Assembly (NCBI GenBank): GCA_019635875.1
Contig: JAHBYP010000014.1
Location: forward strand, 1 to 64,000
Direction of reading: 5' to 3'
From: Alphaproteobacteria bacterium
Lineage (GTDB): Bacteria; Pseudomonadota; Alphaproteobacteria; Reyranellales; Reyranellaceae
Length of the DNA stretch: 64,000 nucleotides
Positions 1 to 64,000 of the stretch are shown in pieces (position 1 is the stretch's first letter; each line of letters opens with the position of its first letter). The notes below the pieces were generated by a model. That model made no database searches. It had not been told where the DNA came from and was given only the letters and a program-made list of their open reading frames with translations. The position numbers and the translations under genes are program-made.

Positions 1-109
1 AAATCGGTATCGAGCGCGCCCGGCCATAGAGTTCCTCGCGAGCGGCACGGTTGAGTCTTGCGCGCCCGATCCACGGCGCCGCGCCGTGCCCCGATGAAGC
101 GGAACGCGC

Positions 110-2845
110 ATGGCCGGCAGAATCTGGATCCCGCCCTACAAGCCGCTTGGCGTGAGCACGCAGGACGTGCCCGGCGGCGGCTACCTCGCCATCGACGCCA
201 TCGCCGGCCAGTTCGGCCCATCGCCGATGCTGCAGTTCGGCCTGCAGGCCGCCGAAGGCGCCGCCGGCGTCGCCACCGTGCTGTCCGAGCACCTCGCGGG
301 CGACAACGAAGCCATCGTCAAGGGCGCCGACGCGCGCCTGGGCGAGACCGAGCAGGCGCTGCTGTTCGATCCGACGAGCGGCTACCTCAACCTGCAAGGC
401 CAGGAAGCGCTGACGAAGGCGCCGGCGGTCATCGACGCCTACCGCGAGGCCCAGACGCGCGAGATGGCGACCATGGTCGACGACGACCAGCGCCAGATGC
501 TGCAGGACCTCAGCGAGCGCCGGCTGGCGAGCTTCAGCACCCAGATCGAGCGCCACAGCGCCGCCGAGCGGTTGCGCTGGTACGACCAGGCCGGCGAACG
601 GCGCATCGCGCAGATGCGGGCCGACGCCCGTCTGCACTGGAGCGACGACGCCATGCTGCGCCGCGCCCTGGGCACGACGCGCGCGGAGGTCAACGAACAG
701 GCCGAACGTCACCATTGGGACTCCGCGCTGACCGAGGCGACGCTGCGCCGGCAGACCAGCCGCACGCTGGTGTCGGCGATCGAGGCGGCGGTCGAGCGCG
801 ATCCTGAGCGCGCACGCTCCCTGCGCGCACGCTACGACCACCACATCGAGGCATCCGACCGAGCCGCCCTCGACGCCCTGCTTGCCGAAGCGCAAACGCG
901 CGAGCACGCCCGGCGGGCCAGCACGGAACTCCTGAACGCCACGCCCCCGGACGGCGAGCCGTCTGTGGCGCAATGGCGTCTGCGGCAGGCCGAGGCGATC
1001 ACCGATCCGGCGGTACGGGCCGCCACCATCCGAACCCTGCACAGTGTCGCCGTGGCCGACGAGGCCCGCGCCCAGACTCTGGCCGAGCAGGTGCTGGCGC
1101 GCGTGCTGAAGGACGGCCTGACCGACCCCGCGCAGATCCCGATCCGCGAGTGGGTGGCGCTCGATGCCGAACGCCGCCAGGCGATCGAGACGCGCCTCGA
1201 TCACAACGCCGCCGGCACCGAGCCCGCCCCGAACCCTGCTCTGGTCGACGAACTGGCAACGCAGATGACGCAGGCGCCGCATGCCTTCGCCCGACGCGAC
1301 CTCGTTCCCGCCACCGCGCACCTGCCGCTGGCGCAATGGCAACGCATCCGCGACTGGCAAGCCGGCCTCCGTCGCAACGATCCCGCAACTGAGGACGAGG
1401 TCTACGCTATCAAGCGCGGCTTTCGGATTGCGCGTCAGATGCTGCCGGACGCCAGCCCCGACCGCGACAGCTATGAGCCGTCGCCATCAGCAACGGATGT
1501 GCTTCTTCGCGCGGCCCTGGTCGAGGAAATCGACACGACTCGCAAGCTCACCGGCAAGTCCCCCGACGACGCGGCCTTGCGCGAGATGGTGCGACATAGC
1601 CTGCCGGATGCGTCGGCGCATAACCTCGCCTTCCCCGTCGACCCGCGGACCGCCGAGCTCGGCGCGCAGGTCATCGATGAGCTCATGCGGTTCGCGACCC
1701 GGGCGTACAGGCACACCCCGGCGCTTCATTTGCCGAGCGGCAGGATCGCGCCGCCAGCACCGCCCTCGCTCACAGTGCCAATCGGGCCGCCGTTCATCGG
1801 CGATCCCAAGCTGCACACGATGTTTCTGTTGATGCTCAATGCCATCCTGCAATCTCAGACCAACAGGATGGAGCGCCCGCAGTCGCCTCCGGCACCGACT
1901 CCACCGCTTCATCCCCGACAGGCTCCGACTGCGACGACACCTTCTCCCGTACAGCCAGGGCGGCCGATAGCCCCGCAAGGACCATCCGCCGAGACGGTTC
2001 CGCATAGTCCGGACGGGTGGTGGATCCCTCCTGGCCCGCGTGCGGGCGGATACCCGAGCCGCATCGATCCCAAGGGGGAAGACGTCTACCACGGCCCGAG
2101 GGCTGGGGGATATGTCGTACGCAATACGCGCGGAGGGCAGGGATTCTGGATCGAGTTCAATGCACGGGGTGAACTCGTCGGCGTCCTAGACGTCACTCTC
2201 AAATATTTCACCCCCCGCGATCAGCTGTCCCCAGAGCAGGTGAAGGAGTGGACGAGGCCCGTGCCATTCCCGGTGGACGTTCCGCTACCTCCTATACCGC
2301 CGACTCCGATCCCCGAGCCGCAGGGGCCGTCCATCATTTTCACGCCGATACCGCCGCCTGCCGACCCGACAGTCATTTGGACGCCCATCCCTCCCCCCGC
2401 GAAGCCGCAAATCATGGAAAGGCGGGTCGAACGGTGGGACCACAATGAAGCATGGGAAGAGCATCATCACATTCCTCAGGAAACGTACCAGCATGGCAAG
2501 GAACGCCGGATCCCATTCTCGCCGGACGCAGTCAGGCTTTTCGATGAACAGACGGTTCGGATTCCGAAAGATGAACACTGGAGCGACCTGCACGGCGCAT
2601 ACAACAAAGCGGCACGAAAGGCTTTGATGGACTATCTCGAGAAGAACAAGAAACCTGGTGAAACTTGGAAAGAATTTGCCGGCCGGATGACGCGTAACGA
2701 GGCCCAGAAATGCTATGAGTACATGATCGATGCCATCCTGAATCCTCCCAAAGGATTGAAGGGAGACGAAGCCGAAATTGCCAAGGATGCCAAGGAATTT
2801 TTGGAGAATGTGAGCTTGTACGTACCCAAGAAGAAGCCAAACTAG
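110..2845 (+). CDS. Prophage-like virion protein with C-terminal HHH (HNH-like) putative toxin domain
   Basis: A 911-residue protein in three visible parts. Residues 1 to about 580 are charged and helix-rich, and resemble internal virion/tail proteins of alphaproteobacterial prophages (for example the FDPTSGYLNLQG stretch near residue 87). A proline-rich linker follows, with two GPRAGGY copies at residues 642-648 and 662-668 and several TPIPPP-like repeats near 720-765. The last ~140 residues hold H785-H786-H787-IPQE, a spacing seen in treble-clef (HNH/His-Me) nuclease toxins of polymorphic systems. GC falls by eye in this last part and in the next gene, suggesting a swapped-in module. No signal peptide is visible. 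The fold assignments are inference. The ATG is the first plausible start, and the 109 bases before it show no gene. Confidence 0.6.
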   Translation: MAGRIWIPPYKPLGVSTQDVPGGGYLAIDAIAGQFGPSPMLQFGLQAAEGAAGVATVLSEHLAGDNEAIVKGADARLGETEQALLFDPTSGYLNLQGQEALTKAPAVIDAYREAQTREMATMVDDDQRQMLQDLSERRLASFSTQIERHSAAERLRWYDQAGERRIAQMRADARLHWSDDAMLRRALGTTRAEVNEQAERHHWDSALTEATLRRQTSRTLVSAIEAAVERDPERARSLRARYDHHIEASDRAALDALLAEAQTREHARRASTELLNATPPDGEPSVAQWRLRQAEAITDPAVRAATIRTLHSVAVADEARAQTLAEQVLARVLKDGLTDPAQIPIREWVALDAERRQAIETRLDHNAAGTEPAPNPALVDELATQMTQAPHAFARRDLVPATAHLPLAQWQRIRDWQAGLRRNDPATEDEVYAIKRGFRIARQMLPDASPDRDSYEPSPSATDVLLRAALVEEIDTTRKLTGKSPDDAALREMVRHSLPDASAHNLAFPVDPRTAELGAQVIDELMRFATRAYRHTPALHLPSGRIAPPAPPSLTVPIGPPFIGDPKLHTMFLLMLNAILQSQTNRMERPQSPPAPTPPLHPRQAPTATTPSPVQPGRPIAPQGPSAETVPHSPDGWWIPPGPRAGGYPSRIDPKGEDVYHGPRAGGYVVRNTRGGQGFWIEFNARGELVGVLDVTLKYFTPRDQLSPEQVKEWTRPVPFPVDVPLPPIPPTPIPEPQGPSIIFTPIPPPADPTVIWTPIPPPAKPQIMERRVERWDHNEAWEEHHHIPQETYQHGKERRIPFSPDAVRLFDEQTVRIPKDEHWSDLHGAYNKAARKALMDYLEKNKKPGETWKEFAGRMTRNEAQKCYEYMIDAILNPPKGLKGDEAEIAKDAKEFLENVSLYVPKKKPN

Positions 2846-2865
2846 GCGCAATAGGAGGTTGTATC

Positions 2866-3555
2866 ATGACAAGTCGCTACGACGCCTATGAGGTGGCGCA
2901 AAATCTGCGCAGCGTTTCGCCGGATGTGAAAGGCACAAGCGCGTTCTCAATGAAGGAGGACGGCATACAGCCTTTTATTGTCTGGACGACTCGTCTGCTG
3001 ACCTCCGACGAGATGAACTCGCTTTGTCAAAAACTGGCGACGGCGATTCGGCGCGAGGTTCCGGAGAGGTCGGGCGGTTGGGCCGCGCGCATTCTAGCTG
3101 GGAACCTGCCTGCCATGATCATGGGCGATTACTACGTCGGATGGGCAGGCCGCGCCGACGAATGGCACCTTCGCGAGGGACAGGAACGGGAGCCGACAGA
3201 TGAGGCTGCTTGGGTGGCGTTACGCGAACGTCTTCGGGACCTTCTGATTGCGCTTGGGAGGCGTGAGGGGGAGCATTCCATGGATGGCGAGTTCCATCTG
3301 GCAGATACCGAAGGTCGCCCCTACACCCAAACATTGTTCATTCGCCAACCCGAGTTTCTGACGCCGGAGTTGATCGCTGCCATTCAGAACGTACTCAGCA
3401 ATGGTTACGCCGACTGGGTTGTGGGGATTGCGCCTGCTTTCGGGCCACCGCTTGAGATCTTGTGGAAGGGAATTGACGTTCGCGTTGATAGCGTTGAAGA
3501 AAGATGGAACAGGCGGGAGGCAGAAAAGCTTCTCGGCGATCGGCTCAAGATTTAG
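2866..3555 (+). CDS. Putative immunity protein for the upstream HHH-domain protein
   Basis: A 229-residue soluble protein of no family I recognise. It starts 20 nt after the upstream stop, behind a near-perfect ribosome site (AGGAGG, 7 nt before ATG), so the two genes are almost certainly co-transcribed and translated at a high rate. It is acidic overall, lacks membrane segments, and shares the lower GC of the toxin-like tail just upstream. Position, size and composition are what a cognate immunity protein would show. That role is inferred from context only. It could instead be a prophage morons-type protein of other function. Confidence 0.5.
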   Translation: MTSRYDAYEVAQNLRSVSPDVKGTSAFSMKEDGIQPFIVWTTRLLTSDEMNSLCQKLATAIRREVPERSGGWAARILAGNLPAMIMGDYYVGWAGRADEWHLREGQEREPTDEAAWVALRERLRDLLIALGRREGEHSMDGEFHLADTEGRPYTQTLFIRQPEFLTPELIAAIQNVLSNGYADWVVGIAPAFGPPLEILWKGIDVRVDSVEERWNRREAEKLLGDRLKI

Positions 3556-3615
3556 CCGGAGCAGCGCGCTTGGCTTGATCCAGGTCCTTTGCCGGACGTG
3601 ACCGAAGTGGAGTAG

Positions 3616-4077
3616 CTAGGCGGCCTTTCGCGCACCGGGACCAGGCCGCACGCGAACTGCTCGCCCGGTGATCGCCTCGCGGCAATGCGAGCAGGTCATC
3701 ACCGGATCGAAGGTGTGGCCGCAGGCGATGTGTTCGTGCAGCAGCGGGCGGCCCTTGGTGCCGGCCATGTGGGTGTCGCCCCAGTGCACGATGGCCATCA
3801 TCACGGGGTAGAGGTCGAGGCCCTTGTCGGTGAGGCGGTATTCGTGGCGCCTGGGCCGCTCGCTGTAGGCCTGCTTGCGCAGCACGCCCGCTTTCACCAG
3901 CTTGCGCAGCCGGTCGGCCAGCAGGTGGCGCGTGATGCCCAGGCTGCGCTCGAAATCCTCGTAGCGGCGGATGCGCAGGAAGCAGTCGCGCAGGATCATC
4001 AAGGTCCAGCGGTCGCCGATCACCGAGATCGTGCGCGCCATCGAGCAGGGCTCGCGATGCAGCTCGCTCCAGCGCAT
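3616..4077 (-). CDS. HxlR-family transcriptional regulator
   Basis: A 153-residue winged-helix regulator of the HxlR (MarR-like) family. The N-terminal Cys11 in PCSMARTISVIGDRW is the position that senses thiol-reactive electrophiles in some relatives such as YodB and HypR. The winged helix spans residues 15-95 and includes ITRHLLADRLRKL. The C-terminal tail holds three cysteines (119, 129, 132) in a zinc-ribbon-like ACGHTFDP...TCSHC pattern, common in alphaproteobacterial members. It is transcribed away from the SDR/isomerase/crotonase operon across a 90-bp shared region that contains a perfect palindrome. This suggests it represses that operon, and perhaps itself, in response to a reactive or aromatic compound. 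The inducer is unknown. Confidence 0.9.
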   Translation of the reverse strand: MRWSELHREPCSMARTISVIGDRWTLMILRDCFLRIRRYEDFERSLGITRHLLADRLRKLVKAGVLRKQAYSERPRRHEYRLTDKGLDLYPVMMAIVHWGDTHMAGTKGRPLLHEHIACGHTFDPVMTCSHCREAITGRAVRVRPGPGARKAA

Positions 4078-4112
4078 GAGGATTCCTCCGGCCGCCTTCA
4101 GTTCGCTTGCGG

Positions 4113-4145
4113 TTGACAGGTTCCTTTTTGGAACGCACTACTGGC
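4113..4145 (+). promoter_or_regulatory. Promoter with embedded palindromic operator (GTTCC-N5-GGAAC)
   Basis: A perfect TTGACA hexamer at 4113-4118 is followed by the inverted repeat GTTCC-TTTTT-GGAAC at 4120-4134. A weak -10 candidate lies around 4136-4145. The palindrome therefore fills the spacer of a promoter pointing at the SDR gene that starts at 4168. This is the expected site for repression by the divergent HxlR regulator. The hexamer and palindrome are seen directly; the regulatory link is inferred. Confidence 0.5.
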
Positions 4146-4167
4146 GCCGTCAAGCGCGGAGGATGCG

Positions 4168-4896
4168 ATGGCCGACAGGAAGGTGGCGCTGGTGATCGGC
4201 GCGGGCGACGCCACGGGCGGCGCGATCGCGCGGCGCTTCGCGCGCGAGGGCTACGTCGCCGTCATCGTGCGGCGCAACGCCGAGAAGCTCGCGCCCCTGG
4301 TCAAGCAGATCGAGGCCGAGGGCGGCGTCGCGCGGGCCTTCGGCGTCGATGCGCGCAAGGAAGAGCAGATGGTCGGGCTGGTCGAGACCATCGAGCGCGA
4401 GATCGGCGCCCTGGAAGTCGCGGTGTTCAACATCGGCGCCAACGTGCGCTTTGGCATCCGCGAGACCACGGCGCGCGTCTACTACAAGGTCTGGGAGATG
4501 GCCTGTTTCTCGGGCTTCCTGATGGGGCGCGAGGCGGCGAAGGTCATGGTGCCGCGCGGCCGCGGCACGATCCTGTTCACCGGCGCCACCGCCAGCGTGC
4601 GCGGCCGCGACGGCTATTCGGCGTTCTCCGGCGCCAAGCACGCGCTGCGCGCGCTGGCGCAGAGCATGGCGCGCGAGCTGGGACCGCAGGGCATTCACGT
4701 GGCGCACACGGTGATCGACGGCGCCATCGACACAGACTTCATCCGCAGCAATTTCCCGGAGCGCTACAAGGCCAAGGAGCACGACGGCATCCTCAATCCC
4801 GACCACATCGCCGAGCACTACTGGCTCCTGCACCGCCAGCCGCGCGATACCTGGACCCACGAGCTCGATCTGCGGCCGTGGTCGGAGAGCTGGTGA
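4168..4896 (+). CDS. SDR-family protein lacking the canonical catalytic tyrosine
   Basis: A 242-residue short-chain dehydrogenase/reductase fold. The nucleotide-binding glycine motif is GAGDATGG at residues 11-18, the NNAG-equivalent is FNIGAN at 87-92, and the serine-region is FTGATAS near 137-143. At the catalytic YxxxK site the sequence is F153-SGA-K157, so the tyrosine is replaced by phenylalanine. The nearest tyrosine is Y150, out of register. A set of poorly studied SDRs shares the phrase ALRALAQSMARELGPQGIHVAH, and from memory they also carry Phe here. It is first in a three-gene operon with a DsbA-like isomerase and a crotonase, suggesting catabolism or detoxification of a cyclic or CoA-linked compound. 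Actual oxidoreductase activity is doubtful. Confidence 0.85.
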   Translation: MADRKVALVIGAGDATGGAIARRFAREGYVAVIVRRNAEKLAPLVKQIEAEGGVARAFGVDARKEEQMVGLVETIEREIGALEVAVFNIGANVRFGIRETTARVYYKVWEMACFSGFLMGREAAKVMVPRGRGTILFTGATASVRGRDGYSAFSGAKHALRALAQSMARELGPQGIHVAHTVIDGAIDTDFIRSNFPERYKAKEHDGILNPDHIAEHYWLLHRQPRDTWTHELDLRPWSESW

Positions 4897-4922
4897 ACCG
4901 AACGAACCAAGGGAGAGAGACG

Positions 4923-5525
4923 ATGGCCAGGACGGTGGAGTTCCACTTCGACTTCGGCAGCCCCAACGCCTATCTCAGCCACAAGCTGATCCCCGACATC
5001 GAGAAGCGCACGGGTGCCACCTTCAAGTACGTGCCGGTGCTGCTGGGCGGCGTGTTCAAGCTCACCAACAACGCCTCGCCGATGGTCCAGTTCAAGGACG
5101 TGCAGCACAAGCTCGCCTATCAGCGGCGCGAGATGGAGCGCTTCATCCGCAAGAACGGGCTGACGCAGTTCCGGATGAACCCGCATTTCCCGGTCAACAC
5201 CGTGCAGATCATGCGCGGCGCGGTGGCCGCCGAGATGGACGGCAGGCTCAACTCCTACGTCGAGGTGGTCTACCGCGCGATGTGGGAGGACGGGCTGAAG
5301 ATGGACGATCCGGCGGTGATCAAGGCCACGCTCGACGCTGGCGGCATCGACGGCGCGCGCATCCTGGCGCGCATCCAGGACCAGGACGTCAAGGACGCGC
5401 TGCTCCGGAACACCGAGACCTCGGTGGCGCGCGGCACCTTCGGCAGCCCGATGTTCTATGTCGGCGACGAGCCGTTCTTCGGCAAGGACCGCCTGCGCGA
5501 GGTCGAGGAGGAGATCGCGACGTGA
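4923..5525 (+). CDS. 2-hydroxychromene-2-carboxylate isomerase-like DsbA-family protein
   Basis: A 200-residue thioredoxin-fold protein of the kappa-GST/HCCA-isomerase family. The N-terminal HFDFGSPNAYLSHK carries the family serine (Ser13) in place of the DsbA CxxC, followed by the helical insert and a C-terminal GTFGSPMFYVGDE (171-183) that forms the glutathione-side loop. In naphthalene-type pathways this enzyme isomerises hydroxychromene carboxylate with glutathione. Many relatives act on unknown substrates. The ATG at 4923 follows a GGGAGAGAG ribosome site. The frame stays open upstream to 4107, but that part lies over the SDR gene and is spurious. The stop overlaps the next gene by GTGA. 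Confidence 0.85.
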   Translation: MARTVEFHFDFGSPNAYLSHKLIPDIEKRTGATFKYVPVLLGGVFKLTNNASPMVQFKDVQHKLAYQRREMERFIRKNGLTQFRMNPHFPVNTVQIMRGAVAAEMDGRLNSYVEVVYRAMWEDGLKMDDPAVIKATLDAGGIDGARILARIQDQDVKDALLRNTETSVARGTFGSPMFYVGDEPFFGKDRLREVEEEIAT

Positions 5526-6310
5526 GCGAGCAGCCGAAAGCGGGCGAGGTGCGGACCTTCAATGAAGGCCGCATCTGCCGGATCCTCATCGACAACGCGG
5601 CCAAGCGCAACGCGTTCTCGCCCGAGATGATGCTGCAGCTCTCCGATGCGCTCACCCGCTTCGATGCCGACGCGTCGCTGTGGGTCGCGGTGATCAGCGC
5701 GGCGGGCGATCACTTCACCGCCGGCCTCGACATGCCGAAATTCTTCGGGCCGGGCGCGACCTACAAGGGTTCGCCCGACGGCAACATCGACCCCTTCGCG
5801 CTCAAGCGCCGCACCAGCAAGCCGGTGATCACGGCGGTGCAGGGCATCACCTACACCATCGGCATAGAGATGATGCTGGCGGGTGATGTCGTGGTTGCCG
5901 CCGATTCCGCACGCTTCTGCCAGATGGAGTCCAAGCGCGGCATCGCGCCCTTGGGCGGCGCGCATTTCCGCTTCCTCACCCGCACCGGCTGGGGCAACGC
6001 GATGTACCACCTGATGCTGTGCGACGAGTTCGATGCCGCCGAGGCGTTGCGCATCGGCCTGGTGCAGGAGGTGGTGCCCGCCGGCCAGCAGGTCGAGCGC
6101 GCGCTGCAGATCGCCGCCGCCATTGCCGCCAACGCGCCGCTGGGCATCCAGGTCATGAAGGAATCGGCGCTGCAGTACATCGACGCGGCCGAGGCCGCGG
6201 CAATCGCCATGCTGCCGAAGATCCGCGAGCGGGTAATGGGCACGGAGGACGCGAAGGAGGGTATCCGCTCCTTCGTCGAACGCCGCGCCGCGAACTTCCA
6301 GGGACGCTGA
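5522..6310 (+). CDS. Enoyl-CoA hydratase/isomerase (crotonase family)
   Basis: A 262-residue crotonase. The GTG start at 5522 overlaps the upstream TGA (GTGA), indicating translational coupling to the isomerase. The frame is open further upstream but only as a shadow. Visible family features are NAAKRNAFSPEM near residue 25, the first oxyanion loop FTAGLDMPKFF, the second loop GIEMMLAGDVVVAADSARF, and MESKRGIAPLGGAHFRF where the acyl-CoA glutamate normally sits. It probably hydrates or isomerises an acyl-CoA intermediate produced in the same small pathway as the SDR and the isomerase. The substrate cannot be read from sequence. It ends just before the convergent leuD. Confidence 0.88.
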   Translation: MSEQPKAGEVRTFNEGRICRILIDNAAKRNAFSPEMMLQLSDALTRFDADASLWVAVISAAGDHFTAGLDMPKFFGPGATYKGSPDGNIDPFALKRRTSKPVITAVQGITYTIGIEMMLAGDVVVAADSARFCQMESKRGIAPLGGAHFRFLTRTGWGNAMYHLMLCDEFDAAEALRIGLVQEVVPAGQQVERALQIAAAIAANAPLGIQVMKESALQYIDAAEAAAIAMLPKIRERVMGTEDAKEGIRSFVERRAANFQGR

Positions 6311-6931
6311 TCAGGCCCTCAGCCACACCCACGGCCGCGCGGCGCGGTCCCTGGCCTGCCAGGCCTCGATCTTGTCCTGATGCGTCATGGTCACGCCGAT
6401 GTCGTCGAGGCCCTGCAGCAGCGCGTCGCGGCGGTTGGCCTCGACCTTGAACGGCAGCTCGCGGCCGCGCGGCGAGACCACGACCTGGCGCTCGAGATCG
6501 ACGGTGACGCGCGCATTGCCGGGCGCGGCGCGCATCTCCTCGGCCAGCGTCTCGATCTCCCCGATCGGCAGCTCGACCGGCAGCAGGCCGTTCTGGAAGC
6601 AGTTGTTGTAGAAGATGTCGCCGAAGCTGGGGGCGATCACGGCGCGGATGCCCATGCCCCACAGCGCCCAGACGGCCGCCTCGCGCGAGGAGCCGCAGCC
6701 GAAATTCTCGCCCGCCAGCAGGATCGGCGCGCCCCTCCAGGCCGGCTGGTTGAGCACGAAGTCGGGCTTCTCGCTGCCGTCCTTGTTGAAGCGGAACAGC
6801 TCGAAGCCGAAGCCCTCGATGTCCTCGCGCGTCGTGCCGACCAGCCGCGCCATCGGGATGATCATGTCGGTGTCGACGTTCTGGCGCAGGAACGGCGCGG
6901 CGACGCCTTCGAGCCGGGTGAACTTGTCCAT
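6311..6931 (-). CDS. leuD: 3-isopropylmalate dehydratase small subunit
   Basis: A 206-residue LeuD, the small subunit of the isopropylmalate isomerase of leucine biosynthesis; it supplies the swivelling domain to LeuC. The N-terminus MDKFTRLEGVAAPFLRQNVD leads to TDMIIP, and the signature ENFGCGSSREAAVWALWGMG and FGDIFYNNCFQNGLLPV are intact. Length is normal for the family. The frame stays open upstream through leuC, but the start at 6931 matches family members. It is preceded by an 11-nt gap after the leuC stop, so leuCD is one transcriptional unit. It converges with the crotonase gene with no spacer and no visible terminator. Confidence 0.97.
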   Translation of the reverse strand: MDKFTRLEGVAAPFLRQNVDTDMIIPMARLVGTTREDIEGFGFELFRFNKDGSEKPDFVLNQPAWRGAPILLAGENFGCGSSREAAVWALWGMGIRAVIAPSFGDIFYNNCFQNGLLPVELPIGEIETLAEEMRAAPGNARVTVDLERQVVVSPRGRELPFKVEANRRDALLQGLDDIGVTMTHQDKIEAWQARDRAARPWVWLRA

Positions 6932-6942
6932 CGCGGCCTCCC

Positions 6943-8343
6943 TCAGATTCGCCGCACGTCGGTGATCGCGCCGGCGATCGCCGCCGCCGCCGCCATCGCC
7001 GGCGAGGCAAGATGGGTGCGCGCGTTGGGTCCTTGGCGCGAGGCGAAGTTGCGGTTCGACGTCGAGACCGAACGCTGGCCCGGCGGCACGGTCTCTCCGT
7101 TCGAGGCCACGCACATCGAGCAGCCCGGCTCGCGCCAGTGGAAGCCGGCCTCGAGGAAGATCTTGTCCAGGCCCTCGGCCTCGGCCTCCTTCTTCACCCG
7201 CTCGGAGCCCGGCACGACCCACGCCGTGACATGCGGCGAGGTCTTGCGGCCCCTGGCGATCGCCGCCGCGGCGCGCAGGTCGGAGATGCGGCTGTTGGTG
7301 CACGAGCCGATGAACACCCAGTCGACCTTCGTTCCGGCGATCGGCTTGCCCGGCTCGAGGCCCTGGTATCTCAGCGCGTTCTCCCACGCCGCCTTGCGAT
7401 TGGCGTCGGGCGCGCGCGCCGGATCGGGGATCGCCTGGTCGATGGCGATGACATGCTCGGGGCTGGTGCCCCAGGTGATCTGCGGCGCCACCTCCTTCAT
7501 GTCGATGACGTGCTCGGCGTCGAAGGGCGCATCGCCGTCGGACGGCAGCGTGCGCCAATGCGCGATGGCGGCGTCGAGCCCGGCGCCCCGGGGGGCGAAG
7601 TCGCGGCCGGCGATGTACTGGTAGGTGGTGTCATCGGGCGCCACCATGCCGATCTTGTTGCCCATCTCGATCGACAGGTTGCACAGCGTGAAGCGCGCCT
7701 CCATCGCCAGGCCGCGCACGGCCGAGCCGGCATATTCCACCGCGTAGCCGGTGCCGCCGGCGGTGCCCAGCCGGCCGATGGCGTGCAGGATCATGTCCTT
7801 GGCCGTCACGCCGTTGGGCAGCGCGCCCTCGAAGCGCAGGCGCATGGTCCTGGGCGTGCGCTGCGCCAGGGTCTGCGTCGCCAGCGCATGCACCAGTTCA
7901 CTGGAGCCGATGCCGAAGGCCAGCGCGCCCATGCCGCCATGGGTGCAGGTGTGGCTGTCGCCGCAGACCAGGGTCACGCCGGGCAGGGTGATGCCCAGCT
8001 CCGGGCCGATGACATGGACGATGCCGGTGCCGTCCTGGCCGAGATCGAACAGGCGGATGCCGTGCTGGCGGGTGCGCTGGCGCATGGCGCGCAGCATCTT
8101 GCCGCCGACGGGAAACGTGTCCTCGGTGCGGCCCGGTTCAGTCGACACGGCATGGTCGGGCGTGGCGAATACCAGCTCCGGTCGCGCGACGCTGTAGCCC
8201 TTCTCCTCGACCTCCTCCAGCGCGCGAGCGCCCGAGAGGTCGTGCACCAGGATGCGGTCGAGGTGCAGAAGGGCGAAGCCGCCGCCGAGATCGGCGATGA
8301 CGTGCGGACGCCAGATCTTCTCGAACAGGGTCAGGCCGGCCAC
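6943..8343 (-). CDS. leuC: 3-isopropylmalate dehydratase large subunit
   Basis: A 466-residue LeuC, the [4Fe-4S] aconitase-type large subunit that interconverts 2- and 3-isopropylmalate. Cluster ligands are visible in FIGSCTNSRISDLR and in EPGCSMCVASNGE. HLDRILVHDL and VCGDSHTCTHGGMGALAFGIG are also intact. I chose the GTG at 8343 because GGAGGA lies 6 nt upstream and the resulting N-terminus VAGLTLFEKIW matches family length. A longer frame up to 8400 adds an unrelated leader. No attenuator or leader peptide is evident in the 180 bp before it. leuB and leuA are not in this window. Confidence 0.96.
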   Translation of the reverse strand: MAGLTLFEKIWRPHVIADLGGGFALLHLDRILVHDLSGARALEEVEEKGYSVARPELVFATPDHAVSTEPGRTEDTFPVGGKMLRAMRQRTRQHGIRLFDLGQDGTGIVHVIGPELGITLPGVTLVCGDSHTCTHGGMGALAFGIGSSELVHALATQTLAQRTPRTMRLRFEGALPNGVTAKDMILHAIGRLGTAGGTGYAVEYAGSAVRGLAMEARFTLCNLSIEMGNKIGMVAPDDTTYQYIAGRDFAPRGAGLDAAIAHWRTLPSDGDAPFDAEHVIDMKEVAPQITWGTSPEHVIAIDQAIPDPARAPDANRKAAWENALRYQGLEPGKPIAGTKVDWVFIGSCTNSRISDLRAAAAIARGRKTSPHVTAWVVPGSERVKKEAEAEGLDKIFLEAGFHWREPGCSMCVASNGETVPPGQRSVSTSNRNFASRQGPNARTHLASPAMAAAAAIAGAITDVRRI

Positions 8344-8473
8344 GTCTTTCCTCCACTTTCTGCTGGGCGGGACGATGGTGCCTTGCGGCCCGGGATGCAA
8401 CGTCGCGTTGGCGATACCCTGACGCAGGGATCATTTATCGGTTGAAGCGGGACGCAGGGGACGCTACGACCCT

Positions 8474-8489
8474 ATACCAATGGTTGTAT
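8474..8489. promoter_or_regulatory. Imperfect palindrome upstream of the GntR gene (candidate operator)
   Basis: The 16-bp stretch ATACCAATGGTTGTAT has ATAC/GTAT ends around a near-symmetric CCAATGG core. It lies 35 bp before the TTG start of the GntR/UTRA gene and in its shared region with leuC. GntR/HutC-type proteins usually bind short palindromes and often autoregulate, so this is a plausible operator. The symmetry is imperfect and there is no second copy to support it. Confidence 0.25.
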
Positions 8490-8523
8490 CCGGCTGTCTG
8501 GCTCGTCGGTTCGGGAGTAAGGT

Positions 8524-9312
8524 TTGGCCGTCCGTCGCGAACTCGGTGCGCCGCTGTACCAGCAGGTCTTCCTCGTGCTGCGCGAGGCGATCCGGGAAGG
8601 CAAGTACCCCGTCGACACGGCGCTGCCCAGCGAGGCGGCGCTGTGTCGCCTTTACCGTGTGTCGCGAATCACTTTGCGTCGCGCGCTGGGCCACCTGCAG
8701 CAGGCCGGGCTGATCGAGCGCCGCCAGGGCAGCGGCACCTTCGTGCGCCGCACCACCTCGACCCAGGTCGGCTTCGAGATGGGCGGTGTGATCCGCGATT
8801 TCACCGAGTTCACCTTCGGCACGAGACCGCGCACCCTGGAGTTCGACTATGTCGCGCCGCCGGTGCGCATCCGCGCCCTGTTCGACACCGATATCGGCGA
8901 ACGCATGCAGCGGGTCGTGCGCCTGCGTTCGCGCGGCCGCGTGCCGCTGGCGCAGATCGAGACCTGGGTGCCGGCGTCGGTCGGCGAGCGCTACACCGCC
9001 GAGGAAACCGACAAGGCACCGCTGACCCAGCTGATGGAGCGCTCCGGCGCCATCATGACCAGCGGGCGCTTCACCATCGGCACGACCCTGGCCGATCCGA
9101 TGATGGCCGACCGGCTGCATACCGAGGTCGGCGCGCCGCTCCTGAAGTTCTCGCGGGTGATGTACGACCAGAACGGCCGCGTGGTGCAGTATGCCGAGAT
9201 GCTGTTGCGGCCCGACCACATCCAGATCGTCTTCCCGGTCTATGCCGACGATCTGCCGCGCCGCACCTGGGCTACCGCCGCTCCAGAAGCTCCATCACCG
9301 CGGCGTCGATGA
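8524..9312 (+). CDS. GntR-family transcriptional regulator with UTRA ligand domain
   Basis: A 262-residue HutC-subfamily regulator. The N-terminal winged helix (residues 1-75) reads PLYQQVFLVLREAIREGKYP, then [22 protein letters not shown] and GTFVRR. A UTRA small-molecule-binding domain follows (about 95-245) with the typical ending FSRVMYDQNGRVVQYAEMLLRPDH. The TTG start at 8524 is supported by GGGAG 6 nt upstream; no ATG fits. Its 3' end overlaps the convergent MetX-like gene by 41 bp, so the last ~14 residues are encoded opposite that gene's C-terminus. The ligand and targets are unknown; neighbours on either side are candidates. Confidence 0.9.
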   Translation: MAVRRELGAPLYQQVFLVLREAIREGKYPVDTALPSEAALCRLYRVSRITLRRALGHLQQAGLIERRQGSGTFVRRTTSTQVGFEMGGVIRDFTEFTFGTRPRTLEFDYVAPPVRIRALFDTDIGERMQRVVRLRSRGRVPLAQIETWVPASVGERYTAEETDKAPLTQLMERSGAIMTSGRFTIGTTLADPMMADRLHTEVGAPLLKFSRVMYDQNGRVVQYAEMLLRPDHIQIVFPVYADDLPRRTWATAAPEAPSPRRR

Positions 9313-10300
9313 AGGCGGTGTCGACGGGATTGCCGCGCGGGTTGCCGGCGCGATGGCCCCACATCGAGGGGATCTCCAGCAGCCGGCCGCGCTTCAGGTG
9401 CGGCAGCTCCAGCCGGTTGTCCTGGGTCTGGAAATAGAGGTCGGTGGCCGAGGGCATCAGCAGCGTATCGGCCTCGATGGCGCCCAGCGCCGCGGCCAGG
9501 TCGCCACCGAAGCGCTCGTCGTCGGCGATGTCGCCGTTCTGCCAGGTCCACAGCTGGCACAGCAGGTCGTCGGCGTCGCGGCGCAGGAAATTGCCTTCCC
9601 ACGAACCGACGAGGAAATCCTCGAGGCTGGCGAAGCCGAGCTGCGACCACATGCGCTCGCGATAGAAGGTCTGGCTGAGCGCCCAGCCGGCATAGACCCG
9701 GCCCATGGCGCGCAGGCCGCGCTCGGGCCTGGCGGCGAAATGATCGCCGATCCACTGGGGATCGGCGGTGAGCGTCGCCTTGACGCCCTCGAGGAAGACG
9801 AAGTTGTGCGGCGACGTGCGGGCCGAGCCGCAATTGACCACGATGCGCTCGACGTCGGCGCCGAAGAGCGCGCCCCAGTGATAGGCCTGCTGCGCGCCCA
9901 TCGACCAGCCATAGACCATGGCCACGCGCTCGACGCCGAACACCTCGCGCAGCAGGCGGCGCTGCTGGCCGACATTGTCGTGCGTGGTGATGCGCGGGAA
10001 GCGGCCCTTGTCGTAGGGCGCGGTGGCGAGGCTGGGCGAGGTCGACAGCCCGTTGCCGAACATGTTGGGAATGACGATGAAGTACCTGGTCGGGTCGAGC
10101 GCGCGGCCGGGCCCGATCATCCACTCGATGTCGCCGTGCTGCGCGCCGTAGCTGGTGGGATAGACGACGACGTTGTCGCGCGCCGCCGACAGCGTGCCGA
10201 AGGTCTTGTAGACGATCTTCGCGGCCGGGAGCGTCATGCCGCGCTTGAGCTTTACGTCGCCACACTCGAACGTCGCGACCTCGGTCGGGTAGTCGGTCAA
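9272..10300 (-). CDS. Alpha/beta-fold hydrolase, homoserine O-acetyltransferase (MetX)-like
   Basis: A 342-residue alpha/beta hydrolase of the MetX group. Predicted triad: nucleophile Ser133 in GWSMGAQQAYHW, Asp287 in PSATDLYF, His316 in SMWGHRAGNP. A lid region lies between. The TTG at 10300 overlaps the desaturase stop as TTGA, and the resulting N-terminus TDYPTEVATFECGDV matches relatives. The longer upstream frame runs over the desaturase. True MetX enzymes carry a conserved GGSxGG-type nucleophile loop and an active-site Arg region; the GWSMGA variant is typical of the homoserine acetyltransferase family proteins of unknown acceptor. Coupling to a desaturase argues against a methionine role. 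Confidence 0.85.
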   Translation of the reverse strand: MTDYPTEVATFECGDVKLKRGMTLPAAKIVYKTFGTLSAARDNVVVYPTSYGAQHGDIEWMIGPGRALDPTRYFIVIPNMFGNGLSTSPSLATAPYDKGRFPRITTHDNVGQQRRLLREVFGVERVAMVYGWSMGAQQAYHWGALFGADVERIVVNCGSARTSPHNFVFLEGVKATLTADPQWIGDHFAARPERGLRAMGRVYAGWALSQTFYRERMWSQLGFASLEDFLVGSWEGNFLRRDADDLLCQLWTWQNGDIADDERFGGDLAAALGAIEADTLLMPSATDLYFQTQDNRLELPHLKRGRLLEIPSMWGHRAGNPRGNPVDTAFIDAAVMELLERR

Positions 10301-11226
10301 CGCAGCCCCGCGATGACCCGCCGGTTGGCCTCGACGTAGCCCGGCGCGATCACCTTCAGGTGCGCGCGCAATGCCCGATGCGCATCGGGCAGGCGGTGGA
10401 AGGGGATGTTGGGCAGCAGGTGGTGCTCGGCGTGGAACGGCATGTTCCACATGATCAGCCGCACGAAGGGATTGGTCAGCGTCGTGCGCGTGTTGGTGAA
10501 GCCGTTGTCGTCGTGCGTGCAGCCATTGTGCTCGACCACGAGATAGGCGCGCAGCAGCGGCGCGCCGAGCAGGGCGGGGATCAGCCAGCAGGTCACGGCG
10601 ATCCAGCTTCCGCTGGCGACGCTCGCGCCGGCGATGGCGGCGTAGAACAGCACCTGCAGACGCGCCGCGCGCACGATCTCCGGCCAGGCCGCGGGATGGA
10701 TGAAGTCGAGGCCGGCGACCTTGCCGAATGGGAACCGCGCCAGCTGGTAGACGCGCGTGCCCCAGAACGGGATCGCCGAGAGCCGCCAGAGATAGTCGCC
10801 GAGCGTCCTCGGCTCGGGCTGCGCGATCAGCTCGGGGTCGCGCGCCGGGTCCTGGGTGTAGCGGTGATGCGCGAGATGGAAGTGGCGGTAGTAGGTGCCG
10901 ATGTTGAAGATCGCCGCCGCCGCCAGAAAGGCCGCGAGATCATTGAGCCGGCGGCTCCTGAACGCCGTGTAGTGCACGCTCTCGTGCATCGGCGCGAACA
11001 GCGCCATGACGAGGATGCCCTGCAGCAGCCAGGCCGGTGCCAGCCACCACGTGCCCCAGGCGAGGTGGATCAGCCAGCCGCCGCCGACCAGCAGCGCGAC
11101 ATGGATCGCCAAGCGCAGCAGGCCGGCCGCGTCGGAGCGCCGGTACAATGCCTTCAGCGTCTCGGCCGGCAGCACGCGCATCTGCCTGGCGCGTTCGCCG
11201 GTCACCCTGTAGCTGACGTCGCTCAT
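10297..11226 (-). CDS. Membrane fatty acid desaturase
   Basis: A 309-residue integral membrane di-iron desaturase. The three histidine boxes are HESVH (81-85), HFHLAHH (115-121) and HAEHH (265-269), with an accessory VVEHNGCTH near 230. Four hydrophobic spans are visible, for example around residues 35-75 and 190-225. It likely desaturates or hydroxylates an acyl chain or carotenoid-like substrate at the inner membrane. The stop codon overlaps the start of the MetX-like hydrolase (TTGA), so the two are made together. The next upstream gene, a PPOX flavoprotein, ends only 6 bp before its start, giving a probable three-gene operon. Confidence 0.92.
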   Translation of the reverse strand: MSDVSYRVTGERARQMRVLPAETLKALYRRSDAAGLLRLAIHVALLVGGGWLIHLAWGTWWLAPAWLLQGILVMALFAPMHESVHYTAFRSRRLNDLAAFLAAAAIFNIGTYYRHFHLAHHRYTQDPARDPELIAQPEPRTLGDYLWRLSAIPFWGTRVYQLARFPFGKVAGLDFIHPAAWPEIVRAARLQVLFYAAIAGASVASGSWIAVTCWLIPALLGAPLLRAYLVVEHNGCTHDDNGFTNTRTTLTNPFVRLIMWNMPFHAEHHLLPNIPFHRLPDAHRALRAHLKVIAPGYVEANRRVIAGLR

Positions 11227-11232
11227 GGTACC

Positions 11233-11898
11233 CTACTTGATCGGCTCCCACAGCCCGTCGCGATAGGCGCGCGCCGAGCGTTCCTCGGCGGCGTCGCGCG
11301 TCGGCTGATCGAGCCCGACCTGGTCGCCGATCATGCAGATCAGCGACGGAAAGACCTTGCGATCGATCTGCGCGGCGGGATCCCACAGCTTCGAGCGCAG
11401 AAAGGCCTTGGGGCAGTGCATGTAGGCCTGGCGCACCTCGACGACGATCGCCGAACGCGGCGGCTTGCCTTGCACTGCCATCGACGCAAGCAGCTGCGGA
11501 TCGGTGCTCAGACGCGCCACGCCGTTGACGCGTGTCGTCTCGTTCATGCCGGGGATCATGAACAGCAGGCCGATATTGGGGTTCACCAGCAGATTGCGCA
11601 GCGTGTCCAGCCGGTTGTTGCCCGGCCGATCGGCGAAGGCGATCGTCTTCTCGTCGAGCACCCTGAACGAACCCGGCGGGTCGCCGCGCGGCGTGACGTC
11701 CTGGCGACCATCGGCGTCGGCGGTCGAGACGGTGCAGAAAGGCGACATCTCGATGAAGCGCCTCATGTGCACGTCGATGCGGCCGATATCCTTCTTCGAC
11801 GCGACGGGCGAGACCTTGCCATAGCCTTCGACCAGGGCGCGCGCGGCCTCGTCGTCGAGCAGGGCGGGACGCGCGCTGGGCGCAAGGCTGTCGGGCAT
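11233..11898 (-). CDS. Pyridoxamine 5'-phosphate oxidase-family FMN-binding protein
   Basis: A 221-residue split-barrel flavoprotein of the MSMEG_1061-like PPOX subfamily. Features are the N-terminal helix, MSPFCTVSTADADGRQDVTPRG (beta-barrel entry and FMN phosphate region), FADRPGNNRLDTLRNLLVNPNIGLLFMIPG, and CPKAFLRSKLW. Such proteins are FMN- or F420-dependent reductases acting on small molecules, not true PdxH. It is probably first in an operon with the desaturase and MetX-like hydrolase, suggesting a lipid or small-molecule modification set. No promoter could be defined in the 105 bp between it and the divergent receptor gene. Confidence 0.88.
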   Translation of the reverse strand: MPDSLAPSARPALLDDEAARALVEGYGKVSPVASKKDIGRIDVHMRRFIEMSPFCTVSTADADGRQDVTPRGDPPGSFRVLDEKTIAFADRPGNNRLDTLRNLLVNPNIGLLFMIPGMNETTRVNGVARLSTDPQLLASMAVQGKPPRSAIVVEVRQAYMHCPKAFLRSKLWDPAAQIDRKVFPSLICMIGDQVGLDQPTRDAAEERSARAYRDGLWEPIK

Positions 11899-12003
11899 TT
11901 TCGGTCTCCGAAACGGCGCGCCGCCATCCTAGCGCCTTTGCGTGGTCCGACCTATCCGGAATCGCCTAGACTGGCGCTGCAGGACAAAGGGGGGACGCGA
12001 GCG

Positions 12004-12993
12004 ATGATCAGGACGGGCAGGCGCACGCTGGTGCGCGCGATGGCCGGTGGCGCGGCGATGCTGGCGGCGCCGGGCGTGCTGCGCGCGCAGGCGGCATGGC
12101 CCAGCAAGCCGATCACCGTGATCGTCAATTTCGCGCCCGGCGGGCTGACCGACGGCATCGCCCGCGTCTTCGGCAACGAGGTTGCGCGCAAGACCGGCCA
12201 GCAGGTGATCATCGACAACAAGCCGGGCGCCGGCGGCAATATCGGTGCCGCCATCGTCGCGCGCGCGCCGGCCGACGGCCACACCTTCCTGCACACGGTG
12301 TCGGGCACGATCGTGCAGAACCGCGTGCTCTACGAGAAGCTGGGCTTCGATCCCGACAAGGATTTCGTGCCGGTCGCCGCGACGCCGTCGGGCGAGCTGC
12401 CGATCGCCGTGCACAAGTCGCTGCCGATCAACAGCATCAAGGACCTGATCGAGTACGCCAAGACCAACCGCGTCAGCTTCGGCTCGTGGGCGCCGGGCTC
12501 GACCGCGCACATCGTCTGCGCCAAGCTCAACGAGCTGCACGATCTGAAGATGGAGATCGTGCACTACCGCGGCGAGGCGCCGATGTGGATCGACATGGGC
12601 TCGGCCAATCTGCAGGTGGCGATGGGCAGCTACCAGGCGATGCAGCCGCTGCTGGCCAAGGGCGACATCAGGATCATCGCCATGCCGGCGCGGCGCCGAA
12701 ACCCGAAATTCCCCGACCTGCCGACCATGACCGAGCAGGGCTTCACCCACATGGCCTTCAGCCTGTTCGGCTGGCTGGGCCTGTTCGCGCCGGCCGGCAC
12801 GTCGATGGACATCGTCAGGAAGATGTCGGCGATGTGGGTCGAGGCGGCCAACTCCGAGGGCGGGCGCAGGATGTACGAGACCTTCGGCCTGCACGAGAAG
12901 CCGCTGAACAACGAGGAGATGGCCAAGGATCTCGAGATCCTCAAGGGCCGCATGATCCCGCTGGTCAAGGAACTCGGCGTCAAGCTGGGCTGA
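12004..12993 (+). CDS. Tripartite tricarboxylate transporter substrate receptor (TctC/Bug family)
   Basis: A 329-residue periplasmic receptor. The N-terminus has twin arginines (TGRRTLVRA) and a hydrophobic stretch ending in LRAQA, a Tat-type signal. The mature protein begins WPSKPITVIVNFAPGG, the Bug-family carboxylate-binding signature, followed by GAGGNIGAAIVARAPADGHT. The ATG at 12004 sits after GGGGGG about 7 nt upstream; the open frame before it is a shadow of the genes opposite. There are no TctA or TctB membrane genes nearby, so this is one of the many orphan Bug receptors typical of these genomes. The ligand is unknown, probably an organic acid. Confidence 0.92.
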   Translation: MIRTGRRTLVRAMAGGAAMLAAPGVLRAQAAWPSKPITVIVNFAPGGLTDGIARVFGNEVARKTGQQVIIDNKPGAGGNIGAAIVARAPADGHTFLHTVSGTIVQNRVLYEKLGFDPDKDFVPVAATPSGELPIAVHKSLPINSIKDLIEYAKTNRVSFGSWAPGSTAHIVCAKLNELHDLKMEIVHYRGEAPMWIDMGSANLQVAMGSYQAMQPLLAKGDIRIIAMPARRRNPKFPDLPTMTEQGFTHMAFSLFGWLGLFAPAGTSMDIVRKMSAMWVEAANSEGGRRMYETFGLHEKPLNNEEMAKDLEILKGRMIPLVKELGVKLG

Positions 12994-13014
12994 GGCGAGA
13001 CAGGCTTCACCCTT

Positions 13015-13135
13015 CCTTCCCCCGGAGGGGAAGGTGCCCGAAGGGCGGAAGGGGGATGTCGAAGACGGACTCCTCCGTTCGTCTTCGACATCCCCCATCC
13101 GGCGCTACGCGCCACCTTCCCCCTCCGGGGGAAGG
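13015..13135. repeat. Intergenic inverted-repeat element, copy 1 (B-to-A orientation)
   Basis: A 121-bp element between the convergent tctC-like and ccmI genes, 21 nt after one stop and 15 nt after the other. Left arm: TTCCCCCGGAGGGGAA hairpin, then GCCCGAAGGGC, then GGAAGGGGGATGTCGAAGAC. The right arm mirrors this but carries GGCGCTACGCGCC in place of CCCTTCGGG. The covarying position is mismatched here (A opposite A). Confidence 0.9.
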
Positions 13136-13150
13136 AAAAGTGAAGGGCTC

Positions 13151-14551
13151 CTACTGCTTCTCTTCCAGAGCCTGGATGCGCCGGTCGACGGCGGCGCGCG
13201 CCGGCGCGTTGGCCGGCATCATGTCGCGCAGCTTGCGCAGGCGGCTGATCGCGCCTTCGCGGTCGCCCGCCTTCTCGGCCGCCTCGGCGAGATAGAACAG
13301 CGCCAGCCCGCTATGCGGGTTGGCTTTCTCCAGGCGCCGCAGCACGGCGAGCGTCGCCTCGGGCAACTCCGTCGTCGGCCCGGCGCCGCGCAGCAGCGCC
13401 TCGGCCCAGGAGCCGAGGATCTCCGGATCGTCCGGCTTCAGCCGGTCGGCCTGCTTCCACGCCTCGGCCGCGCCGGCGTGGTCGTTGAGCACGCCGCGCG
13501 CGCGACCCAGGCGGCGCCAGCCATCGAGATCGTCGGGCGAGTCCTTGAGGCGGTCGGCGAGTCGGTCGACCATGCCCTTGATCGCCGCCTCGCGCTCCTG
13601 CGGCGACAGCTTCTCCATGCGCGCGACGTCGTCGGCGCCGGGCTGCGGCATGGCGGGATCGGCGCTGCGCGGCGGCTTGCGGTCGGGGCGGATGGTCCTG
13701 GGATCGATGCCGGCCTGCTTCGACACGCGGTCGATCTCAGCCGCGAGCGTCGCCAGCCACGGCGCGTCGGCCGGCGAATCGGCTTCGAGGTCGAGCCAGC
13801 GCGAGAGCGCCGCCCTGGCATCGCCGGCCTGCATCTCGGCCAGCCCGAGGTAGTAGCGCGCCCCGGCGAGCTTGGGATCCTTGACCAGCGCGCGCTCGAA
13901 CAGCGCGCGCGCGGCCGGGGTGACGCTGCCCTGCGCCTCGAAGGTCAGCGCTTCGGCCAGCGCCACCAGCACCTCGATGTTGTCGGGTGCCAGTCGCTCG
14001 GCTTCGCGCAGCGCCGCCGCCGCCTCGCTGGCCTGGCCGATGCCCAGCCGCAGGCGACCCAGCGACAGCCAGGCGGAGACATCCCTGGGATCGTTCTCCA
14101 GCCGGCGTCGCAGCTGCTCCAATGCGGTGCGCACGCGCGCCTCGGTATCGCTGCTCATCACCGGCGTCGGCTTGGCGCGCGAGGCCAGCGGCTGCGCCGG
14201 CAGCTGCGGATTGCCGATCTCGACATAGAGACCCAGCGCCAGCAGCGGCAGGCCGACGCCGATGATCCCGGGCAGCCAGCGGCGCGGCTTGATCTCGGCG
14301 ATGCGCGCGGCGGCGCCGTCGGCGCCGGCGGCCAGGATGCGGCGCTCGATCTCGATGCGCGCCGCCTTCTCGGCCTCTGCGCCGATCGCGCCCGAGGCGG
14401 CCTCGCGCTTCAGCTCGGCGAGCTGGTCCTTGTAGATCGCCAGATCGTGTGCCGCGCGCGCCTCCACGCGGTAGCGCCGGCGCAGGAGCGGCAGCAGCAG
14501 CGACGCGAGCGCGAAAGCAGTGAGCAGGGCGAGCGACAGCGGCAGGATCAT
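13151..14551 (-). CDS. ccmI: Cytochrome c maturation protein CcmI (CycH)
   Basis: A 466-residue apocytochrome c chaperone. The N-terminal module has two membrane spans (about 3-22 and 92-110) flanking a cytoplasmic loop; the C-terminal periplasmic module carries TPR repeats (for example DVSAWLSLGRLRLGIGQASEAAAALREA). CcmI presents apocytochrome to the CcmFH ligation complex. The start at 14551 overlaps the ccmH stop as ATGA. A longer frame to 14719 lies over ccmH. It is the last gene of the ccm cluster, followed after 15 nt by repeat copy 1. The large single CcmI is the usual alphaproteobacterial form. Confidence 0.95.
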   Translation of the reverse strand: MILPLSLALLTAFALASLLLPLLRRRYRVEARAAHDLAIYKDQLAELKREAASGAIGAEAEKAARIEIERRILAAGADGAAARIAEIKPRRWLPGIIGVGLPLLALGLYVEIGNPQLPAQPLASRAKPTPVMSSDTEARVRTALEQLRRRLENDPRDVSAWLSLGRLRLGIGQASEAAAALREAERLAPDNIEVLVALAEALTFEAQGSVTPAARALFERALVKDPKLAGARYYLGLAEMQAGDARAALSRWLDLEADSPADAPWLATLAAEIDRVSKQAGIDPRTIRPDRKPPRSADPAMPQPGADDVARMEKLSPQEREAAIKGMVDRLADRLKDSPDDLDGWRRLGRARGVLNDHAGAAEAWKQADRLKPDDPEILGSWAEALLRGAGPTTELPEATLAVLRRLEKANPHSGLALFYLAEAAEKAGDREGAISRLRKLRDMMPANAPARAAVDRRIQALEEKQ

Positions 14552-15006
14552 TGCCGATCCGTCTCGTCCTCGCGCAGCAGCGCGTCGAGGCGCCTGCGCT
14601 CGGCGGCCGTGAGCTCCCTCGGCGCGTCGGCGACCAGGGCGGCGCGCGCCCTGGCGCGGCGGTAGAGCAGCCGGCCGACGAACAGGAGCAGCAGCGGCGG
14701 GCCGAGCCACAGGAGCCATGTGCGCGGGTCAAAGGGCGGGCGCAGCAGGATGTAGTCGCCATAGCGCGCGCGCAGGAAGGCCACGACCGCATCGTCGCTG
14801 TCGCCCCGGGTCAGGCGCTCGCGGATCGCGCGGCGCATGTCGCGGGCGATCTCGGCGTTGGAATCGTCGATCGACTGGTTCTGGCAGACGACGCAGCGGA
14901 TTTCCGCCGAGATCTCGCGCGCCCGCTTCTCCAGCGCCTTGTCGGCCAGCACCTCGTCGGGCTCGACGGCGAGCGCGGGCGCCGCGAGCAACGCGAGCAG
15001 GATCAT
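14548..15006 (-). CDS. ccmH: Cytochrome c maturation thioredoxin-like protein CcmH
   Basis: A 152-residue membrane-anchored oxidoreductase that reduces the apocytochrome CxxCH motif. Signal sequence MILLALLAAPALA, then the redox motif RCVVCQNQSI with Cys38 and Cys41, a three-helix bundle, and one transmembrane segment near residues 98-120. I set the start at 15006. The frame remains open for 470 bp upstream, but only because the intergenic repeat has no stop codons; the extra residues (FPLRGKV and before) are repeat-encoded. The repeat ends 8 nt before ATG, so its terminal GGGGGAAGG is the only ribosome-site-like sequence and lies inside a hairpin. Confidence 0.95.
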   Translation of the reverse strand: MILLALLAAPALAVEPDEVLADKALEKRAREISAEIRCVVCQNQSIDDSNAEIARDMRRAIRERLTRGDSDDAVVAFLRARYGDYILLRPPFDPRTWLLWLGPPLLLLFVGRLLYRRARARAALVADAPRELTAAERRRLDALLREDETDRQ

Positions 15007-15014
15007 CAGGATTA

Positions 15015-15147
15015 CCTTCCCCCGGAGGGGGAAGGTGGCAGCGCGCGCAAGCGCGCTGACGGATGGGGGATGTCGAAGACGAACGCGGGAGTTCGTCTTC
15101 GACATCCCCCATCCGCCCTTCGGGCACCTTCCCCCTCCGGGGGAAGG
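15015..15147. repeat. Intergenic inverted-repeat element, copy 2 (A-to-B), inside the ccm operon
   Basis: A 133-bp element, the longest copy, between the ccmG stop (17 nt away) and the ccmH start (8 nt away). The left arm has the GCGC-type hairpin GCGCGCAAGCGCGC; the right arm has CCCTTCGGG. The inner stem pairs GGATGGGGGATGTCGAAGAC with its complement (T-A at the covarying position). On the ccm transcript it would fold just before ccmH translation begins. Confidence 0.92.
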
Positions 15148-15164
15148 CAGGTAGCTGGCGCGGC

Positions 15165-15698
15165 TCACTTCGCCAGCTCCTTCACGAGCGCGCGGATGCG
15201 CTGCGCGTCGTCGGGCGTCAGCGGGCGGCGCAGATGCAGGCGCACGATGCCCGCCCTGTCGATGACGAAGGTCTCGGGCACGCCGCTCAGCCCGAACTCG
15301 ACGCCGGCCTTGCCGTCGGCGTCGACGCCGATGCGTTCGTATGGATCGCCCAGCCGCGCCAGCCACGGCTTGGCGTCCTCCGGCTTGTTCTTGTAGTTCA
15401 CGCCCTGCACGCGCACGCCGTCGCGCGCCATGCGCATCAGCAGCGGATGCTCGACCTGGCAGGGCGCGCACCACGAGGCGAAGAAGTTCACGACGCTGAC
15501 CTGGCCCCGCCAGTCTGCAGCGGCCAGCCGCTTGCCGCCCTCGTGCAACGGCGCCAGGTCGATGGAGGGCGCCGGCTTGCCGACCAGCGGCGAGCCGATC
15601 TCCTCGGGGCTGCGGCCGGCCAGCAGCGCGTAGCCGAAGAAGCCGCCCAGCAGCAGCGCCATCAGCAGCGGCAGGACGAAGAGCCAGCGGCTGGACAC
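15165..15698 (-). CDS. ccmG: Thiol:disulfide interchange protein CcmG (DsbE)
   Basis: A 177-residue periplasmic thioredoxin tethered by an N-terminal membrane helix (LFVLPLLMALLLGGFFGYALL). Redox motif WCAPC with Cys77 and Cys80; cis-proline in SGVPETF (Pro141). It keeps CcmH, and through it apocytochrome c, reduced. I chose the GTG at 15698, 4 nt after the ccmF stop, because GGAG lies 8 nt upstream and the N-terminus then fits the family. The alternative start at 15737 lies inside ccmF. Repeat copy 2 follows its stop. Confidence 0.95.
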   Translation of the reverse strand: MSSRWLFVLPLLMALLLGGFFGYALLAGRSPEEIGSPLVGKPAPSIDLAPLHEGGKRLAAADWRGQVSVVNFFASWCAPCQVEHPLLMRMARDGVRVQGVNYKNKPEDAKPWLARLGDPYERIGVDADGKAGVEFGLSGVPETFVIDRAGIVRLHLRRPLTPDDAQRIRALVKELAK

Positions 15699-15702
15699 GG
15701 GG

Positions 15703-17682
15703 CTACTCCGCCGGCTGCGGCGCGGCGCGGCGCGCACGCCACGGCGCGCCGATGCGCAGGCGCCGATCGGTCAGCGAGACGAAGCCGCCCAGCGCGCAGA
15801 ACGCCGCGCCCAGCCAGATCCACGGCGCCAGCGGATTGTAGTACAGGCGCACCGTCCAGCCGCCCTTGCCGTCGCTCTCGCCCAGGGTGGCGTAGATGTC
15901 GGCCAGCAGCGTGGTCTTGATCGCCGCCTCAGTGGTCTGCCGGCGCGTGGTCTTGAACACGCGGCGCTCCGGCTCGAGCACCGCCGCGACCGCGCCTTCG
16001 CGCCTGAAGGTGATCCTGCCGCGCTCGGCGACGAAGTTGGGGCCATCGACCTCGCGCGGCCTCTCCATCGAGACCTCGAAGCCGGCGTGGCTCAGCGTGT
16101 CGCCGGGCCTGAGCACGGCGATGGTCTCGACCTGCCACACCGAGACGCCGATGATGCCGGCCATGCAGATGCCGAGCGAGGCGTGGGCGATGGTCATGCC
16201 GATCGAGGAGCGCGGCAGGCCGGCGAGACGGCGCATCGAATCGCCGAACGGGATTTCGAGCAGCTTGATGCGGCGGGCAAGCTCGTAAAGCGCGCCGAGG
16301 ATCAGCCAGGCCGACAGCCCGCAGCCGATCGCCGCCAAAGTGACATGGCGCTGGGCGATGAAGCTGATCAGCACGCCGACGGCGATGGCGACGGCGCCGA
16401 CGGTGGCAAGCTGGCGCAGCGCGCTCAGCAGGTCGCCGCGCTTCCACGCCAGAAGCGGGCCGAAGGCGACGGCGGCGATCAGCGGGAAGGACAGCGGGAT
16501 GAAGGTCATGGCGTAGAACGGCGGGCCGACCGAGACCTTGTCGCCGCCCAGCGCGTCGAGCAGCAGCGGGTAGAGCGTGCCGAGGAAGACCACGACGGTC
16601 AGCACGGCGAGCAGCAGGTTGTTGAAGATCAGCCCGCCCTCGCGGCTGATCGGCGCGAACAGGCCGCCGGCCGGCAGTCGCGGCGCGCGCCAGGCGTAGA
16701 GCGTGAGACCGCCGCCGGTGACCACCACGATGAAGCCCAGGATGTAGAGGCCGCGCGCCGGATCCTGGGCGAAGGCGTGCACCGAGGTCAGCACGCCGGA
16801 GCGCACCAGGAAGGTGCCGAGCAGCGCCAGCGAGAAGGCGAGGATGGCGAGCAGCACCGTCCAGCTCTTCAGGGCGTCGCGCTTCTCGGTGACGATGGCG
16901 GAGTGCAGGAGAGCGGTGGCCAGCAGCCAGGGCATCAGCGAGGCGTTCTCGACCGGATCCCAGAACCAGAAGCCGCCCCAGCCCAGCTCGTAATAGGCCC
17001 ACCAGCTGCCCAGTGCGATGCCGAGCGTGAGGAAGCACCACGCCGCGAGCGTCCAGGGCCGCACCCAGCGCGCCCAGGCGGCGTCGACCCGGCCCTCGAT
17101 CAGCGCGGCGATGGCGAAGCTGAACGACACCGACAGCCCGACATAGCCGAGATAGAGCAGTGGCGGGTGGAAGGCGAGGCCGGGGTCCTGCAGGATCGGG
17201 TTGAGGTCGTTGCCGTCGAACGGCGCCGGGTCGAGCCGCGCGAAGGGATTCGACGTGAAGACGATGAAGGCGTGGAAGCCCAGGCAGATGAGGCCCTGCA
17301 CGGCGAGCACGCGTGCGCGCAGGGTGGCCGGCAGGTTGCTGCCGAAGGCGGCGACCGCGGCGCCGAACAGCGCCAGGATCAGCACCCACAGCAGCATCGA
17401 GCCCTCGTGGTTTCCCCACACGCCGGTGATCTTGTAGAGCAGCGGCTTGCTCGAATGGCTGTTGGCCACGACGTTGAGCAGCGAGAAGTCGGAGACGACG
17501 TAGGCCCAGGTCAGCGCCAGGAACGACACCAGAACCAGCACCGCCTGCGCCAGAGCCGACGTGCGGGCCAATTCCATCAGGCCGGGATCGCCCCGTGCGG
17601 CGCCGGCCAGCGGCAAGGTGCCCTGCACCAGCGCCACCACCAGCGCGAGCACCAGCGCGTAATGGCCGACCTCGGGGATCAT
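15703..17682 (-). CDS. ccmF: Heme lyase subunit CcmF
   Basis: A 659-residue polytopic membrane protein that attaches heme to apocytochrome c with CcmH and CcmI. About 14-15 membrane spans are visible. The tryptophan-rich heme-handling loop reads GSWWAYYELGWGGFWFWDPVEN, and conserved histidines lie around it (WGNHEGSMLLW, FHPPLLYLGYVG). The start MIPEVGHYAL at 17682 is standard. The frame is open further upstream only through repeat copy 3, 13 nt away, so automated callers may add a false N-terminus. It sits after ccmE and before ccmG in the usual order. Confidence 0.96.
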   Translation of the reverse strand: MIPEVGHYALVLALVVALVQGTLPLAGAARGDPGLMELARTSALAQAVLVLVSFLALTWAYVVSDFSLLNVVANSHSSKPLLYKITGVWGNHEGSMLLWVLILALFGAAVAAFGSNLPATLRARVLAVQGLICLGFHAFIVFTSNPFARLDPAPFDGNDLNPILQDPGLAFHPPLLYLGYVGLSVSFSFAIAALIEGRVDAAWARWVRPWTLAAWCFLTLGIALGSWWAYYELGWGGFWFWDPVENASLMPWLLATALLHSAIVTEKRDALKSWTVLLAILAFSLALLGTFLVRSGVLTSVHAFAQDPARGLYILGFIVVVTGGGLTLYAWRAPRLPAGGLFAPISREGGLIFNNLLLAVLTVVVFLGTLYPLLLDALGGDKVSVGPPFYAMTFIPLSFPLIAAVAFGPLLAWKRGDLLSALRQLATVGAVAIAVGVLISFIAQRHVTLAAIGCGLSAWLILGALYELARRIKLLEIPFGDSMRRLAGLPRSSIGMTIAHASLGICMAGIIGVSVWQVETIAVLRPGDTLSHAGFEVSMERPREVDGPNFVAERGRITFRREGAVAAVLEPERRVFKTTRRQTTEAAIKTTLLADIYATLGESDGKGGWTVRLYYNPLAPWIWLGAAFCALGGFVSLTDRRLRIGAPWRARRAAPQPAE

Positions 17683-17695
17683 GATCGAGCCCGTA

Positions 17696-17822
17696 CCTTC
17701 CCCCGGAGGGGGAAGGTGGCGCGCGTCAGCGCGACGGATGGGGGATGTCGAAGACGAACGCAGGCGTCCGTCATCGACATCCCCCATCCGCCCTTCGGGC
17801 ACCTTCCCCCTCCGGGGGAAGG
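17696..17822. repeat. Intergenic inverted-repeat element, copy 3 (A-to-B), inside the ccm operon
   Basis: A 127-bp element, 14 nt after the ccmE stop and 13 nt before the ccmF start. GCGC-type left arm (GCGCGTCAGCGC), CCCTTCGGG right arm, T-A at the covarying position. One base change (CATCGAC for CTTCGAC) lies in the right inner stem. Confidence 0.92.
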
Positions 17823-17836
17823 TAGAAGCGGCGTCG

Positions 17837-18283
17837 TCACTTCCCCGAATCCTTCTTCCAGTGGCCGGCGTCCTTGAGGGCCTTGGCCACCTCGGGCGGC
17901 ATGTAGGCCTCGTCGTGCTTGGCAAGGATCTCGCGCGCGAGGAAGACGCCGTCGGTGCCCAGCGTGCCTTCCGCGACGACGCCCTGGCCCTCGCGGAAGA
18001 GATCGGGCAGCTGGCCGCGATAGCTCACCTTCAGGTTGGCGCGCGTGTCGGTCACGACGAAGATCGTGGTCAGCCCGTCGCCGGCCTTCTCGACGCTGCC
18101 CGGCGCCACCAGCCCGCCGACGCGCAGGCGCTGGGTCGGCGGCGGCTTCCTCTCGGCGATCTGCGTCGGCGAGTGGAAGAACACGAGGTTGTCGTCGAGC
18201 GCCACCAGCACGAGTGTCGCCGCCAGCGCCAGCGCGCCCAACGAGCCCACCAGCAGCCACAGGCGCTTGCGCTTGGGTTTCAT
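17837..18283 (-). CDS. ccmE: Heme chaperone CcmE
   Basis: A 148-residue membrane-anchored OB-fold protein that carries heme covalently from CcmC to CcmF. The heme-binding histidine is His123 in LAKHDEAYMP, with the conserved Tyr127. The membrane anchor is residues 8-28. The C-terminal tail is short. Start ATG overlaps the ccmD stop as ATGA, so translation is coupled. The HxxxY motif identifies the histidine-type CcmE, not the cysteine-type variant found in some other bacteria. Confidence 0.97.
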   Translation of the reverse strand: MKPKRKRLWLLVGSLGALALAATLVLVALDDNLVFFHSPTQIAERKPPPTQRLRVGGLVAPGSVEKAGDGLTTIFVVTDTRANLKVSYRGQLPDLFREGQGVVAEGTLGTDGVFLAREILAKHDEAYMPPEVAKALKDAGHWKKDSGK

Positions 18284-18447
18284 GTGCGGCTCCCCCGGCG
18301 ATCCAGCCCGCGCTCGCGCAGTTCGCGTCGGACGCGCGCGCGCGCCAGGATCGACAGCAGGGTCATCCCACCCAGCGCGATCAGCGCGGCGGCGTAGGCC
18401 GGCCAGACATAGGCGGCATAACCGCCCATCGCGAAGAAGCCGTTCAC
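18280..18447 (-). CDS. ccmD: Heme exporter protein CcmD
   Basis: A 55-residue single-span membrane protein that helps release holo-CcmE from the CcmABC complex. The sequence MGGYAAYVWPAYAAALIAL is the typical CcmD start of the membrane helix, followed by the arginine-rich cytoplasmic tail RARVRRELRERGLDRR. I prefer the GTG at 18447 (VNGFFAMGGY); the alternative ATG at 18429 gives 50 residues. The longer frame into ccmC is not coding. It overlaps ccmE by 4 nt and is separated from ccmC by 98 nt, the widest gap in the cluster without a repeat. Confidence 0.88.
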   Translation of the reverse strand: MNGFFAMGGYAAYVWPAYAAALIALGGMTLLSILARARVRRELRERGLDRRGSRT

Positions 18448-18545
18448 GGTTATCCCTGCGTGCCCTGATCCAGCGTATCCCTGGGGCGGGCGGAATATAG
18501 GGCGACGGCCCGCCAAAGTCGCGCCGGTGACCGCGACATACCCGC

Positions 18546-19268
18546 TCACTCCGCCGCCAGCGCCGCCATTTCCAGCCGGCGGCGGCCGATCTCGGTCTCG
18601 GTGCGCATCATCACCAAGGTGATGAACAGCATCAGGAACGCCACCGCCATCACCAGCAGCGGCACCAGGATGCTGGAATGGATCGCCGGACCGTCCAGCT
18701 TCACCACCGAGGCCGGCTGATGCAGCGTGTTCCACCAGTCGACCGAGAACTTGATGATCGGCAGGTTGATCACGCCGATCAGGGCCAGGATCGCCGCCGC
18801 CCTGTCGCCGCGCTCCGGCGAATCGAAGGCGCGGCTGAGCGCGATGTGGCCCAGGAACAGGAAGAACAGCACCAGCATCGAGGTCAGCCGCGCATCCCAC
18901 ACCCACCACGTGCCCCACATCGGCCGGCCCCAGAACGAGCCGGTGATCAGGCAGGTGGCGGCATAGGCGGCGCCCACCGGCGCGGCGGCGCGCGCCATGA
19001 GGGCGGCCAGCGGATGCTTCCAGACCAAGAGCGCCGCGCCCAGCGCGGCGAGGAAGGCGTAGCCCGCCATCGACCACCACGCCGCCGGCACGTGCACAAA
19101 CATGATTCGCACGGTCTCCTTCTGCTGGTAGTCGGGCGGCGCCACGAAGAACGCCATGTAGAGCCCGACCAGCAGCAGGATCGCCGTGACGCCGGCGCAC
19201 CACGGCAGGGCGCGCGCGCTGAAGCGCTGGAAGCGCGCCGGATTTGCCAATGCGTGCATGCCCGCCAT
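18546..19268 (-). CDS. ccmC: Heme exporter/handling protein CcmC
   Basis: A 240-residue six-span membrane protein that loads heme onto CcmE. The tryptophan-rich periplasmic motif is WGTWWVWDARLTS (118-130), with the heme axial histidines represented by His59 (FVHVPAAWW) and His183 (TLHQPAS). Length is normal. An internal methionine (M4) could be the real start. Located between ccmB (33-nt gap) and ccmD. Confidence 0.96.
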   Translation of the reverse strand: MAGMHALANPARFQRFSARALPWCAGVTAILLLVGLYMAFFVAPPDYQQKETVRIMFVHVPAAWWSMAGYAFLAALGAALLVWKHPLAALMARAAAPVGAAYAATCLITGSFWGRPMWGTWWVWDARLTSMLVLFFLFLGHIALSRAFDSPERGDRAAAILALIGVINLPIIKFSVDWWNTLHQPASVVKLDGPAIHSSILVPLLVMAVAFLMLFITLVMMRTETEIGRRRLEMAALAAE

Positions 19269-19301
19269 GAACGCGATCCTCCGCCGCCTATTCCATTCCG
19301 T

Positions 19302-19967
19302 CTATTCGACCGCCTGCCGCAGCGCCGCCGCCATCGCCCAGGGCGTGCTGGCCAGCGCCACCAGGAAGAACGCCGCCAGCAGCACCAGCGAATTGGTCGT
19401 GCCCGCCCCGCCGGCCAGCGCCTCGACCGCGCCGACGCCGAAGATCAGCACCGGCACCGCCAGCGGCAATACCAGCAGCGCCGTCAGCGCACCGCCCCGC
19501 CGCGCACCGAGCGTCAGCGCCGCGCCCAGCCCGCCCAGCAGCGACAGGCTCGGCGTGCCGATCAATAGCGATATCGCCAGCACGGCGATTTGCGATGCAT
19601 CAAGGCCGAACAGCAAGCCCAGCGCCGGTGACATCAGCGTGAGCGGCAGTCCGCCGCTCAGCCAGTGCGCCAGGCATTTGGCCAGCGCCGCCAGCTCCAG
19701 CGGCAGCGGCGCCAGCGCCAGATGCTCCAGCGAGCCGTCGGCAAGGTCCTCGGCGAACAGGCGGTCGAGCGACAGCATGGCGGCGAACAGGGCGGCGACC
19801 CACAGCACGCCCGGGCCGATGCGCTGCAGCACCTGCGGCTCGGGTCCGACGCCCAGCGGGAACAGGCTGGCGGCCAGCAGGAAGAAGGCCAGCACCAGCA
19901 GCACGTCGCCCGGCCGCCGCCACACCATCAGCAGGTCGCGCGCGACCAGATGGCGGAAGCGGGTCAT
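19302..19967 (-). CDS. ccmB: Heme exporter permease CcmB
   Basis: A 221-residue permease subunit with six membrane spans, partner of the ATPase CcmA in releasing heme-loaded CcmE. The start MTRFRHLVARDLLMVWRRPGD at 19967 is the family N-terminus. The frame continues upstream through repeat copy 4 only. The LSLDRLFAEDLADGSLEHLALAPLP cytoplasmic coupling region is clear. It lies 13 nt from the repeat that separates it from ccmA, so the two subunits of one complex are translated from either side of a large potential hairpin. Confidence 0.95.
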   Translation of the reverse strand: MTRFRHLVARDLLMVWRRPGDVLLVLAFFLLAASLFPLGVGPEPQVLQRIGPGVLWVAALFAAMLSLDRLFAEDLADGSLEHLALAPLPLELAALAKCLAHWLSGGLPLTLMSPALGLLFGLDASQIAVLAISLLIGTPSLSLLGGLGAALTLGARRGGALTALLVLPLAVPVLIFGVGAVEALAGGAGTTNSLVLLAAFFLVALASTPWAMAAALRQAVE

Positions 19968-19980
19968 GGCGCACCATTCG

Positions 19981-20105
19981 CTTCCCCCGGAGGGGGAAGG
20001 CGGCGCGCGCAGCGCGACGGAAGGGGGATGTCGAAGACGGACTCCTGCGTTCGGCTTCGACATCCCCCTTCCGCCCTTCGGGCACCTTCCCCCTCCGGGG
20101 GAAGG
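19981..20105. repeat. Intergenic inverted-repeat element, copy 4 (A-to-B), inside the ccm operon
   Basis: A 125-bp element between the ccmA stop (16 nt away) and ccmB start (13 nt away). GCGC-type left arm, CCCTTCGGG right arm. The inner stem carries GGAAGGGGG on the left and CCCCCTTCC on the right, so the position that is T-A in copies 2 and 3 is A-T here, with pairing kept. Confidence 0.92.
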
Positions 20106-20121
20106 AGGTGGTGCGCCGCTC

Positions 20122-20772
20122 TCACGACCACTCCTCCGCCAGCGTCTCGGCCGTCGGCGCGAAGTCGCCGAGGTCGATCGGCCGCGCGTTGGGCAGGTGG
20201 ATGTCGCCGTGGGTGGCGATCACCGCCAGGCCGCCACCCTTCATGTGCTCGCGCAGGGTGAAATGCAGGGCGCCGCGCGAGGCCTCGTCGAGGCCCGAAG
20301 CCGGCTCGTCGAGCAGCCAGATCGGCGCGCCACTTTGCATGACCCGCGCCAGGGCCGCGCGGCGGCGCTGGCCGGCGGAGAGGTAGCGGCCAGGCCGGTC
20401 GGCGATGGTGGTGAGGTCGAAGCGCGCCAGCACGTGCTCCAGGCTGTCGGGATGGCCCCGGCGCAGGATCTGGGCACCGGCGAGAGACTCGCGGAGCGTC
20501 AGGTCGGGCTTGATCGCGTCGGCGTGGCCCAGCCAGGCCAGCGCCTGGCGCCAGGCGTCGGGCTGCTCGGAGACCTCGACACCGGTCCAGGTCAGGCTGC
20601 CGCGCAGGCGCGGCGTCAGCAGCGCCAGCAGGCGCAGCAGGCTGGACTTGCCCGAGCCGTTGGCGCCCGTCAGCAGCAGCGCCTCGCCCTGCTCGAGGCC
20701 GAAACCGAGGCCGGTGAAGACCAGCCGTCCGCCGCGGCGGCAGGCGAGGTTCTCGGCGTGAAGGGCGGGCAT
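20122..20772 (-). CDS. ccmA: Heme exporter ATP-binding protein CcmA
   Basis: A 216-residue ABC ATPase that powers release of holo-CcmE. Walker A GANGSGKSS (36-44), signature LSAGQRRRAALAR, Walker B IWLLDEPASGLDE, and the switch histidine in ATHGDIHL. First gene of the ccmABCDEFGHI cluster; its promoter must lie in the 204 bp shared with the divergent dnaN, but no clear hexamers stand out. The much longer upstream frame runs antisense over dnaN and is not real. Confidence 0.96.
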   Translation of the reverse strand: MPALHAENLACRRGGRLVFTGLGFGLEQGEALLLTGANGSGKSSLLRLLALLTPRLRGSLTWTGVEVSEQPDAWRQALAWLGHADAIKPDLTLRESLAGAQILRRGHPDSLEHVLARFDLTTIADRPGRYLSAGQRRRAALARVMQSGAPIWLLDEPASGLDEASRGALHFTLREHMKGGGLAVIATHGDIHLPNARPIDLGDFAPTAETLAEEWS

Positions 20773-20976
20773 GCGGCGCAGTGGCTCAGGGCTGGTATTG
20801 CAGGCTGTTTCTAGCACGCCAGGCCTGTCCCCAAGCGCCCGAAAAGACTTCGGGAATCGAGGCCCCATGGTATAGTTCCAGACCGTTTCCAGCGGCAGGC
20901 GCGCGGCCCCGTGACGAAGCGGTCCCGATCCCTCGCCGGGGTCCTCAACGACGTCATACGGGCGGTCATCTCGACC

Positions 20977-22088
20977 ATGAAACTCACGATTGAACGGGCC
21001 GCTTTGCTGAAGGCTCTGGCCCATGTGCAGAGTGTTGTCGAGAAGCGCAACACGATCCCGATCCTGTCCAACGTCCTGCTCAATGCCCAGAAGGGCAAGC
21101 TGACGCTCTCGGCCACCGACATGGACCTGGCGGTCACCGAATCGGTCGAGGCCAGCGCCGGCAAGACCGGCGCGGTCACGGCGCCTGCGCACACCATGTA
21201 CGAGATCGTGCGCAAGCTGCCCGACGGCTCGCAGGTCGAGATCGAGACCGGCGCCAACAGCGACCTCACCATCCGTGCCGGCCGCTCGCGCTTCACCCTG
21301 CAGTGCCTGCCGGTGAGCGACTTCCCTGTCATGAACGAAGGCGACCTGCCGCACAAGTTCCAGCTCGCCGCCGGCGACCTCAAGAGCGTCGTCGACCGCA
21401 CGCGGTTTGCGATCTCCACCGAGGAGACGCGCTACTACCTCAACGGCATCTACTTCCACGCCGCCAAGTCGAACCAGACCGACGTGCTGCGCGGCGTGGC
21501 CACCGACGGCCACCGCCTGGCGCGTGTCGAGCTGCCGCTGCCCAAGGGCGCCGGCGAGATGCCCGGCGTGATCGTGCCGCGCAAGACAGTGGGCGAGCTG
21601 CGCAAGCTGATCGAGGAATCGGACGCGCTGGTCGATATCGAGCTGTCGGAGACCAAGATCCGCTTCGCCTGCGGCCAGATCGTGCTGACCTCGAAGCTGA
21701 TCGACGGCACCTTCCCCGACTACGAGCGCGTGATCCCGGCCGGCAACGACAAGGAGCTCACGGTTCCCTGCAAGGAATTCGAGTCCGCGGTCGATCGCGT
21801 CTCGACGATCTCGACCGAGAAGTCGCGGGCCATCAAGCTGGCCCTGGGCAAGAACGGCCTGACGCTGTCGGCCACCAGCCCGGACGCCGGCAGCGCCACC
21901 GAGGAGCTCGAGGTCGTCTACGACGCCCAGCCGATCGAGATCGGATTCAATTCCCGCTACCTGCTGGACATCACCCAGCAGATCGGCGGGGGTGACGCGC
22001 GCTTCCTGATGTCCGACGCCGGCTCGCCCACCATCGTGCGCGACGCGGCCGACGACAGCGCGCTCTATGTGCTCATGCCGATGCGGGT

Positions 22089-22092
<4 letters not shown>
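20977..22092 (+). CDS. dnaN: DNA polymerase III beta sliding clamp
   Basis: A 371-residue clamp that tethers replicative polymerase to DNA and recruits other repair factors through its hydrophobic pocket. The N-terminus MKLTIERAALLKALAHVQSVVEKRNTIPI and the internal ATDMDLAVTE, ATDGHRLARVELP and C-terminal YVLMPMRV are all canonical. The ATG at 20977 is preferred; an in-frame GTG at 20911 would add 22 residues without homology. It overlaps recF by ATGA, starting the dnaN-recF-gyrB unit. Confidence 0.98.
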
Positions 22093-25794
<3,702 letters not shown>

Positions 25795-25890
25795 GGCGCG
25801 CGGCGATGCGCTTCTGGCCGATACCGCGACCAACTCCCCAAGCTGCGGACCTTCGTCGGGGCGATCCCGCGGTGACAATTGCCGATCTTT

Positions 25891-26008
25891 CCTTCCCCGG
25901 GAGGGGGAAGGTGCCCGAAGGGCGGAAGGGGGATGTCGATGACGAACGCAGGAATTCGTCTTCGACATCCCCATCCGGCGCTGCGCCACCTTCTCCCTCC
26001 GGGGGAAG
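25891..26008. repeat. Intergenic inverted-repeat element, copy 5 (B-to-A orientation)
   Basis: A 118-bp element between gyrB and the GNAT gene, 13 nt before the latter's ATG. CCCGAAGGGC left arm, GGCGCTGCGCC right arm, so it is inverted relative to copies 2-4. It is the only clear copy far (96 nt) from a stop codon. Several point changes (GATGACG, one C lost in the right CCCC run, TTCTCCC) and a mismatched covarying position mark it as older. Confidence 0.88.
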
Positions 26009-26021
26009 ATAGAGTGAGCCG

Positions 26022-26798
26022 ATGACGCATCCTTCCGAAGCCTCCACCTTCGAGCATCTGGCGTTCAACGCCTGGCCGGCGCTGCGGGTCGTCGTGCAAG
26101 GCAACTGGCTGCTGCGCTTCGCCGACGGCTACACCAAGCGCGCCAACTCGGTGAACGCGCTCGGCCTCGAGCGCGACACGCCGGTCGCCGAGCTCGAGCG
26201 GCGCGTCGAAGCGGCCGAGGCGCACTACCGGCGCCAGGGCATCGCCTCGACCTTCAAGCTCTCGCCGCTGATGGATCCCGGCCTCGACGCGGTGCTGGCG
26301 GCGCGCGGCTACAGCCATCTCGACGAGACCCTGATGATGGTCGCCGACCTGACACGGGGGCCGGGCGCGGTGGCGATGCCCGCGGGCGTCGCGGTCGACC
26401 TGGTGCGCAACGAGCCATGGTCGCGCACCTACAGCGGCTTCAACAACGTGCCCGCCGCACGCCAGTCGATCCACGACCGCATGCTCGACAGCCTGGTGCC
26501 GGTGGGCGGTTTCGCCCTGGCGACCGAAGACGGCGAGCCCGCCGCCGCCGGTCTGGGCGTGCTGGAGGGCGAGCACGTCGGGCTGTTCGACATCGTCGCC
26601 GATCCGGCCCGCCGCCGCGCCGGCCACGGGCGGCGCGTGGTCGAGGGCATCATGGCCTGGGGCCGCGCGCAGGGCGCCACGCGCGCCTACCTGATGGTGG
26701 TCGCCGCCAACGCGCCGGCGATCGCGCTCTACGAGCGGCTGGGCTATCGCGAGGCCTATCGCAGCCATTACCGCATACCACCGGCACGACAGAGTTGA
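26022..26798 (+). CDS. GNAT-family N-acetyltransferase
   Basis: A 258-residue acyltransferase. The GNAT domain fills the C-terminal half: LFDIVADPARRRAGHGRRVVEG is motif A with the acetyl-CoA pyrophosphate loop (R/Q-x-x-G-x-G/A equivalent RRRAGHG), followed by YLMVVAANAPAIALYERLGYREAYRSHYR (motif B). The N-terminal half, beginning EHLAFNAWPALRVVVQGNWLLRFADGY, is a degenerate second GNAT-like domain seen in proteins of this type. The substrate is unknown. The ATG at 26022 follows repeat copy 5 by 13 nt, and no better ribosome site exists than the repeat's GGGGGAAG. Confidence 0.88.
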   Translation: MTHPSEASTFEHLAFNAWPALRVVVQGNWLLRFADGYTKRANSVNALGLERDTPVAELERRVEAAEAHYRRQGIASTFKLSPLMDPGLDAVLAARGYSHLDETLMMVADLTRGPGAVAMPAGVAVDLVRNEPWSRTYSGFNNVPAARQSIHDRMLDSLVPVGGFALATEDGEPAAAGLGVLEGEHVGLFDIVADPARRRAGHGRRVVEGIMAWGRAQGATRAYLMVVAANAPAIALYERLGYREAYRSHYRIPPARQS

Positions 26799-26815
26799 AC
26801 CCCGATCACAGGTGA

Positions 26816-26836
26816 GAATCGCCTGATGCGCGATTC
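26816..26836. promoter_or_regulatory. 7-bp inverted repeat upstream of the TRAP operon (candidate operator)
   Basis: GAATCGC, 7 nt, GCGATTC: a perfect inverted repeat in the 108-bp gap between the GNAT stop and dctP. It could be an operator for the TRAP transporter or a small hairpin in its leader. Only the symmetry is observed. No regulator gene adjoins it. Confidence 0.3.
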
Positions 26837-26906
26837 GATGCCATAGTCGCCCTCCGCGATCCGGACATGGCAAGAAGCCGGCATCGCAACAGGAGGAGAC
26901 GGACCC

Positions 26907-27896
26907 ATGAAACGCAGGACGCTGATCCATGGTCTCGCCGGCGCCACGCTGGCCGCGCCGCTGGTGGCGCGCGCCCAGGCGCCGATGACGCTCAACGGCG
27001 CGGTGCAGTTCAACGACGACCACGCCTTCACCAAGGCGCTGGTGAAGTTCGAGGAGCTGGTCAAGAAGTACTACGGCAAGCCGGTCAACTTCGTGCTGCA
27101 CAAGAACTCGGCCCTGGGGCTGGAGAAGCAGTATTTCGAGTACATGGCGCAGGGCAAGGCCGTGGATTACGCCATCGTCTCGCCGGCGCACATGTCGACC
27201 TTCTCCAAGGCGGCGCCGTTCATCGACGCACCTTTCCTGTTCCGCGACCTCGCGCACTGGAACAAGGTGCTCGACGCCGACATCCTCAAGCCGGTGGCCG
27301 ACGAGATCGCGCAGAAGGCCGACGTCATGCTGATCGGCTATGCCGGCGGCGGCGTGCGCAACATCTTCATCAACAAGCCGATGGGCTCGCTGGCGGAGAT
27401 CAAGGGCCTGAAGGTGCGCGTGCAGGGCGCGCCGATCTGGAGCAAGACCTTCGCCGCCGCCGGCATGTCGCCGACGGTGATCGCCTACAACGAGGTCTAC
27501 AACGCCATCCAGAACAACGTCATCTCGGCCGGCGAGAACGAGGCGGCCGGCGTCGAATCGATGAAGTTCTACGAGGTCGCGCCCAATTTGGCGATGACCC
27601 AGCACGCCATCACCATCCGGCCGATCTGCTTCTCGGGCAAGACCTTCAAGGCGATGCCCAAGGACCTGCAGGAGGCGGTGCTGAAGGCCGGCAAGGAAGC
27701 CGGCAAGCACGGCCGCGACATCGAAAGCTCCGAGGACGAGCAGAAGCTGGTGGCGATGGAGAAGGCCGGCAGGATCAAGCGCATCCCGTTCAAGGACCGC
27801 GACGCAATGAAGAAGCTGGTCGATCCCGTGATGGCGGCCTACGCCAAGGAGATCGGCGCCGACGCGATCTTCGCCAAGATCGTGGCGACGAACTGA
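26907..27896 (+). CDS. TRAP transporter solute receptor (DctP family)
   Basis: A 329-residue periplasmic receptor of a TRAP (ion-gradient driven) transporter. The signal is Tat-like (MKRRTLIHGLAGATLAAPLVARAQ). Family features include GAVQFNDDHAFTKALVKFEELVKK at the start of the mature protein, YAGGGVRNIFINKP, and the ligand-binding arginine region LKVRVQGAPIWSKTFAAAGMSPTVIAYNEVYNAIQ. AGGAGG lies about 11 nt before ATG. It leads a dctP-dctQ-dctM operon that is interrupted by repeat copy 6 just after its stop, which may let the receptor be made in excess over the membrane subunits. The ligand is probably a carboxylate. Confidence 0.93.
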   Translation: MKRRTLIHGLAGATLAAPLVARAQAPMTLNGAVQFNDDHAFTKALVKFEELVKKYYGKPVNFVLHKNSALGLEKQYFEYMAQGKAVDYAIVSPAHMSTFSKAAPFIDAPFLFRDLAHWNKVLDADILKPVADEIAQKADVMLIGYAGGGVRNIFINKPMGSLAEIKGLKVRVQGAPIWSKTFAAAGMSPTVIAYNEVYNAIQNNVISAGENEAAGVESMKFYEVAPNLAMTQHAITIRPICFSGKTFKAMPKDLQEAVLKAGKEAGKHGRDIESSEDEQKLVAMEKAGRIKRIPFKDRDAMKKLVDPVMAAYAKEIGADAIFAKIVATN

Positions 27897-27909
27897 TCGT
27901 CTTGATCTA

Positions 27910-28033
27910 CCTTCCCCCGGAGGGGGAAGGTGGCGCGCGCAGCGCGACGGATGGGGGATGTCTCAACGACATCGGTGTCCGTCTTCGACATCCCCCATCC
28001 GCCCTGCGGGCACCTTCCCCCTCCGGGGGAAGG
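27910..28033. repeat. Intergenic inverted-repeat element, copy 6 (A-to-B), inside the TRAP operon
   Basis: A 124-bp element, 13 nt after the dctP stop and 37 nt before dctQ. GCGC-type left arm and CCCTGCGGG right arm. The left inner arm has diverged (GATGTCTCAACGAC instead of GATGTCGAAGACG), a change shared with copy 7; the right inner arm is intact. T-A at the covarying position. Confidence 0.9.
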
Positions 28034-28070
28034 CAGAGCTGAGTGTATCCCGTCTCTTTACGGACCATCG

Positions 28071-28583
28071 ATGTCAGCACAAGATGCCGCGCCGCGCGGC
28101 CCGTGGCGCCGCTTCACCGCCGCCTACGCCCGATTGCTCACGGTGCTGCTGGCGCTGTCGGTGGCGATCCTGATCGTTCCCGTCACCCTGCAGATGGTGT
28201 CGCGCTACACCGCCCTGATCCCGTCCTACATCTGGACGGAGGAGATGGCACGCTTCCTGTTCATCTGGCTGATCCTGATCGGCGCGATGGTCGGCGTGCG
28301 CGAAGCCTCGCATTTCGAGGTCGACGTCTGGCCGACGCTGGGCCGCCGCGGCGAGGCCGCGGTTCGCATCGTGGCGCGGCTGGGCGTGCTGGCGCTGGCG
28401 CTGATCTTCATCATCGGCGGCTACCAGTTCACGCAGTTCGCCTGGCACCGCACGTCGGAGCTGGCGGAGCTGCCGCTGTGGCTGATCCACGTCGCCTGGC
28501 CGCTCGCCGGCGTGACCTGGGTGGTCTTCCTCGGCGAGCAGTTCCTCGACGAGTTCCGCGCAATGACGGGGCGTGCGCCATGA
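28071..28583 (+). CDS. TRAP transporter small permease (DctQ family)
   Basis: A 170-residue protein with four membrane spans, the small membrane subunit of the TRAP carrier. Conserved features: QMVSRYTALIPSYIWTEEMARFLFIWLILIGAMVGVREASHFEVDV, the DctQ core. The ATG at 28071 is used; the frame opening at 27930 is repeat-derived. Its stop overlaps the dctM start as ATGA, so the two membrane subunits are translationally coupled, while the receptor gene is set apart by the repeat. Confidence 0.92.
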   Translation: MSAQDAAPRGPWRRFTAAYARLLTVLLALSVAILIVPVTLQMVSRYTALIPSYIWTEEMARFLFIWLILIGAMVGVREASHFEVDVWPTLGRRGEAAVRIVARLGVLALALIFIIGGYQFTQFAWHRTSELAELPLWLIHVAWPLAGVTWVVFLGEQFLDEFRAMTGRAP

Positions 28584-29899
28584 CCGGCAATGTGTTCTCG
28601 GCCGGCGAGGCGGCGTCGATTCTCTTCGGGGTCTTCTTCGTGCTGCTGGTCCTGCGCGTGCCGGTGGCCTTCGCGCTGGGGCTCGCCTGCCTGCCGCTGT
28701 TCTACTTCGAGCCGCGCCTGTCGGTGATGGCGCTCGCGCAGGAGACGTTCAACGCCTACAACTCCTTCATCCTGCTGGCGGTGCCGTTCTTCCTGCTGAC
28801 CGCCAACCTGATGAGCGTCGGCGGCATCACCAACCGGCTGGTGGCGCTGTCGCGCTCGCTGGTCGGCTGGATGCCGGGCTCGCTGGCGCAGATCAACGTC
28901 GTGCTCTCGGTGTTCTTCGCCGGTATCTCGGGCTCCTCGACCGCCGACGCCGCCAGCCAGAGCAAGATCTTCATCGATGCGCAGACCCGGGAGGGCTACG
29001 ACCTCTCCTTCTCGGTCGCCATCACGGCCGTCTCGGCAGTGCTCGCCGTGGTCATGCCGCCCTCGATCCTGATGATCGTCTGGGGCGGACTGATCTCGAC
29101 CTCGATCGGCGCGCTCTATCTCGCCGGCGTGGTTCCCGCGCTGCTGATCGCCGGCGCGCAGATGGCGACGGTGCACGTCTACGCCACCAGGCGCGGCTAC
29201 CCGACCTATCCCTGGGCCGGCTTCCGCCAGCTCGCATGGGCGTTCCTGATATCGGTGCCGGCGCTGTTCACGCCCTTCATCATCGTCGGCGGCATCCTGC
29301 TGGGCTGGTTCACCGCCACCGAATCGGCCTGCGTCGCGGTGCTCTACTCGGCGATCCTGTCGATCGCGATCTACCGCGAGATGGGCTCGAAGCAGGTCTA
29401 CAGCGCGCTGCTCGAGACCGGCAGGCTGGCCTCGGTGGCGCTGTTCTGCATCGGCACCGCCTCGGCCTTCGGCTGGCTGCTGGCCTACTACAGGATCCCG
29501 CAGGTGCTGCTCGCCGACGTCTCGAGCTGGGGCATGGGCGCGATCGGCGTCGGCTTCTTCATCGCCTTCGCGTTCCTGATCGTCGGCTGCTTCCTCGACG
29601 CCATCCCCGCGATCATCATCGTCGGCACGGTGCTCGAGCCGCTGGCCAAGTCGGCCGAGATGCATCCCGTGCACTTCGCCATCGTCGCGATCGTGTCGCT
29701 CGCCTTCGGCCTGGTGACGCCGCCCTACGGCCTCTGCCTGATGGTGTCCTGCGCGGTGGCCGGCGTGCGGCTCAGATTCGCGCTTAAGGACACGTTCATC
29801 ATGCTGGTGCCCCTTATCCTGGTGCTGGCGGCGGTGATCGTCATTCCCGACATCGCGCTGTTCCTGCCCCGCCTCATCGCGCCCGACCTGATGAAGTAG
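28580..29899 (+). CDS. TRAP transporter large permease (DctM family)
   Basis: A 439-residue, roughly 12-span membrane protein, the elevator-type transport subunit. Conserved stretches: NSFILLAVPFFLLTANLMSVGGITNRL, FAGISGSSTADAASQSKI with the sodium-site GSSTAD, and VVMPPSILMIVWGGLIS. C-terminal AFGLVTPPYGLCLMVSCAV is also typical. Overlaps dctQ by 4 nt. Repeat copy 7 starts 6 nt after the stop and probably covers the end of the transcript. Confidence 0.94.
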   Translation: MTGNVFSAGEAASILFGVFFVLLVLRVPVAFALGLACLPLFYFEPRLSVMALAQETFNAYNSFILLAVPFFLLTANLMSVGGITNRLVALSRSLVGWMPGSLAQINVVLSVFFAGISGSSTADAASQSKIFIDAQTREGYDLSFSVAITAVSAVLAVVMPPSILMIVWGGLISTSIGALYLAGVVPALLIAGAQMATVHVYATRRGYPTYPWAGFRQLAWAFLISVPALFTPFIIVGGILLGWFTATESACVAVLYSAILSIAIYREMGSKQVYSALLETGRLASVALFCIGTASAFGWLLAYYRIPQVLLADVSSWGMGAIGVGFFIAFAFLIVGCFLDAIPAIIIVGTVLEPLAKSAEMHPVHFAIVAIVSLAFGLVTPPYGLCLMVSCAVAGVRLRFALKDTFIMLVPLILVLAAVIVIPDIALFLPRLIAPDLMK

Positions 29900-29905
29900 C
29901 AACTA

Positions 29906-30028
29906 CCTTCCCCCGGAGGGGAAGGTGGCAGGGCGAAGCGCTGACGGATGGGGGATCTTTCAACGACTCCTGTGTCCGTCTTCGACATCCCCCATCCGCC
30001 TTCGGCACCTTCCCCCTCCGGGGGAAGG
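29906..30028. repeat. Intergenic inverted-repeat element, copy 7 (A-to-B orientation)
   Basis: A 123-bp element between the convergent dctM (6 nt after its stop) and the small membrane protein gene (11 nt after its stop). The left arm is degraded (GAGGGGAAGG, GATCTTTCAACGACTCC) and shares TCAACGAC with copy 6; the right arm is conserved (CCTTCGG). T-A at the covarying position. Confidence 0.88.
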
Positions 30029-30039
30029 TAAGATGGTTG

Positions 30040-30477
30040 CTACACCGCCATGCGGCGCAGCCCGATCCACTCGAAGATCGCGAGATCGGCGACCACGATT
30101 GCCAGGCCGATGATCAGCGCGAAGCCCCAGAAGGTGAGCGCGGGCGCGGCCAGCGCCAGCAACAGCGCGCTGCCGGCGACCCAGCCGATATCGGCCCACA
30201 GCACGATGCGGGCGAGCGCCACCGGCATGGTCGGCCGGCTGGCGATGAACCAGCAGATCGCGCCGAAGCCGACCACGCCGATGCCCAGCAGCAGGATCAC
30301 GGTGCCGAGCTCCAGCCCCAGCAGCGTGGCCGGCGCGGCGACGCTGGCGCGCGCCAGCGAACCGGCGAACAGCGCCAGCGCGGCGCCGCTGACGACTGAG
30401 AAAGCGGCGTTGCCATAGAGCGTGCGACGCAGCAGGTGGTCTGAGGACTGCGAAACGACGGACATCTCAACCTCCAT
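30040..30477 (-). CDS. Small four-span membrane protein
   Basis: A 145-residue integral membrane protein with four hydrophobic segments (about 24-44, 50-74, 82-104 and 112-136) and short loops. No catalytic motif. I do not recognise a characterised family. It is divergently transcribed from a MmyB-type regulator across 120 bp that contain a short inverted repeat, an arrangement in which the regulator often controls the neighbour. The start could instead be Met5 (nt 30465). Its 3' end faces repeat copy 7. Confidence 0.7.
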   Translation of the reverse strand: MEVEMSVVSQSSDHLLRRTLYGNAAFSVVSGAALALFAGSLARASVAAPATLLGLELGTVILLLGIGVVGFGAICWFIASRPTMPVALARIVLWADIGWVAGSALLLALAAPALTFWGFALIIGLAIVVADLAIFEWIGLRRMAV

Positions 30478-30549
30478 GCGCCTGGATCAGGCGTGCCACC
30501 AAGCTGGGCGAGAGGCGCCGACATCTCAAATACGTGCCAGGTAATCGCC

Positions 30550-30568
30550 AGCACGATTTCACGGTGCT
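30550..30568. promoter_or_regulatory. AGCAC-N9-GTGCT inverted repeat in a divergent promoter region
   Basis: A 5-bp perfect inverted repeat with a 9-nt spacer in the gap between the membrane protein gene and the MmyB-type regulator, 29 bp before the regulator's ATG. Position suits an autoregulatory operator. The arms are short, so chance occurrence is possible. Confidence 0.25.
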
Positions 30569-30597
30569 ACGTCAGGGGCAGTCTGGAGGAGTGCCCC

Positions 30598-31422
30598 ATG
30601 AGCCATACCTCGGTTGCCGACCGCGCCGATTCCGGCTTCGGCCCCATGCTGCGCGAGTGGCGTCGCCGCCGCGGCGCCAGCCAGCTCGAGCTGTCGCTGC
30701 GCTCGGGCGTGTCGCAGCGCCACGTCTCGTTCCTCGAATCCGGCCGCGCGCGGCCCAGCCGCGAGATGGTCGGCCAGCTGGCCGGCGCGCTCGACGTGCC
30801 GCTGCGCCAGCAGAACGCGTTGCTGCTCGCCGCCGGCTTCGCGCCGGTCTACCGCGAGCGCGACCTCGGCGCGCCGGAGCTCGGCGCGGTGCGCCAGGCG
30901 CTCACCCATATGCTGAAGCAGCAGGAACCCTACCCGGCGGTGGTGGTCGACCGGCTTTGGAACCTGCTCGACGCCAACGAGCCGGCCAACCGCATGACCG
31001 CCTTCCTGCTCGACGGCGTGCCCGGCGCCGCCGGCCAGACCGGGCGGCCCAACCTGCTGCGCTCGATCCTCTCGCGCGATCTGCTGCGCACGCGCATCGA
31101 CAACTGGGAGGACGTCGCGCGCCACCTCGTGCGCTCGACCTATGCCGAGATCCTGGCCGATGGCGGCGACGAGGAGGCGCTGCGCTTCATCGACGACGTG
31201 ATGGTGCTGCCAGACGTACCGCGCGCCTGGCGGCACCAGCGCTTCGACGAGACGCCGACCCCGGTGCTCTCGGTCGACTTCCGCAAGGGCGACACCAGGC
31301 TTCGGCTCTTCACCACCATCGCCACCTTAGGGACCCCGCAGGACGTCACCCTGCAGGAGGTGCGGGTCGAGTGCTTTTTCCCCGCCGACGAGACCACCGA
31401 GCGCTTTTTTCGACACCCATAA
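30598..31422 (+). CDS. XRE-family regulator with MmyB-like ligand-binding domain
   Basis: A 274-residue transcription factor. The N-terminal helix-turn-helix (residues 12-70) is LREWRRRRGASQLELSLRSGVSQRHVSFLESGRARPS. The C-terminal domain (about 95-270) matches the MmyB/PAS-like ligand-binding type (YPAVVVDRLWNLLDANEPANRMTAFLL), which in relatives binds fatty acids or other small lipophilic ligands. GGAGGA lies 8 nt before ATG. Divergent to a small membrane protein gene that it probably regulates. The C-terminal end ETTERFFRHP is the usual family finish. Confidence 0.9.
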   Translation: MSHTSVADRADSGFGPMLREWRRRRGASQLELSLRSGVSQRHVSFLESGRARPSREMVGQLAGALDVPLRQQNALLLAAGFAPVYRERDLGAPELGAVRQALTHMLKQQEPYPAVVVDRLWNLLDANEPANRMTAFLLDGVPGAAGQTGRPNLLRSILSRDLLRTRIDNWEDVARHLVRSTYAEILADGGDEEALRFIDDVMVLPDVPRAWRHQRFDETPTPVLSVDFRKGDTRLRLFTTIATLGTPQDVTLQEVRVECFFPADETTERFFRHP

Positions 31423-31557
31423 GGAAGTTTTCAAGTCATTGCGTTCCTTGGCCTTTTCGCCTCTGAAAGGCGCCTTTCGACACCGCTAGGGGTGGAAATA
31501 GGTAAGGCGGTGCTCCAGCGGTACACCGGCACCAGTGCATCAACTGGAGACCGGCCG

Positions 31558-32352
31558 ATGGCCCGCGACCGCAAGATCCCCTCTGACTTCTGGACCTGGG
31601 AGGCCGTCGTCGACTGCGCGCCGATGACCCGCCTCCTGTTCATCGGCTTGTGGAACTTCGCCGATGACCACGGTGTGCAGCCGCTTAGGCCGCGCACCAT
31701 CCGCTTGCAGGTGTTTCCCGGCGATTCGATCGACAACGACGCCGTGCGCGCCATGATCGACGAGCTGGTCGCGCGCGGGCTGGTGCGCATCTTCGAGGCC
31801 GACGGCACGGCGTATCTCTCCGTCATCGACTGGGAGCAGATCCAGCGCGTCGGCAGGGGCGCAAGGCGCCGCTACCCCGCGGATCCGGCCAAGCCCGTGC
31901 CTGTCGTGCCGGCGGCCATCACCCCCTCTCCCCGCTCGCGGGGAGAGGGTCGGGGTGAGGGGTCGATTGAGGTTGCGCACGATAGCAGTGCGCCATTCGA
32001 TGCAGCCCCTCACCCCAGCCCCCTCCCCGCAAGCGGCGCGAGCGGGGAGAGAGAGCGGACGGCGTCCGACCCCTGCCGGGTGCCATCGCGCTGGCGCAAG
32101 CGGATCAATAGGCGGCTGCGCAGGATCTGGCCGGGCGGGCCGCCGGCAGACACCGAAACGTGGATCACGCGCTGGCACGCCGAAGGCCACGACCTGGAGC
32201 GCGACGTGCTGCCGGCGATCAGCGAAGCGTGCAGGCCCACGGCCGATCGCGATCCGCCAGCCGGCTTGTCGGCGGTCACCGCGATGATCGAAGTCGGCGT
32301 CGCCTCGCCCTCGCGGCCGCCGTCGTCCGACGCGGCGCTGGCGGCGGCATAG
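31558..32352 (+). CDS. Phage replication-like protein carrying an in-frame repeat insertion
   Basis: A 264-residue protein. Residues 1-100 (RKIPSDFWTWEAVVDCAPMT, LFIGLWNFADDHG, TIRLQVFPGD, ARGLVRIFEADGTAYLSVIDWEQIQ) resemble the N-terminal domain of phage/plasmid replication-associated proteins. Residues ~122-165 (for example SPRSRGEGRGEGS and PHPSPLPASG) are not family-like: they are the translation of a 132-bp palindromic repeat at 31922-32053. Residues ~170-264 resume with DTETWITRWHAEGHDLERDVLPAI, a plausible helical tail. The true start is probably Met at 31558; an upstream start at 31492 adds unrelated residues. It may be a prophage remnant; no other phage genes adjoin. Confidence 0.6.
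   Translation: MARDRKIPSDFWTWEAVVDCAPMTRLLFIGLWNFADDHGVQPLRPRTIRLQVFPGDSIDNDAVRAMIDELVARGLVRIFEADGTAYLSVIDWEQIQRVGRGARRRYPADPAKPVPVVPAAITPSPRSRGEGRGEGSIEVAHDSSAPFDAAPHPSPLPASGASGERERTASDPCRVPSRWRKRINRRLRRIWPGGPPADTETWITRWHAEGHDLERDVLPAISEACRPTADRDPPAGLSAVTAMIEVGVASPSRPPSSDAALAAA
31922..32053. repeat. Second-family palindromic element embedded in a coding sequence
   Basis: Left arm 31922-31962 (CCTCTCCCCGCTCGCGGGGA then GTCGGGGTGAGGGG) and right arm 32006-32053 (CCCCTCACCCCAGCCCCCTC then the GCGAGCGGGGAGAG hairpin). An internal GCGCAC/GTGCGC hairpin lies between. This CCCTCACCCC-type sequence is a common dispersed repeat in alphaproteobacteria. It has the same two-arm layout as the main element but a different sequence, and the reading frame runs through it. 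Confidence 0.85.
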
Positions 32353-32366
32353 CCGAAAGCCCGCGC

Positions 32367-33302
32367 TCAGAAGGCGCCGGCCCGCGAGCGCTCGGCCTGC
32401 TTCAGGCGGATGGCGTGGAAGCCCTTGACGGTGCGGCGGATGATCTCCGCCACCGGCAGCACCTCGTGGATCAGGCCGGCTGTCTGGCCGGCGAGCGCGA
32501 TGGAGCATTCCATGTCGCCACCGAAATACAGGGTCTTCACGCTGCCGAGCGTCGAGCGGTCCATCGTGCCGGCCTTGTAGATCGCCTTCGAGGTCTCGGT
32601 CTTCAGCGCCCGTACGCAGGGCGTGCCCGAGCGGTTGAGCATCACGGTGCCGGTGTCGACGGCGTCGAGGATCGCCTGCTTGTAGTTGGCGTGCACCGGG
32701 CTCTCGGCGGCGCTGACGAAGCGCGTGCCCATCTGGATGCCCTCGGCGCCCAGCGCAAACGCCGCCGCCATGCCGCGCCCGTCGCAGATGCCGCCGGCGG
32801 CAATCAGCGGCAGGTCGACCTTCTCGCGCACTGCCTGCAGCAGCACCAGGGTCGAGACATCGTCGGGATTTTTGAAGCCGCCGCCTTCGCCGCCCTCGCA
32901 GATCAGCCCGTCGACGCCGGCCTCGGCCGCCTTCAGCGCCGCCGAGAGCGTGGGCACCACGTGATAGACGATCTTGCCGGCCGCCTTCAGCGGTCCCAGC
33001 AGCTTGCCGGGCGAGCCGGCGGAGGTGCTGACGAACGTCACGTCGCTCTCGCACACCATGTCGATCATCTTGGGATCGCGCAGGAAGAGCAGGGGCAGGT
33101 TGACGCCGAAAGGCCTGTCGGTCAGCCCCTTCATGCGGCGCATCTCCTCGAGGCAGGCCTCGGTCTCGCCGCTCGAGGTCTCGATGACGCCCAGGCCGCC
33201 GGCGTTGCTGACCGCGCTGGCCAGCTGGCTGCGCGCGATCCAGCCCATCGGCGCCTGTATGATGGGAAAGGTCGCGCCGGTATGGGCGAGCACGCGGTTC
33301 AT
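32367..33302 (-). CDS. Nitronate monooxygenase-like FMN-dependent oxidoreductase
   Basis: A 311-residue TIM-barrel flavoprotein of the 2-nitropropane dioxygenase / FabK-like family. Features: [30 protein letters not shown] at the first strand, [25 protein letters not shown], the FMN-phosphate loop [39 protein letters not shown]. It likely oxidises nitronates or reduces an enoyl substrate with FMN. I use Met at 33302; the upstream in-frame start at 33344 adds 14 unrelated residues. It is divergent from hslV, with 62 bp between. Confidence 0.88.
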
Positions 33303-33364
33303 CGGGAGGGTCCGTTGTTCGACAGGACTTGGAGTCTGCCACACTCATGCTTATCTACGCAGCC

Positions 33365-33916
33365 ATGAGCGATCCTTCCCAATCCGCAGTGTGGCACGGC
33401 ACGACCATCCTGTGCGTGCGCAAGAATGGCGGCGTGGTGCTGGCCGGCGACGGCCAGGTCAGCCTCGGCCAGACGGTGATCAAGTCCAACGCGCGCAAGG
33501 TGCGGCGCATCGGCGGCGGCCAGATCGTCGCCGGTTTCGCTGGCGCAACCGCCGATGCCTTCACGCTGTTCGAGCGGCTGGAAGCCAAGCTGGAGCAGTT
33601 CCCCGGCCAGCTCACGCGCGCCTGCGTCGAGCTCGCCAAGGACTGGCGCACCGATCGCTACCTGCGGCGGCTCGAGGCGATGATGGCGGTGGCCGACAAG
33701 ACGGTGTCGCTGGTGCTGACCGGCACCGGCGACGTGCTGGAGCCCGAGGACGGGCTGATCGGCATCGGCTCGGGCGGCAACTACGCGCTGGCCGCGGCGC
33801 GCGCGCTGATCGACGTCGAGGGCCTCGACGCCGAGGCGGTGGCGCGCAAGGCGATGAAGATCGCCGCCGACATCTGCGTCTATACCAACACCAACGTCGT
33901 CGTCGAAAAGCTCTAG
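33365..33916 (+). CDS. hslV: ATP-dependent protease peptidase subunit HslV
   Basis: A 183-residue N-terminal-nucleophile peptidase. The catalytic threonine after processing is Thr13 in [12 protein letters not shown]; the 12-residue leader [12 protein letters not shown] is longer than the single methionine of E. coli HslV but usual for alphaproteobacteria. [26 protein letters not shown] and the C-terminal [10 protein letters not shown] are canonical. Two upstream in-frame starts (33329, 33347) are possible but unlikely. It precedes hslU by 76 nt. Confidence 0.97.
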
Positions 33917-33992
33917 GCTGCTATCGACGGACACGGCGGAAGCACGCCTCAGGGGTGCTCACGCCGCACATCGCGCCTCCAGGAGGGCGGCA

Positions 33993-35303
33993 ATGGCTGA
34001 ATTTTCCCCCCGTGAGATCGTTTCCGAGCTGGACCGGCACATCGTCGGCCAGAACGACGCCAAGCGCGCCGTCGCCGTGGCGCTGCGCAATCGCTGGCGC
34101 CGCCAGCAGCTGCCCGAGGGGCTGCGCGAGGAGGTGCTGCCCAAGAACATCCTGATGATCGGGCCCACCGGCTGCGGCAAGACCGAGATCGCGCGGCGGC
34201 TGGCCAGGCTCGCCGAGGCGCCGTTCCTCAAGGTCGAGGCGACCAAGTTCACCGAGGTCGGCTATGTCGGCCGCGACGTCGAGCAGATCGCGCGCGACCT
34301 GATGGAGGTGTCCATCGGCATGACGCGCGAGCGCCTGCGCAAGGACGTGCAGGCCAAGGCCGAGCTGGCGGCCGAGGAGCGCGTCGTCGAGGCGCTGGTC
34401 GGCAACAGCGCCAGCAGCGAGACCAAGCTGCGCTTCCGCCACAAGATCCGCGACGGCGAGCTGAACGAGCGCGAGGTCGACGTCGAGGTCGCCGATACCG
34501 GCGGGCCGGCGACCTTCGAGATCCCCGGCGTGCCCGGCGGCTCGGTCGGCATGGTCAATATCGGCGACATGCTGGGCAAGGCACTGGGCGGCGGCCGCAC
34601 CAGGAAGCGCACCATGACGGTGAAGGACGCCATGGAGCTTCTGACGCGCGAGGAGAGCGACAAGCTGCTCGATCAGGAGCGCGTGATCCGCGAGGCCAGG
34701 GACGCCGCCGAGCAGAACGGCATCGTCTTCCTCGACGAGATCGACAAGATCTGCGCGCGTTCGGAGTATCGCGGCGGCGGCGACGTCAGCCGCGAGGGCG
34801 TGCAGCGCGACCTGCTGCCGCTGATCGAGGGCACCACGGTCAACACCAAGCACGGGCCGCTCAAGACCGACCACATCCTGTTCATCTGCTCCGGCGCCTT
34901 CCACCTCGCCAAGCCCTCGGACCTGCTGCCCGAGCTGCAGGGCCGCGTGCCGATCCGCGTCACCCTGCAGGGCCTGACGCAGGAGGATTTCCGTCGCATC
35001 CTGGTCGAGCCCGAGGCCAGCCTGCTGAAGCAGTACAAGGCGCTGATGGGCACCGAGAAGGTGTCGCTGGAGTTCACCGACGACTCGATCGACGAGCTCG
35101 CCCGGCTGGCGGCCGAGATCAACGGCACCCTGGAGAACATCGGCGCGCGCCGCCTGCACACGGTGCTGGAGAAGCTGCTCGAGGAGATCAGCTTCACCGC
35201 GTCGGACCGCGGCGGCGAGAGCGTGACGATCGACGCGGCCTATGTGCGCGAGCGGGTGAGCGCGCTGGCCAAGAATGCCGATCTCAGCAAGTTCATCCTG
35301 TGA
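33993..35303 (+). CDS. hslU: ATP-dependent protease ATPase subunit HslU
   Basis: A 436-residue AAA+ unfoldase partner of HslV. Walker A GPTGCGKT (57-64), Walker [13 protein letters not shown], the I-domain insert (about 110-245), sensor region [17 protein letters not shown] and the C-terminal hydrophobic tail DLSKFIL that docks into HslV. AGGAGGG lies 6-7 nt before ATG. Its TGA overlaps the start region of the following small gene. Confidence 0.98.
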
Positions 35304-35545
35304 TGGCCCGCCGCGCGCCCGCCGGCCGCAAGCTCGCGCGCGATGCCACCTATGCCCATGTCGTCACCCTGCCGATGCAGCCGCCCGGGTGCGTGGCCGA
35401 GATCGACGCCGAGGCTCGGCGCATCGCCGCGGGACGCTGCGGGCGCTGGACCTCGTCCGGCAGGCTGCATGTCGGTTTCGCCGAGGCGGCGCACCGCGAC
35501 GCCTTCGTGCTGTGGCTGGCGGTGGCGGGGATCGAGACCGGCTAG
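35303..35545 (+). CDS. Small hypothetical protein coupled to hslU
   Basis: An 80-residue basic/mixed protein that starts at an ATG sharing bases with the hslU stop (a GTG directly before it at 35300 is the alternative). No family recognised. Sequence shows PGCVAEIDAEARRIAAGRCGRWTSSGRLHVGF and AFVLWLAVAGIETG, a compact alpha/beta-type pattern without membrane segments or signal. The overlap with hslU and high-GC codon pattern support it being translated. It is convergent with the ABC-type receptor gene, 16 bp away. Confidence 0.6.
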   Translation: MARRAPAGRKLARDATYAHVVTLPMQPPGCVAEIDAEARRIAAGRCGRWTSSGRLHVGFAEAAHRDAFVLWLAVAGIETG

Positions 35546-35561
35546 GGACAGGCGGGCTGGG

Positions 35562-36554
35562 TCACTCGAAGACTTCGTCGGCCTGCATCAGCACCAGTTC
35601 CGGGATCGTCAGGCCCAGGGCCTTCGCGGTCTTCTGGTTGACCAGCAGCTCGAACACCGCAGGCTGCTCGACCGGCAGGTCGCCCGGCCTGGCGCCTCTC
35701 AGGACACTGTCGGCCATCACCGCGGCGCGGTGATAGATATCGGTGGTGTTGGCCGACAGCGACACCAGGCCGCCGGCCTGCACGGCGCGGCGGTCGAACC
35801 ACATGGTCGGCAGGCGATGGCGCCCGGCCAGCGCCAGGATGGCGACGTGATTGGAGTTGAAGACTCCCTGGATGACCACCGCGTCGGCCTTGCCGGCCGC
35901 GAACTCCTCGAACGCCGCGTCGAAATCGGCCGGCCCCGCCGCCATGGCCGGATCGAGCGCGATGCCGCCGCTTTTGGCCGCCGTCTCCATGTAGGACAGG
36001 AAGGGCTTGGTGAACGGATCCTGCGAGGAGGCCAGTACCGCGACGCGGCGCAGCCCCGGGATCATGTCGCGCAACAGCTGCAGGCGCCGCCCGCCGAGCT
36101 CCGCGGCCATGTTCGTGACGCCGGTGACGTTGCCGCCGGGGCGGCTCAGGCTCTTGACGATGCCGGTTTCGACCGGCGCGCCGGCCGGCGCCATGATGAT
36201 GGGGATGGTCGTGGTCGCCGCCATCGCCGCGCGAACCGCCGGCGTGAAGTGCGCCATGATCAGGCTCACACGGCTGCGCACCAGCTCGGCCGCGTGCTCG
36301 GCGGCAAGCGACGGCTGGCCATTGGCATAGCGGACATCGAAGGCGATGGTGTGACCTTCGACATAGCCCAGGCGCTTGAAGCTGGCGCGCAAGGCATCGG
36401 GCAGCGGGTGGGGCGCGGCACCGTCGATCAGCACGCCGATGCGGCGCGGCCCGGCCGCCGATTGGGCCAGGACCGGCGTCGAGGCCAGTGCGATCGTGGT
36501 CGCGAGAAGGACTCGACGTTGCACAAGCAGACGACGACGTGGCACCCCGGACAT
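35562..36554 (-). CDS. ABC transporter substrate-binding protein (ABC_sub_bind type)
   Basis: A 330-residue periplasmic-binding fold of the tryptophan/TrpX-like ABC_sub_bind family. Signal peptide VQRRVLLATTIALASTPVLAQ, then RRIGVLIDGAAPHPLPDALRASFKRLGYVEGHTIAFDVRYANG, the family signature. The phrase SRPGGNVTGVTNMAAELGGRRLQLLRDMIPGLRRVAVL is also diagnostic. There is no permease or ATPase gene nearby, so it is an orphan receptor, which is common for this family in soil alphaproteobacteria. Ligand unknown. Confidence 0.9.
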   Translation of the reverse strand: MSGVPRRRLLVQRRVLLATTIALASTPVLAQSAAGPRRIGVLIDGAAPHPLPDALRASFKRLGYVEGHTIAFDVRYANGQPSLAAEHAAELVRSRVSLIMAHFTPAVRAAMAATTTIPIIMAPAGAPVETGIVKSLSRPGGNVTGVTNMAAELGGRRLQLLRDMIPGLRRVAVLASSQDPFTKPFLSYMETAAKSGGIALDPAMAAGPADFDAAFEEFAAGKADAVVIQGVFNSNHVAILALAGRHRLPTMWFDRRAVQAGGLVSLSANTTDIYHRAAVMADSVLRGARPGDLPVEQPAVFELLVNQKTAKALGLTIPELVLMQADEVFE

Positions 36555-36626
36555 GCGGCAACCCCCACCGATCCCCGCCGGGAGCCTACGCGCGCCGTCT
36601 GTCCGTCGCCATGGGGAAGAAGCGGG

Positions 36627-36791
36627 CTAGAAGCAGAAGACCGAGCCGATATCCAGCAGGATCGAGGCACCGCGCTCGGCCCACAGCCACGCGGCCAGCA
36701 GGCCGACGCCGAGCACCGGCGCGCCGAGCGCGATGAGCAGCGCCCGGTTCGACGGGTTGGCGGTTGGCTGGCCGGCGTCCATGGCTGGCAT
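36627..36791 (-). CDS. 54-residue single-span membrane protein downstream of the MFS gene
   Basis: A short reading frame starting MPAMDAGQPTANPSNRALLI and ending SILLDIGSVFCF, with one clear membrane helix (about 18-38, LLIALGAPVLGVGLLAAWLW). It starts 6 nt after the stop of the MFS transporter on the same strand, so it is almost certainly co-transcribed. No family recognised. It may be a small partner of the transporter, by analogy with other small proteins encoded beside permeases; that is inference. The second Met (M4, nt 36782) is an alternative start. Confidence 0.65.
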   Translation of the reverse strand: MPAMDAGQPTANPSNRALLIALGAPVLGVGLLAAWLWAERGASILLDIGSVFCF

Positions 36792-36797
36792 ATGGGC

Positions 36798-38045
36798 TCA
36801 GGCCGGCCGGGCGGCAAGCACGCGGGGTACCGGCTGCTCGCGGATCGGCCAGTTCAGCGCCGCCGCGGTCAGGCCCAGCGCGATGGAGATCCACCACATC
36901 AGGTCGTAGTTGCCGGTGAGGTCGAACAGCCGGCCGCCGCCCCAGCCGCCGATGAAGCTGCCGACCTGGTGGCTCATGAAGACGACGCCGGAGAGCATCG
37001 CGGCATAGGCCGGGCCGAAGATGTACATCACCAGCCCGTTGGTCAGCGGGATCGTGCCCAGCCACAGGAAGCCCAGGCAGGCGGCGAACAGCAGCACCGA
37101 GGCGCCCGACAGCGGCAGCACCAGGAACAGCACGAAGGACAGCGAGCGCAGCAGGTAGAGCAGCGCCAGCATGTCCTTGCGCTGGTGCTTGCCGCCCAGC
37201 CAGCCCCACATGATCGCGCCGGCGATGTTGGCCAGGCCGACCAGGCCGATCGCCCAGCCGCCCAGCTCGGCCGGCGAGATCGCCTTGCCGAACAGCTCCA
37301 GCCCGACGCCCTTGTCGGCGATGTAGGGCGGCAGATGCAGGCCGACGAAGGTGACGTGGAAGCCGCAGACGAAATAGCCGATGGTCAGCAGCCAGAAGGC
37401 CCGCGTGCCGAAGGCTTCGCCGAGCGCCTCGCGCGCCGATTGCCTGCGCGTGGCGCCGGCGGCGGCCGGCGCCGCCTTGGGCTCGCGCAGCGCCCAGGCG
37501 AGCGGGATCATCAGGAGCGAGATCAGGGTCAGCACGAAGAGCGTGAAATGCCAGTCGTCGTAGCGGTCCTGCAGGATCGAGGCGAAGGGCACGATGGCGA
37601 ACTGGCCGAAGGAGCCGCCGGCGGTGGCGATGCCCAGGGCCAGCGAGCGCTTGCTGGCCGGTGCCATGCGGCCGACCACGGCGAGGATGGTGGGGAAGCT
37701 GGCGGCGGCGATGCCGAGGCCCGAGAGGATGTTGCCGGCGATCAGCGCCACGCCGCCGGTGGCGATCGAGATGACGAACAGGCCGGCGACGTTCACCGCC
37801 GCGCCGACCGCCACCACCTTGGCGGTACCGAAACGGTCGGCCAGCCCGCCGACGAAGGGCGAGAACACGCCCATCAGCAGGGCAGCCAGCGCATTGGCGA
37901 AGGACCACAATTCGCGGCCGACCTGCAGCTCCGCCGCGATCGGCTTCTGGAAGATGCCGAAGCTCTGGCGGGCGCCCAGGCCGATGGTCAGGATCAGGCC
38001 GCCGCAGAACACGGCGATCCAGAAGTTACGCTGCTGCACGCTCAT
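36798..38045 (-). CDS. Major facilitator superfamily transporter
   Basis: A 415-residue, 12-span MFS permease of the monocarboxylate/oxalate-formate antiporter-like type. The loop-2 motif is GGLADRFGTAKVV; the N-terminal domain includes GLGARQSFGIFQKPIAAEL and the central loop EPKAAPAAAGATRRQSAREAL. I chose Met at 38045 (MSVQQRNFWIAVFCGG); the longer frame adds a non-hydrophobic arginine-rich leader. Substrate unknown, probably a small carboxylate. It is followed by the 54-residue membrane gene. Confidence 0.92.
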   Translation of the reverse strand: MSVQQRNFWIAVFCGGLILTIGLGARQSFGIFQKPIAAELQVGRELWSFANALAALLMGVFSPFVGGLADRFGTAKVVAVGAAVNVAGLFVISIATGGVALIAGNILSGLGIAAASFPTILAVVGRMAPASKRSLALGIATAGGSFGQFAIVPFASILQDRYDDWHFTLFVLTLISLLMIPLAWALREPKAAPAAAGATRRQSAREALGEAFGTRAFWLLTIGYFVCGFHVTFVGLHLPPYIADKGVGLELFGKAISPAELGGWAIGLVGLANIAGAIMWGWLGGKHQRKDMLALLYLLRSLSFVLFLVLPLSGASVLLFAACLGFLWLGTIPLTNGLVMYIFGPAYAAMLSGVVFMSHQVGSFIGGWGGGRLFDLTGNYDLMWWISIALGLTAAALNWPIREQPVPRVLAARPA

Positions 38046-38231
38046 CTGCGCAAATGCTCCTCGCCACGGCCCCGCGCGGGCGGGCAATCTGGCGACCGAC
38101 AGGTGCATATACAACTGTTTCCTGCTCGCCTACCCGTGAGACGGATTTGTGCGAAGCGCCAGCGGCGGCGGAAATGGCGCGCATGACAAAGCTCGCGTAG
38201 ATTCGGCCACGAGAATCGTCCGTTGCCGGCC

Positions 38232-39767
38232 ATGTTGATGCTCGCGGTACCAGTCAGCTGTCTGCTCCTCGCCCTGCTGGCGTTCGCGACGCCCGCGGCG
38301 GCCCAGCGCGTGCCGCGCATCGAGGAGAAGCCCTGCTGGTTCACGCCACCGCGCGGCGAGAAGGCGCGCTGCCTGATGCTGACAGTGCGCGAGAACCGCG
38401 AGCTCGAGTCGGGCCGGCTGATCCGCCTGCCGGTAGCGATCCTGAGAGCGCGCAGTTCGGTGCCGGCGACCGACGCGGTGATCCATCTCTCCGGCGGTCC
38501 CGGCGACTCGCCGCTCTCGGCCACGGAGCCGGGCGGCGACGCGATGAACGACGGCGACTGGTGGAACATCACCGCCGAGATCAGAAGGCGGCGCGACTAC
38601 GTCATCGTCGGCCAGCGCGGCGCCAAGCTCTCGGAGCCGGAGCTGCGCTGCGAGGACGTCGACGTGCGGCGCTCGTTCCTGACGCGGGTGGGCCGGCCGC
38701 AGGAGGCGATCGAGCGCGAGCGCAAGGCGATGGCGCGCTGCGCGCAGGAGATCATGGCCTCGGGCGTCGACCTCGCGCAGTACAACACCATCAGCCTGGC
38801 CGACGATGTCGCCGACCTGGCGCGCTCGCTCGGGCTTCGCCAGGTCAACCTGCATGGCGTCAGCTATGGCACGCGCTGGGCGCTGGAGGTCATGCGACGG
38901 CATCCCGGCCTGGTGCGCTCGGCGATCCTCGATGCGGTGTACCCGCCTCACGTCGTCGCCGACGACCACGAGGGCGACGTCGTGCGCGGCGTCTTCGAGC
39001 GGCTCTATGCCGATTGCGCCGCCGATGCCCGCTGCAAGCGCCGCCATCCGCATCTGCGGGCGCGGCTGGAGGGGCTGATCGAGCGCATGGAGGCCGAGCC
39101 GGTGACGCTGAAGCTCAGCCTCACCGACGGCAAGGTCGAGGTCGCGATGACCGGCGGCAAGGTGCTGCTGACCCTGCTGCACATGATGCGGCTGGGCGGC
39201 ACCGAGATCGGCCGGCTGCCCTATGTGATCGACCGCACGATCCGCGGCGACTACGTGCCGCTGACCTTCTACGCCACCGACCTCGAGGAGAGCGAGGGCG
39301 GCCTGGCCGAGGACAGCCCGCCGGAGATGGCCGGGCTCTACAACGCCGTGGAGTGCCGCGAGAACAGCCTGCTGATCGACTCCAGGATCCGGCGGCGCAA
39401 CATCGAGGCCAACGGCATCTATGGCCTGGTGCCCAAGCTCAACACCGCGCCTGACACCTGCCCGTTGTGGCGGGTGCTGCCGGCGCCCGTCGCGCAGCGC
39501 CAGCCGGTGCGCAGCGCCATTCCCACCCTGCTGCTGAGCGGCTCCTACGACTGGCTGACGCCGCCGAGCTGGGCGGCCGACCAGATGCGCTATCTCGACA
39601 ATGCCCGACACATCGAGTTCCGCGCGCTGGGCCACGCGACGGCGGTGCACGGCAATTGCGCCTCGCGCCTGGTCGACTACTTCACCCTGCACGCCGATCC
39701 CCGACGTCTGCCGTCCTGCATCGAACGCAACGGCCCGCCGGCCTTCATCGACAGCCTGCGGCGCTGA
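38232..39767 (+). CDS. Secreted alpha/beta hydrolase with TAP-like C-terminal domain
   Basis: A 511-residue exported hydrolase related to proline iminopeptidase and tripeptidyl aminopeptidases. Signal peptide MLMLAVPVSCLLLALLAFATPAAAQ. The nucleophile serine is in HGVSYGTRWALEVMRRHPG, oxyanion region HLSGGPGDSP, acid in GSYDWLTPPSWA and histidine in GHATAVHGNCAS. Many cysteines suggest disulfides in the periplasm. The ATG at 38232 is preferred over a TTG three codons upstream. It lies between hisH and the MFS gene, at the place where hisA would be expected in most relatives. Confidence 0.88.
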   Translation: MLMLAVPVSCLLLALLAFATPAAAQRVPRIEEKPCWFTPPRGEKARCLMLTVRENRELESGRLIRLPVAILRARSSVPATDAVIHLSGGPGDSPLSATEPGGDAMNDGDWWNITAEIRRRRDYVIVGQRGAKLSEPELRCEDVDVRRSFLTRVGRPQEAIERERKAMARCAQEIMASGVDLAQYNTISLADDVADLARSLGLRQVNLHGVSYGTRWALEVMRRHPGLVRSAILDAVYPPHVVADDHEGDVVRGVFERLYADCAADARCKRRHPHLRARLEGLIERMEAEPVTLKLSLTDGKVEVAMTGGKVLLTLLHMMRLGGTEIGRLPYVIDRTIRGDYVPLTFYATDLEESEGGLAEDSPPEMAGLYNAVECRENSLLIDSRIRRRNIEANGIYGLVPKLNTAPDTCPLWRVLPAPVAQRQPVRSAIPTLLLSGSYDWLTPPSWAADQMRYLDNARHIEFRALGHATAVHGNCASRLVDYFTLHADPRRLPSCIERNGPPAFIDSLRR

Positions 39768-39771
39768 CCCG

Positions 39772-40419
39772 TCAGGGCTGCCAGCGCAGGAAGTTGGCGA
39801 TCAGGGTGAGGCCGGTGCGCTGGCTCTTCTCGGGGTGGAACTGCGTGCCGGCCAGGTTGTCGCGCCCGACCATCGCCGTGAGCCTGCCGCCGTAGTCGGT
39901 GCGCGCCAGCACCGTGCCGGCCTGCTCGGCGCGCAGCTCGTAGGAGTGCACGAAATAGGCGTGGTCGCCGGGCGCGATGCCGGCGAGCAGGGGATGGCCC
40001 GCGGCGAGGTCGACGAGCTCGTTCCAGCCCATGTGCGGGATCTTGAGCACGCGATCGGCAGGCGTGAGACGCACCACCTCGCCCTTGATCCAGTCGAGGC
40101 CGGGATGCGTGCCGTACTCGACGCCGCGCGTGGCCATCAGCTGCATGCCGACGCAGATGCCGAGGAAGGGCCTGCCGCGCTCGATCACCGCGCGCTGCAG
40201 GATCTCGACCATGCCGGGCACGGCGTAGAGCCCGGCGCGGCAATCGGCGAAGGCGCCGACCCCCGGCAGCACGATGCGCTCGGCCCGTTCGACGACCCTG
40301 GGGTCGCCGCTGACCACGATGTCGTGGCCGCTGCCGGTCTCGCGGGCGGCGCGCTCGAAAGCCTTGGCGGCGGAGCGCAGATTGCCGGAGCCGTAATCGA
40401 CGATGGCGACGCTGGGCAT
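39772..40419 (-). CDS. hisH: Imidazole glycerol phosphate synthase, glutaminase subunit HisH
   Basis: A 215-residue class I glutamine amidotransferase that feeds ammonia to HisF in histidine biosynthesis. Catalytic triad Cys89 ([13 protein letters not shown]), His195 and Glu197 ([10 protein letters not shown]). N-terminus [17 protein letters not shown] is canonical. It starts 7 nt after the hisB stop. The gene that follows is convergent and unrelated, so hisA and hisF, normally next, are elsewhere in the genome. Confidence 0.97.
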
Positions 40420-40426
40420 GGGGCGG

Positions 40427-41032
40427 CTAGAGCACGCCCTTGGTCGAAGGGACCGTCTGCGCGGCGCGCGGGTCGATCTCGACCGCCTGGCGCAGCGCAC
40501 GGGCCAGCCCCTTGAAGCAGCTCTCGACGATGTGGTGGTTGTTCTCGCCGTACTGGTTCCAGACATGCAGCGTGAGCCCGCCCATCTGGGCGAAGGCCTG
40601 GAACCACTCCTTGAACAGCTCGGTGTCCATCTCGCCCAGCTTCGGCTTGGAGAACTGCACCTTCCAGATCAGGTAGGGCCGGTTGGAGGCGTCGAGCGCC
40701 ACGTCGGTGCGCGTCTCGTCCATCGGGATGATGGCCGCGCCGTAGCGGCGGATGCCCTTGCGCTCGCCCAGCGCCTTGCTGAGCGCCTCGCCCAGGGCCA
40801 GGCCGACATCCTCGGTCGTGTGGTGGAAATCGATATGCAGGTCGCCCTTGGCGCGCACCTTGATGTCGAACAGGCCGTGCTTGGCGAGCTGGTCGAGCAT
40901 GTGATCGAGAAAGCCGATCCCGGTCTGCACATCGGACGTGCCCGAGCCATCGAGGTTCATCGACACCTCGATATCGGTTTCCTTGGTCTTGCGCGCCACC
41001 GTGGCGACACGGGGCGCGGGCGCGCTGGACAT
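40427..41032 (-). CDS. hisB: Imidazoleglycerol-phosphate dehydratase
   Basis: A 201-residue manganese enzyme of histidine biosynthesis. The two metal-binding histidine motifs are present: FHHTTEDVG near residue 70 and [10 protein letters not shown] near 165, plus [16 protein letters not shown]. Monofunctional, as is normal outside enteric bacteria, where HisB is fused to a phosphatase. First gene of a hisBH pair; the promoter lies in the long gene-free stretch upstream. Confidence 0.97.
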
Positions 41033-41726
41033 GGGACTCCTCGCGGGCGAAAGCAGGCGTCCCTATAACAGAGCGCTACCGGTGTAGCCACAAAGCCCGT
41101 GGCGCCTCGGACCGCGCGCCGATGGGGGACATGGTAGGGTGGCTGGATACATGTCCCGCCCCGGCACGCGATCCGAGGCAACTCTGGCCGAGGCAACTCT
41201 GGCCGAGGCAACTCTGGCCGAAGCAGCTCCGGGATCACGCGAACCTGGTCGCGGATCGAATTCGGGGCAGGAAGAACCGAAGGCCCGGAGGGCGTCCCAT
41301 CCGTCGTTGCCTGCCAGCCACATGCCGGCCGCCTGAGAGGAGAGTCAGAGAAGGCGGTCCGGGTGGAGCACAAGCTTCCCTCGCAGCCGGACGATGGGTA
41401 GTCGCCGGGACGAATGGGACGCTGGTCCGGGGATTTCAACGGTCACGGTTCGCTGAACACGAGCCGCGATCAGTGCATCGGTACTATCAGTTCCTTCCTA
41501 TGCCTTGCGTCAAAATACCCGAGCCGAAAATGGAGGCCCGGCAAGCTCAAAGCACTAAACGCTACGCTTCATGCAGATAGCCTGAGCCATCTCTCATATG
41601 CCTGAAAATACAGGCTACATGTATGTAACGAATCCGATCTCCAGAGTCAAATCACAAGCTTAGATGCCTGATTCTGTTCGTTGATCACTCTGCGTGCGCG
41701 GTGTGTTGAATGCTGCGGAAAGAGCC
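41033..41726. other. 694-bp stretch without a convincing gene
   Basis: Between hisB and rsmB. It contains the 15-bp tandem repeat at 41175-41219 and drops in GC toward its right half (41500-41700). Open frames of 65-160 codons exist on both strands but have no family match, poor ribosome sites, and low-complexity peptides from the tandem repeat. I see no tRNA. The hisB promoter should be near its left end, and the region right of 41480 may be decayed foreign DNA. Confidence 0.5.
41175..41229. repeat. 15-bp tandem repeat, three perfect copies plus one degenerate
   Basis: The unit GAGGCAACTCTGGCC is repeated exactly at 41175, 41190 and 41205, followed by GAAGCAGCTC, a decayed fourth unit. The length is a multiple of three, so any frame through it stays open and yields a pentapeptide repeat. 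Likely a slippage-prone minisatellite. Confidence 0.9.
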
Positions 41727-43040
41727 TTAATGCATTCGCCGCAGGCGTGCAGCATAAAACCCGTCCATTCCCGACCAATCGGGCCACATCGACGGCAGGG
41801 TGCGCAGATCGCCCTCTGGTGTGATCGCTTCGGCGAGACCCGGTACATCGACCGCCGTGATCGGCACCCGCTCTACGATGTGAGCGCTCAGCACCGCCTC
41901 GATGCGCACCGGTCCTTCCTGCGGCTGCAGCGAGCAGACCGCGTAGATGACGAGGCCGCCGGGGCGAACCATGGCGATCGCCGAGTCGAGCAGCTTCGCC
42001 TGGACCGCGGCGAGACGCCCGACATCGTCGGCGCTCTTCAGCCAGGCGATGTCGGGATGACGGCGCAACGTGCCGGTGGCGCTGCACGGCGCATCGAGCA
42101 GCACTGCGTCCGGCGGCGAAGCGGGCCGCCACGCCGCGCCATCGGCGGCCACGAGCTCGGCGACAAGCCCGGTGCGCTTGAGATTCTCGGCGACGCGCGC
42201 CAGGCGCTTCGTCGACAGATCGACGGCGATCACCCGCGCGCCCGATGCGGCGAGCTGCATGGTCTTGCCGCCCGGCGCGGCGCACAGATCGACGACGCTG
42301 AGGCCCGCCACATCGCCGAGCAGCCGGGCCGGCAGGGCAGCGGCCGCGTCCTGCACCCACCAGGCACCCTCGGCGTAGCCCGGCAGCTCCTCGATGCGAC
42401 CACCGGCGGCGCGGCGCAAAGTCCCCGTCGGCAGCAGCCGCGCGTCCAGGCGCCCGGCCCATGTAGCACCTTCGGCCCCGGGCGTGATGTCCAGCGGTGC
42501 CTCGACGAGATGGGCCGCGGCGATGGCGCGCGCCGTCGCTTCGCCATAGGTGGCGATCCACGAATCCCAGAGCCAGGCCGGACAGTTCAGCCACAGCCGG
42601 TCGGCGCCGTCCCACAGGCCTTCGCCTTCGCGCGCGACCCGGCGCAGCACGGCGTTGACCAGCGCCTTGTAGGCGCCGCTCTCCAGCGTGGCGGCCAGGC
42701 TGACCGCGGTGTCGACGGCGGCATGCGCCGGCGTGCCGAGGAAGGCGAGCTGGGCCACGCCCAGGCGCAGCACGCCGCGCACGAGATGGGCGCGCGGCAC
42801 CAGCGGCTTGTCCATCAGGCGGCCCAGCGCGGCGTCGATCTCGCCCAGCCGCCGCAATGTGGTGGCCACCAGCAGGCGCACGAAGGCGCGGTCGCGCGGC
42901 TGAAGCCGCAGGAAGTCGCCGTGGCCCGCCAGGGTATCGTCGAACGGCTGGCGGGCGCGCAGCACGCGGTCGAGCACCATGAGCGCCACGCGGCGCGCGG
43001 CCAGTGGATCGTCGGCGGGAAGGGTCTGCGGATCGCTCAT
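41727..43040 (-). CDS. rsmB: 16S rRNA (cytosine967-C5)-methyltransferase RsmB-like
   Basis: A 437-residue protein with an N-terminal NusB-like RNA-binding domain (residues 10-145) and a C-terminal SAM methyltransferase domain. Methylation motifs: VVDLCAAPGGKTMQLAASG (SAM), DAPCSATGTLRRHPD (motif IV Cys) and IYAVCSLQPQEG (motif VI catalytic Cys). Start MSDPQTLPADDPLAARRVAL at 43040. The frame extends much further upstream but antisense to the ABC gene. Divergent from the SbmA/YddA-like gene with 69 bp between. Confidence 0.93.
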   Translation of the reverse strand: MSDPQTLPADDPLAARRVALMVLDRVLRARQPFDDTLAGHGDFLRLQPRDRAFVRLLVATTLRRLGEIDAALGRLMDKPLVPRAHLVRGVLRLGVAQLAFLGTPAHAAVDTAVSLAATLESGAYKALVNAVLRRVAREGEGLWDGADRLWLNCPAWLWDSWIATYGEATARAIAAAHLVEAPLDITPGAEGATWAGRLDARLLPTGTLRRAAGGRIEELPGYAEGAWWVQDAAAALPARLLGDVAGLSVVDLCAAPGGKTMQLAASGARVIAVDLSTKRLARVAENLKRTGLVAELVAADGAAWRPASPPDAVLLDAPCSATGTLRRHPDIAWLKSADDVGRLAAVQAKLLDSAIAMVRPGGLVIYAVCSLQPQEGPVRIEAVLSAHIVERVPITAVDVPGLAEAITPEGDLRTLPSMWPDWSGMDGFYAARLRRMH

Positions 43041-43109
43041 CGGCGCGGGTCTTAGTACGCAAGCGTGCGGTGGGCTACAGTGATCGTTCTGACCCCCGAG
43101 GGCACCGGC

Positions 43110-44828
43110 ATGAAGCGAACAAGAGAATTCCTGCGCGATCTGGCGTTTCTGGCGAGGCCCTACTTCACCTCCGAGGAGCGCTGGCTGGCGCTCGGGCTGC
43201 TGGTGGTCGTGATCGGCCTGACGCTGGGCCTCGTCTATATCAACGTCCTGTTCAACGAGTGGAACGGTCGCTTCTACAACACCTTCGAAACCAGGGATCA
43301 GACCGCGTTCTTCGTCGAGCTCCGGTACTTCGCCGTCCTCGCCTTCATCTACATCGCCGTCTACATGCTGAAGTATCTCGGCGAGTACGCCCTGCAGCTG
43401 CGCTGGCGCCAATGGATGACGCGGCAGTATCTGGCCCGCTGGTTCTCGCATCGCGCCTACTACCGCATCGAGCTCGAGCGCAGCGCCGACAACCCCGACC
43501 AGCGCATTTCCGAGGACATCCGGCTGTTCATCGGAAACTCCGTGTCGCTGAGCCTCGGCCTGCTCAGCTCGATCGTCACCTTCGTCTCGTTCGTCTCCAT
43601 CCTGTGGGTCTTGTCGGGCCCGGCATCGTTCGTGCTGGCCAGCCAGGAGGTGACCATTCCGGCCTACATGGTCTGGGTGGCGATCCTCTATGCGGCCGCC
43701 GGCACTTTTCTCGCGCATCTGGTCGGCCGGCGGCTGATCGGACTCAACTTCCTCAAGGAGAAGGTGGAGGCGGATTTCCGCTTCGACCTGGTGCGCACCC
43801 GCGAGAACGGCGAGGCGATCGCGCTGTACTCGGGCGAGCGCCACGAGGAGCCGGCCCTGCGCCAGCGCTTCGACTACGTGCTCAATACGTGGTGGCGAAT
43901 CGTCAGGGTCCAGCTCGGGCTGGTCGCCTATTCGTCGTTCTACTCCCAGGTCGCGATCATCTTCCCCTTCGTCGTCGCCAGCCCGCGCTTCTTTGCCGGC
44001 GCCATCACCCTGGGCGTCCTGATGCGCATCAGCAGCGCCTTCGGCCAGGTTCAGGGCTCGCTCTCGTTCTTCATCGACAGTTACGCCAGCCTGGCGCAGT
44101 GGCGCGCCGTGATGCACCGCCTGCGCGGCTTCCACGCCGCCGTGGAGGGGGCGGTCGCCAAGGACGGCGGACCCGAAGTGGTCCAGGATCACGCTGCGCA
44201 GGGCGTCGCGGTGGAGGGCTTGACGCTCGCGCTGCCCAACGATCGACGGCTGGTCGAGGGCGCGAGCTTCTCCTTCACGCCAGGCTCGCGGACGCTGGTG
44301 ATGGGGCCGTCGGGATCGGGCAAGAGCACCCTGTTTCGTGCGCTGGCGGGCATCTGGCCGTTCGGGTCGGGCAGGATCCGGGTGCCCGAGGGTGCGCGGG
44401 TGCTGTTCCTGCCGCAGAAGACATACCTGCCGATCGCGTCCCTGCGCGATGCGGTCCGCTATCCCGATCCGGCGTCAGAGGCCGACGATTCCGACATCCG
44501 CGAGGCGTTGCATGCGGTGCGATTGGGCCATCTCGAGGGTCGGCTCGATGAGGTGGCGCATTGGGGCCAGCGCCTGTCGCCGGGCGAGCAGCAGCGCCTC
44601 GCCATTGCGCGGGCGCTGCTCTACAAGCCGGAGTGGCTGTTCCTCGACGAAGCCACCGCATCGGTCGACGAGGAAGTCGAGGCGCTGCTCTACGGCTTGC
44701 TGCGCGAACGGCTGCCGCAGACGACGATAGTGTCCATCGGACATCGATCGTCGCTCAGGCAGTGGCACGACGGCGTGCTGGCCCTTCGCCGCGAGGAGGG
44801 CGGGACGGGCCAGTTCGTGCCGGCTTAG
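43110..44828 (+). CDS. SbmA/YddA-like ABC transporter (fused membrane and ATPase domains)
   Basis: A 572-residue half-transporter of the ABC-D/peroxisomal-like type. The membrane part (residues 1-330, about six spans) matches the ABC_membrane_2 family ([13 protein letters not shown]-like motif [15 protein letters not shown] and [15 protein letters not shown]). The nucleotide domain has Walker A GPSGSGKS, signature [13 protein letters not shown], Walker [16 protein letters not shown]. Relatives import or flip peptides, lipids or cobalamin. Met at 43110 is chosen; the upstream start at 43065 adds a non-membrane leader. The stop overlaps the convergent htpX stop by 4 bp. Confidence 0.92.
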
Positions 44829-45769
44829 CCCCAGGGACCGCGCTGGCGCGGCTGCTGGCGCGGCGTGCCCCAGGGCGAGGTCGCCGCCGGCGCCGGGGCG
44901 TAGCCGCCGGACACCGGCCCTTGGCGTTGCGCCATCGCCTGCAGGCGCGCGATGCGGTCCTCCATCGCGGGGTGCGTGGAGAACAGGCTGCGCAGGCCGC
45001 CGCCCGAGAGCGGGTTGGCGATGTACATGTGCGCCGTCGCCGGATTGCGCTCGGCCTGGTGGTTGGGCACGCCACCGCGCACGTTGTTCTCGATGCGCGC
45101 CAGCGCCGAGGCGAGCCACAGCGGGTTGCCGCAGATCTCCGCACCCAGCCGGTCGGCTTCGTACTCGCGGCTGCGGCTGATGCCCATCTGCACCAGGGTG
45201 GCGCCCAGCGGCGCCAGGATCATCAGCGCGAGCGCCGCGAGCGGGTGGCCGCGATCCCCCGAGCGACCGCCGAACATGCCCGAGAACATGAACAGCGTGC
45301 CCAGCATGCCGATGGCGCCCGACAGGGTCGCGGCGATCGACATGGTCAGCATGTCGCGATGCTTCACGTGCGCGAGCTCATGCGCCATCACGCCGGCGAC
45401 CTCCTCGCGGCTCAGCTGGTTGAGCAGGCCGGTGGTCGCCGCGACGGCGGCGTTCTCGGGATTGCGCCCGGTGGCGAAGGCGTTGGGCTGGTCGCTGTCG
45501 ATGATGTAGACGCGCGGCATCGGCAGCTGCGCGCGCTCGGCGAGCTGGGCGACGATGCCGTGGAACTGCGGCGCGTCGCGCGGCGAAACCTCGCGCGCAC
45601 CGCTCATCGACAGCACCATCTTGTCGCTGAACCAGTAGGCGAAGAAGTTCATGCCGATCGCCATCACCAGGGCGACGATCATGCCCTGCTGCCCGCCCAG
45701 CACCTGACCGACGACCAGGAACAGCGCGGTCAGCGCCGCCAGCAGCAGGCCGGTCCGAAACCAGTTCAT
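44825..45769 (-). CDS. htpX: Membrane zinc metalloprotease HtpX
   Basis: A 314-residue M48 protease of the inner membrane, part of quality control for misfolded membrane proteins. Zinc motif HELAH (130-134) with the third ligand in REYEADRLG; two N-terminal and two central membrane spans; glycine/proline-rich C-terminal tail ([13 protein letters not shown]). The start at 45769 ([17 protein letters not shown]) fits the family; the longer frame is a leader without homology. Divergent from the DUF1674 gene. Confidence 0.96.
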
Positions 45770-45882
45770 CCAGTCCTCCAACAGCGCGCCGGACAGCCGG
45801 CGCAAGACTCATCAGAGATAAGGGATCGCGCCCTGCGATCAAGGACTTGTCCCCATGCTGGTCAGGGCCATATCCTTTTCTC

Positions 45883-46113
45883 ATGAGTTCGCCCGATGAT
45901 GCCAAGCCAGCCGCGACGCCGTTCGCGGAGCATCGCGTCGAAACCGCGAAGCCCAAACCCGCCGCAGCCAAACCTGTTGCCGGCGCGGGCGACGGCGCAA
46001 AGGTATCCTCCGCGGCCACGCCGCCGGCGGTTCCCGAGATCGGGGGGCCACCAGGACCCGAGCCAACTCGCTACGGCGACTGGCAATTCAACGGCAAGGT
46101 TACGGATTTCTAG
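45883..46113 (+). CDS. DUF1674 protein (succinate dehydrogenase assembly factor 4-like)
   Basis: A 76-residue protein with a disordered, Ala/Pro/Lys-rich N-terminus and the conserved C-terminal signature GGPPGPEPTRYGDWQFNGKVTDF region, which defines DUF1674. In mitochondria the homologue SDHAF4 binds flavinated SdhA and protects it before complex assembly; the bacterial role is inferred from that. Met at 45883 is preferred over one 12 codons earlier. The pairing with htpX and rsmB is conserved in many alphaproteobacteria as I recall it. Confidence 0.85.
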   Translation: MSSPDDAKPAATPFAEHRVETAKPKPAAAKPVAGAGDGAKVSSAATPPAVPEIGGPPGPEPTRYGDWQFNGKVTDF

Positions 46114-46274
46114 TCGTCAGTGACGATCAGGCGGCAGGACTCATCGGCAACTTCTTGTTTTCTGAGGCCGAAGAGCCGCCTCTCACATGGGTGTGACCAA
46201 AATATCACAGAAACGCCCCATTTGGGTCTAGCACCGGCCACCCGAGGCCCCTATCTCAGGCTCGTATCTCCCCC

Positions 46275-46364
46275 GAACGTGGTTCCCCCAAGCCACGTTC
46301 TAGCCTCGCAAGAGGCTTTAGGCCGTCGTTCCAACTCCCCCCGGAACGACGGCCCTCTTTTTTT
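46275..46364 (+). ncRNA. Candidate trans-acting small RNA with C-rich loops
   Basis: Three hairpins in tandem end in a strong terminator. Hairpin 1 (46275-46300): GAACGTGG/CCACGTTC stem with a CCCCCA loop after two extra pairs. Hairpin 2 (46302-46317): AGCCTC-GCAA-GAGGCT, a GNRA tetraloop. Hairpin 3 is the terminator, with loop AACTCCCCCC. Unpaired C-rich loops like these are the pairing sites of several alphaproteobacterial small RNAs that block Shine-Dalgarno sequences. The 5' end is undetermined and may lie as far up as about 46190. The structure is seen; the RNA itself is inferred. Confidence 0.5.
46321..46364 (+). terminator. Strong intrinsic terminator (12-bp stem, U7)
   Basis: GGCCGTCGTTCC at 46321-46332 pairs perfectly with GGAACGACGGCC at 46343-46354, followed by CTC and seven Ts. 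It is the clearest plus-strand terminator in the window. It ends either the DUF1674 transcript or, more likely given the 200-bp gap, an independent small RNA. Confidence 0.9.
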
Positions 46365-46372
46365 GGGGCCCA

Positions 46373-46443
46373 CTTTGTCATCCCGAGCGCAGCGAGGGAT
46401 CCAGGCTGCAACTGGATCCCTCGCTGCGCTCGGGATGACAAAG
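46373..46443. repeat. Third-family element: 31-bp perfect palindrome with 9-nt loop
   Basis: Arms 46373-46403 and 46413-46443 are exact reverse complements (31 bp) around the loop GGCTGCAAC. The core CATCCCGAGCGCAGCGAGGG is a dispersed repeat widely seen in alphaproteobacteria. It lies 8 bp beyond the U-tract of the terminator and 22 bp after the dnaA stop, again just 3' of a gene. Confidence 0.93.
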
Positions 46444-46465
46444 AGGTTGTCGGGTGAGGCCGAAC

Positions 46466-47938
46466 TCAGCCCTGCAGCATGCGCTTGAGCAGCTCGACGT
46501 CCTCGTTGATCGCGTTGTCGCTGCCGCGCAGCTCCTCGATCTTCCTGACCGCATGCATCACGGTCGTGTGGTCGCGATTGCCGAACTTGCGGCCGATCGA
46601 GGGCAGGCTCGCCTGCGTCAGGTGCTTGGCGAGATACATCGCCACCTGGCGCGGCCGCGCCACCGAGCGCGAGCGGCGCGGCGAGTGCATCTCGGCGATC
46701 TTGATGTTGTAGTGCTGCGAAACGCGCAGCTGGATCTCCTCGATGGTGACGCGCCGGTCGGCGGCGCGCAGCACGTCGTGCAGCACCTCCTGCGCGGTCT
46801 CCAGCGTGGTGTCGCGCCCGACCAGGGTGGCATGGGCGACGACGCGGTTCAGCGCCCCTTCGAGCTCGCGCACATTGGTGGCGATCTTGTGCGCGAGGAA
46901 TTCCAGCACGCGATCGGGGATGCGCACGCCGGCCTGCTCGATCTTGCTCTGCAGGATGCCCAGGCGCAGCTCGTAGGTCGTGGCGTGGATGTCGGCGACC
47001 AGGCCGTGCTGGAGGCGCGAGCGCACGCGGTCCTCCAGCCCCTCGAGCTCAGCCGGCGACTTGTCGGACGACAGCACGATCTGGCGGTTCTGGTCGACCA
47101 GCGCGTTGAAGGTATGGAAGAACTCTTCCTGGCTGGTGTCCTTGCCGCAGATGAACTGGACGTCGTCGATCATCAGCACGTCGACGCCGCGGAACTGCTC
47201 CTTGAACCCCTGCGTGTTCTTGGTGCGCAGCGCCTGGATGAAGCGGTTCACGAAGGTTTCGGCCGAGAGGTAGAGCACGCGGCGCTGCGGATCGCGGCCG
47301 CGCACGGCGTGCCAGATCGCATGCATCAGGTGCGTCTTGCCCAGGCCGACGCCGCCGTAGAGGAACAGCGGGTTGAAGGTCGGCGCGTCGGTTTCCGCCA
47401 CGCGCCGCGCGGCGGCGTAGGCGAACTCGTTGGGCTTGCCGACGACGAAGCTGTCGAAGGAGAAGCGCGGGTCGGGCTGGCCGACCAGGTCGTCATAGAC
47501 GCGCTCCGTCGATCGCGACACCGGCGGGCCGGTGCGCGGCATCGGCAGCACGGCGGGATGGCCGTTGGCCGTCGCCGGCAGCGGACCCGGTTCGACCGAG
47601 GGGGTGTCGGCCAGCTCGGGTCCCTTGCGCCCGGCCGAAGCGGCGGGCTGCACGATGATCTCGACGACGCGCAATTCCGGATTCTCTCTGGTCCACAAGG
47701 CCTGGATGCGATCCAGATAGTGACCGACGACCCAGTCGCGCATGAAGCGCGTCGGTGTCGCCAGCCTCAGCCGGCCGTCGCGGACCTCGCTGAGCCGCAA
47801 CGGCTCGAGCCATGTCTTGTAAGCCTTCTCGCTGACATCCTGCTGCAGGCGCTCCTGCACCCGTCTCCATTGCGCATCGAAAGTCCCCCTGGAACGGTCG
47901 CCCATGCCTATCCCCGTCACTTGGCCGTTTTCCGGCAT
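46466..47938 (-). CDS. dnaA: Chromosomal replication initiator protein DnaA
   Basis: A 490-residue initiator. Domain I (TFDAQWRRVQERLQQDVSEKAYKTWLEPL), a linker rich in Pro/Gly, the AAA+ domain III (NPLFLYGGVGLGKTHLMHAI Walker A region; MIDDVQFICGK Walker B) and the DNA-binding domain IV ending GRKFGNRDHTTVMHAVRKIEEL, the DnaA-box recognition signature. Met12 (nt 47905) has a better ribosome site (GGGGA) and may be the real start. dnaA lies about 21 kb from dnaN-recF-gyrB, the split arrangement usual in alphaproteobacteria. Confidence 0.97.
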   Translation of the reverse strand: MPENGQVTGIGMGDRSRGTFDAQWRRVQERLQQDVSEKAYKTWLEPLRLSEVRDGRLRLATPTRFMRDWVVGHYLDRIQALWTRENPELRVVEIIVQPAASAGRKGPELADTPSVEPGPLPATANGHPAVLPMPRTGPPVSRSTERVYDDLVGQPDPRFSFDSFVVGKPNEFAYAAARRVAETDAPTFNPLFLYGGVGLGKTHLMHAIWHAVRGRDPQRRVLYLSAETFVNRFIQALRTKNTQGFKEQFRGVDVLMIDDVQFICGKDTSQEEFFHTFNALVDQNRQIVLSSDKSPAELEGLEDRVRSRLQHGLVADIHATTYELRLGILQSKIEQAGVRIPDRVLEFLAHKIATNVRELEGALNRVVAHATLVGRDTTLETAQEVLHDVLRAADRRVTIEEIQLRVSQHYNIKIAEMHSPRRSRSVARPRQVAMYLAKHLTQASLPSIGRKFGNRDHTTVMHAVRKIEELRGSDNAINEDVELLKRMLQG

Positions 47939-48007
47939 GTGTTCGTTTCCCTGCTGCGGACTACGGAACTACTAACTCGACCTATCCGTGTATTGCGATG
48001 TCCTCCC

Positions 48008-48475
48008 TCATCTCTGACGCCATGGCAATCCGTCGACCTTCCACCCGGCGACGCTGCCGCGTCGCCCCGAGGGATCGAGCGGCCCTTCGAAGCCATTGGC
48101 GACGTTGAAGCTGCTGGCGTAGCCGGCGGCGGTCATGACCGCGGCGGCCGCGGCCGAGCGTGCGCCGCTGCGGCAGATCATCAGCACGGGCGTCTCGCGC
48201 CGGCCACCCAGACGTTGGTCGAGCCTGGCGGCGAAATCCGGATCGACCTTCATCGCCGGGAATGCCTGCCACTCGATCTCGACCAGATCCTTGCCGAGCG
48301 AGGAGAGATCGGGAAAGCCGACGAAGTTCCACTCCGCCGCGGTGCGGACATCGACGAGGATCGCGTCGGGCAGTTCGCTCAGCATCCGCCACGCGGTCTG
48401 CGGCGAGACATCGCCCGCGTAGCCTGTGGCGGGTGCGATGCTGTAACGGCCTTCGAGATCCTGCGCGTCGGGCAT
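48008..48475 (-). CDS. Rhodanese-like sulfurtransferase domain protein
   Basis: A 155-residue single-domain rhodanese. The active-site loop is C101-RSGARS, the conserved aspartate region AILVDVRTAAEWNFVG, and the C-terminal GWKVDGLPW. The six-residue active-site loop points to a sulfur (not phosphate) substrate. It is upstream of dnaA on the same strand with 69 bp between; whether the two share a transcript is unclear. Function probably sulfur transfer or thiol signalling; no specific role can be read. Confidence 0.92.
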   Translation of the reverse strand: MPDAQDLEGRYSIAPATGYAGDVSPQTAWRMLSELPDAILVDVRTAAEWNFVGFPDLSSLGKDLVEIEWQAFPAMKVDPDFAARLDQRLGGRRETPVLMICRSGARSAAAAAVMTAAGYASSFNVANGFEGPLDPSGRRGSVAGWKVDGLPWRQR

Positions 48476-48906
48476 TCGCTCCCACCTGCTGAGTCTTCAC
48501 TGTGCGTGGGAGCGGCGTTGCGGATCGGCGGCGGCTCTCGAAAGCTTGGACACTCGTGCTTGCGATCGACACGATGGAACTGATGTTCCGTGACGATACG
48601 TGGCCCGACTGTCCTCCAGTCTTCGGTTTGCGCTTGTTGTCTCGACGGTGTTCCGTCGACCCGATCCGCTAGGCCATACCCCACGCATTGCCTGCGAACG
48701 AGATCGACACTAGCGACGGCATCCGAGCGCCGCAATGATTCGCGACGAAGTCGTGACGGATTTTTTTCCATGCCCTCCGCCGTGCTCGCGGTTGACATCC
48801 GCGCTGTCGAGGAGTTGCGCGAACCGATTCAACGGAGCCGCTCGACACGTGCTCCAACATCTTGCGAGCGTCCAACACGCGACAGACAAATTGCGCGATC
48901 AAGCGC

Positions 48907-48939
48907 TGTGAACAGGGCGGGTGGATACTGTGTGGATAG
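48907..48939. other. Cluster of DnaA-box-like 9-mers (candidate oriC)
   Basis: Three same-strand matches to TGTGNATAA lie in 33 bp: TGTGAACAG (48907), GGTGGATAC (48920) and TGTGGATAG (48931). The last has one mismatch. They sit at the right end of a 552-bp gene-free stretch (48476-49027) between the rhodanese/dnaA unit and rpsT, which also has a T7 run near 48762 and three GANTC sites (48491, 48738, 48826), the CcrM methylation target. This fits an alphaproteobacterial origin or a dnaA control region. There is no perfect box, so the call is tentative. Confidence 0.4.
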
Positions 48940-48966
48940 CCGCGCGCGCGAAGATTACGCGGCCGG

Positions 48967-48998
48967 AAAAAGAAAACGCCGCTTCGTCGAAGCGGCGT
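48967..48998 (-). terminator. Intrinsic terminator of rpsT
   Basis: Read on the minus strand, a 10-bp stem (ACGCCGCTTC with GAAGCGGCGT) and a 3-nt loop are followed by UUUUCUUUUU. It begins 29 nt after the rpsT stop. Confidence 0.9.
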
Positions 48999-49027
48999 CT
49001 GGTCTCGCTGAAGAGCGGATCGCCTGC

Positions 49028-49300
49028 TCAGGCGGAGGCGCCGACCGCCTTCACGCGCGCGGCGAGTCGCGACGTCTTGCGCGCGACCGTGTTGCGATGA
49101 AACACGCCCTTCGACGCGCCACGTGCCAGCTCGCTTTCCGCCGTGCGCATCGCTGCCTCGGCCGCCGCCTTGTCGCCGCTGGCGATCGCCTCCTCCACCT
49201 TGCGCACGAAGGTGCGGATGCGCGCCTTGCGCGACTGGTTGACGGCCGTGCGGCGCTCGGTCTGGCGGGCGCGCTTCTCGGCGGATTTGTGGTTGGCCAT
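49028..49300 (-). CDS. rpsT: 30S ribosomal protein S20 (bS20)
   Basis: A 90-residue, lysine/arginine-rich helical protein, [39 protein letters not shown], followed by [20 protein letters not shown], the bS20 signature. The frame upstream of 49300 is open through repeat copy 8 but is not part of the gene. It has its own terminator. The rpsT-dnaA neighbourhood is conserved in alphaproteobacteria. Confidence 0.98.
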
Positions 49301-49436
49301 GCTCGTTCCATCCGGCGGGCGGCGCCCGCATGAAAGTCTGGGTCGATTGACGAAAGCGCGGCTTATAACGATGGCCCCGGATGGCGTCAAGGGACCGGAA
49401 AACGGGGCCAAAAGGCCCGGTTTTGCGGGTCTTTTA

Positions 49437-49564
49437 CCTTCCCCCGGAGGGGGAAGGTGGCAGCGCGCAGCGCTGACGGAAGGGGGATGTCTAGGACGAA
49501 CGCAGGAGGCCGTCTTCGACATCCCCCTTCCGCCCTTCGGGCACCTTCCCCCTCCGGGGGAAGG
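49437..49564. repeat. Intergenic inverted-repeat element, copy 8 (A-to-B orientation)
   Basis: A 128-bp element, 3 nt after the crotonase stop and 136 bp before rpsT. GCGC-type left arm, CCCTTCGGG right arm, A-T at the covarying position (GGAAGGGGG with CCCCCTTCC). The left inner arm has GATGTCTAGGACG. Confidence 0.92.
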
Positions 49565-49567
49565 AAG

Positions 49568-50347
49568 TCAGCGGTGCTTCCAGGCGGCCTTGCGCTTCTC
49601 GGCGAAGGCGGCCATGCCCTCCGCCCGGTCCTCGAAGGCGAAGGTGGCGTGGAAGGTGCGGCGCTCGAAGCGCACGCCCTCGGCCAGCGTGGTCTCGAAG
49701 GCGCGGTTGACCGACTCCTTGGCCACCATGGTCGCGGGCAGCGACATCGAGGCGATCTTCTCCGCCGTCTTGATGGCCTCGGCCATCAGATCGGCAAGCG
49801 GCACGACACGACTCACCAGGCCACAGCGCTCCGCCTCGGCGGCGTCCATCATGCGGCCAGTGAGCACCATGTCCATCGCCTTGGACTTGCCGACGAAGCG
49901 CGGCAGGCGCTGCGTGCCGCCGGCGCCGGGAATGGTGCCGAGCGTGATCTCGGGCTGGCCGAACTTCGCGTTGTCGGCGGCGATGATGAAGTCGCACATC
50001 ATCGCCATCTCGCAGCCGCCGCCCAGGGCGTAGCCCGCGACGGCCGCGACGATCGGCTTGCGCACCTGGCTCACGCGCTCCCAGCCGACGGTGATGAAGT
50101 CCTTCATGAACACGTCCTGGTAGGACTGGTCCTTCATCTCCTTGATGTCGGCGCCGGCGGCGAAGGCCTTGTCGCTGCCGGTCAGCACCATGCAGCCGAT
50201 ATTGGCGTCGGCTTCAAAGGCATCGAGCGCCTGGCCCAGCTCCTTGACGAGTGCGGCGCACAACGCGTTGAGCGCCTGCGGCCTGTTCAGTCGAACGATG
50301 CCGACGCGGCCCTTGGTTTCGGTGGTGATGTTCTCGTAGGCGGCCAC
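49568..50347 (-). CDS. Enoyl-CoA hydratase (crotonase)
   Basis: A 259-residue crotonase close to classic short-chain enoyl-CoA hydratases. N-terminus [29 protein letters not shown], first oxyanion loop [11 protein letters not shown], second [20 protein letters not shown], acid residues in [21 protein letters not shown] prefer the GTG at 50347 because GGAGGG lies 6 nt upstream and relatives start there; the ATG at 50359 is the alternative. It acts in beta-oxidation or amino acid breakdown. Its place between rpsT and mutM is the ancestral alphaproteobacterial order. Confidence 0.94.
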
Positions 50348-50387
50348 GCGTCCCTCCATGGCGAAGTGGTATTGATTCCAAGACGAC

Positions 50388-51227
50388 TCAGCGTTGGCAG
50401 CGTGCGCAATAGAAGGTCGAGCGTCCCGACTGCACGATGCGCCGCACGGCACGGCCGCAATCCGGCGTCGGACACAGGGCGCCTTCCTTGTCGTAGACCG
50501 AGAAGCGCGTCTGGAAGTAGCCCAGCTCGCCGTCGGGCTGCATATGATCGCGCAGGGTCGAGCCGCCATCGTGGATCGAGCGCGCGAGCACGTCCTTGAT
50601 CGCCGCCATCAGCCTGATGGCGCGGTCTTCCCTGACGGTGTGGGCCGAGCGCCGGGGCGAGATGCCGGCGTGATAGAGCGCCTCGCAGGCGTAGATGTTG
50701 CCGACGCCGACCAGCACGCGCTGATCGAGCAGCGCCGCCTTGATCGGCGTGCGCTTGCCTTTCAGGCGCGCTGCCAGGGCGATGCCGTCGAAGCTCTCGT
50801 CCAGCGGCTCGGGGCCCAGCCCGGCGAACAGCTTGTGGCTGGCGACCTCCGAATCGCTCATCAGCAGCACCAGGCCGAAGCGACGCGCATCGTTGAAGCG
50901 GATCTGCCAGCCATCGTCGGTCTCGAACACGACATGGTCGTGCGCGTCGAAGGGCCTGGCGTTGGCCTCACGGGCGGGCACCAGGGCCATGCGGCCGGAC
51001 ATGCCCAGATGCACGACGATGGTTTCGCCGCCCTCCAGCCGCCACAGCATGTACTTCGCCCGCCGTTCCAGATGGCGCACGCGACGGCCCTCGACGCGCT
51101 GGGCGAACCTCGCCGGCATCGGCACCCGCAGATCCTTGCGCCGCTGGATCAGCCTGCTGATGCGCCGCCCCTCCAGACGCGGGGCCAGGCCGCGCATCAC
51201 GGTCTCGACTTCGGGTAGCTCGGGCAT
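50388..51227 (-). CDS. mutM: Formamidopyrimidine-DNA glycosylase
   Basis: A 279-residue Fpg/MutM that removes 8-oxoguanine and other oxidised purines. The catalytic N-terminal PELPEVET, the lysine region [10 protein letters not shown], the H2TH segment [21 protein letters not shown], and the C-terminal zinc finger ([12 protein letters not shown]...FYCARCQ) are intact. It lies 40 nt upstream of the crotonase on the same strand and is divergent from the exo/endonuclease-family gene. Confidence 0.97.
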
Positions 51228-51298
51228 GGCTGGTGCGCGGACGACAGATCAGGGGAGGGGATGCTATAGGGCTGCCCGCCATAGCACACTCCCTGCCG

Positions 51299-52309
51299 AT
51301 GCGCCGCACGCTCCCGCCGATCCTCCGTCTCGTTCTCGGCGCGTTGTGGCTCGTCGCCGGACTGGCGCTCGCCGGCGGCTTCATGACCGAGATCGAGCTC
51401 TACAGCCACTTCCAGCCGGCGCTGCTGGCGGCCTGCCTGGCGGCGGCGGCGCTGGGCGCCGTCCTGCGCCAGTGTGTGGCCGGCCTGGGATCGTTGCTCC
51501 TGGCGCTGGCCCTGGGCTGGAGCACGGTGCCCTATCTCTGGCCGCCATCGGCCTTGCCGCCGCAATCCGGTCCGCAGCCGATCCGCATCCTGTGGGCCAA
51601 TCTGCAGAACTGGTCGACCTCGGGCGAGGCGCTCGACACCGTGCTCGAGGATGCCCGGGCCGACCTCGTCGTGCTCACCGAGCTCTCGGCCCGGCATGTT
51701 CGGTCGGTCGAGCGCGCCCGCGCGCGCTGGCCCCACCACACCCGCTTTCCGCGCGGCTCGGCCTTCGAGGTCCTGATGCTGAGCCGCTGGGCGCCGCGGG
51801 AACTGCGCTTCCACGAGCCGCTCGGCGATGAGTATCCGATCCTCGATGCACTGATCTGCCCCGGCGCCGATCTCGATGGCTGGGCCGGGGCCTGCATGTC
51901 GCTGGTCGCGCTCCACGCGGTGCGGCCGGCGCTGCCGGGCGGCTTCGTCGGCGTGGCACCAACGCGGCGCGACAGGATGCTCGGCGTCGCCACCGAAGTG
52001 TCGCGGAGGCGCATCGCCGAGAACCATCGTGTCGTGCTGATGGGCGACTTCAACGCCACGCCGTGGTCGGTGGCCTTCCGGCGCGTGCTCGACGACACCG
52101 GGTTGCTCGACAGCGCCACGCAGCCTGCCCTGCGGCCGCGCTGGACGCGCCCGACCTGGTTCTCGCGCTGGCCGGGCCTGGGCCTGCCGATCGACCATGT
52201 CCTGCTGTCGCCGACCTGGCGCATCCACGAGCGCCGCCTGGGACCGTTCTTCGGTTCCGACCATCGGCCGCTGGTGATCGAGCTCAGCCCAATCGGCCGC
52301 AGCGGCTGA
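51299..52309 (+). CDS. Membrane-anchored endonuclease/exonuclease/phosphatase-family protein
   Basis: A 336-residue protein with two or three N-terminal membrane spans (about 8-28, 40-60, 66-84) and a C-terminal DNase I-like fold exposed to the periplasm or cytoplasm. Catalytic motifs: RILWANLQNW, LVVLTELSARH, VVLMGDFNATPWS and FGSDHRPLVIEL. Family members hydrolyse phosphodiesters in nucleic acids or lipids. The ATG at 51299 is preferred; an upstream frame lacks membrane character. It precedes ubiE by 48 bp. Confidence 0.88.
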   Translation: MRRTLPPILRLVLGALWLVAGLALAGGFMTEIELYSHFQPALLAACLAAAALGAVLRQCVAGLGSLLLALALGWSTVPYLWPPSALPPQSGPQPIRILWANLQNWSTSGEALDTVLEDARADLVVLTELSARHVRSVERARARWPHHTRFPRGSAFEVLMLSRWAPRELRFHEPLGDEYPILDALICPGADLDGWAGACMSLVALHAVRPALPGGFVGVAPTRRDRMLGVATEVSRRRIAENHRVVLMGDFNATPWSVAFRRVLDDTGLLDSATQPALRPRWTRPTWFSRWPGLGLPIDHVLLSPTWRIHERRLGPFFGSDHRPLVIELSPIGRSG

Positions 52310-52357
52310 GGTTTGGGTGGCATGGCGGCAGGCCCGGCGGCGGTCTATATCCAAGGC

Positions 52358-53119
52358 ATGAGTGGGGAGACCGACCCGTCCGGCACGGCGCCGTTCGGCC
52401 TGCGCGACGTGCCCGTCGCGGAAAAGGCCGGCCTGGTGCGCCAGGTCTTCGACAGCGTTGCGCGGCGCTACGACCTGATGAACGACCTGATGTCGTTCGG
52501 CGTGCATCGCCTCTGGAAGGACACCCTGGTCGACCGGCTGGCGCCGCGTCCGGGCATGCGCTTCATCGATGTCGCCGGCGGCACGGGCGATATCGCCTTT
52601 CGCATCGCCGGCCGGCTGGGCAAGGCCGCCGACATCACGGTCTGCGACATCAACGCCACCATGCTGGGGGTCGGGCGCGATCGCGCCGTCGACCGCAACC
52701 TGCTGCACGGCCTGGCCTGGGTGGCCGGCGACGCCGAGGCGCTGCCCTTCCCGGATCGCAGCTTCGACGCCTATACGATCGCCTTCGGCCTGCGCAACGT
52801 CACGCGCATGGAGCAGGCGCTGGGCGAGGCGCGGCGCGTGCTGCGGCCGGGCGGGCGCTTTCTCTGCCTCGAGTTCAGCCGGGTCAGCCTGCCGGCCCTG
52901 GCGGCGATCTTCGAGCGATACTCGGCGACCATGCTGCCGACCATCGGCGGGCTGGTCGCCGGCGATCGCGAGTCCTACCGCTACCTGCATGAAAGCATCC
53001 AGCGCCACCCGCCGCAGCGCGAGCTGGCGGCGATGATGGAGCGCGCCGGGCTGGCGCAGGTGGGCTGGCGCGACCTGTCGGGCGGCATCGTGGCGCTGCA
53101 CGGCGGCTGGCGCGTATGA
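52358..53119 (+). CDS. ubiE: Demethylmenaquinone/2-methoxy-6-polyprenyl-1,4-benzoquinol methylase
   Basis: A 253-residue SAM methyltransferase for ubiquinone (and menaquinone) biosynthesis. Family motifs: VFDSVARRYDLMNDLMSFGVHRLWK, FIDVAGGTGDIAFR (SAM), YTIAFGLRNVTRMEQALGEARRVLRPGG, and the C-terminal GGIVALHGGW. It is followed 10 nt later by ubiB, forming the standard ubiEB pair. Confidence 0.97.
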   Translation: MSGETDPSGTAPFGLRDVPVAEKAGLVRQVFDSVARRYDLMNDLMSFGVHRLWKDTLVDRLAPRPGMRFIDVAGGTGDIAFRIAGRLGKAADITVCDINATMLGVGRDRAVDRNLLHGLAWVAGDAEALPFPDRSFDAYTIAFGLRNVTRMEQALGEARRVLRPGGRFLCLEFSRVSLPALAAIFERYSATMLPTIGGLVAGDRESYRYLHESIQRHPPQRELAAMMERAGLAQVGWRDLSGGIVALHGGWRV

Positions 53120-53129
53120 GCGGCGCCGG

Positions 53130-54653
53130 ATGATCAGGCCGCTGCGCAATTCGCTGCGCCTGGCGCGCCTGGCCTACACTTTGGCGCGCCACGACGCGCT
53201 GTTTCCGCTCGAGGTTGTCGGCGTGGTGCCCAGCGTCGTGGCGATCGCCCGGCTGGTGCGCCGGCGCGGCGATCGGCGCCGGCCGGGCGAGCGGCTGGCG
53301 GCGGCGCTGTCGCAGATGGGGCCGAGCTTCATCAAGTTCGGCCAGGCGCTGTCGACGCGCGCCGATCTGCTGAGCGAGCAGGTCGCGCTTGATCTCAGCC
53401 AGCTGGTCGATCACCTGCAGCCGTTTCCCGGCGCCGAGGCGCGACGCACCATCGAGCTGGAGCTGGGCAAGCCGATCGGCGAGCTGTTTGCGCGCTTCGA
53501 CGATGCGGCGATCGCCGCCGCCTCGATCGCCCAGGTGCACTACGCCGAGACCATCGCCGGCGACAAGGTCGCGGTGAAGGTGCTGCGGCCGGGCATCGAG
53601 GCCGCCTTCGCGCGCGATCTCGACCTGTTCTACTGGCTGGCCGAGCTGGTCGAGGTGGCGCGCCCGCAATTCCGCCGGCTGAAGCCGGTGGAGACCGTGC
53701 GCGCCTTCGCCGAGGTGACGCGCACCGAGATGGATTTGCGCATGGAGGCCGCCGCGGCGCAGGAGCTGGGCGAGAACTTCGTCGACGAGCCGGGCTACCG
53801 CACGCCGCGCATCTACTGGGATCTCTCGGCGCGGCGGGTTCTGACCATGGAGCGCATCGACGGCATCCCGATCGGCGAGCGCGAGCGGCTGCTGGCGGCC
53901 GGCCACGACGTCAACGAGGTGCTGCGCAAGAGCGCCGAGGCCTTCTTCTACCAGGTGTTCCGCGACGGCTTCTTCCACGGCGACATGCATGGCGGCAACG
54001 CCTTCGTCGAGCCCTCGGGCACCATCGTGCCGGTCGATTTCGGCATCATGGGCCGGGTCGACGCCGACACGCGCGGCTATCTCGCCGAGCTGCTCATCGC
54101 CTTTCTGCGCCGCGACTACCGGGCCGTGGCCGAGGTGCAGTTCCGCGCCGGCTTCGTGCCGCTCGACCAGTCGGTCGAGCTGTTCGCCCAGGCCTGCCGC
54201 TCGATCGGCGAGCCGATCTTCGGCAAGCCCTCGAACCAGATCTCGATCGGCCGTCTGCTGGCGCAGCTGCTGCGCGTCACCGAGCGCTTCGAGATGGCGG
54301 CGCAGCCGCAACTGCTGCTGCTGCAGAAGACCATGCTGATGGCCGAGGGCATGGGCACCAAGCTCAATCCCGAGGTCAACATCTGGGAGCTGGCGCGGCC
54401 CTTGATCGAGGACTGGATGCGCCGCCATTTCGGCCCGCGCGCGCGGCTGGAGCGCGCTGCGGCGGAGACGCTCGAGGGCGTGCGCCGCGTGCCGCGCCTG
54501 CTGCAGACGCTCGACAAGCTGGCCGAGAACGAGCGCCGTCGCGTCGAGCTGCAACGCCTCGCCCCGCCGCGCTGGAGCATGGGGCGGCCGACCTGGAGCG
54601 GCGTGCTGGCGGCGCTGGCATTGCTCGCGGCGGCGCTGGCGTGGTGGCGCTGA
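53130..54653 (+). CDS. ubiB: Ubiquinone biosynthesis kinase-like protein UbiB
   Basis: A 507-residue ADCK/ABC1 atypical kinase required for ubiquinone biosynthesis. The KxGQ motif is FIKFGQALSTRADLL; the nucleotide lysine is in KVAVKVLRPGIE; the catalytic region FHGDMHGGNAFVEPSG and VDFGIMGRVD follow. A hydrophobic C-terminal tail (VLAALALLAAALAWW) anchors it to the membrane. Coexpressed with ubiE. A non-coding stretch with a terminator follows. Confidence 0.96.
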   Translation: MIRPLRNSLRLARLAYTLARHDALFPLEVVGVVPSVVAIARLVRRRGDRRRPGERLAAALSQMGPSFIKFGQALSTRADLLSEQVALDLSQLVDHLQPFPGAEARRTIELELGKPIGELFARFDDAAIAAASIAQVHYAETIAGDKVAVKVLRPGIEAAFARDLDLFYWLAELVEVARPQFRRLKPVETVRAFAEVTRTEMDLRMEAAAAQELGENFVDEPGYRTPRIYWDLSARRVLTMERIDGIPIGERERLLAAGHDVNEVLRKSAEAFFYQVFRDGFFHGDMHGGNAFVEPSGTIVPVDFGIMGRVDADTRGYLAELLIAFLRRDYRAVAEVQFRAGFVPLDQSVELFAQACRSIGEPIFGKPSNQISIGRLLAQLLRVTERFEMAAQPQLLLLQKTMLMAEGMGTKLNPEVNIWELARPLIEDWMRRHFGPRARLERAAAETLEGVRRVPRLLQTLDKLAENERRRVELQRLAPPRWSMGRPTWSGVLAALALLAAALAWWR

Positions 54654-54846
54654 GCGTTCCGTCCATTCTGGACCAGTCATCGATTCCGGCGGCACGCCGC
54701 GCGATGTATCTTGCCACCATCAGTTCGGCGTTGCTCAGCCAGGAGGATTGATCGCTTCGCGAGACGGCCGCGCCCCGCTCTTTCCTTCGGCGCCCCGGTG
54801 CATCGCCTCGTTTTTGTCTTCCATGTGTCTCCCCCAAAGGAACTTC

Positions 54847-54877
54847 GCCCGTCGGCTTCGCTGGCGGGCATTTTTTT
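54847..54877 (+). terminator. Intrinsic terminator after the ubiEB unit
   Basis: GCCCGTCGG pairs with CTGGCGGGC (two G-U pairs) around a CUUCG loop, followed by A and seven Ts. It lies about 195 bp after ubiB, so it may end either the ubiEB mRNA or a separate small RNA. A C-rich run TCTCCCCCAAAGGAAC just before it recalls the loops of the candidate RNA at 46275. Confidence 0.8.
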
Positions 54878-54950
54878 CGGATGGCGCTGTACTGACTGCA
54901 TTATTTGTGCGTATTTCGCCGCCTCCAGAGGTGGCGCCGGGATGGGAGTG

Positions 54951-55325
54951 ATGGACCGCATGCGTGTTCTCGTCGTCGACGACGAACCCGACATCGTACG
55001 CGAGCTGGCGGTGCTGCTGCGCCGCCGGGGCTTCGCCGTCCATACCGCCGAATCGGTGAACGGCGCGCGCAAGGCGCTGGCCGACGGCCCCTTGCCGCAC
55101 GCCATCGTCTCCGACGTGCGCATGCCCGACGGCAGCGGCCTGGAATTGCTCGACGAGGACATGGGCGAGACCCCGCCCGGCATCATCTATGTCAGCGGCC
55201 ATCTCGAGGGCGCCGAGGCCAAGGCCGTGGTCCAGCGCGGCGCGCTCGCCGTCCTGCCCAAGCCCGTTGACACGAGGCGCCTGGTCGGCCTGCTGCGCGA
55301 GCATGGCAGCCGCGCCCGCCGCTGA
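54951..55325 (+). CDS. Stand-alone response regulator receiver protein
   Basis: A 124-residue REC domain with no output domain. Acidic pocket Asp10/Asp11, phosphoacceptor Asp55 in IVSDVRMPDG, Ser82 in the Thr/Ser switch position, and Lys104 in LPKPVD. It resembles CheY/DivK-like single-domain regulators. There is no histidine kinase gene in the window. Two nearby methionines (nt 54942 and 54960) are alternative starts; 54960 (MRVLVVDDEP) has the best spacing from GGGAG. Confidence 0.9.
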   Translation: MDRMRVLVVDDEPDIVRELAVLLRRRGFAVHTAESVNGARKALADGPLPHAIVSDVRMPDGSGLELLDEDMGETPPGIIYVSGHLEGAEAKAVVQRGALAVLPKPVDTRRLVGLLREHGSRARR

Positions 55326-55381
55326 TTGACCGGGCGATCGCCCGGCCGGACGCGCTAGAATGCACGCCGGAGGACGCGCCC

Positions 55382-56257
55382 ATGGAACTGATTGCGCTGG
55401 GTCCCGGCTTCGGCGTCGAGGTGCGGGGCGTCAACCTGATCGACGTGGCGTCGAGTGCCGAGGCCTACGAAGCAGTGCGCGCGGCGTTCGAGGAGCACTC
55501 GGTGCTGCTGTTCCGCGACCAGCGGATCAGCGACGACGTGCAGGTCGCCTATTCGCGCGCCTTCGGGCCGCTGGAGCTGTCCAAGGTCGGCTCGCTGGGC
55601 CACGGCACGTTCTACGGCGTGCTGCGCAATTTCGACGCCGACGGCAACATCGTGCCCGACGACCACAAGGAGGCGCTGCGCGCCCGGGCCAACCAGCTCT
55701 GGCATACCGACAGCTCGTTCAAGCGCTCGCCGGCGCTGGCCTCGGTGCTGTCGGCGCGCACCATCCCCGATCGCGGCGGCGAGACGCAGTTCACCTCGAC
55801 GCGGCTGGCCTGGGAGCGCCTGCCGCCGGCCACCCAGGCGAAGCTGAAGGACCTGGTCGTCTGGCACAGCTACGCCACCTCGCGCGACCAGATCTCGCCC
55901 AGGCTGATGTCGCCGGCCGAGCGCGCGGCCTTGCCGGCGGTCGACTGGCGCATGACCTGGCGCAACCCGGTCAATGGCCGCACCGCGCTGTACATCGCCT
56001 CGCATGCCGGGGCGATCGGGGGCATGGGCGACAACGAGGCCAAGGCGCTGCTCGGCGGTCTGATCGAGGACGCCACGCGCGAGGAGTACACCTACCTCCA
56101 CACCTGGCGGCCGGGCGACGTGGTGATGTGGGACAACCGCGCCACCATGCACCGCGGCCGCCCGTGGCCCGGCGACCAGATCCGCCACATGGTGCGCACG
56201 ACGATCTCGGCGACCGACCGGGACGGCGTGCCGCATGTCCTGCCGATGGCGGCATAG
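55382..56257 (+). CDS. TauD/TfdA-family Fe(II)/2-oxoglutarate dioxygenase
   Basis: A 291-residue dioxygenase. Iron facial triad: His108 and Asp110 (QLWHTDSSFKRSP) and distal His257 (DNRATMHRGRPW); Arg272 binds 2-oxoglutarate. Family members oxidise taurine, 2,4-D-like phenoxyacetates or other small acids; FGVEVRGVNL at the N-terminus suits the TfdA group. A GGAGG sequence lies 6-7 nt before ATG. The following hydrolase starts 13 nt after its stop, so they may form a catabolic pair. Confidence 0.92.
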   Translation: MELIALGPGFGVEVRGVNLIDVASSAEAYEAVRAAFEEHSVLLFRDQRISDDVQVAYSRAFGPLELSKVGSLGHGTFYGVLRNFDADGNIVPDDHKEALRARANQLWHTDSSFKRSPALASVLSARTIPDRGGETQFTSTRLAWERLPPATQAKLKDLVVWHSYATSRDQISPRLMSPAERAALPAVDWRMTWRNPVNGRTALYIASHAGAIGGMGDNEAKALLGGLIEDATREEYTYLHTWRPGDVVMWDNRATMHRGRPWPGDQIRHMVRTTISATDRDGVPHVLPMAA

Positions 56258-56270
56258 CGCAGCCCGCTCC

Positions 56271-57242
56271 ATGCGCGGCATCCTGGGCGCGCTCCTGCTG
56301 ATGCTGGCCGCGGTGCAGGCCGCCGGCGCGCAGACGCCGCCATTTCTCGCCGGCATCACACGGCTTGCGGTCGACGCCACGCCGTCATTCGACACCCTGG
56401 TGATCTACCCGACCCAGGCCGGCGAAGCGCCGGTCGAGCTCGGGCCATTCGTCGTGATCGCCAGTCCCGAAGCGGCCATTGCCCGGCCGGCGGCGGGCGA
56501 CCGCTTTCCCATCGTGCTCTTCTCGCACGGCAATGGCCGCGGGTCGGGCACACCGCTGCCGCATCGTCTTCTTCTGCTTGGTCTGGCTCGCGAGGGGTTC
56601 ATCGTCGTGGCGCCGTTCCATGCCGGCGCGGCCCGGCCATTCGTCGAGCGGCCGCGCCAGATGCGCCGGGCGCTGGAGGCCCTGCGTGCCGATTCCCGCT
56701 TCACGGCCCACGCCGACACGACGCGGGTCGGAGTCATGGGTTTCTCGTTCGGCGGCGCGGTGGCGATCCTGCTTGCCGGCGGCGCGCTCGACCTGGCGCA
56801 TCTGTCGGCTTACTGCCGGGCGCACGCCGAGGACCGTCGCGCCTGCGACGGCATTCCGACCGACGACTCACTGACCAATATTCCCGCGCGCCGGTCCGCC
56901 GATGCGATGGACGTCAGGGCCCTCGTGCTCCTCGAACCTTTCGGAGCGCCCTTTCAGCGCAGCGGGCTGGCGGCGCTCGACATGCCGGTCCTGATCTATC
57001 GCGCGACAGGCAGCGATCTTCGCAGCGCGGGCAACGCCCTGGCGCTCGCCCGGGCACTGCCACGCATTCCGCGCGTGGTCGCAGTGCCTGGCGGTCACTT
57101 CGTCTTCGTCGATCCCTGCCCGCCGGCCTTGATGGCCGAGGCGCGTCAGGTATGTGTCGATGCGCCGGGAGTCGACCGGTCCGCCCTGCATCGGCAGATG
57201 CTGCCGGCGATCAACGAATTTCTCAGCGGTGCCTTGCGGTGA
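56271..57242 (+). CDS. Exported alpha/beta hydrolase (dienelactone hydrolase-like)
   Basis: A 323-residue protein with a signal peptide (MRGILGALLLMLAAVQAAGAQ) and an alpha/beta hydrolase fold. Nucleophile serine in VGVMGFSFGGAVAILLAGG, oxyanion HGNGRGSG, and the histidine probably in VPGGHFVFVDPC. Paired cysteines (YCRAHAEDRRACDG, CPPALMAEARQVC) suggest disulfides. Met at 56271 is used; the start at 56235 would overlap the dioxygenase. Substrate unknown, perhaps an ester related to the upstream enzyme. Confidence 0.85.
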   Translation: MRGILGALLLMLAAVQAAGAQTPPFLAGITRLAVDATPSFDTLVIYPTQAGEAPVELGPFVVIASPEAAIARPAAGDRFPIVLFSHGNGRGSGTPLPHRLLLLGLAREGFIVVAPFHAGAARPFVERPRQMRRALEALRADSRFTAHADTTRVGVMGFSFGGAVAILLAGGALDLAHLSAYCRAHAEDRRACDGIPTDDSLTNIPARRSADAMDVRALVLLEPFGAPFQRSGLAALDMPVLIYRATGSDLRSAGNALALARALPRIPRVVAVPGGHFVFVDPCPPALMAEARQVCVDAPGVDRSALHRQMLPAINEFLSGALR

Positions 57243-57330
57243 CCATGCGCCCTTGCGGATCGGCTATTCCCTCCTTTATCAGGGTAGAATTGGTCTGGCG
57301 GCGACCTGAGCGGAGGGCCTCGGCGACCCC

Positions 57331-58641
57331 ATGCTGACCGGCAAGCGCATCCTGCTGATCCTGAGCGGCGGCATCGCCGCGTTCAAATGCCACGACCTGA
57401 TCCGCCGCCTGCGCGAGCGCGGCGCGTCGGTGCGCTGCGTGCTGACCCCGGCGGCGGCGAAGTTCGTCACGGCGATGTCGCTGCAGGCGCTGAGCGAGGA
57501 CAAGGTCTACAGCGATCTGTTCTCGCTGACCGACGAGAGCGAGATGGGCCACATCAACCTGTCGCGTCAGGCCGACCTGCTGGTCGTCGCGCCGGCCAGC
57601 GCCAATATCCTGGCCCGCATGGCCCAGGGCCTGGCCGACGACCTGGCGACCACCGTGCTGCTGGCGACCGACAAGGCGGTGCTGGCGGCGCCGGCGATGA
57701 ACGTGCGCATGTGGCTGCACCCCGCCACCCAGGCCAATGTCGAGACCCTGCGCGCCCGCGGCGTCGCCTTTGTCGGGCCCAACGAGGGCGCGATGGCCTG
57801 CAACGAGTTCGGGCCGGGCCGCATGGCCGAGCCGCTGGAGATCGTCGCCGCCGTCGAGGCCTATTTCATGGGCCGCCTGCCGGCGGCCGAGCCGCCGCCG
57901 CTGATCGCCGGCCCCTCGGTGATCCGCATGGCGCCCGAGACCATGGGTGGGGCGATCGCCCATCGTCCATTGACGGGGCGGCGTGCCGTCGTCACCTCGG
58001 GGCCGACACGCGAGGCGATCGACCCGGTGCGCTACATCTCCAACCATTCGTCAGGCAAGCAGGGGCACGCCATCGCCGGCGCCCTGGCGGCGCTCGGCGT
58101 CGACGTCACCCTGGTCACCGGGCCGGTCAATGTCGCCGATCCCGCGGGCGTGAAGGTCGTGCGCGTCGAATCGGCCGACGACATGCTGGCCGCCTGCCGG
58201 GCCGCCCTGCCGGCCGATATCGCCATCTGCGCCGCCGCGGTCGCCGACTGGAAGGTGCGCAACGCCGCCAACGGCAAGCTCAAGAAGGTGCCGGGCGTGG
58301 CGCCGCCGGCGCTCGAGCTGGTGCCCAACCCCGACATCCTGGCGACCTTGGCGGCCGCGGGGCCGCAGCGCCCGGCCCTGGTCGTGGGCTTTGCGGCCGA
58401 GACCGAGAACGTCGTCGCCAACGCCGTGGCCAAGCGCGAGCGCAAGGGATGCGACTGGATCGTGGCCAACGACGTGTCGCCGGCCACGGGAACTTTCGGC
58501 GGCGATCGCAATACCGTGCATCTTGTGACGCTCTCGGGCGTTGAAGCGTGGCCGACCTTGGCGAAGGACGCCGTGGCGGAAGAACTCGCGCGTCGGGTTG
58601 TCCGTCACTTCGACAGGGGCGGTGCTGCGGCCGCGTCCTGA
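57331..58641 (+). CDS. coaBC: Bifunctional phosphopantothenoylcysteine decarboxylase/phosphopantothenate-cysteine ligase
   Basis: A 436-residue CoaBC (Dfp) for coenzyme A biosynthesis. The N-terminal flavin decarboxylase has His74 ([10 protein letters not shown]), PASANI, PAMN and catalytic Cys157 ([11 protein letters not shown]). The C-terminal ligase domain starts near residue 216 ([20 protein letters not shown]) with [12 protein letters not shown]. Full length. Followed by dut, the classic dfp-dut pair. Confidence 0.97.
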
Positions 58642-58661
58642 CGGCTGGAATGGAGTGGGGC

Positions 58662-59147
<486 letters not shown>

Positions 59148-59159
59148 GGAGGCGTCGCG

Positions 59160-59612
59160 GTGCCGAGCCTCAGCCGGAAGACCATGTTCGCCATCGAGGC
59201 GGTGCTCGACGTCGCCTTCAACGCCGGCGACCAGCCGGTGCGCAGCGGCGACATCACGCGTCGCCAGAAGATCCCCAAGCGCTATCTCGAGCAGGTGCTG
59301 CAGCACTTGGTGCGCGCCGGCATCCTCGCCGGCAAGCGCGGCCCGCGCGGCGGCTACAAGCTCGGCCGCGAGCGCCGGCTGATCACGCTGGGCGAGATCA
59401 TCCGCGTCGTGCGCACGCTCGAGGCCGAGACCGAGCCGGACGAGGATACCGGCTCGGCACTGGCGCACGAGGTGGTGTGGCCGACCTGGCACCGCCTGCG
59501 CGAGGAGCTGATGAGCAAGCTCGACGCCATCACCATCGAGGATCTCTGCCGCGATGCGCGCGAGCGCGGCGTGCAGAGCGAGCCGGGCGACCGGCTGGAG
59601 TTCCATATATGA
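59160..59612 (+). CDS. Rrf2-family transcriptional regulator without Fe-S cysteines
   Basis: A 150-residue Rrf2 protein. The winged helix reads KTMFAIEAVLDVAFNAGDQPV, RSGDITRRQKIPKRYLEQVLQHLVRAGILAGKRGPRGGYKLGR. The three-cysteine cluster of IscR/NsrR is absent; only one Cys, in IEDLCRD near the C-terminus, exists, so it is probably not an iron-sulfur sensor. GTG start with GAGGAGG 6 nt upstream. Its stop overlaps the aldo/keto reductase start as ATGA, linking regulator and enzyme. Confidence 0.9.
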   Translation: MPSLSRKTMFAIEAVLDVAFNAGDQPVRSGDITRRQKIPKRYLEQVLQHLVRAGILAGKRGPRGGYKLGRERRLITLGEIIRVVRTLEAETEPDEDTGSALAHEVVWPTWHRLREELMSKLDAITIEDLCRDARERGVQSEPGDRLEFHI

Positions 59613-60451
59613 GCGATGTTCCCAGCGTCATCCTGCCGTCCGGGGCGACCATGCCGGCCTTCGGCCTGGGTACCTGGCGCATGGGTAACGAGCGCAGCCG
59701 GCGCAAGCAGGAGACCGACGCCATCGCCCACGCCATCGATATCGGCTATCCGATGATCGACACGGCGGAGATGTACGGCGAGGGCGTCGCCGAGGAGGCG
59801 ATCGCCGACGCCCTGCAGGGCCGCAAGCGCGACGCAGTCTATCTCGTCAGCAAGGTCTATCCGCACAACGCCTCGAAGCTCGGCACCGTCGCGGCCTGCG
59901 AGCGCAGCCTGAAGCGGCTGAAGACCGATCGCATCGATCTCTATCTGCTGCACTGGCGCGGCCAGCATCCCTTTGCCGAGACCATCGCGGGCTTCGAGCG
60001 CCTGCGCCGCGACGGCAAGATCGGGGACTACGGCGTCAGCAATTTCGACCGCGACGACATGGAGGAATGGGCGGCGCTCGACGGCGGGCGCTGCGGCACC
60101 AACCAGGTGATGTACAACCTGGCGCGCCGCGGCATCGAGTTCGACCTCGTGCCGTGGCAGCGCCAGCACAAGATCCCGGTCATGGCCTACTCGCCGCTCG
60201 ACCAGGGCCCGCTGCTGCGCCACGCCACGCTGAAGGCGATCGCCGAGCGCCACGCCGCCACCCCGGCGCAGATAGCGCTCGCCTGGCTGCTGCGCCAGGA
60301 GGGCATGGTGGCGATCCCCAAATCCGCCGACCGCTCGCGCGTCGCCGAGAATCTCGGCGCGTTGAAGGTCAGGCTCACCGACGCCGACATCGCCGAGCTC
60401 GACCGCGCCTTCCCGCCTCCCAGACGCAAGACGTCGCTGGCGATGAGTTGA
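59609..60451 (+). CDS. Aldo/keto reductase
   Basis: A 280-residue NADPH-dependent (beta/alpha)8-barrel. Catalytic tetrad: Asp and Tyr in MIDTAEMYGEG, Lys in VSKVYPHN, His in YLLHWRG. The cofactor-binding end IPKSADRSRVAENLGAL is intact. It is translationally coupled to the Rrf2 regulator (ATGA), unusual for this enzyme class and suggestive of control by that regulator. Repeat copy 9 starts 3 nt after the stop. Confidence 0.94.
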   Translation: MSDVPSVILPSGATMPAFGLGTWRMGNERSRRKQETDAIAHAIDIGYPMIDTAEMYGEGVAEEAIADALQGRKRDAVYLVSKVYPHNASKLGTVAACERSLKRLKTDRIDLYLLHWRGQHPFAETIAGFERLRRDGKIGDYGVSNFDRDDMEEWAALDGGRCGTNQVMYNLARRGIEFDLVPWQRQHKIPVMAYSPLDQGPLLRHATLKAIAERHAATPAQIALAWLLRQEGMVAIPKSADRSRVAENLGALKVRLTDADIAELDRAFPPPRRKTSLAMS

Positions 60452-60454
60452 GTC

Positions 60455-60576
60455 CCTTCCCCCGGAGGGGGAAGGTGCCCGAAGGGCGGAAGGGGGATGT
60501 CGAAGCCGAACGCAGGAGCCCGTCTTCGACATCCCCCTTCCGTCGCTGCGCGCCACCTTCCCCCTCCGGGGGAAGG
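60455..60576. repeat. Intergenic inverted-repeat element, copy 9 (B-to-A orientation)
   Basis: A 122-bp element filling the gap between the convergent aldo/keto reductase (3 nt away) and ybeY (6 nt away). CCCGAAGGGC left arm, GTCGCTGCGCGCC right arm, A-T at the covarying position. Left inner arm has one change (GAAGCCG). Confidence 0.92.
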
Positions 60577-60582
60577 GAAGAC

Positions 60583-61032
60583 TCACGCGTACGGGTCGGC
60601 GATTCCCATCGCGGCAAGCAGCCGTGTTTCCAGTCGCTCCATCCGCCGCGCCTGGCGCTCGCCCTGCTCGTGGTCGTAGCCCAGCAGATGCAGCGTGCCG
60701 TGCATCACCAGATGCGTCAGGTGATCGGCCGGCCGCTTACCCTGCTCGCGCGCCTCGCGCAGCACCGTCTGCCGCGCCAGCACGATGTCGCCGAGGAATG
60801 GCTTGTCGCCCGGGAAGGACAGGACGTTGGTCGGCTTGTCCTTGCCGCGATAGGCGCGGTTGAGGCGGCGCACGGCGGCATCGCTGTCGAGTGCGATGGC
60901 AAGAGAGATGTGGTCCGGCAGGCGCCTGCCGCCGCCGTCGATGGCGGCCCGTGCCGCACGGCGGCAGATCGCGCGGGCCGTGCGCAGCGAGCCAAGCCAG
61001 CGCCGATCGAGAACCTCGACGTCGATGGTCAC
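60583..61032 (-). CDS. ybeY: rRNA maturation endoribonuclease YbeY
   Basis: A 149-residue zinc RNase for 16S rRNA 3'-end processing and ribosome quality control. Metal-binding motif HLVMHGTLHLLGYDH with His111, His115 and His121; the substrate-side RGKDKPTNVLSFPGD is canonical. The GTG start overlaps the phoH stop (GTGA). The corC and lnt genes that follow in many alphaproteobacteria are not here; the unit ends at repeat copy 9. Confidence 0.97.
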   Translation of the reverse strand: MTIDVEVLDRRWLGSLRTARAICRRAARAAIDGGGRRLPDHISLAIALDSDAAVRRLNRAYRGKDKPTNVLSFPGDKPFLGDIVLARQTVLREAREQGKRPADHLTHLVMHGTLHLLGYDHEQGERQARRMERLETRLLAAMGIADPYA

Positions 61033-62021
61033 GTCGCCGGCTGGCCGGCGGCGCGGCGGCGGTCGCGCGCGTCGTAGGCGCGCACGATGCGGGCAACGAG
61101 GTCGTGGCGCACCACGTCGCGGTCGCTGAAATTGACGAAGCGCACGCCCTCGACGCCGTTCAGCGTATCGATCGCGTCGCGCAGGCCCGACGGCACGCCC
61201 GGCGGCAGGTCGATCTGGCTGAGATCGCCGGTGATCACCATGCGCGAGCCCTCGCCCAGACGCGTGAGGAACATCTTCATCTGCATGGCCGTGGTGTTCT
61301 GCGCCTCGTCGAGGATGACGAAAGCGTGCGCCAGCGTGCGGCCGCGCATGAAGGCCAGCGGCGCGACCTCGATCTCGCCCGACTCCAGGCGCTTGTCGAT
61401 CTGGTCGGCCGGCAGCATGTCGTGCAGCGCGTCGTAGAGCGGGCGCAGGTAGGGATCGACCTTGTCCCTGAGGTCGCCGGGCAGGAAGCCCAGCCGCTCG
61501 CCGGCCTCGACCGCCGGCCGCGACAGGATGATGCGCTCGACCGAGCCGGCGGTCAGCATCGACACCGCCATGGCGACGGCGAGGTAGGTCTTGCCGGTGC
61601 CGGCGGGCCCCAGCCCGAAGACCAGGTCGCGGTCGCGGATCGCCTCGACATAATCGCGCTGCATCGGCGAGCGCGGCTGGATCACGCGGCGGCGGGTGCG
61701 GATGGTCACGGCGTCGCCGCCCGGCGCGCCGCCGCCGACCTGGGCGAAGCGCACGGCGGCATCAACGTCGCCGGCCTCGACTGTCTGGCCGCGACGCAGG
61801 CGTTCGTAGAGCGCGCCGATCGCGGCGCCGGCCTGGGCCACCGACTCGCTGGCGCCGGCGATGGCCAGCTGGTTGCCGCGGCTGTCGATGCGCACGCCCA
61901 GCAGCTGCTCGACGCGCACGAGGTTGCGGTCGTGCTGGCCGACCAGGGTCTGCAAGAGCGCGTTGTCGTCGAAGCTCATGCGGCGCACGTCGTTGCCGCG
62001 CTGCAGGGTGTCGTCGCTCAC
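61029..62021 (-). CDS. PhoH-family ATPase
   Basis: A 330-residue PhoH-like protein. The P-loop is [15 protein letters not shown], Walker [12 protein letters not shown], and an N-terminal KH-like RNA-binding region (residues 20-90) precedes it. Genetic links to YbeY point to RNA metabolism. The GTG start overlaps the miaB stop (GTGA), and its own stop overlaps the ybeY start, so miaB-phoH-ybeY form one coupled unit. Confidence 0.95.
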
Positions 62022-63427
62022 GCCGCCACTCCCAGCCCGCTGACCACGTCGCCGGCGAGGCTGTTGGCATGGCCGCTGGCGATACGCACCTCGACCAGGC
62101 GTCCGATCAGGCGCTCGGGTGCCTGGGCATGCACCGACTGCAGCCAGGGCGACTTGCCGATCAGCTGGCCCTCGCGCCGGCCGCGCTCCTGGAACAGCAC
62201 TTCGACCGTCCGGCCCGCCATGCCTTCGTTGAACGCGCTCTGTTGCGCGCGCAGCAGCGCCTGCAGCGCCGCCAGCCGCGCATCCTTCACCGCCTCGGGC
62301 ACCTGGCCGGACATCGCCGCGCCGGGCGTGCCCGGGCGCATGCTGTACTTGAAGGAGAAGGCGGCGGCGAAGCCGACTTCCTCGATCAGCCGCATGGTGT
62401 CGTCGAACTCCGCGTCGCTCTCGCCGGGGAAGCCGACGATGAAGTCGGAGGACAGCGCGATGTCCGGCCGCGCCGCGCGCAGCTTCTCAACGATGCGCAG
62501 GTAGAGATCGCGGCGATGCTGGCGGTTCATCGCCTCGAGCACGCGATCCGAGCCGGACTGCACCGGCAGGTGCAGGTAGGGCATCAGCGCCGGCACGTCG
62601 CGATGCGCGGCGATGAGATCGTCGTCCATGTCGCGCGGATGCGAGGTGGTGTAGCGCAGGCGGCGCACGCCCTCGATCTCGGCCAGGGCGCGGATCAGGC
62701 GCGCGAGGCTCCAGGTCGAGCCGTCCGGCGACTCGCCGTGCCAGGCGTTGACGTTCTGGCCCAAAAGCGTGAGCTCGAGCGCGCCCGCGGCCACCAGGCC
62801 GTGCGCCTCGGCGAGGATCGCGGCGGCCGGCCGCGAGTACTCCGCCCCGCGCGTATAGGGCACGACGCAGAAGGTGCAGAACTTGTCGCAACCCTCCTGG
62901 ATCGACAGGAAGGCCGAGCCGCCGGCGACCGCGGTGGGCGCCGGCAGGAAGTCGAACTTGGGCTCGGCCGGGAAATCGGTGTCGAGCACGCCGGCACCGC
63001 GGCTGCCGCTTCGCGCGCCGGCGGCCCGCTCGGCCCGCGCCACCATCTCGGGCAGGCGGTGGTAGGCCTGCGGTCCGACCACGATATCGACCATGGGCGC
63101 GCGGCGCAGGATCTCCTCGCCTTCGGCCTGCGCCACGCAGCCGGCGACGGCGACCACCAGATCGGCGCCCGCGGCGCGCCGCTCCTCGCGCTGCAGGCGC
63201 AGGCGGCCGAGCTCGGAGAACACCTTCTCCGAGGCCTTCTCGCGGATATGGCAGGTGTTGAGCACCACCATGTCGGCGTCGTGCTGCGACTCGGTCAGCG
63301 CGTAACCGAGCGGCCGCAGCAGGTCGGCCATGCGCTGCGAATCGTAGACGTTCATCTGGCACCCGTAGGTGCGGATGAAGAGCTTACGGCGCGGCGCGGC
63401 CTTGGTCGGCTGTGTGGTCTCGGTCAT
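62018..63427 (-). CDS. miaB: tRNA-2-methylthio-N6-dimethylallyladenosine synthase
   Basis: A 469-residue radical-SAM methylthiotransferase that modifies A37 of tRNAs. The N-terminal auxiliary cluster cysteines are Cys23 ([11 protein letters not shown]), Cys59 ([10 protein letters not shown]) and Cys97 (VAGCVAQ). The radical-SAM cysteines are in [19 protein letters not shown]-terminal TRAM domain ends the protein. It is first in the miaB-phoH-ybeY unit and lies 216 bp after the plsC gene. Confidence 0.97.
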
Positions 63428-63563
63428 GCGTTCGGGTCGGGCCGCGCTCGCACCGTGCGGGTCGCGGTCGGCGCCTCCTTATCACCACACGTCAGGGGCG
63501 TCGAGTCGGGCGCGATCTCCGTTCCCCGCAGGGGCCGGGTGATCGCATATGGCGAATCTCATG

Positions 63564-63634
63564 CATTCCCCCGCGGGCGGGGGAAGGTATGAAATGCAGC
63601 CCCATGCGATCGTCCCGCCCCTCCGGGGGAACGG
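63564..63634. repeat. Decayed intergenic inverted-repeat element (copy 10)
   Basis: CATTCCCCCGCGGGCGGGGG on the left and CCCGCCCCTCCGGGGGAACG on the right keep the terminal hairpins of the main family, but the GATGTCGAAGAC inner stem is missing. It lies 9 nt after the plsC stop, the same position relative to a gene as the intact copies. It may be a shorter relative or a remnant. Confidence 0.6.
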
Positions 63635-63643
63635 AGCAAAGTG

Positions 63644-64000
63644 CTACTCCGCCGCCTTGGGCAGTGGCCGGGCCGGCTCGCCGCGGTTGATCGCCTGCAG
63701 GCACTGGGAGCAGACGCGGAAGCAATGGTCGGAGAGCTTCTTGCGGTCGCCGAACATCGTGATGTCGACCGGTTCGTGGAACTGGATCACCACGCTGCAT
63801 TCGCCCAGCTTGCAGACGTTCCACAGATGGCCGGCGAGCTCCATGTCGCCGTACCAGGTGAAGTAGGGCCGCCAGTAGCGGCCCAGCGGAATGCCGTCGA
63901 GCCTCGTGTAGGCGACGGTGAAGGGCTGCACGCGCAGCGGCTTGCCTCCCGGCGTGACCTGGGCCACGGCGAACAGCGCGCTGCGGAAGGGCAGCACGCG
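63644..64000 (-). CDS. 1-acyl-sn-glycerol-3-phosphate acyltransferase (PlsC), partial
   Basis: The C-terminal 118 residues of a gene that continues beyond the right edge. The sequence RVLPFRSALFAVAQVTPGGKPLRVQPFTVAYTRLDG and GRYWRPYFTWYGDMELAGHLW is the post-catalytic half of alphaproteobacterial PlsC proteins, which follow the HxxxxD/EGTR blocks (off the window). The location directly upstream of miaB supports this. The C-terminus has clustered cysteines (CFRVCSQCLQ), probably structural. No start is present in the window. Confidence 0.8.
   Translation of the reverse strand, partial: RVLPFRSALFAVAQVTPGGKPLRVQPFTVAYTRLDGIPLGRYWRPYFTWYGDMELAGHLWNVCKLGECSVVIQFHEPVDITMFGDRKKLSDHCFRVCSQCLQAINRGEPARPLPKAAE

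Follow-up and report, generated by a model that had tools for sequence, protein, structure and literature searches.

Several bacterial small RNAs expose C-rich or pyrimidine-rich stretches. In rhizobia, the trans-acting alpha-r14/NfeR1 has three hairpins, variable stems and unpaired pyrimidine-rich motifs that resemble an anti-Shine-Dalgarno (anti-SD) sequence (PMC10746234, PMC3927594). GsrN of Caulobacteraceae carries a conserved C-run in an exposed loop, which pairs with G-rich sites in mRNAs (PMC5869019). B11, the 6C RNA of Actinobacteria (RF01066), acts by loop-dependent repression via a 5′ UTR that carries a G tract (PMC10470900). The alpha-r8/SisA-D RNAs of Caulobacter have an unpaired pyrimidine anti-SD-like stretch and a terminator and pair near start codons (PMC12559287), and PmaR of Agrobacterium acts on several mRNAs with an accessible C-rich loop (PMC6234868).

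We analyzed a candidate of this kind at positions 46190-46364 (top strand) of the window, i.e. the whole 64,000-nucleotide stretch of Reyranellaceae DNA under study. Like alpha-r14/NfeR1, the Reyranellaceae RNA has three hairpins, unpaired anti-SD-like motifs and varying stems; however, the identical CCUCCUCCC motifs of alpha-r14/NfeR1 are present in 0 of 50 sequences of its alignment A1 and 0 of 22 of alignment A3. The alpha-r8 motif UUUCCUCCCU is likewise absent from all 50 and all 22, although an unpaired anti-SD-like stretch and a terminator are common to both RNAs, and SisA-D are four sibling copies whereas the Reyranellaceae RNA is usually single copy. With GsrN it shares a conserved C-run in an exposed loop, but GsrN belongs to the sigma-EcfG regulon, usually lies near ecfG/phyR and has one C-rich 5′ loop, while the RNA described here has three C-runs and a ccmA/acnA address. 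Inspection by eye found no sigma-EcfG promoter (GGAAC-N16/17-CGTT) upstream of the window's RNA, and the neighbours across the family are ccmA/acnA or dnaA. C-run hairpin loops are also found in 6C/B11 (two hairpins in 6C), which comes from another phylum and has neither the 5′ block nor the ccmA context. PmaR is similar in its accessible C-rich loop and differs in having one long stem and in its restriction to Agrobacterium and one close Rhizobium.

A search of Rfam and with covariance models had been proposed as a check when the locus was first read. No Rfam 15 family reached its gathering threshold in the window or in 20 homologous loci, the best relevant scores being 23.7 bits for 6C (threshold 47) and 13.3 for suhB (threshold 41); our own covariance models did find homologues. 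Several conserved unpaired C-runs, covarying stems, an intrinsic terminator and a locus of its own are traits which the RNA has in common with multi-C-loop sRNAs. Judged by the features tested, it is a new RNA family of a functional type already known (NfeR1, GsrN, 6C) and appears to lie outside those families. No paper joining acnA, ccmA and such an sRNA was found in the literature, where the RNA may be listed under a bare number in supplementary RNA-seq tables.

Fold and conservation of the RNA

Three hairpins in a 352-bp gap free of genes were described in the sequence-only reading. Their loops read CCCCCA, GCAA and AACUCCCCCC, and the third loop closes a 12-bp terminator stem with T7. Sequence and fold prediction agree on all of these elements (Table 1), and the gap indeed extends from the DUF1674 stop at 46113 to the dnaA end at 46466, with both genes backed by Pfam. 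The predicted minimum free energy is -68.3 kcal/mol compared with -44.45 ± 3.68 kcal/mol in 200 dinucleotide shuffles (z -6.48, 0 of 200 as good); the opposite strand folds too, though less specially (z -3.4). Two features were absent from the earlier description: a third unpaired C-run, GUAUCUCCCCC, which is conserved more strongly than any other stretch and has a predicted unpaired probability of about 0.98, and the conserved 5′ block.

Table 1. Positions in the window of the RNA elements and of the genes discussed
Feature	Position	Strand	Basis or remark
ccmA, usual downstream neighbour in the family, now about 25 kb away	20170..20763	-	synteny
dnaN, other edge of the apparent inversion	20911..22092	+	synteny
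DUF1674 gene, upstream neighbour	45883..46113	+	PF07896
Possible -35 element TTGTTT (TTGATT in most relatives)	46155..46160	+	suggested by recurrence in relatives
Imperfect palindrome TGTGACCAAAATATCACA, 5′ hairpin or operator	46192..46209	+	kept in many relatives
Conserved 5′ block AAAATATCACA-N5-GCCCCATTTGGGTCTAGC	46196..46232	+	class-wide; position approximate
Variable spacer	46233..46263	+	genus alignment columns 28-51
Unpaired C-linker GUAUCUCCCCC, directly 5′ of hairpin 1	46264..46274	+	likely seed 1
Hairpin 1, 10 bp, loop CCCCCA	46275..46300	+	fold, conservation; likely seed 2
Hairpin 2, 6 bp, loop GCAA	46302..46317	+	fold; tetraloop varies, stem invariant
Terminator: 12-bp hairpin (46321-46354), loop AACUCCCCCC; T7 (46358-46364)	46321..46364	+	likely seed 3
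dnaA, convergent neighbour	46466..47938	-	PF00308/PF08299

In relatives that lack insertions, a TTGA-like hexamer is seen again some 44-53 nt 5′ of ATCACA. The -35 element is nevertheless given as putative, because its distance is not constant and the -10 is weak. The 5′ palindrome has the form TGTGAY-N6-RTCACA; across the class it takes the form of a GCGAAA..TTTCGCC-like block enclosing a central ATCACA. A CRP-type site was considered here and dropped, as the half-sites are 2 bp too far apart and the left half is missing in most sequences of family f88. In six Reyranella loci (L033, L042, L044, L046, L051 and L054) long, unrelated hairpins stand in place of the left half and stop close to the GCCCCATTT block, and REP-like elements lie further upstream of the sRNA in the same loci.

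A DNA search of relatives detected the element throughout the family, and in one-per-family samples of the class it returned nothing at useful significance. A pattern scan of named genomes gave matches in Reyranella, Vineibacter, Enhydrobacter aerosaccus and alphaproteobacterial MAGs; an exact-pattern scan of viral contigs gave none. With covariance model R1, homologues were found in 69 of 76 Reyranellales genomes (49 of the 51 of good quality), a second family included.

Within the source genus 3 of the 103 core columns vary, compared with 10 of 24 in the spacer. Among 50 aligned homologues, 20 of the 21 unpaired C-motif columns are at least 90% conserved, a level reached by 19 of the 60 unpaired columns outside the C-motifs, and GUAUCUCCCCC is invariant save for a rare one-base insertion. 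Fold predictions leave the C-runs unpaired in most of the homologues tested; L032 deviates, with pairing predicted for part of its linker C-run. Over the whole structure there are 59 two-sided pair changes versus 14 ± 3 in shuffles, and in the terminator stem such changes affect most of the 12 pairs (alignment A2) around an invariant C-run. Conservation of the loops in relatives had been proposed as a check, and conservation restricted to the terminator as a possible refutation. The near-invariance of the unpaired C-motif columns in the 50 homologues, together with compensatory changes in the stems, rules out such restriction.

These data leave hardly any credit for a plain terminator of the DUF1674 gene without RNA function, or for a small ORF. 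An intrinsic terminator does end the locus downstream of DUF1674, but the whole core is conserved and travels without that gene, and coding is unlikely because alignment A1 contains single-base indels. These comparisons give good support to a small RNA whose C-loops are functional.

Homologues, the ccmA address and its loss in the source genus

Iterated covariance models extend the family to about 20 other alphaproteobacterial families, the E-values of these models being rough. Matches to R1 outside Reyranellales (E 1e-5 to 0.1) are mixed: L070 and L078 are real homologues, and L071, L072, L074-L077 and L079 look like chance G+C-rich terminators. In f88, which lies outside the order, the layout is kept and the C-runs are retained while the terminator stem is rewritten, with covariation at most of its 12 pairs. 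Model R2, built with f88 sequences added, produced full-length matches in further families; its homologues share a 5′ block close to AAATCACA-N5-GCC-N-CATTT, a linker near ACCUCCCCUC and the C-loops. At E ≤ 0.001 model R3 reaches 65 of the 385 genomes of the class, and it detects homologues in families that had no part in its training (f156, f103, f106, f80 and f62). One f114 homologue (L317, 1501-1733, minus strand) has extra tandem hairpins with C-run loops. A different C-loop RNA candidate, consisting of a CCUCCUCCCCC loop, a small hairpin and a C-loop terminator, was seen in an f106 genome (L073, 1501-1608, minus strand).

In most lineages ccmA follows the end of the RNA, as a rule after 34-170 nt, and lies on the same strand; the other neighbour in f18, f105, f139 and f114 is aconitase. 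Seven of the nine R2 matches outside Reyranellaceae with a mapped ccmA sit 79-393 nt upstream of it, same strand, and as the R2 search used no gene content this synteny is independent support. At E ≤ 1e-5, 12 of 17 full-length R3 matches with a mapped ccmA adjoin it, two of the 12 (G187 and G258) being training sequences found via ccmA. A weight matrix of the 5′ block, with training genomes scored leave-family-out, gave a score of at least 10 in 13 of 90 ccmA upstream regions versus 3 of 360 control sequences.

The RNA is not always directly upstream of ccmA. An AraC-type gene stands between the two in Vineibacter, about 12 kb separates them in an f11 genus, and in an f106 genome they are uncoupled; the sRNA is retained in Vineibacter and in that f11 genus. 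The fourth case is the source genus. Genes dnaA and dnaN are adjacent in 8 of 8 other Reyranellaceae genomes checked, and in the source genus they are about 24 kb apart in opposite orientation (G000 and G003). The same two junctions, ccmA|dnaN and sRNA|dnaA, occur on contigs of G001 and G002; in the window they fall at 20763-20911 and 46364-46466. A single inversion of about 25 kb is the simplest reading, because flipping the segment restores both dnaA-dnaN and sRNA-ccmA. The sRNA was thus apparently parted from ccmA by an inversion that split dnaA from dnaN-recF-gyrB. Where a single contig of a Reyranella outgroup carries both places, some 180-220 kb separate them; the pre-inversion order in the source genus is therefore our reconstruction.

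The gap between the terminator and dnaA, at the presumed junction, contains a 35-bp near-perfect REP-like inverted repeat (GTCATCCCGAGCG.., 46370-46446), the sole copy in the window. Matches of miRNA models to it in a permissive Rfam scan are palindrome artefacts.

The small RNA with C-loops proposed in the sequence-only reading has held up, with conserved C-runs and covarying stems. On the genomes compared, its setting between DUF1674 and dnaA is only a local address due to a genus-specific rearrangement, and the usual place is upstream of ccmA.

The position of the RNA in most lineages could be explained if it were the 5′ leader of ccmAB and its terminator a conditional one (an attenuator) that controls heme export; in the source genus the inversion would have left this leader an orphan. 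We consider this unlikely. The core is conserved where ccmA is no longer downstream, as the column counts above show for the source genus, and the C-runs, unneeded for attenuation, are its most conserved part. The obvious antiterminator helix (GACGGCC with GGCCGUC) shows no compensatory change and is broken in many sequences; this one candidate helix was rejected with 0 two-sided changes and 142 of 500 shuffles as good. Since the core is kept without ccmA, the unpaired C-runs are invariant and the candidate antiterminator does not covary, a trans-acting RNA is favoured over a ccmA attenuator. An ancestral tie to ccm expression is favoured by the position near ccmA, and the RNA may serve as a leader in other lineages. 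Dual function, in which the RNA is a leader of ccmA and its early-terminated form has a second role in trans, would join the synteny to retention after uncoupling, but we regard it as quite improbable.

Proposed function and possible targets

Our preferred reading is that the locus is probably a gene for a trans-acting regulatory sRNA of about 150-175 nt, whose three unpaired C-runs most likely pair with G-rich sites in mRNAs. Transcription would probably start from a promoter that precedes the 5′ block and probably end at the terminator. Three C-runs would be exposed, namely UCUCCCCC in the linker, CCCCCA in the hairpin loop and CUCCCCCC in the terminator loop. These would most likely pair with G-rich Shine-Dalgarno (SD) or leader sequences of several mRNAs and so alter their translation or stability. 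Masking of SD sequences by the C-runs is plausible because the C-runs are predicted to be unpaired and the class-wide linker ACCUCCCCUC resembles the anti-SD tail of 16S rRNA. The known RNAs GsrN, B11/6C and NfeR1 also point to pairing with SD or G-rich leader sequences. A scan with the SD target pattern GGGGGAGAT-N-ATG gave 1-12 matches per genome with no shared orthologues among the matches read, the reversed-pattern control leaving general SD bias in.

It is very unlikely that the RNA is a sponge, with a protein or further G-rich RNAs as the partners of its C-runs and 5′ block in place of mRNA start sites: the linker resembles the anti-SD tail, and the multi-C-loop RNAs studied to date pair with mRNA. 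Conservation of the 5′ block would fit such a role, and sponge RNAs have precedents in Caulobacter (PMC12559287).

We put forward, as a doubtful proposal, an ancient class-wide alphaproteobacterial regulator. It would begin as the leader of the heme-exporter (ccm) operon beside aconitase, be set free by termination to act in trans as an anti-SD-like RNA, and survive as a gene of its own where rearrangement took ccmA away. If true, such an RNA would tie heme, cytochrome c and iron-sulphur status to the translation of other genes.

Usually single copy and missing from Rfam, the family would be among the broadest sRNA families of the class, with members in many alphaproteobacterial families, a common ccmA (often acnA) address and invariant C-run seeds. 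It hints that translation is coupled post-transcriptionally to heme/cytochrome c maturation or the TCA cycle, and the lineages from which rearrangement has removed ccmA provide a natural test of trans versus cis action.
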